Shown here piece by piece: positions 1-21,452 of a stretch of 21,452 nucleotides of DNA. This stretch comes from a virus. Each line of letters opens with the position of its first letter. The first letter of the stretch is position 1. The notes under the pieces are model-generated. The model saw only the letters and a list, made by a program, of their open reading frames with translations, was not told the DNA's origin and did not search any database. The DNA lies in the IMG/VR virus record IMGVR_UViG_3300031753_000042, positions 1-21,452 of that record; one strand, given 5' to 3'. The position numbers and the translations under genes were made by a program.

Positions 1-162
1 CTGACGGGCTTGGAATTCCTGCTGGAACAGCCGATTCTGATTCAGGCGATTTTGGATCTCCGACAATTGCCCCATCATCCCCAGCGGGTTGACAGGCGCA
101 GCGCCCCCAGCTGGGGCTACACCGAGGGAGATGTCCGGGCGGATTCCAGAAGCGTCGGGCAT
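1..162 (-). CDS. N-terminus of a probable virion/ejection protein (cut by the left edge)
   Basis: The first 54 codons of a gene that runs off the left edge are visible. Translation starts at ATG 160-162, 12 bp after the TAA of the upstream gene at 175-177, behind an AAGGA ribosome binding site. The peptide starts MPDASGIRPDISLG. A proline/glycine/alanine-rich stretch follows, then a hydrophilic helix rich in Gln and Asn (QLSEIQNRLNQNRLFQQEF). This disordered-then-helical pattern is common at the start of phage internal or ejection proteins, and the gene follows other such genes. Function is inferred from style and position only, because the body of the protein is outside the window. Confidence 0.7.
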   Translation of the reverse strand, partial: MPDASGIRPDISLGVAPAGGAAPVNPLGMMGQLSEIQNRLNQNRLFQQEFQARQ

Positions 163-174
163 AAGGGTGATTCC

Positions 175-480
175 TTACAGAGTTGGCAGGCCAGGGATAT
201 CTCGCCGACAGGTATGTTTATCGAACATTTCTCGATTACAAGAGATATACGGCTCGAGATTATCTGTCTCGACGTTATATTGATGCCAAATATAATCGCC
301 TACCTGTGGCGCGAGGTCATCGCGCCAGTTCTTCAGCTCGGACTTCGAGACAACTCTATCGACGTTACTGTAGAAAAAATCATCCCCATCGATTCGGGTT
401 ATTTTGTCGACTGTAATAGCCTCGAGCCGGAAACGGAGTTCGGGATTCCAGTCTGGGTTGTATTTGTTTCGGGATTCCAT
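175..480 (-). CDS. Hypothetical protein, 101 aa, low-GC orphan
   Basis: This is a complete 101-aa frame with an ATG at 480 and a good AAGGGG ribosome binding site about 9 bases upstream. The product is acidic and mixed, with aromatic residues (DDFFYSNVD, VGDYIWHQYNVE) and no signal peptide, membrane segment or motif I recognise. Base composition stands out: two of three sampled 60-base lines are about 40% GC, whereas flanking genes look clearly above 55%. That suggests recent acquisition, as for phage 'moron' cargo genes. It sits in the same direction between two probable virion genes with tight spacing. No function can be assigned. Confidence 0.7.
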   Translation of the reverse strand: MESRNKYNPDWNPELRFRLEAITVDKITRIDGDDFFYSNVDRVVSKSELKNWRDDLAPQVGDYIWHQYNVETDNLEPYISCNREMFDKHTCRRDIPGLPTL

Positions 481-500
481 AAGATTTACCCCTTGCCGAA

Positions 501-1040
501 TTACATTAGAGGGTTAGGCTGCTGTGGAGAGGGCGTGCCAGCAGAGGGCTGTCCAGAGGGCTGTGGCGAACTCGCCTTCGGGCTCGTCATATGCTGATGC
601 ATCAGCAAATGCATCGCGTCGACGCCCTGTTGGTGGGCGGCCCCGCCCAGCTGTTGGTCAACCGCCATCTCCCGCTGCTTCGCCATCTCGTCCTGCTGCT
701 GCACCCACGCCGCCAGCCCCATTCCCCCACCCTCCGGCATCGTCGAGAGAAGCTGGGCGAGTGCCTTCGGGTCGAGTCCATGGGCTGTCAAATCGCCGGC
801 GGCCTTGATGACATCCTCTGGGGTGACGACATCCCCTTTCGAGGTGAGAGAGTCGAGCTTGCTTCGGACGGCATCGAGCATCTTGCGACTCTGCTGCAGC
901 TGCTGAAACATCGCCGAGCTTTTTCCATGGGCAGCCTGCAGCGCTGCCTGCATCGGATCCCCCGCTGATTGCGGGGAGGAGGGAGGCTGGGCTCCGGGGA
1001 TCGCCTGCGGCGAGCTTCCCGTCAACGGATTATCGACCAT
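501..1040 (-). CDS. Hypothetical structural-type protein, 179 aa
   Basis: The frame starts at ATG 1040 behind a GAAAGGTG ribosome binding site. The N-terminus is rich in Pro, Ser and Gln. A central helical part (about residues 30-150) is Gln/Met/Ala-rich, for example FQQLQQSRKMLDAVRSKLDS and WVQQQDEMAKQREM, and likely forms coiled coils. The last 30 residues are a Pro/Ser/Gln-rich disordered tail. No enzymatic motif is seen. It lies between an ejection-type protein and the 101-aa orphan, so a minor virion or ejection-apparatus protein is the best guess, from context only. Confidence 0.75.
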   Translation of the reverse strand: MVDNPLTGSSPQAIPGAQPPSSPQSAGDPMQAALQAAHGKSSAMFQQLQQSRKMLDAVRSKLDSLTSKGDVVTPEDVIKAAGDLTAHGLDPKALAQLLSTMPEGGGMGLAAWVQQQDEMAKQREMAVDQQLGGAAHQQGVDAMHLLMHQHMTSPKASSPQPSGQPSAGTPSPQQPNPLM

Positions 1041-1053
1041 CTCTTTTCACCTT

Positions 1054-1911
1054 TCAGGCGCCCTGTCCCGGTCCCCAGTAATTATTCGGCGACACCCCGA
1101 GCGCGCCAGCTCCGCTCGCCCCGAACATCCCGGAGTTGTTGAGTGCCAGCATCAGGGCGGTGTTGGTGCCCGCCCCAGCCAGCGTATTCAGTCCCCCGGT
1201 GATGGCGTTTGCAGAGCCGACGGTGCCAGCGGCCTGGGCGGCTGCTCCGGACGTGAGAAGCTGATTCGCTGCGGTCTGACTTTGAACACCTAATTGACCC
1301 GTCATCGCCCCCGCTGCCTCGCCCGTCCCGGCGAGGTTCTGCAATCCCGTCGCTGCCGTTTGCACTCCTTGCAAAACCTGCCCGTATCTCTGGGTATTCT
1401 CATTGAGCCAATTTTGGAATTGCTGTTGGAAAGTCGTCCCGGCGAGGCCCTCGGCGTATTGAGCTGCGCCCTTGAGGGCCGCACCTGACTGCCCGAGGCC
1501 TTGCGCAGCATAGGAGTTCTGGGTGGCCTGTTCGCCTTGCTGGAGGGCGAACTGATACCCTGGGGTGTTCGACAGCCAACTCTGCATCCCCTGCGGGCTG
1601 CCAAACATCGAGGAGAAGGAGGGGAGCTGGGCCTGCGAGAGCGCCGAATAGGCGGGGCTGGAAAGTCCCCCGCCGAACAGCGCCTCCAACCCGCTCGTCG
1701 CCCCGGCTCCGGCAGTCCGAAAAGGCTCCAGTCCTGCCCTGACGGTATCAAACATCTGCAGCTGCCTCGCGCCAGCCAAATCTGCGGCTTGGGCTTGCGT
1801 GTTGGCGGCCGACTTTGCCGCGCTGCTGCCGATAAGGGCGCTGCCAATCCCGGCCGCTCCCGACAACAACCCACCACCAAGAATCGCCCCAGGGACAGAG
1901 ATTGACGGCAT
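1054..1911 (-). CDS. DNA transfer/ejection-type protein, 285 aa
   Basis: The start chosen is ATG 1909-1911, just after the TAG of the acetyltransferase-like gene (1914-1916), with GGAG about 8 bases upstream. The frame stays open further upstream, but there it overlaps the previous gene. Residues 8-27 are a glycine/alanine-rich hydrophobic stretch (AILGGGLLSGAAGIGSALIG). The middle carries the pattern LSNTPGYQFALQQGEQA followed by GQSGAALKGAAQYAEGLA. This combination is familiar from phage proteins often labelled DNA transfer or ejection proteins in podovirus-like phages. Such proteins are carried in the virion and enter the host envelope with the DNA. The family call is from pattern memory and moderately sure; the exact role is inference. 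Confidence 0.8.
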   Translation of the reverse strand: MPSISVPGAILGGGLLSGAAGIGSALIGSSAAKSAANTQAQAADLAGARQLQMFDTVRAGLEPFRTAGAGATSGLEALFGGGLSSPAYSALSQAQLPSFSSMFGSPQGMQSWLSNTPGYQFALQQGEQATQNSYAAQGLGQSGAALKGAAQYAEGLAGTTFQQQFQNWLNENTQRYGQVLQGVQTAATGLQNLAGTGEAAGAMTGQLGVQSQTAANQLLTSGAAAQAAGTVGSANAITGGLNTLAGAGTNTALMLALNNSGMFGASGAGALGVSPNNYWGPGQGA

Positions 1912-1913
1912 GG

Positions 1914-2384
1914 CTAGGCTCCGATCCAGAGTGAATAAGTCTGCTGTATGGGCTTCGCCCCCCGCCGGCAGAAGAAACGAGATAGCCTCTGCCCTCTCCC
2001 CTGCAGCCGGTGATGGGGGAAGATGCACTGCACGCCCAGAGTGCGCAGATATCGTACGCTATGCTCGAAGAGCTGGAAGGCGGCCTTCGGATATCCAGGC
2101 CGGACGAACCAGGCGCCCTGCTGAGCGATGAGTAGGTTCTTGGCCTCGACATCAAGCGAGATCTGCCAGGTCAGATATCCCACCAGCTTCTCCTCCGCTC
2201 GGGCCGTTAGAATCCTCAGCACTCCACTCTCGCACATCCGCCGCATGGCCTCCTCGTCCAGGCGATAGTATCTCCTCGCTTCCACTCCCCCATCGACCTC
2301 CGCGAAGTGCTCCCGGCCGAGTTCGTCGACCTCCGGCCAAATCGCCCGAAAGGGCTCGACCTGCGTGCTCACAGAGGGAACCAT
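1914..2384 (-). CDS. GNAT-like N-acetyltransferase, 156 aa
   Basis: The start chosen is ATG 2382-2384, two bases after the TGA of the sulfotransferase-like gene (TGAGATG arrangement). The N-terminal part resembles short phage GNAT proteins: a helical start (FRAIWPEVDELGREHF), then a strand pair LRILTAR and LVGYLTWQIS (residues 56-76). A core strand AWFVRPGY (residues 91-98) and a helix (AFQLFEHSVRYLRTLGV) follow. The usual acetyl-CoA pyrophosphate loop R/Q-x-x-G-x-G/A is degenerate here (RPGYPKAA), so catalysis is not certain. The C-terminal part is basic and rich in His/Arg. The acceptor is unknown. Position directly after a sulfotransferase-like gene and before virion genes suggests a co-expressed modifying pair. 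Confidence 0.72.
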   Translation of the reverse strand: MVPSVSTQVEPFRAIWPEVDELGREHFAEVDGGVEARRYYRLDEEAMRRMCESGVLRILTARAEEKLVGYLTWQISLDVEAKNLLIAQQGAWFVRPGYPKAAFQLFEHSVRYLRTLGVQCIFPHHRLQGRGQRLSRFFCRRGAKPIQQTYSLWIGA

Positions 2385-2385
2385 C

Positions 2386-2973
2386 TCAGTTAAGTCCCAA
2401 CCCGGGCGAGCTCGCCAGCAACTCCGCGAGTTCGACCTTGAGAGCCTGCAGCCGGGGGTAATTCTCCCGGAGGCGGTCCAATCGGGCCGGCATATCGATC
2501 TGCACGATCGTCTGCTCCCAGCTCCTCCACCACTGTTCGTCGAATGCCAGCTGAAGGCAATGCGTGAAGAGGCGCTTCGCGACCTCGCCGTCGGAGAGTT
2601 CGTGATAGTCAAAGCGGAGAGTCCCTGGGAGAGTCTCGACAACATCGAGCAATTCGTCTTTGGTCTCCAACTCCCCGGCTGTCGGATAAAGGCCGAACTT
2701 GGCGAGCGACTCGTAGACCTCTCCGATAGGCCGCCTGACAGTCACAAATCGGACTCGAGGGAGGAACTGCTTGATGACCCTCCAACCGAGAACGGCCCCC
2801 GATTCGACTGTCCCGTCGATCCCCCCGCTTCCAAAGGCTCCGAGGAAGTCGGACATCGACTGGCACTCGATCGAGATATCATGCCCGCAGCGCCGAGTTG
2901 AATAGCTAAGGAATCGGGAAAGCCAGGCGGTTCTCGATCTCGGAAGGGCGAAGATGATGAAAGGAGAGATCAT
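2386..2973 (-). CDS. Sulfotransferase-like P-loop protein, 195 aa
   Basis: Residues 5-21 read FIIFALPRSRTAWLSRF, matching the 5'-phosphosulfate-binding loop of sulfotransferases that use PAPS. Residues 76-90 read FVTVRRPIGEVYESL, matching the 3'-phosphate-binding strand and helix with its Arg and Ser (R80/R81, S89). At 195 aa it is shorter than typical cellular sulfotransferases (about 250-300 aa) but looks like a compact form known from phage genomes. The ATG at 2973 overlaps the TGA of the 121-aa gene by four bases (ATGA). No Shine-Dalgarno is visible, so translation is probably coupled. Substrate and activity are unknown; lipid, glycan, virion protein or nucleotide are all possible. A P-loop kinase-like role is the alternative. 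Confidence 0.75.
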   Translation of the reverse strand: MISPFIIFALPRSRTAWLSRFLSYSTRRCGHDISIECQSMSDFLGAFGSGGIDGTVESGAVLGWRVIKQFLPRVRFVTVRRPIGEVYESLAKFGLYPTAGELETKDELLDVVETLPGTLRFDYHELSDGEVAKRLFTHCLQLAFDEQWWRSWEQTIVQIDMPARLDRLRENYPRLQALKVELAELLASSPGLGLN

Positions 2974-3335
2974 GCGTCGGGGAGCCAGGTGATGACGGGG
3001 TTTGGCCCTGTCCAGCTAATCCGAATTTCATCGGCGAAGCGCAGGGGGAATAATCCTCCTGTGGTGCTCACGGTCAAAAACGTCACCCCCTGATCTCTCG
3101 AGATCTGGACAGTCCCTTTGCTCGCCGCCATTGACCCCGCGATCGGCGCGGTGAAGTTGAACGGACTGGCCCCCGGCACCTGCGGCTGCGCCGGAGCACC
3201 AACCGCCAGATCGCTCCCCTGCCAAAGAGCGAGCAAAAATCTCTGCCACTGGTATGTGACATTCCCTGTCGTCAGGTCGACGAAGGGGGAGTTCCACTGC
3301 GGGATGCCAATTTGAGCTACTGGAGTGCTGGCCAT
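2970..3335 (-). CDS. Hypothetical neck/tail-associated protein, 121 aa
   Basis: The frame starts at ATG 3335, after a GAGGAG ribosome binding site that overlaps the stop region of the gp10-like gene. The N-terminal part has the pattern PQWNSPFVDLTTGNVTYQWQRFL, often seen in small phage proteins encoded near tail genes. The C-terminal half is beta-rich (SPFNFTAPIAG, VQISRDQGVTFLTVS, FPLRFADEIRISW), suggesting a small beta-sandwich. There is no signal peptide or catalytic motif. It could be a minor tail or fibre-attachment protein, judging by position between the DNA stabilisation protein and the modifying enzymes. Precise function is unknown. Confidence 0.8.
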   Translation of the reverse strand: MASTPVAQIGIPQWNSPFVDLTTGNVTYQWQRFLLALWQGSDLAVGAPAQPQVPGASPFNFTAPIAGSMAASKGTVQISRDQGVTFLTVSTTGGLFPLRFADEIRISWTGPNPVITWLPDA

Positions 3336-3341
3336 CAGCTG

Positions 3342-4856
3342 TTAGCTCCTCGCCACCTGCACATCGACCCACGCACCATTGAGGGCTGCTGAGCCAGCAA
3401 TCGAATGAGCAAGCTCGATGACGATATCCCTGCCAATGCCGAGAGGCTGCCACAGCGGGCTGGTTAGATACTCCCCCGGGGCGCCAGCAGATTGCAGCAC
3501 ATCATTCCCATAGGTCTTCCCGCGGTCGAGGCTCCATCTCAGATTCACCGTCGCGGGATTGCCAGCAGCATCGAGCGGGGCTTCGCCGACCTCCATATCG
3601 GCGATGAATTTGTTGATCTGCAACCTCTTCCCATCGTTCTCCACCAGTTGCCCGGAGGTCCGATCTGCCCCAGCGGTGATGTGAGGGAAAGTGCGGATGC
3701 AGCTAAGAGGCCCAGGCGTCCCCCCGACAGTTAGAGTGTCGGTGTAGGTGTCGAGGTCGAGGGTGTAGATGGTTCCGTTCTGCCAATCGCCGACGGCGAT
3801 CCCCCCATTTATGTTGGCACAGCAGTTGGTGCGGTCGCGGTGCAGATTGCCGTTGGCGTCAGTCCAAGCGCGTTGGTGCCAGCCATTATGGGGATCTCCA
3901 ATTGATTCGTCCCACACCCAGGTCTGGTCCCCCGCTGGGAAGTTAAAAACTACAAATACATGGCCATCTTGCTGGTAGATATAGGTTATACAGTCGGAAA
4001 TGCCCGAGCTCTTGGCCATTCTGCCAATCGCCAGCTCGAGGGCGTGATTCGAGATCCTCTCCGTCTGATACCCCCTCTGCCGAAAGACAATCCCCTGGCC
4101 TTGCAGGTCCTGCCCCAGCCAGTAGGTGTTAATGTCCGCCGTAGCGACGCTGTAAGGCGCGATACATCCATGCTCGATGTAACTGCCCGGCAGCTCCGCG
4201 AAGGGGAAGTTGGGGTTGCCAGCGTTATACCAGATTTCACTTTTCAAGGCCCCGAGCAGCAGAATCTGATGTCTATTGCAGATCAGCCTCTGCAGTGGAT
4301 CTGGATAATTGTTCTTCGCCGCCGTGTAGAGGGGATTGAAGGTCAGGACGTTATCCAGCGTGCTCCCCCAAATCGGCGTCCCAGGGATGTTCCAGATCAA
4401 AAACCCGTCGATCGTGTCCCAGCCGGTGGCTCCGGTGAAAGTCCCCGTCGGGTCGACGATGACGGAGAAGGCGTTGGTTGCCAGATTAACAGCATAGCCC
4501 GTCGAGCTGTTATCCGCTATCACCATCGTCACGCCATTGTCGGCGAAGCTGACGGGAGTCGACGCCACTTGATTGAGAGCGCCGAGGGAGATTAAATTCC
4601 AATTGGCGTCGATCTGGTAGATTTCTTGGCCGATACAGGCGAAGCTCTTCCCTTGACTGCTTCGATAAAGGCCTCTAACAGTTCCGCTCGCCGTAGCCGC
4701 CTGCGCTCGGGGCACCAGTCCCGGACGTTGATAGAAAGTCACTGGCACTGGGGAGTTCTTCGGGTTGATCTCGGGGTAATAGTTGATGCATCGCATACAG
4801 TTGGCGATTATCGACCGAGAGGTGTAAGCGCCTCCGAGCAGAGGGATTCGAGGCAT
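3342..4856 (-). CDS. P22 gp10-like packaged DNA stabilisation protein, 504 aa
   Basis: The protein resembles the phage stabilisation family that includes P22 gp10 (about 472 aa). It opens with MPRIPLLGGAYTSRS, has a Cys-containing segment NCMRCINYYPEIN, and continues with repeated short beta strands typical of a propeller-like hub. In P22, gp10 docks under gp4 at the portal vertex and helps keep the packaged genome in the head. Here it lies downstream of portal, coat and the gp4-like adaptor, in the expected order. The start is ATG 4856 with a weak GGAC upstream. Family recognition comes from overall sequence style plus gene order and is fairly firm. Confidence 0.85.
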   Translation of the reverse strand: MPRIPLLGGAYTSRSIIANCMRCINYYPEINPKNSPVPVTFYQRPGLVPRAQAATASGTVRGLYRSSQGKSFACIGQEIYQIDANWNLISLGALNQVASTPVSFADNGVTMVIADNSSTGYAVNLATNAFSVIVDPTGTFTGATGWDTIDGFLIWNIPGTPIWGSTLDNVLTFNPLYTAAKNNYPDPLQRLICNRHQILLLGALKSEIWYNAGNPNFPFAELPGSYIEHGCIAPYSVATADINTYWLGQDLQGQGIVFRQRGYQTERISNHALELAIGRMAKSSGISDCITYIYQQDGHVFVVFNFPAGDQTWVWDESIGDPHNGWHQRAWTDANGNLHRDRTNCCANINGGIAVGDWQNGTIYTLDLDTYTDTLTVGGTPGPLSCIRTFPHITAGADRTSGQLVENDGKRLQINKFIADMEVGEAPLDAAGNPATVNLRWSLDRGKTYGNDVLQSAGAPGEYLTSPLWQPLGIGRDIVIELAHSIAGSAALNGAWVDVQVARS

Positions 4857-4882
4857 CAGCCAAGTCCATCAACTTTCGGTCG

Positions 4883-5326
4883 TCACGCCGACGAACTCGC
4901 CTTCCAAATTCCCGCCTTCGCCGAGCTGAAGGTGTAGATCAGCCCGGAGGCGATGGTGACACTCGCCGCCCCTGCCCCTGTCGTCCCGTGATCGATGATC
5001 GTGTCAGCGGTGCCGCCGTTGTCCTGGTTCGCCGGATTCGCCCAGATCTTGATTGTATTCGCGGTGTTGTTGTTGACAGCGACAGATTGGCCTGTATGCG
5101 CCGGGGGGAGGGTTACCGAGTCGGTGCCGCTGCCCGTCGAGGTGTCGATCTGGTTGTCCGAGGCGGTGAGGAGGGGAGAGGTGACGGCGGTGCCACTCAC
5201 CAGCGCCGTGATGCCGCTCGCCCCGCTGGCGAGGATGTTGGTGAGCTGCTGGAGGTCGCCAGCATCAACAAGTCGAAGCCCCGAAGGGAAGAAGCTCTTC
5301 AGCAGCGAGATGACAGAAATGCCCAT
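4883..5326 (-). CDS. Hypothetical virion-type protein, 147 aa
   Basis: The frame starts at ATG 5326 behind a GAAAGGAG ribosome binding site of the same kind as the coat gene. The first 35 residues are mixed helical (SVISLLKSFFPSGLRLVDAGD). The rest is Thr/Ser/Ala/Gly-rich with alternating short strands (SGTDSVTLPP, QSVAVNNNTANTIKIWANP, SVTIASGLIYTFSS), which suggests a beta-rich domain like a decoration or fibre-tip domain. The C-terminus GIWKASSSA recalls the ends of small phage structural proteins. It sits between the gp4-like adaptor and the gp10-like protein. I do not recognise a family, so a structural role is inference. Confidence 0.8.
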   Translation of the reverse strand: MGISVISLLKSFFPSGLRLVDAGDLQQLTNILASGASGITALVSGTAVTSPLLTASDNQIDTSTGSGTDSVTLPPAHTGQSVAVNNNTANTIKIWANPANQDNGGTADTIIDHGTTGAGAASVTIASGLIYTFSSAKAGIWKASSSA

Positions 5327-5356
5327 CTGAGGGCTCCTTTCCAGTTAGTTGCCGAC

Positions 5357-6178
5357 TTAATAGAATCGATCCGAGAAGATGTTGTAGATCCCTCCGCGCT
5401 GGAGAGCGGGATCAGCGGTGAGTTCTGCGATCGCCGTATTCGCCCCTCGCAGGGCGTCGAGGGAGGACTTCGCAATCGACGGGAGCATATCGCCGGGGAA
5501 AGTGCCAATCCCATACTTCGGCCGGAGGCGAATGGCAAGATTCGACACAATTGCCACGTAGTACTCGTATGGCAGGTGAAACTTCGTCGCGACATTTGGG
5601 AAGCTGGAAGGCATCTGCTCTTTGATCACCACGTGGATCGAGTAGATCGACGCCTGCGGAACGGGCCAGGGGTAGAGGTAGCCGAGCGGCCACGCTGGGT
5701 CGTAGAAGATCACTCCCGGGAAGCTGACGAGTCCTTTCAGGGCGATCCGCCCGTAGTCCTCCAGGGAGTGAATCAACTCAAGCGGGTAGTCGATCTGATT
5801 GGGCTGCGATTGTGTCAGCTGGCGCAACCAGGCCGATTCGATCTTATCCGGCCTCTGCGGTCCTCCGCCCTGCGCGACCGCAAATCCCGAGAAATCGTCG
5901 TTGAAGTCCTGGTTAAAGTCTCCCCCGAGTTGGATGTCGGCAGGGGGTGGCCCGATCGAGTACCGCCGGGCGCCCGTGCTAACAATGCTGACAACAATAT
6001 CGTGATAAACCAGCCACCTTCGTCTCTGCCACTCCTGCAGCATCCACTGCAGCCTCGCCCACGCGTCGGTAATATCCTCCGCCGTAGGCGTCTGCCCGAC
6101 CCCAATCGCGGCGCAGTCCTTGAGCGCTGCGATGCAGAGATCGTTGACGGTGGTGGTGTCGGGCAGCAGCTGGGACAT
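5357..6178 (-). CDS. P22 gp4-like head-tail adaptor, 273 aa
   Basis: The N-terminal part (TVNDLCIAALKDCAAIGVGQTPTAED, then ARLQWMLQEWQRRRWLVYH) fits the gp4-like tail accessory family. This family forms a ring below the portal and lets the gp10-like protein bind. A tryptophan/tyrosine/proline-rich segment (GVIFYDPAWPLGYLYPWPVP) and the helix LPYEYYVAIVSNLAIRLRPKYG follow, both typical of the longer members. P22 gp4 itself is about 166 aa, so this is a long form. No muramidase motif is seen in it; peptidoglycan cutting is supplied by the separate gene at 12206-13081. The start is ATG 6178 with AAGG upstream. Gene order supports the call. Confidence 0.8.
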   Translation of the reverse strand: MSQLLPDTTTVNDLCIAALKDCAAIGVGQTPTAEDITDAWARLQWMLQEWQRRRWLVYHDIVVSIVSTGARRYSIGPPPADIQLGGDFNQDFNDDFSGFAVAQGGGPQRPDKIESAWLRQLTQSQPNQIDYPLELIHSLEDYGRIALKGLVSFPGVIFYDPAWPLGYLYPWPVPQASIYSIHVVIKEQMPSSFPNVATKFHLPYEYYVAIVSNLAIRLRPKYGIGTFPGDMLPSIAKSSLDALRGANTAIAELTADPALQRGGIYNIFSDRFY

Positions 6179-6187
6179 CGCCGCGCC

Positions 6188-6670
6188 TTACTTCGCCGCT
6201 TTCGTTGTGGAGATAGAAGGGCCGACAGCTGTGGCTTGGCGACTCACAGCTGTCACCGCCGCCAGCTCGGCCTTCTTCGCCTCGAGCTCCGCCATCAACT
6301 TCGAGATGGTCTCATCCGAGCTCCTCTCCGGGGCCTTACCCGTCCTCGCGCCGATCGCATCCGCCGGATGATCCCACCAGCCCTCTGCGCGGAGTTCTTC
6401 CTCCTCGGCCTTATTCGCCGCGACCTTCCAGATCAACTCCCTCTGCTCTCCAATCCTCTTCGGCCCGAACGGAGTCAAAATCTCCTCCGCTGGAACGGTG
6501 ATCTTCTCCTCCCCCTGGGGGTGAAAGAACATCTTCGGATGCTCGGCCCTCTTGTAGATCGACTGCTTGGTCGTCGGATCGATGGCGTAGCTGTTCGCGG
6601 GGTTGATGTCGAAGTGCCCCGCTGCCTCCATCGCATCGTAGATGGTAAAGCGCTTGTTCTGTCTGGCCAC
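6188..6670 (-). CDS. Hypothetical head/neck protein with PKM module, 160 aa
   Basis: The start is GTG 6668-6670 behind a strong AAAGGGAG site, three bases after the stop of the 53-aa gene. The N-terminus (RFTIYDAMEAAGHFDINPANSYA) is followed by the motif EHPKMFFHPQGEEKITVPAEEI, then a helical part and the motif GWWDHPADAIG. The C-terminal third contains a coiled-coil-like helix (ISKLMAELEAKKAELAAV). The PKM segment and the W-x-HP segment are also found in the 153-aa neighbour at 6837-7298. It lies between coat and adaptor genes, so a small head or head-completion protein is likely. No biochemical function is known to me. Confidence 0.82.
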   Translation of the reverse strand: MARQNKRFTIYDAMEAAGHFDINPANSYAIDPTTKQSIYKRAEHPKMFFHPQGEEKITVPAEEILTPFGPKRIGEQRELIWKVAANKAEEEELRAEGWWDHPADAIGARTGKAPERSSDETISKLMAELEAKKAELAAVTAVSRQATAVGPSISTTKAAK

Positions 6671-6673
6671 CAG

Positions 6674-6835
6674 TTATCTCCCTTTCTTGGGGGGTTTGAC
6701 CTTCTCAGGCAGCCCCTTAATCTTCGGACTGCCCGCTGTGAACTCCTTCCCGACTTTCTTCGGAATGCCGAGGGTCGACTTTCCCTCGGCAGCGGCGCGC
6801 ATCGCGCGATTCTGCGCTTTGCTAACGGGAGGCAC
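6674..6835 (-). CDS. Small basic hypothetical protein, 53 aa
   Basis: A short gene is read from GTG 6833-6835, two bases after the TAG of the 153-aa gene, with GGAG about 9 bases upstream. The frame is open further upstream, but that part is arginine-rich and overlaps the previous gene, so I reject it. The product is lysine-rich with the pattern [28 protein letters not shown] and a [16 protein letters not shown] end. The segment [14 protein letters not shown] recurs in small phage proteins I have seen in structural clusters, where it has no known role. A nucleic-acid or scaffold-binding peptide is possible given the charge. Confidence 0.72.
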
Positions 6836-6836
6836 C

Positions 6837-7298
6837 CTACGATCTCCGACCTGCAGCTGCCGTCGAGGGCTTCGCCAAAGGAGTAGGCGAGGCCTCCGTC
6901 GCCGTCGGCCGCTCGGTCGGATGCTCGAACCACGGTCCCCCATCTTTCTCCGTCGGCGGAGCGTCGAACACCTTCGCCTCGCCGCTGTTCTGGTAGAGCA
7001 TCTTCGGCCACTCTTGCGGGCTACCAGTCATCGTCGATGCCACCCCCTCGGCGAGTTGGAAAGGGAAGCCCTTCGCCGCTAGCTCGTCGATAGCAGCGTG
7101 GGCGGCATCAAGGGCGTTGCCGACCGCTGCTGCCCGCTGATGATCCAGCCCGCAGATCGCCTGCAGCTTCGCCTTGAGTTCCTCGCGGAGCGTCCCGGGA
7201 GTCGTCGACATGCCGAAGGCCGCGGCGAGCTTGTCGACATGATGCTGTGTCAAAGCGGCATGCTTCTTGTCGGAGGTAACTTGATTCGGATCGTCCAT
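6837..7298 (-). CDS. Hypothetical head-associated protein with PKM module, 153 aa
   Basis: The gene starts at ATG 7298 behind an AGAAAGGAC site, directly after the coat gene. The first 90 residues are mainly helical ([32 protein letters not shown] and [22 protein letters not shown], quoted here in parts). Then comes [19 protein letters not shown] followed by [12 protein letters not shown] and a Thr/Pro/Ala-rich tail. The PKM segment matches that of the 160-aa neighbour. Position after the coat protein suggests a head-stabilising, decoration or completion protein. No family with a known activity is recognised. Confidence 0.82.
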
Positions 7299-7326
7299 CT
7301 GAGAAGTCCTTTCTGCTCTTCAGCCG

Positions 7327-8553
7327 TTAAATCGCGTCTGCCACGACAACCGCCCACTCGGGCCTGATCCACAGGAACCCGTAGAGCACGTCGAGGCGGG
7401 TGATCAGCTGGTCAGTCCCGATGAAGTAATCGGTGATCATCCTCATCGACACCCCGTCGAACTCCTCCCGGGCGACTTCATGGACGCCCTGAGGCATCTC
7501 CAGATCGGCGGTGGCGAGGGTGACAGCTTCGGGGGCATAGGCGATATTCTTCCTATACTTTGTCGACGCAGCAAGGCCGTTCGTCGGGTTGACAGCCGCG
7601 CCATTCGCCGGCGAGACGGTGACAGTCTGGTATTGGACTTGGGCACCGCCGACTCCTCCCGGGACAATCGCCGGGTAGATGGGGATCGAGGTCGCGCCAC
7701 TCGCCACCGGGGCGGTGACAGCAAATTGCCTCAGTTCTCCCGTGTCCTGCTTGGTGATCCGGTTGACAGCATTCACGCCCGCGATGGTGATGATATCTCC
7801 CTGGTTGAGGGCCTGCGCCAGCGCGTTGACGGTCAAGTTGAGGCCCGTCTGGTTGGCGCCATTCACCGTCGCGCTGCCCTGCGCCAGCGCACTATTCGTA
7901 TGCGTAATGGCCGTCTGGTCTTTCATCCAGATGAATCCCAGGGCATCATACATCCGCCCGGTGATATACTGGCGTGAAACCTCGCTGGTCGGGTTGAAGA
8001 GGCCCGACAGAGAGCTGACAACTCTCGCCTCCGTCCTGGGCGAGTTGACGATCTTCCGATTCGCAATGGGCGCGGAGTTGAGATCCAAGCTCGCCCCGGC
8101 GTTGAGATACGTCCCCTGGTTCGGGTTGATGATGACGCTCGAGGCGTCCTGATTCGCAACGAAGTTGCAAACCCCTCCTTCGCTCGCCCCCATGATATCC
8201 ACGGCGACCTGGCCTGCCAGGTTGTTCACCATTGGCGCCAGCACGCGCCGAGAGTAATCGTCGAGGGAGAGGGTGCGGTCGGCGGTCGAGTAGGCAACAT
8301 CGACGTGAGCCTGGGTTGCCAGTGTCAAAGTGGTTGACTGCTCCGAGGTGTCCTGCACGGACAGGGCCGGGCCCTTGACAACCGTGAAATCATTCGGCAG
8401 CCTGATCCGCAACGTGCTGCCGATTTTCGCCCCGCTGACAGCAAACGACTCGTCGTATTGCATGTCGACGTTCTGCAAGAAGGCGTTGCTGTTTTTCCAA
8501 AGCCTCACGGCCTCCCGGGTGATCAGGTTGATAGTGAGAAGAGTGTTGGCCAT
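7327..8553 (-). CDS. Major coat protein, P22 coat family, 408 aa
   Basis: The N-terminus (ANTLLTINLITREAVRLWKN, then QYDESFAVSGAKIGSTLRIRLP) closely follows the pattern of the P22 coat protein start. P22 coat is about 430 aa, so length fits. These proteins use the HK97 fold and assemble with scaffold into a procapsid. The gene lies downstream of the scaffold and a 71-aa protein, with the only long spacer of the window (about 150 bp) before it. The start is ATG 8553 with GAAAGGAC at suitable spacing. The middle and C-terminal parts have alternating strands (GDIITIAGVNAVNRITKQDTG, VQYQTVTVSPANG) consistent with coat domains. High confidence. Confidence 0.93.
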   Translation of the reverse strand: MANTLLTINLITREAVRLWKNSNAFLQNVDMQYDESFAVSGAKIGSTLRIRLPNDFTVVKGPALSVQDTSEQSTTLTLATQAHVDVAYSTADRTLSLDDYSRRVLAPMVNNLAGQVAVDIMGASEGGVCNFVANQDASSVIINPNQGTYLNAGASLDLNSAPIANRKIVNSPRTEARVVSSLSGLFNPTSEVSRQYITGRMYDALGFIWMKDQTAITHTNSALAQGSATVNGANQTGLNLTVNALAQALNQGDIITIAGVNAVNRITKQDTGELRQFAVTAPVASGATSIPIYPAIVPGGVGGAQVQYQTVTVSPANGAAVNPTNGLAASTKYRKNIAYAPEAVTLATADLEMPQGVHEVAREEFDGVSMRMITDYFIGTDQLITRLDVLYGFLWIRPEWAVVVADAI

Positions 8554-8649
8554 CTTGGCGTCCTTTCAAATCGCCTCTGGCGGCGACTGTTCAAAACGAG
8601 TTGCCCAAGCTCGTCAAGGGCGACCAGTGCCAGAGAGGGCAAAGGGCTC

Positions 8650-8676
8650 CCAAGCGCGAAAATCGGAGGCGCTTGG
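8650..8676 (-). promoter_or_regulatory. Hairpin in the leader of the coat gene
   Basis: A perfect 8-bp inverted repeat (CCAAGCGC and GCGCTTGG) surrounds an 11-base loop. It lies in the 150-bp spacer between the 71-aa gene and the coat gene, about 100 bases before the coat ATG. There is no U-tract after it, so it is not a standard intrinsic terminator. It could be an mRNA processing, stabilising or attenuating element tuning coat expression; that is inference. Confidence 0.35.
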
Positions 8677-8703
8677 ATCTCCAACAGAGTCGTTAAGCGG
8701 GAC

Positions 8704-8919
8704 TCAGAACCGCATTGCCGAGATAGCACCTTCCAGATTGACAAGCATTGCCTTCACAGTCGCCTCGTCGACTGGCGCAAGGGCATCGCAGTGCATGTTA
8801 TGCTCTGGAGCCCAGAGGACGAACAATTCCTCCCTCCCCAGCTTCCCTCTCCTCGCCTCACACCATTCTGGCAGCGGAATGGGCGACTCGCAGAGAGGGA
8901 GATTCTTCACACTCTCCAT
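8704..8919 (-). CDS. Hypothetical protein, 71 aa, coupled to scaffold
   Basis: The start chosen is ATG 8917-8919, which shares one base with the scaffold stop (TGATG) and has a strong GGGGGAGGTG ribosome binding site inside the scaffold gene. A longer upstream start would overlap scaffold by 58 bases with no better signal. The product (ESVKNLPLCESPIPLPEWCEA and then ELFVLWAPEHNMHCDALAP, given in parts) contains three cysteines and ends in a helical segment. I recognise no family. Tight coupling to scaffold and position before coat suggest a head-assembly partner or a small regulatory protein, but this is only context. Confidence 0.72.
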   Translation of the reverse strand: MESVKNLPLCESPIPLPEWCEARRGKLGREELFVLWAPEHNMHCDALAPVDEATVKAMLVNLEGAISAMRF

Positions 8920-9695
8920 CACCTCCCCCTTGCCTTCCACCTCTCCTGCACTTGCGCTTCCCGCCTTCTCATCCACTCCGCCATCGTCAGCGTCCCCCCG
9001 CGCTCGGGGTCATCGGGCGAGATATCGGTGTGGACAGCCCCCCGCGCGCCAACCGGGGTGATCGGCTTGGGGAGAGGCTTCGGGTCGACGACAGAGGGCT
9101 CGGTTGCTAGCTTGGCGACTTCAACGGCCATCGCCACCGGGCTGAGGGACATAATCCTCGCCGCCTCGTTCAAGTCCCCGCCGAGGCGATGGAGGACTCG
9201 ATGCGCCTGCCCAGTTTGGAGAGCCGCCTGCACCATCGCCACCTGCGCGGCCTGGGAGGTCGGATCCCCGGCAGTCACCAACCGCCGGAGCTCCCCAATC
9301 CGGGCCTCGAAATCGGGGAATTCCGATCGGCCGAGTTTGGCCGCTTGATCGCAATCTGCGTTGAATTTCTGCGTGGCTGCCAGCTCGACAGCTTTTTCGT
9401 TGGCAAGCCTCTCCACGTCCGCCTGCGTCAATCCCGTCGCTTGCTGGGTCGTCGCCTTCGCAGCCTCGAGGGCCTCCTTCGCCGAGTGAAGCTGAGCGGT
9501 GAGTTTGGCAATGCGGTCTTCTCGCCAATCCCGAACTGGGGTAGGCGGCGGAGGGGGAGAAGTCGGGCCAGTTGCGCCGACGATGGGCGCTGCTGCCGAC
9601 GTGCCAGTCGCCCCTTCGACGACCACCGGTTGGGACACTGCCCCTCCCGTCGCCCCTTCGAGGGGCTTGATTTCCTCGATTTTAACCTCGGCCAT
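8919..9695 (-). CDS. Probable scaffolding protein, 258 aa
   Basis: The protein is hydrophilic and helix-rich, with an N-terminal Gly/Pro/Thr/Ala-rich disordered part (to about residue 55, including a run of prolines). A long coiled-coil-like region follows (DRIAKLTAQLHSAKEALEAAKATT, in part), and the C-terminus is very basic (WMRRREAQVQERWKARGR). In P22-like phages scaffold is an elongated helical protein of about 300 aa whose basic C-terminal helix-turn-helix binds the coat. The basic end here fits that. The gene precedes coat as expected. The start is ATG 9695 behind a TAGGAGAGG site. The call rests on features and order, not on a diagnostic motif. Confidence 0.8.
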   Translation of the reverse strand: MAEVKIEEIKPLEGATGGAVSQPVVVEGATGTSAAAPIVGATGPTSPPPPPTPVRDWREDRIAKLTAQLHSAKEALEAAKATTQQATGLTQADVERLANEKAVELAATQKFNADCDQAAKLGRSEFPDFEARIGELRRLVTAGDPTSQAAQVAMVQAALQTGQAHRVLHRLGGDLNEAARIMSLSPVAMAVEVAKLATEPSVVDPKPLPKPITPVGARGAVHTDISPDDPERGGTLTMAEWMRRREAQVQERWKARGR

Positions 9696-9710
9696 TCCGA
9701 GCCTCTCCTA

Positions 9711-10025
9711 TCAGGTCTTCGCCGCCGCAGTCGAAGGCGCCGCTGCTGACGCCACCGCATTCACCGCATCAGTCGAGCTTTGCAGCCCCGCAAGCAGCCC
9801 GTTGATGTTGGCGATCGCCGAGGCGACAACCGGGTCGGAGGCTGCGGGAGTGGCATTAATCCTCGCGATCTCATCGGCGATCGCCTTCTCCAGCCCATCT
9901 ACCTTCCCCGTGAGGGCCACAACGGCTGCTGTCAGATCGTCATCTTGCGCCATGAGTTTCTCCAATTTCTCCAGAATCAAATCCAACTTCGCCGAGGTCG
10001 ACAGCTGCCGGTGGAAGAGGGGCAT
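9711..10025 (-). CDS. Small coiled-coil hypothetical protein, 104 aa
   Basis: The start chosen is ATG 10023-10025 (MPLFHRQLSTSAKLDLILEK), after the TAA of the 119-aa gene and an AAGG about 11 bases upstream. A GTG at 10061 would add 12 residues but lies inside the previous gene. The middle forms heptad-like helices (LDLILEKLEKLMAQDDDLTAAV, in part) followed by VDGLEKAIADEIARIN. The C-terminus is Ala/Ser-rich. It looks like a small oligomeric phage protein. It is placed immediately before scaffold; role unknown. Confidence 0.7.
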   Translation of the reverse strand: MPLFHRQLSTSAKLDLILEKLEKLMAQDDDLTAAVVALTGKVDGLEKAIADEIARINATPAASDPVVASAIANINGLLAGLQSSTDAVNAVASAAAPSTAAAKT

Positions 10026-10038
10026 CCCAGGCGAAGCC

Positions 10039-10398
10039 TTAATTGAGCTTGATATGCCCACCCGCTTTGCGCCCTCTCACCAGCTGGTTGTCGAGCAGCA
10101 AGGCTTCCATGATGCGCTCTTTCGAGGTCTCGTCAATGGGGGTGCGCAACATGCCCACCAAGGTGGCCCGAGCCTCTTCCACCAGAGTCGGCCACATCTT
10201 TTCCACGAACTGATTTTCCAGCTTCTGGAGATCCGCCCCGGGGTTTTTCTTCTTCAGCAGCTCATACCAATCATTCTGCTGCATCGCCCGCTCGAACAAC
10301 TCATGGCCCATCTGCTTCGCTGTATCAGCCACGAGAAAGTGGGCATGGGCGATTCGCTGTCGGCGCTGTTCTTTGGCAATCTTCTTCTCAATGGACAT
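10039..10398 (-). CDS. Hypothetical helical protein, 119 aa
   Basis: The ATG at 10398 overlaps the end of the 603-aa gene by 11 bases and has AAGGGAAAG upstream. The protein is charged and almost entirely helical, with many Lys, Glu, Arg and Gln (KKIAKEQRRQRIAHAHFL; FVEKMWPTLVEEARATLVGM). There are no cysteines, signal peptide or membrane segments. The pattern 'RTPIDETSKERIMEALLLD' near the C-terminus looks like a conserved phage segment, but I cannot name a family. Position between virion enzyme genes and scaffold points to a morphogenesis role. Confidence 0.78.
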   Translation of the reverse strand: MSIEKKIAKEQRRQRIAHAHFLVADTAKQMGHELFERAMQQNDWYELLKKKNPGADLQKLENQFVEKMWPTLVEEARATLVGMLRTPIDETSKERIMEALLLDNQLVRGRKAGGHIKLN

Positions 10399-12199
10399 GA
10401 TTCTTTCCCTTATATCTCCTCAGATCGGAGTGCGAGTACGGTTTGGTGTACAGGTCGGAGGGCATTTTGCTGTCGTCCCGCTCTGCCTCTGTCACATCCA
10501 GATACCGCTCCATCGCTTTCTCGTACTTTTTCCAACTCAGCCCCGCAGCCTCAACCGCTGCCCTCTCCTCCGAGGTCGCCCAATGATGCGCATGCTCGTA
10601 GGTGAGTCCGTGAAGCATCAACTTGTGCTCCACCTGCTCGTGGATTTGCAGGAACTCCGCCGGATCGAAACTCTTCCCCCCGACTCTCATTTTCGAGGGG
10701 ATCCGACGGTCTATGTAGGTCTTGCCGAACGACTCGCTCGCCCCCGCGCCGTAAGGGACATCGTGCGAGCGATCGACAGTCCATTTCGTCGCCTTGGCCT
10801 CCTCGACGAGCCGTTGGATTGCCTCTGGTGGCGGACTCGCCTCGGCACTCGGCGTCACCAGCGCCTTCTCGGTCGACTTCGCCACGTCGCCGTCAGCAGG
10901 GCCTTTCCCCCCTCCCCCTCCGACAAGTCTGTCAATCGGCACCGGACTCTCCGGCCCAAATCCCCCGGGAGGTCTCTCATAACCCGGCCTCGTCCACTGC
11001 GGCACCACATCCTGCGACTCGATCGGGACTTTCACAGTCTTCCAGGGCGGCACGAGCTTGTTCTGGGCTGCTGACTGCTCCAGCCGATTCATCACCGAGT
11101 TGGACTCGTTCTCCCCCGCTGAGAGTTTATAGCCCGTCACGCCGAACTTCTTCATGAAGTCGGAGTATTTATCGAGCGTCGCATTCGCCTCCTGCACCCA
11201 CTTCTGATCCTCAGGCGACAGCTGAAGCATAGATTTCAACCCCGCTGTTTTTGCCTGGACCTGTTGATGCAACGCTATCGCCGCTTCATGCAGCTTCGGA
11301 TCGTAGTACCTATCCGTTGCGCCCTTCCCGAATCCCTCGAAGTCCTGAATCGCATGCTGGACTTCATGAGCCAGCGTCTGCTCGAAGGAGAACGGGTCAC
11401 CGGAGAGGACTTGCTTGCCAACAGTTATCTTCTTATTAACCGGGCTGTAACTCCCCAGCGCTCCCAGCTTCTCTCCGAACTCTACTGGCATCTCCGCGAG
11501 ATGAGGGTAAGCGGCGTAGAGAGCGGGGTGATCCCAGATTTCCCCGAGAGTTCTCGTCGTCCCAGGTCCTGCATCATGCATCGCTTGATAAGCAAAATCC
11601 CCTGCTTGCCTATCTCCCATTGGGCTCTTAACAAGATTCGCCCCCTCGTCCGAGATCTCGAATTTCGGCAGCCCCTCCGGGCCGTAATACCATCCCGTCT
11701 GTCTCCAGGCCCCGACATTTCTCGGGTCGTAGGTCGGGGGCCCAGCAATCCGATTGCGCGTAGCGAGGGCCTCCAGATCGGCGGTCTTCGCCGACCTGCC
11801 GGCGATGATCCCCAGCAAATCATTGGCGGGCACTTCCCCCGCCAGCATCGCCCTCCCAAACCCTCCGGTCATCGCCAGCCCCGCCAGCGAGCTCCCCGCC
11901 TGCTGCTGCTCCTCCGGCGTGAATCCTCTCATCCCCCAGAGAGCCTCTCCCGGCGCTCGCAGCGTTGTGCCGAGCCTCGCCAACCTCTCGCTTCCAATCT
12001 CTCCCCCTCTCCGTAGAACGCCCTGCCAGTACCCCTCCCCCGGAGGAGTTTCTGGAATCGATTGTTGGTGGGTCGCCTGTTGCTGCTGCTCCTGCATCTC
12101 GAGCAGATGATGCTCGTAACGCATGAGGGCTGCCGCAGAGTCCTCGCCTTCGGCCTGGAAAGGATCGAAATCGACGGGAGTGAGGTTCGGCGAGGCCAT
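10388..12199 (-). CDS. Large virion-type protein with HExxH metallopeptidase-like domain, 603 aa
   Basis: Residues 156-300 resemble a large-polyvalent-protein associated domain (LPD23-like): TYDPRNVGAWRQTGW, then FEISDEGANLV, then LAHEVQHAIQDFEGFGKG. H278, E279 and H282 form an HExxH zinc site, and GENES around residues 362-366 could give the third, Glu ligand as in gluzincins. A second module (residues 477-597) contains YGAGASESFGKTYIDRRIP and IHEQVEHKLMLHG, with H520, E521 and H525 (HExxxH) and several nearby His. The N-terminus is Gln-rich and a Gly/Pro-rich linker lies at about 400-435. The neighbour is a muramidase gene. Likely a virion-associated or injected enzyme; the protease activity is inferred. 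Confidence 0.82.
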   Translation of the reverse strand: MASPNLTPVDFDPFQAEGEDSAAALMRYEHHLLEMQEQQQQATHQQSIPETPPGEGYWQGVLRRGGEIGSERLARLGTTLRAPGEALWGMRGFTPEEQQQAGSSLAGLAMTGGFGRAMLAGEVPANDLLGIIAGRSAKTADLEALATRNRIAGPPTYDPRNVGAWRQTGWYYGPEGLPKFEISDEGANLVKSPMGDRQAGDFAYQAMHDAGPGTTRTLGEIWDHPALYAAYPHLAEMPVEFGEKLGALGSYSPVNKKITVGKQVLSGDPFSFEQTLAHEVQHAIQDFEGFGKGATDRYYDPKLHEAAIALHQQVQAKTAGLKSMLQLSPEDQKWVQEANATLDKYSDFMKKFGVTGYKLSAGENESNSVMNRLEQSAAQNKLVPPWKTVKVPIESQDVVPQWTRPGYERPPGGFGPESPVPIDRLVGGGGGKGPADGDVAKSTEKALVTPSAEASPPPEAIQRLVEEAKATKWTVDRSHDVPYGAGASESFGKTYIDRRIPSKMRVGGKSFDPAEFLQIHEQVEHKLMLHGLTYEHAHHWATSEERAAVEAAGLSWKKYEKAMERYLDVTEAERDDSKMPSDLYTKPYSHSDLRRYKGKNHVH

Positions 12200-12205
12200 C
12201 GACTG

Positions 12206-13081
12206 TCAGCCCAGCTTCGGCGCGACCGCAAACGGGTCATATTGAACTGGAGTAAACTTGTGCTGAGGGAAGAGATTCTGCAGCAGCATCAGCGGCAGCA
12301 TCGACGACTGGCCGATGGGCTGGAAAGGGGCAGCCTGAGTGCCTTCGGCGGCCAATGGCGAACCTCCTCCAGCATTCGGCTGCCCCCCAGCCGCTCCCGA
12401 AGGCGCAGCTGAATTCGAAGCCGAGGGAGTTCCCCCTGCCGCGGAGTTCTTCAAACTCGACCACTGATCTCCCAGCGCGCTCCACTGTGTCTTCCCCGCT
12501 CGGACATCCGCCGAGAGATCCCGGTGTGTGTTTTGCCTGTAAGTTGTCTGGGCAAGATCCCACGCCGCAGCATCTTGACTCTCCGGAGAGAAATCTTTCA
12601 GCCCCAGATTCTTTGCTTCGGCATCCCAAGTCCCGGGCTGAAATTGATACCTCCCCGCTGCGTGAGTAGGCGTCCCATCAGGCGTGTGGAAGAGCTGTCG
12701 AGGATGATCCGCGAACGAGCTAAACCGACTCCCCCCATACATCACATTATAGTCCGAGGCTTCGCTCTTTGCGATTCGATTGAGGACGTATTGCCGAACC
12801 GACGCGTCGCTAACAGCCGCTGAGGCTGGATTCGCCGCGACAGTCTGAGCATTCACCGTCGGCTGAGTCGGAAGCCCCGCTCCCGCCGGAACTCTCGAGG
12901 GATTCGCGCGCATATTTGCCGCTTGCTGAGGAGTCCGCCCGAGGGCGTCGACATTTCCCCCAACCAGAGGATTCGGCGAAGGCCCGACGACCGCCTTCGG
13001 CGCGAGAAAGGCCCGCAGGGCTGGGTCGTTGGCGTCCGCTGGCAGCAGCGGATTCCCAGAGAGATCATCGAGATCAGGCAT
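12206..13081 (-). CDS. Virion-associated muramidase, lambda R-like (GH104) domain, 291 aa
   Basis: Residues 96-195 match the pattern of lambda endolysin R, a peptidoglycan transglycosylase. They show AKSEASDYN with likely catalytic Glu107, YGGSRFSSFADHPRQL, AAGRYQFQPGTWD and LGLKDFSPESQDAAAWDL; lambda R reads SEGTD, DYSDHPRKL, GAGRYQLL and LGLKDFSPKSQDAVAL at the same places. The domain has long disordered flanks: about 90 residues at the N-terminus and a Ser/Gly/Pro/Ala-rich C-terminus. These flanks and the position right after portal (8-base overlap) argue for a virion protein that opens the wall during DNA entry, not the lysis endolysin, which is at 19634-20152. The start is ATG 13081. Confidence 0.88.
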   Translation of the reverse strand: MPDLDDLSGNPLLPADANDPALRAFLAPKAVVGPSPNPLVGGNVDALGRTPQQAANMRANPSRVPAGAGLPTQPTVNAQTVAANPASAAVSDASVRQYVLNRIAKSEASDYNVMYGGSRFSSFADHPRQLFHTPDGTPTHAAGRYQFQPGTWDAEAKNLGLKDFSPESQDAAAWDLAQTTYRQNTHRDLSADVRAGKTQWSALGDQWSSLKNSAAGGTPSASNSAAPSGAAGGQPNAGGGSPLAAEGTQAAPFQPIGQSSMLPLMLLQNLFPQHKFTPVQYDPFAVAPKLG

Positions 13082-15362
13082 TCGAGATCACCCGAGGATT
13101 CGAGCGTTCCTGCGCCAGAGGTGCGATGTGAAGATACCTCCCCTTCCTCGTCGGATCAGCGAGATACCACTCGCCGTCGTGAGCCTTCTGCGCCCCAGGG
13201 ACTGGAGGGGCCTCGCCGGGCGCAGAGGACGCGGGGGGATTGCTGTTCGCAGGGGGTGGTGGCCCGCCTTCGCTCATATCCGGCGCGTTTGCCGTCAAAA
13301 TGGGCACCAGCGAGGTCTGGAGGGACTCCTGGACCATCTGCCCAATCATCTCTCTCAGTCCTTGCGGATCGGTCGGCAGCATATCCTTCAACGCCGCCAT
13401 CCTCTTCGTCTCCGCCTCATAGACATCGATGTCCCTCATCTGATCTTTCCCGACCAGCTTGAGCCGTTCTTTCCCCTGGATCTGGAGGGATTTCTCGAGC
13501 GCGACCTGCAGAGCGCGAATCTGCCCCTGCAGCTGTTGCTCTGCCTGGGTCGGTCCCTGTCCCAGCGCTTGCGGCGGGACCATCCTCTTCAATCTCTGGG
13601 CCGCTTCCTGCGCTTCCTCGAAGTCCATCGATTTCATCAGAATGTCGCCGATGATACCCGACAATCCGGGGGCCTGTGTCAAAATCAACGTCAAGGCCTC
13701 GACCGTCTCCTCCCGCTTCGTCCCGTACTCGGGGCCTACTTTGGCCGCCACGTCATACTTCCCAACTGTCGGATTGAAAACCCTCTTGACTATTTCATTG
13801 TTGTGCGACCTGTGTTCCAAATACGCCTGGCGGGCCGCCGGGTCGATCTCCAGCTCATAGTCGGTGCCATCATCCGCCATGACCTGCATGACCTGTTTCG
13901 AGGTGTAGATCTTGGGGACGAGATCGATAATCGCCCTCCCGATGGCCTGCAGCATCTCCTCGTAATTGTCCTGGAAATGGAAAGTCGAGGTCGCACTTTG
14001 GTTCAATCTCTTCTGGATCGCCGCCCCAGTCCTCTCATTTCCCTGCTGCCCCAGCTCATTCCCATATTGCCCGGAAACCATCATCATCTGATTGAAGGCG
14101 GTCTCCATGCCCTGCTGATACGCCGGGGCGAAGTTGGGGGGCTCGATCCGACGGGGGAGAGCCGAGTCGGGGATGGGGTTGCCTTCGGAGTCGAGGTGCT
14201 TGAAAGCGAGGAACGAGTGATTTGTTCTGTTGGCCGTGTTCCAGAGCTGTTCCAGCTCCTCAATCGCATCAGCCGCCCCGGTCCACGGCGTCTTCCCCTG
14301 GATGGCCGCGAATTCCACCTGCGCGGAGGAGTTGTAATTATACATCCTCTGCGCGTCTTTCATCGCCCGAGTGTGGCCTTTCCGATCGAGAATTCCTTCA
14401 ATTCTAGTCTCCTCGCCGACGCAGCGAAATAAGGGGATATACTTCCCGACCCAAATCGTGCTGTCAATCACCTCCTCCCCCGCAATCAAAAACCACTCGA
14501 TCTCCGAGTCTTCAATGTCGCGGACCTGGGTCATCGGATCCGCCAAGACGGCATCATGCATTGATTTGTGCAGTCGACTCTTCCGGATGGTCTGCCGACG
14601 CCCCTGGTGCACGAAGCTGACGAGTTTATCACTCTTGGGAACTCGGCGGAAGTATTCGCAGACTCTTACCAGCTCATCGGTCACCCAGTCGTCGCTTATT
14701 ACGCCAACGCCGAGAGGGGCGAGGCTCGCCAGATGGGCATACTTCGGATACGCCGCCTTGAACTCTCTCTTCGGCAGAGAGTCCATGACGAGGCAATGAG
14801 TGGCGTCGCTGCAGTCATGCTGCTCACAATCTGGGTCCATGAAAACACTCAGTGGATCCAAAACTGGCCAGAGCTCGATCTCCTGATCCATCGACTCGCT
14901 GTCGGAGTATTTGGTAATCAGCCTTACCCAGCCAATCCCCCCGTCGATCATGAAGTCCCTGGCCATCGTGTAGGCGGAGGTCTGCGCCCTCGACTTATAC
15001 TCAATCCTCCTCATCAGATCTCTGTAGATGCTCGCGCTCTCCGCTGTCGCCCCGTTCCCTGTCCCGACGAACTTTACCGAGGCCTTATTCTTCCTCAGGT
15101 CGTTCGAGATCTGCAGATTGTGCTGCCGGATGATGTTCATGGTGAGGCAAGGGCGGGAGTCTTGATCTCGCGCCTGCCGGATGGCGTTGGGCCACTGAAA
15201 GCCGTTGTCGCTATCGCCGTGGCGGAACTTCAAATCCTCGATAAATCGCGTGCGGAAGCTCGACTCCCACTCGGCGATCCTCTTCCACCTTCTCTTCGCC
15301 TCGGCAACAACCGGGTCGCCCGAGAGAACATCCGTGGCGGAAAGGTCTGCATCAGCGGCCAC
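13074..15362 (-). CDS. Portal protein, P22 family, 762 aa
   Basis: Length and pattern match the P22-type portal (P22 gp1 is 725 aa). The N-terminal segment FRTRFIEDLKFRHGDSDNGFQWPN is followed by RPCLTMNIIRQHNLQISNDLRKNK and the helix YTMARDFMIDGGIGWVRL (quoted in parts). The C-terminal part has long helices with Gln/Glu-rich coiled coil (AEQQLQGQIRALQVALEKSL), like the P22 barrel region. Twelve copies form the ring through which terminase packs DNA. The start is GTG 15360-15362 with GAGGA about 8 bases upstream, just after the terminase stop. It ends with an 8-base overlap with the muramidase gene. Confidence 0.93.
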   Translation of the reverse strand: MAADADLSATDVLSGDPVVAEAKRRWKRIAEWESSFRTRFIEDLKFRHGDSDNGFQWPNAIRQARDQDSRPCLTMNIIRQHNLQISNDLRKNKASVKFVGTGNGATAESASIYRDLMRRIEYKSRAQTSAYTMARDFMIDGGIGWVRLITKYSDSESMDQEIELWPVLDPLSVFMDPDCEQHDCSDATHCLVMDSLPKREFKAAYPKYAHLASLAPLGVGVISDDWVTDELVRVCEYFRRVPKSDKLVSFVHQGRRQTIRKSRLHKSMHDAVLADPMTQVRDIEDSEIEWFLIAGEEVIDSTIWVGKYIPLFRCVGEETRIEGILDRKGHTRAMKDAQRMYNYNSSAQVEFAAIQGKTPWTGAADAIEELEQLWNTANRTNHSFLAFKHLDSEGNPIPDSALPRRIEPPNFAPAYQQGMETAFNQMMMVSGQYGNELGQQGNERTGAAIQKRLNQSATSTFHFQDNYEEMLQAIGRAIIDLVPKIYTSKQVMQVMADDGTDYELEIDPAARQAYLEHRSHNNEIVKRVFNPTVGKYDVAAKVGPEYGTKREETVEALTLILTQAPGLSGIIGDILMKSMDFEEAQEAAQRLKRMVPPQALGQGPTQAEQQLQGQIRALQVALEKSLQIQGKERLKLVGKDQMRDIDVYEAETKRMAALKDMLPTDPQGLREMIGQMVQESLQTSLVPILTANAPDMSEGGPPPPANSNPPASSAPGEAPPVPGAQKAHDGEWYLADPTRKGRYLHIAPLAQERSNPRVISNA

Positions 15363-15377
15363 TTGACAGTCCTCTGC

Positions 15378-16682
15378 TCACGACAGCCAACCCAGGAAAG
15401 CACCACGAGACTCGCGCGGAGGCTGTTTCTCGCGCTTGGCGGCCCGAGCCAATCTCGCGAGCACCCCATCGCCCCTCTGCGGCACCTTCAACGCCACCGC
15501 CATATACCGGAACGCATCTGCGCCGTCAGAGGCCCAATCATGCAGAGGTTCCTTCGACAGTTGCCCGTCGATGACCTTGTAGCGGTAGTGCCGGAGAGCG
15601 GAAAGGCCGTCTTGACAGAGATCCTCGTCGAACCAGCACTGCCCGAGCACCAACCGGGCAGCATTAATGCCATCGGAGATCTTTTGCGACGGGACGATTC
15701 TGGTCATCCCAGGATAGGCCTTTCGCAGCACTTCCTCGATAGTCACCTTGCTGCCGAGGCGCTTGGCACGGGCGTCGTGGGGAAGATGGTGCAGGTCGTA
15801 GTAGTACCCTCGTCGCTGTAGCTCGGCGAGGAAGTGGGTGATATCTTCCCCGCTCTCTTCGTAATAAGCAAGCACCCGCCACTGCATAGCAACTCGCTGG
15901 GCAAACCAAATCGCCGTGTTGTCGGCCCTTCCCAAGTCCCAGAAAGTCTGCACCCCAACCGACTTGTCCCAGGGGACTCTCCCAATCCTCCCCTCCTCTT
16001 GCGCCCGCCGAAGTTCCTTCGCGTAGACCGCCCCTTCCAGGGCCTGCACGCAATGGCCTTCCCAGATGTTGAGATAATGATCATAATCGTGCTTCTTATC
16101 CCGCTCCATCTCCGACTTGAGCTCATCGGGAAACCACGGATTGTCCCGCCAAGTCATCTTGACAACGCTGCTGGTCGAGGGGTCGAACTCCTTCACAAAG
16201 CGTTTGTATGTATAGTCGGTCTCCAGCTCTGGATTGAAGGAAATCCAGATCTCACTCCCTTTCTTCCGGATCGTCGGGATCAGATCGCCCCAGCTCTTCT
16301 TGCTGACTTTGTTGGCCTCCTCGACCCAGCAATAGTCAATCCCCTCATAGCTCTTGATTTTGGTCGTGTTGTTCTTAATGCCCTCGAACACAAAGCTCGT
16401 CTCATTTTTGCCGAGGATTTTGGCAGCTTGGACCGTATAGAAATCCGAGAGCCCCAGGGCAACGATCTGATCCGAGAGGACTTGGTGGACCGACTCGGAG
16501 ATCGAGTTCTGCAACTCTCGAGCACACAACACTCGAATCGGCCTGTTCGTGCCGATCAGCAGCAACGCCCTGCTTATGCCCCACGACCTCCCCGCGCCTC
16601 TCCCACCCCAGAGAACCTTCGTCCTCTTCGGCTCGAAGAGGCACTTGAGTGGCTCGGGAAACTGGGCGTCGATGGAGAGCAT
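15378..16682 (-). CDS. Terminase large subunit, 434 aa
   Basis: This is the DNA-packaging motor and headful nuclease. The N-terminal ATPase has a Walker A-like loop GGRGAGRS (26-33) with Arg32 where Lys is usual, a Walker B IDYCWVEEAN (115-124; acidic E121/E122) and a coupling motif ISFNP (147-151). The C-terminal RNase H-like nuclease has D249 in FWDLGRADNTA, D303 in LPHDA and D386/D389 in ASDGADAFRY. Length and motifs fit the Terminase_3/PBSX-like group. The start is ATG 16682. No Shine-Dalgarno is visible upstream (a pyrimidine-rich stretch), and no better start exists before an in-frame stop at 16734. No small subunit gene is seen upstream. Confidence 0.95.
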   Translation of the reverse strand: MLSIDAQFPEPLKCLFEPKRTKVLWGGRGAGRSWGISRALLLIGTNRPIRVLCARELQNSISESVHQVLSDQIVALGLSDFYTVQAAKILGKNETSFVFEGIKNNTTKIKSYEGIDYCWVEEANKVSKKSWGDLIPTIRKKGSEIWISFNPELETDYTYKRFVKEFDPSTSSVVKMTWRDNPWFPDELKSEMERDKKHDYDHYLNIWEGHCVQALEGAVYAKELRRAQEEGRIGRVPWDKSVGVQTFWDLGRADNTAIWFAQRVAMQWRVLAYYEESGEDITHFLAELQRRGYYYDLHHLPHDARAKRLGSKVTIEEVLRKAYPGMTRIVPSQKISDGINAARLVLGQCWFDEDLCQDGLSALRHYRYKVIDGQLSKEPLHDWASDGADAFRYMAVALKVPQRGDGVLARLARAAKREKQPPRESRGAFLGWLS

Positions 16683-16718
16683 GGGAGAGGGCGATGTTTG
16701 ATGGTTGAAGGTGGGCGG

Positions 16719-16748
16719 AGGGCTGCCAACCTCTCAGCTGGCAGCCCT
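16719..16748. terminator. Intergenic hairpin before terminase (terminator-like, no U-tract)
   Basis: A perfect 10-bp inverted repeat (AGGGCTGCCA and TGGCAGCCCT) with a 10-base loop lies in the 70-bp gap between the 180-aa gene and terminase. The stem is GC-rich and stable, but no U-run follows on the minus strand. It may weaken read-through, protect mRNA ends or affect terminase translation. A classic intrinsic terminator is not supported. Confidence 0.4.
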
Positions 16749-16752
16749 TCCT

Positions 16753-17295
16753 TCAGACATGAAAGACGATATTCATCGTCCCATTGAACGCCGTAGTCCC
16801 CGTGTTCGTGAACACAAAGACAACGCTGCCGGACGCCGGTGTAACGCTGGTGAGGGAAATTGCCCCACCTGTATTCGAAAGCGAATACATCCCCACCTGC
16901 ATCACCGTCGCCGTGGTGATCAGCGAGTCCGTTAGGGTGAAGGTATAAGTCGCCCCTGCCGCCGTCGTCAACGCCTCCGTCGTCACCACCCCGGCAATTG
17001 TATTGCTCGTCGCAGCATGGACTGTCGAGGTCTGGAGGTTCTGGAAGGCCTCGGCAAAAATCCCCGCGACCTGGAACGGCGTCACCGCCACAGAGGCTGG
17101 ATTCTGCCCTCCCGTCAACGAGGTATCCGCCGGCAGCAGCCACCTCGACGTGACCTGACTCGCCGGACCTCCTGGCGTCGGCGTCGGCAGTCCGTTCGTC
17201 AAAAACCCCGCAGCGAACGCGAGAGTGGAAAGCCCCAGGGCACCAACCGCCCCGAGAGCCCATTTGGCCCACCTGGGCCGATCGAGTGCCTTCAT
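16753..17295 (-). CDS. Exported or membrane-anchored hypothetical protein, 180 aa
   Basis: The N-terminus carries a basic start (MKALDRPRWAKW) and a hydrophobic stretch (residues 11-30, ALGAVGALGLSTLAFAAG) with AFA as a possible signal peptidase I site near residue 28. The rest is Thr/Ala/Val/Ser-rich with alternating strands (ATYTFTLTDSLITTATVMQVG; GSVVFVFTNTG; FNGTMNIVFHV), suggesting a beta-sandwich. The gene starts at ATG 17295 with AAGGA about 10 bases upstream. Its composition resembles phage fibre-like or surface domains. It lies directly before terminase, where a small terminase would be expected, but nothing in it looks DNA-binding. Function unknown. Confidence 0.8.
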   Translation of the reverse strand: MKALDRPRWAKWALGAVGALGLSTLAFAAGFLTNGLPTPTPGGPASQVTSRWLLPADTSLTGGQNPASVAVTPFQVAGIFAEAFQNLQTSTVHAATSNTIAGVVTTEALTTAAGATYTFTLTDSLITTATVMQVGMYSLSNTGGAISLTSVTPASGSVVFVFTNTGTTAFNGTMNIVFHV

Positions 17296-17358
17296 CGAAT
17301 TATTCCTTCTCTTCCCAGGTGAAAACCGTCACCCTCGGACAGTGCGCCTTCGGCGCCC

Positions 17359-17583
17359 TCAGCAGTCCACTCCACTCCTCCGGTTGATACAATCAACCGC
17401 CTCACGGAGGCTTTCGCCCCCAGAGTTCGTCACTCGGGCGAACTTCCCGCTCGCCGAGTGATTCTCCTTGACGACCATCGCCTCGTTGGCAGGCCCTCGA
17501 TCCTGCCACCTCGCCAAATCGCTAGTTCTGGTAGTCGTCAGCTTGTGATGGGCAATCGCTTCAGTGCTGTTGAGATCGCTCAT
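17359..17583 (-). CDS. Small hypothetical protein, 74 aa
   Basis: The gene has a strong ribosome binding site (GGGGAGGTGAG directly before ATG 17583) overlapping the stop of the upstream 92-aa gene, which supports translation. The product (MSDLNSTEAIAHHKLTTTRT, then LARWQDRGPANEAMVV) is polar with two cysteines near the C-terminus (Cys-Ile-Asn and the final Cys). No domain is recognised. A 63-bp gap with only small GC-rich inverted repeats follows before the 180-aa gene. Role unknown; its place between lysis-side genes and packaging genes gives no firm hint. Confidence 0.65.
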   Translation of the reverse strand: MSDLNSTEAIAHHKLTTTRTSDLARWQDRGPANEAMVVKENHSASGKFARVTNSGGESLREAVDCINRRSGVDC

Positions 17584-17584
17584 C

Positions 17585-17863
17585 TCACCTCCCCTTCATT
17601 CCATGCAGCGGCATGTGCCTCACATGCGCTGTGGAGTCATGGTGCGGCCCATGATCATCGTGCTTCTCGGGGTGCTGAGAGTGCAACTCCGTCACCGCCC
17701 CTTTCAGGGGATTCTTCTCCATCCCCGGATTCGAGCCGAAGGCCTCGCTCATCTCGGCCTTCCTCTCTCCACCGACACTCCCGCTCCCCGCTTTCGTCCT
17801 CGGCGCGCCCTCGTGCGTCATGTTGGGCTTTGCCGCCTCGTTGATTTCTGATTGCTTCGACAT
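17585..17863 (-). CDS. Small hypothetical protein, His-rich C-terminus, 92 aa
   Basis: The start chosen is ATG 17861-17863, preceded by GGAAAGGAC at the spacing used by the coat gene; an ATG 18 bases upstream lacks a good site. The protein is polar and probably disordered (SKQSEINEAAKPNMTHEGAP, then a Gly/Ser/Lys stretch). Its C-terminal third is histidine-rich (LHSQHPEKHDDHGPHHDSTA, HVRHMPLHG), with ten or so His in about 35 residues, which could bind divalent metal. I know no family with function. It follows the nuclease-like gene after a 47-bp gap. Confidence 0.7.
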   Translation of the reverse strand: MSKQSEINEAAKPNMTHEGAPRTKAGSGSVGGERKAEMSEAFGSNPGMEKNPLKGAVTELHSQHPEKHDDHGPHHDSTAHVRHMPLHGMKGR

Positions 17864-17910
17864 GCTGTCAGTCCTTTCCATTTCGCTCTGTAGTCACACT
17901 CTCAGGCACT

Positions 17911-18444
17911 CTACGCTAATCGCCTCGATAGAAGCTCGTCAACCGCCAATACCTTCGGGCGTCGCAAAGGTGGGCGCGAGGGCCTCGCCCTAACTCCACT
18001 CCCCAACCAATGCCACACCGATTGCTCATAAACCGAGGCATGATAAATCATATCCTCGATCGAGGTCGACCTGGGGTGAAGCGTGTAAGGCGTCAGCACC
18101 TTGCAAACAACCACCCCTCTAACTTCCTTCCTCGTCACCTCCCCGACCACCGGCAGGTAGAGGTCTCGGAGTTCTCGATGGGCATCCATCGTCCAAGTGT
18201 ATTTCGCCTCCAGACAGATCAGAAGATCCCCATCGGGCAGCAGCAAGTCGACCTGACAATATCCCAGCCCGCTTGAATCCTCGAACTCAAACCACTGCCC
18301 ATATGAAGCGTGAGGCAAGAAAGCCGCCAGCTGCCGCTCGTAAGCCACTCCCTTTCCCTTCGCTCCTCTCGCCCTCCCCTGCGGGATACAAGGGGGCCTC
18401 TCACACATCCTCGCCCATCTCAGCCCCCTCACAACTCGCTTCAT
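17911..18444 (-). CDS. PD-(D/E)xK nuclease-like protein, 177 aa
   Basis: The start chosen is ATG 18442-18444, overlapping the upstream stop as ATGA and preceded by GAGG; longer starts (ATG 18477, TTG 18510) overlap the upstream gene more and have weaker sites. Using this start, E36 (in GVAYERQL), D66 (in CQVDLLLP) and E79-A-K81 (in ICLEAKYT) make an E...D-x12-E-x-K pattern of the restriction-endonuclease-like fold. The strand-loop-strand spacing fits, with a conserved-looking SGLGYCQVD turn. The C-terminus is Arg/Pro-rich. It could be a DNA repair, resolvase-type or host-DNA nuclease. Activity is inferred from motif only. Confidence 0.75.
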   Translation of the reverse strand: MKRVVRGLRWARMCERPPCIPQGRARGAKGKGVAYERQLAAFLPHASYGQWFEFEDSSGLGYCQVDLLLPDGDLLICLEAKYTWTMDAHRELRDLYLPVVGEVTRKEVRGVVVCKVLTPYTLHPRSTSIEDMIYHASVYEQSVWHWLGSGVRARPSRPPLRRPKVLAVDELLSRRLA

Positions 18445-18680
18445 CTCAGCCTCGGAAACGACAGCCCGCCGAGGCATCCCAGCAGGTCGAAGATCAGATA
18501 AATCACGCAAATGACGATGAAGGCCCAGAGGATAATATTCAAGACCGCCGGGATGATACCCAGATTAACACCCAGCTGGGAAATCACCCATGGAATCAGC
18601 AATCGAAGGATGGCAATCACCGCGCAGACAATCACCAACCAAACCAGCAGCGCCTCAAACCACCCGAGATTAAAGCACAT
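18441..18680 (-). CDS. Small membrane protein, 79 aa
   Basis: The start chosen is ATG 18678-18680, with an excellent GGGGAGGAGGAAAAG ribosome binding site. The longer frame upstream begins with an Arg/Trp-rich stretch that is the purine-rich end of the previous gene read in another frame. The protein has two hydrophobic helices, about residues 8-33 (FEALLVWLVIVCAVIAILRLL) and 42-70 (PAVLNIILWAFIVICVIYLI), quoted in parts. It has a short basic C-terminus (FPRLR). It belongs to a kind of small phage membrane protein often found near endolysins. A holin or antiholin role is possible. Confidence 0.78.
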   Translation of the reverse strand: MCFNLGWFEALLVWLVIVCAVIAILRLLIPWVISQLGVNLGIIPAVLNIILWAFIVICVIYLIFDLLGCLGGLSFPRLR

Positions 18681-18954
18681 CTTTTCCTCCTCCCCTTTCC
18701 AACTCCCTCCCCTCCTCCACTCCCTTCTTCCTCGCCACCTCTTCCAGCTTCGCCACCATCCCATTCGTCTGATCCGTCAGCACATCCGCCTTCCCCGAGA
18801 TGATATCAATCTTCTTCACTACCCTCTTCTGCTCCGCTGCGATCCTATCCGCCTTCCTGCCATTTCGGAGCGAAACCAGCAGCCCTCCGAAGGCCCCGAT
18901 TCCCAGCAGCAGTGTCCCAAGTGCCTGCATGAAATTCGCTACTTCCATCTCCAT
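18670..18954 (-). CDS. Membrane-anchored coiled-coil protein, 94 aa
   Basis: The start chosen is the ATG at 18952-18954 (MEMEVANFMQALG), which has GGGGGAGGGGGG just upstream; an in-frame ATG at 18972 would add six residues and is also possible. One transmembrane helix (QALGTLLLGIGAFGGLLVSL) is followed by RNGRKADR, so by the positive-inside rule the C-terminal part probably stays in the cytoplasm. A helical coiled-coil region (EQKRVVKKIDIISGKADVL; QTNGMVAKLEEVARKKG) completes the protein. Similar small proteins occur beside phage endolysin genes. This predicted topology argues against an inner spanin. It overlaps the next gene by 11 bases. Confidence 0.75.
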   Translation of the reverse strand: MEMEVANFMQALGTLLLGIGAFGGLLVSLRNGRKADRIAAEQKRVVKKIDIISGKADVLTDQTNGMVAKLEEVARKKGVEEGRELERGGGKDVL

Positions 18955-18980
18955 TCCCCCCTCCCCCACCATGCTCTCCC

Positions 18981-19391
18981 TCAGCTCTTCCCCGTCGGCA
19001 GCTCTTGCCCCGAGACCTTGCTCACCACCGCGACATCCCGACTCGACTCGGCAGGTGTCACCGCAGCAATCGGCGGAGGCGCCACCACCTTCACCGCCGG
19101 GGCTTTCTTATACAGACTCCTAATCAAATTCTCCACCGTGGAAGAATTCCTCGCCAGAATCGGCATCACAATCCCCCCGATGATGCCCAGGTATTTCGCA
19201 ATGTCCGCCACGTCAGCTCCAATGTGCGTCACCGCGTCCATGATAGTGGCTTGACTGGCCGAGTTCATCACCCCAGCGGCGACCGCAATTCCACAGGTGA
19301 AGGAAATCACATTCCGCAATTCCGGCGCGACGCTGACTATCTTGTCCCACAGCGCTTGAGTCGGCACAGGCGGCTGCTGATTATCATTCAT
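18981..19391 (-). CDS. Putative holin (two membrane segments), 136 aa
   Basis: The gene lies directly after the endolysin/lipoprotein pair. Two hydrophobic helices are visible: residues 27-43 (NVISFTCGIAVAAGVMN) and 66-81 (KYLGIIGGIVMPILAR). A polar N-terminus (MNDNQQPPVPTQALWDKI) and an Ala/Pro/Val-rich, lysine-containing C-terminus flank them. Small size, two membrane spans and location fit a holin, which forms the membrane lesion that starts lysis. No holin family motif is certain, so this is a context call; the two other small membrane proteins nearby are competing candidates. The start is ATG 19391. Confidence 0.7.
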   Translation of the reverse strand: MNDNQQPPVPTQALWDKIVSVAPELRNVISFTCGIAVAAGVMNSASQATIMDAVTHIGADVADIAKYLGIIGGIVMPILARNSSTVENLIRSLYKKAPAVKVVAPPPIAAVTPAESSRDVAVVSKVSGQELPTGKS

Positions 19392-19397
19392 CTCTCA

Positions 19398-19637
19398 TTA
19401 TCCCTTCTTAACTCTCTTACTCGCCAACAGCCCCCTCACCTGCGCCTCTCCCGCCGTTATCAGCTCTCCCCCAGCTGCCCGGCAAAGCTGCTGCAGCGCT
19501 ACATCTGGCGGCAGCTGCGCGCACTCATAGCTAACAGCCAAATTCCCTACAAGCGCCCCAGCCGCCAGCAGCCCCTGCTCGCTCCCCGACTGGCACCCCG
19601 CCAGTCCCAGCCCGAGGAGAATAACCACTCGCTTCAC
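19398..19637 (-). CDS. Small lipoprotein, 79 aa (outer spanin candidate)
   Basis: The start is GTG 19635-19637, sharing GTGA with the endolysin stop. The N-terminus MKRVVILLGLGLAGCQSG is a lipoprotein signal with lipobox LAGC and Cys15 as the lipidated residue. Beyond it are about 64 residues with two more cysteines, a GLLAAGALVGNLAV stretch and a basic end (SKRVKKG). A lipoprotein coupled to an endolysin suggests an outer-membrane spanin, which joins with an inner spanin to breach the outer membrane. Typical outer spanins are proline-rich and this one is not, and no inner partner is clear. An exported accessory lysis protein is the alternative. Confidence 0.75.
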   Translation of the reverse strand: MKRVVILLGLGLAGCQSGSEQGLLAAGALVGNLAVSYECAQLPPDVALQQLCRAAGGELITAGEAQVRGLLASKRVKKG

Positions 19638-20152
19638 TTCGTTTCCTCCTCTACCAACGCCCCCAGAAATGCCTTGTAATACCCCGCGATCAGCGTCGCC
19701 TTATCCAGCCCATTGATGATTCGACGGGCATGAACCGGATCATCGAGGCGCATCGAGAAGTAATCCCCCAGTTCCCTCCCCGTAAACATCCCCTTCGTCA
19801 TCCCCTCAAACAGAGCCTCGAGCGCCAACGGCCACTCCAGCAGCTGCCCCGGCTCCGTCGCCCCGAACTTGGCGTAGTTTCGTTTCCATGTGACTTGAAC
19901 CAGCCCCTCCCCTACGTATGGATAGTAGGGCTTCCTCTTCAGATAAGCCTCGCCTCCTTGTTCTCGGATCGGCTGCATCTTCTTCCCCGTCTCATGCCAG
20001 CAAGTTGCTAGCATATACGCGAGCCATCGGAGGTCTTCCAGTTCCCGGCGTTCCCACTCATCAAGAATCTTCCCAAATCCCTCGACCTGACTTTGATCAA
20101 GCGAGCCGAACTTCTGCCTCACCGAGCTGAAGAATTTCTCCCTGTCAAGCAT
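19634..20152 (-). CDS. Endolysin, GH19 chitinase-like, 172 aa
   Basis: The segment LAYMLATCWHETGKKMQPIREQG (residues 44-66, in part) holds the H53-E54 signature of GH19-type phage lysins, with E54 as the expected general acid. It is followed by YVGEGLVQVTWKRNYAKFG (79-97) and IINGLDKATLIAGYYKAFLGAL near the C-terminus, both typical of the family. It cleaves peptidoglycan sugar bonds at the end of infection. There is no signal peptide, so it needs a holin. In many relatives the third segment reads GRGYVQLTW; Glu82 replaces Arg here. The start is ATG 20152 with GAGG upstream, eight bases after the previous stop. Confidence 0.88.
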   Translation of the reverse strand: MLDREKFFSSVRQKFGSLDQSQVEGFGKILDEWERRELEDLRWLAYMLATCWHETGKKMQPIREQGGEAYLKRKPYYPYVGEGLVQVTWKRNYAKFGATEPGQLLEWPLALEALFEGMTKGMFTGRELGDYFSMRLDDPVHARRIINGLDKATLIAGYYKAFLGALVEEETK

Positions 20153-20160
20153 CTCTTGCC

Positions 20161-21108
20161 TCAGTTGTAGAGAATCGTCACTGACATCGCCGTCGCCGTA
20201 GCATTAGTCGTGTCGTTCGTCGCGTAGCCCGAGGTGACGCAGATCGAGATCCCGCTGCCGAAAGGCACCCCCGCCGTGTAAGAGGCATCGAAGCTCCCCA
20301 CGCTTGTCGACGCAGGAATCTGCACCTGCATCACCAAGTTGGTGGCCGAGTTGCAGCCGTTGAAGCCCGTCCCCGCGTTGTAAAGGCGCAAATAGTTAAT
20401 CGTCGCGCTGTTGTTCTGCGCGGTGATGTGGTAAACCTGCCCACTGCCATTCTTCACCGTCGCGTGATTGTCGGAGGCTGCTGGCTGCAGAAAGAACGTC
20501 GAGTAGCCGCCAGCTGTCTTGAGGGTCTCGAAGATCCCCAGGGGGGTTCCGCTAAGCACTCCCTGGATCGACACAACCTGCGCACTCGGACTCCCCGCCG
20601 CCCCCGGGACTGACCCCGCCAGTGTCGCCGCATCGACCGCCACCGCGACTCTCGGCGCCCCCGCTCCAACTGCTCCAGTCCCCGCCAGAATCGTCGTCCC
20701 GTTGACCTGGGTGAGGTTGCCCGCCAGGGGCGTCATGCTCGCCACCCCCTGCACCGTCAGCACATCCGCCGAGGCCGTCCCGGCCGTCCCAATCGCCGGC
20801 TGTTTCGAGGCAAGGGCCGCCCCTGAGGGCAATGGAGTACTGGCAAGCGACACCGGCAGGGCCGTCCCACCTCCCGCCCCTTGCACCGTAAAGACATTCG
20901 AGTTCGGTGTCCCGACGGTCCCCAGTACAGTAGCCCCGGTGAAGTCCCCGATCGCGACCAGCGGGATCTGCACTCCCCCACCCGTATCATGGCTCCTGGT
21001 GACAACCGTGCTGCCGGGATCGACAACTAACAGATTATCGGCCGCCAGCGCGGAGGTCACCAATCCCGCCAACAGCACTCCAAGCCACGCCTTTGCTTGT
21101 CGCTTCAT
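20161..21108 (-). CDS. Exported repeat-containing fibre-like protein, 315 aa
   Basis: The start chosen is ATG 21106-21108, with AAGGTGA upstream over the stop of the glycine-rich gene; the open frame further upstream overlaps that gene. The N-terminus MKRQAKAWLGVLLAGLVTSALA is a Sec signal with cleavage likely after Ala22. Three imperfect repeats of the form G-x-x-G-[TS]-x-x-x-x-V-[FLV]-[TS]-[VI]-Q-G-x(4)-T-x-L occur at about residues 63-86, 107-129 and 169-191. The C-terminal 95 residues form a beta-rich domain (YHITAQNNSATINYLRLYN; VQIPASTSVG; GISICVTSGY). Similar C-terminal domains occur in phage structural proteins. The role is unknown. Confidence 0.82.
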   Translation of the reverse strand: MKRQAKAWLGVLLAGLVTSALAADNLLVVDPGSTVVTRSHDTGGGVQIPLVAIGDFTGATVLGTVGTPNSNVFTVQGAGGGTALPVSLASTPLPSGAALASKQPAIGTAGTASADVLTVQGVASMTPLAGNLTQVNGTTILAGTGAVGAGAPRVAVAVDAATLAGSVPGAAGSPSAQVVSIQGVLSGTPLGIFETLKTAGGYSTFFLQPAASDNHATVKNGSGQVYHITAQNNSATINYLRLYNAGTGFNGCNSATNLVMQVQIPASTSVGSFDASYTAGVPFGSGISICVTSGYATNDTTNATATAMSVTILYN

Positions 21109-21113
21109 CGCCC

Positions 21114-21452
21114 TCACCTTATGACCGTCCCGATGTACTGCGAATTGCACGCCCTTGAAAAGTCCAGCTTCCGGCTGCAGCTCGGCAGCACCGTCCCGTT
21201 GATCACGACGATAAGCCCCCCCGCTCCGCGCGCTCCCGGCGACCACTGCCCGCCCGCTGTATTATTCCCCAGCCCACCAGCTCCACCCCCTCCGTAGGCC
21301 CCTCCCGGCCCAGCGACAAACAGCGAATTGCCATTCGCCCCCGTCCCCCCTCCCCCACCACCCGGCCCCGCAGCCGCTCCCCCCACCGTCTGCGTATATC
21401 CGACGCCATTCCCCCCTGCCCCGCCATTCCCCGTCTGATATCCTCCCCCTCC
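21114..21452 (-). CDS. C-terminal part of a glycine-rich fibre-like protein (cut by the right edge)
   Basis: The frame is open to the right edge and ends at TGA 21114-21116. The visible 112 residues begin with glycine runs (GGGGYQTGNGGAGGNGVGYT) and continue with GGGAYGGGGAGG-like blocks. They then reach GAGGLIVVINGT, a strand seen at the end of glycine-rich phage tail-fibre or receptor-binding domains. A short tail with two Cys (SCSRK, ACNSQYIG) follows. Glycine-rich domains of this kind often sit at fibre tips and contact the receptor. The start and size are outside the window. Identity as a fibre is inferred from composition and the LIVV motif. Confidence 0.75.
   Translation of the reverse strand, partial: GGGGYQTGNGGAGGNGVGYTQTVGGAAAGPGGGGGGTGANGNSLFVAGPGGAYGGGGAGGLGNNTAGGQWSPGARGAGGLIVVINGTVLPSCSRKLDFSRACNSQYIGTVIR

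Follow-up and report, generated by a model that had tools for sequence, protein, structure and literature searches.

What does a sulfotransferase-like gene do among the tail and DNA-ejection genes of a phage? The gene in question, termed ST here, lies in a linear viral record 21,452 bases long, the whole of which was analysed and is called the window below. Judged by its gene content, the window is a fragment of a P22-like podovirus; its portal protein belongs to the P22 portal family of Pfam (PF16510, E 7.5e-136), PHROG matches identify a major head protein (phrog_283) and the large subunit of terminase, and the structural genes lie on the minus strand. The window holds further proteins of note at some distance from ST. 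A 603-aa protein with a zinc-peptidase-like motif, HEVQHAIQ, is encoded between the coat and portal genes (10388-12199, minus strand) and matches very large phage proteins (phrog_13543 and phrog_21376). Next to the portal gene, a 291-aa protein (12206-13081, minus strand) has matches of the lysozyme, endolysin and metallo-endopeptidase types (phrog_17230, phrog_90 and phrog_28672). Finally, a 199-aa protein without a PHROG match (17911-18510, minus strand) contains a segment, VDLLLPDG...CLEAKYTW, that resembles the core of PD-(D/E)xK-type nucleases.

The original prediction placed ST, with a PAPS-type loop and a matching 3′-phosphate segment, within the tail/ejection cluster, and this location holds: the gene and both segments are where they were said to be (Table 1), with the Hc3 gene (phrog_578) on one side and the gene of the DNA ejection protein (phrog_598) on the other. 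The translational coupling that had been claimed is borne out by the junction sequence as well, since the stop and start codons overlap as ATGA and no Shine-Dalgarno is evident in ACCTGGCTCCCCGACGC, the bases upstream of the ST start. The partner in this overlap had been described as a neck/tail gene. It does encode a tail-cluster protein, but not a recognised neck protein, Hc3 being located one gene earlier.

Table 1. Positions of ST, its motifs and its neighbours in the window, and of hydroxylase-like ORFs in relatives.
Feature	Position	Strand	Basis
Head-closure Hc3 / P22 gp10-like protein	3342..4856	-	phrog_578, E 6.4e-87
Small tail-cluster protein, 121 aa, before ST	2970..3335	-	N-terminal region recurs at the same place in relatives
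ATGA stop/start overlap of ST with the preceding gene	2970..2973	-	sequence
Sulfotransferase-like gene (ST), 195 aa, ATG start	2386..2973	-	ORF; AlphaFold2 model; PDB sulfotransferase matches; conserved family
Predicted 5′-phosphosulfate loop LPRSRTAWL, residues 10-18	2920..2946	-	P11, R12, S13, R14 and W17 invariant in 77/77
Predicted 3′-phosphate-binding segment R81-P-I-G-E-V-Y-E-S89	2707..2733	-	R81 and S89 invariant in 77/77; HMM alignment with SgdX2, Schistosoma and Cpz8 sulfotransferases
GNAT-like acetyltransferase partner, 156 aa	1914..2384	-	junction sequence; alignment with C-terminal half of fused ST-GNAT proteins; GNAT fold/Pfam of fused relatives
DNA ejection protein, directly downstream of the GNAT gene	1054..1911	-	phrog_598, E 7.8e-21; start at ATG 1911 inferred
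Hydroxylase-like ORFs in relatives	L033:7732-8325, L025:3694-4317, L053:4015-4884, L072:7729-8280, L254:1763-2404, L081:5318-6001, L026:5783-6073		

Several observations indicate that ST is a real gene. Residues 8-18 of its product read FALPRSRTAWL and residues 79-90 read VRRPIGEVYESL; this motif pair appeared in none of 300,000 residue shuffles and in none of 3,194 other ORFs of at least 150 aa. Loci fetched through the neighbouring Hc3 protein, a procedure that made no reference to ST, carried relatives of ST (phmmer 7e-48 to 1e-12) in the same slot. Between relatives with at least 80% amino-acid identity, dN/dS ranges from 0.03 to 0.27 (values from divergent pairs were discarded, their synonymous sites being saturated), and the gene is therefore under purifying selection. 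A scan of viral contigs with ST as a single sequence found no relatives, whereas the scan with the Hc3 protein and the scans with alignments did yield them.

The AlphaFold2 model of the window ST was built on an alignment of 69 sequences (pLDDT 94.8, pTM 0.91). All 11 Foldseek matches against the PDB at E<0.001 are sulfotransferases, comprising tick and human tyrosylprotein sulfotransferases (TPSTs) and Cpz8. The best match in the VIA comparison is TPST1 (Z 11.2 over 161 residues, rmsd 3.3, 14% identity), and the top 13 rows are all sulfotransferases, many of them PAP-bound; Cpz8 with PAP gives Z 10.2 and SgdX2 gives Z 9.6. These VIA matches cover model residues 1-170, the C-terminal helix beyond being barely tested. 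P-loop kinases follow closely at Z 9-9.7, and ST could in principle be a P-loop kinase of the gluconate or nucleoside kinase type. So modest a Z margin is to be expected between members of one P-loop superfamily, and the sequence motifs decide for a sulfotransferase. The Walker A motif GxxxxGK[ST] is absent, LPRSRTAW standing as the loop, and the R81/S89 signature for the 3′-phosphate is present; together with the uninterrupted run of sulfotransferases at the top of both structural comparisons, this makes a kinase very improbable indeed.

At the sequence level, the window ST protein alone matches no Pfam family, and phmmer against PDB sequences returned noise only. Among 77 ST relatives, Sulfotransfer_3 is matched by 21 and Sulfotransfer_4 by 14 at E<=0.01, and a distant phage relative (L007) lies above the Pfam cut-off for Sulfotransfer_4. 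The profile of the ST family finds SgdX2 among PDB sequences (E 1.2e-4, in the G54-S89 region) and, weakly, Schistosoma sulfotransferases. The predicted fold, both PAP(S) motifs and the Pfam links of the relatives agree, and the sulfotransferase-like character predicted for the protein is well supported. The structure prediction and comparison that had been proposed for this gene returned a sulfotransferase fold with the pocket motifs in it, rather than a fold without the PAPS pocket.

TPSTs are eukaryotic Golgi enzymes, with which we take the phage protein to share the PRS-type 5′-phosphosulfate loop and the R...S pair for the 3′-phosphate. Although TPST1 and TPST2 (PDB 5wrj, 5wri, 3ap3 and 8w5z) provide the best fold match, ST is shorter and only distantly similar in sequence, and tyrosine sulfation is not implied by the similarity of fold. 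Closer in size are the small bacterial sulfotransferases, namely Cpz8 (9kf1/9kf2), SgdX2 (8y9p) and the Pfam families Sulfotransfer_3 and Sulfotransfer_4. Different from ST, Cpz8 (from caprazamycin biosynthesis, according to its PDB title) and SgdX2 are stand-alone bacterial enzymes, neither phage-encoded nor linked to a GNAT.

The original prediction described a single enzyme and overlooked the gene that follows. One base past the stop codon of ST, the ATG of the GNAT-like gene follows at 2384; a longer ORF starting at 2645 is unlikely, as this start falls inside ST. The GNAT protein of the window aligns with the C-terminal half of proteins that join ST and GNAT in one chain. Of 93 distinct contigs carrying an ST of the tail-cluster family (two scans combined, with the window, L076 and L091 included), 46 have ST and GNAT as one fused ORF and 39 as adjacent genes; a further four contigs are cut off by the contig end, and four have no GNAT match, namely L124, L154 and the T7-like L121 and L123, in which ST is present and GNAT undetected. 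Fused ST-GNAT proteins are absent from the cultured phages of INPHARED that were searched. Four fused-type relatives (L247, L248, L253 and L255) have IMG identifiers resembling those of isolate genomes, not metagenomes. The model of the fused relative L081 has a pLDDT of 94.8, and its second half resembles GNAT structures in the PDB; another fused relative, L095, lies above the Pfam GNAT cut-off. For the window GNAT itself, the Pfam GNAT match is no better than E 0.22, and where its relatives have PGLGxK as the acetyl-CoA pyrophosphate loop (general pattern Q/RxxGxG/A), it has PKAAF. Because of this weaker loop, an acetyltransferase activity of the window GNAT is less certain than the predicted activity of ST. 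The coupled or fused GNAT turns the one-enzyme picture into a two-enzyme one, and ST is one half of an ST-GNAT module.

Is the cofactor pocket of ST conserved as in a working enzyme? The first alignment-based scan of viral contigs had the P-loop as its pattern, which makes P-loop conservation in that set circular, and it was not used as evidence. In the scan that replaced it, the bait was a pair of alignments restricted to the GNAT half (some of the contigs overlap earlier sets), and an ST domain was present in 100 of 101 loci, the exception, L257, being cut by the contig end. Throughout the 77 distinct ST sequences of this GNAT-baited set, P11, R12, S13, R14, H31, G54, E57, W17, R81, S89, N156 and Q158 never vary, and position 32 always holds D or E; the window protein departs at one of the invariant positions, with I156 instead of N. 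A separate alignment of 77 rows, which includes distant siphophages, has R12, S13, W17, H31, R81 and L126 invariant, and R12, S13, W17, H31, R81 and S89 are retained in the siphophage relatives at 18-27% identity. The loop of the window protein, PRSRTAWL, fits the pattern P[KR]SxTxx[LW], and the Arg and Ser for the 3′-phosphate, R81 and S89, are about 8 residues apart. The invariance of the pocket residues in a set that was gathered without ST as bait argues for a working PAPS site, in which H31, D32 or E57 would be the likeliest acid-base catalysts.

P22-like relatives have the gene order Hc3, small tail-cluster protein, ST, GNAT and DNA ejection protein, and among the 93 contigs Hc3 is upstream in 70 and a homologue of the phrog_598 DNA ejection protein is downstream in 62. 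In T7-like relatives (L139, L121, L101 and L123), the gene downstream encodes the internal virion protein phrog_418. Homologues of gp13 (phrog_308) and of the gp11 type (phrog_394, judged from position and size) lie upstream in both L139 and L121, and L139 has a gp12-type tail protein (phrog_376) there as well; in these two loci (about 1300-12570), the ST or ST-GNAT gene lies between the gp13 and gp14 homologues. L105 has yet another type of ejection protein downstream, from a third family (phrog_4287). The module usually sits just upstream of the first DNA-ejection or internal-virion gene, in P22-like and T7-like phages alike. The GNAT half was also considered as a form of T7 gp13 (Phage_T7_Gp13, phrog_308), and this was rejected, with an hhalign probability of 0.5% and a separate gp13 homologue beside ST-GNAT.

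Such a position would also suit a pair of pseudoenzymes, resident in the virion or acting as scaffolds, whose folds would bind nucleotide or protein partners during assembly of the ejectosome and catalyse nothing. The gene adjoins those of internal virion proteins, the slot is almost that of T7 gp13, which Pfam describes as a probable scaffold, and the GNAT loop of the window is degenerate. However, unlike in typical pseudoenzymes, the cofactor-pocket residues of ST are all invariant over the 77 distinct sequences, and gp13 is a separate gene with no detectable kinship to the GNAT half. We consider a non-catalytic role improbable.

ORFs resembling aspartyl/asparaginyl- or proline-hydroxylases of the 2OG-Fe(II) type are sometimes found in or beside the ST/GNAT slot (Table 1); five of the eight records tested are above the cut-off of PF05118, and a proline hydroxylase of the PDB is matched at E 1.4e-7. 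In the cultured Pseudomonas phage PfAn1, the phrog_598 ejection protein is likewise immediately preceded by a hydroxylase homologue and an acetyltransferase. The PfAn1 pair resembles that of the window in its slot and in its GNAT, the two GNATs being homologous (25.6%), but an AspH-like hydroxylase homologue replaces the sulfotransferase. The fixed position across tail types, together with the company of other types of protein-modifying enzymes, points to ejection or tail proteins as the acceptor. Where the original prediction left open whether a protein of the virion or a molecule of the host surface is modified, the conservation of the slot before the ejection genes favours the virion as the target, a position being no proof of the acceptor. 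On this sequence and model evidence, we put at about even chances that a PAPS-dependent ST and the adjacent GNAT make up a late, cassette-like modification module of podovirus-type phages, which would most likely act on the phage's own ejection or tail proteins.

The main competing possibility is that the module has a host target late in infection, namely a surface glycan or LPS that it would sulfate and acetylate, for example against adsorption of the progeny to debris or against competitors. Glycans or lipids are frequent acceptors of bacterial sulfotransferases, and alphaproteobacteria are known for sulfated surface glycans. Three of the four matches in genome assemblies are in alphaproteobacterial bins, a weak host assignment given the few metagenome bins, and there is a weak match (E 0.49) between the family's P-loop/HD segment and a NodH entry named LPS sulfotransferase. 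A system of this kind would more naturally have receptor or lysogenic-conversion genes for neighbours, whereas the actual position is tied to the ejection genes of P22-like and T7-like phages, and hydroxylase-like partners suit protein substrates better. We therefore hold a glycan acceptor to be rather unlikely.

Distant relatives of ST raise the question whether the acceptor could be small molecules or bases, as in a metabolic or a DNA- or nucleotide-modification system. The family phrog_10855, annotated as 'hydrolase' (Abidjanvirus, Pamexvirus, Epaquintavirus and relatives, Casjensviridae), is the same family as ST, at 18-30% identity, and has the same invariant residues, and its phiH1 member is annotated 'similar to sulfotransferase'. 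Unlike the phage of the window, those with phrog_10855 are siphophages, in which the gene is in non-structural regions with no GNAT neighbour annotated. Among the distant siphophage relatives, that of Sanovirus has NADAR, a P-loop kinase and a gene with a MazG-like annotation for neighbours. Iyer et al. (2013) reportedly wrote on DNA base modification. That study is cited for phage sulfotransferase and sulfation systems in PMC10829341. In the lineage of the window, by contrast, the neighbours are structural and not modification genes, and genes for PAPS supply or reduction are rare (APS kinase in 1 of 25 contigs, PAPS reductase in 2 of 25). A small-molecule or base acceptor is, to our mind, decidedly improbable for the window lineage. 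As a separate observation, the distant ST relative of Stenotrophomonas phage Bhz60 (L007:2980-4743) adjoins NADAR and a P-loop kinase that has an APS-kinase-like match, and a gene with a MazG-like annotation is not far away; this cluster may be one of nucleotide or DNA modification. With so few genes for APS kinase and PAPS reductase in the 25 contigs, a production of PAPS by the phages themselves is not supported.

Sulfotransferase genes have been annotated in phages as auxiliary genes with a role stated to be unclear (PMC10580990). A phage GNAT encoded beside structural genes has a precedent in Rac (Gp28) of phiKMV-like phages, which is needed for cleavage of the host RNAP alpha subunit (PMC7552054). 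Rac differs from the window GNAT in that it is upstream of the first structural gene, has no sulfotransferase partner and acts on the host (PMC7552054). In the open-licence papers searched we found no biochemistry of a phage sulfotransferase, no sulfotransferase beside internal virion proteins and no ST-GNAT fusion before ejection genes. Phage sulfotransferase genes are already known by annotation; what is new is the coupling or fusion to a GNAT and the slot before the ejection genes.

Returning to the late module acting on the phage's own virion proteins, we infer its PAPS-dependent sulfuryl transfer, its acetyl transfer, its acceptor and its benefit alike, and the following course may be envisaged. 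Since phage-borne genes for PAPS supply are rare, PAPS of the host would be used; it would bind in the ST pocket through the PRSR loop and R81/S89. ST would then pass the sulfuryl group to the acceptor, with H31, D32 or E57 possibly serving in acid-base catalysis, and the GNAT half would use acetyl-CoA. The acceptors would be products of the same operon, that is, the ejection (internal virion) or tail proteins of the phage, and the benefit might be, for example, a tuned assembly, interaction or stability of the ejection proteins. More tentatively, and at somewhat less than even chances, we suggest that in many uncultured phages of the P22-like and T7-like types the ejection proteins are the targets of a dedicated cassette encoded by the phage, being sulfated, acetylated and at times hydroxylated by it; the DNA-injection machine of a phage would then be subject to enzymatic post-translational modification.

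Whatever the acceptor, one phage ST family is tied to a precise place and a fixed enzyme partner, as a single fused protein in about half of the cases, and the ST-GNAT slot spans at least two podoviral tail architectures. Should the acceptor be a host glycan, the module would instead be a late-expressed system for modifying the cell surface. If ejection or tail proteins are modified, phages would be seen to furnish their injection machinery in a new manner, and the family would be a source of compact, soluble sulfotransferases.
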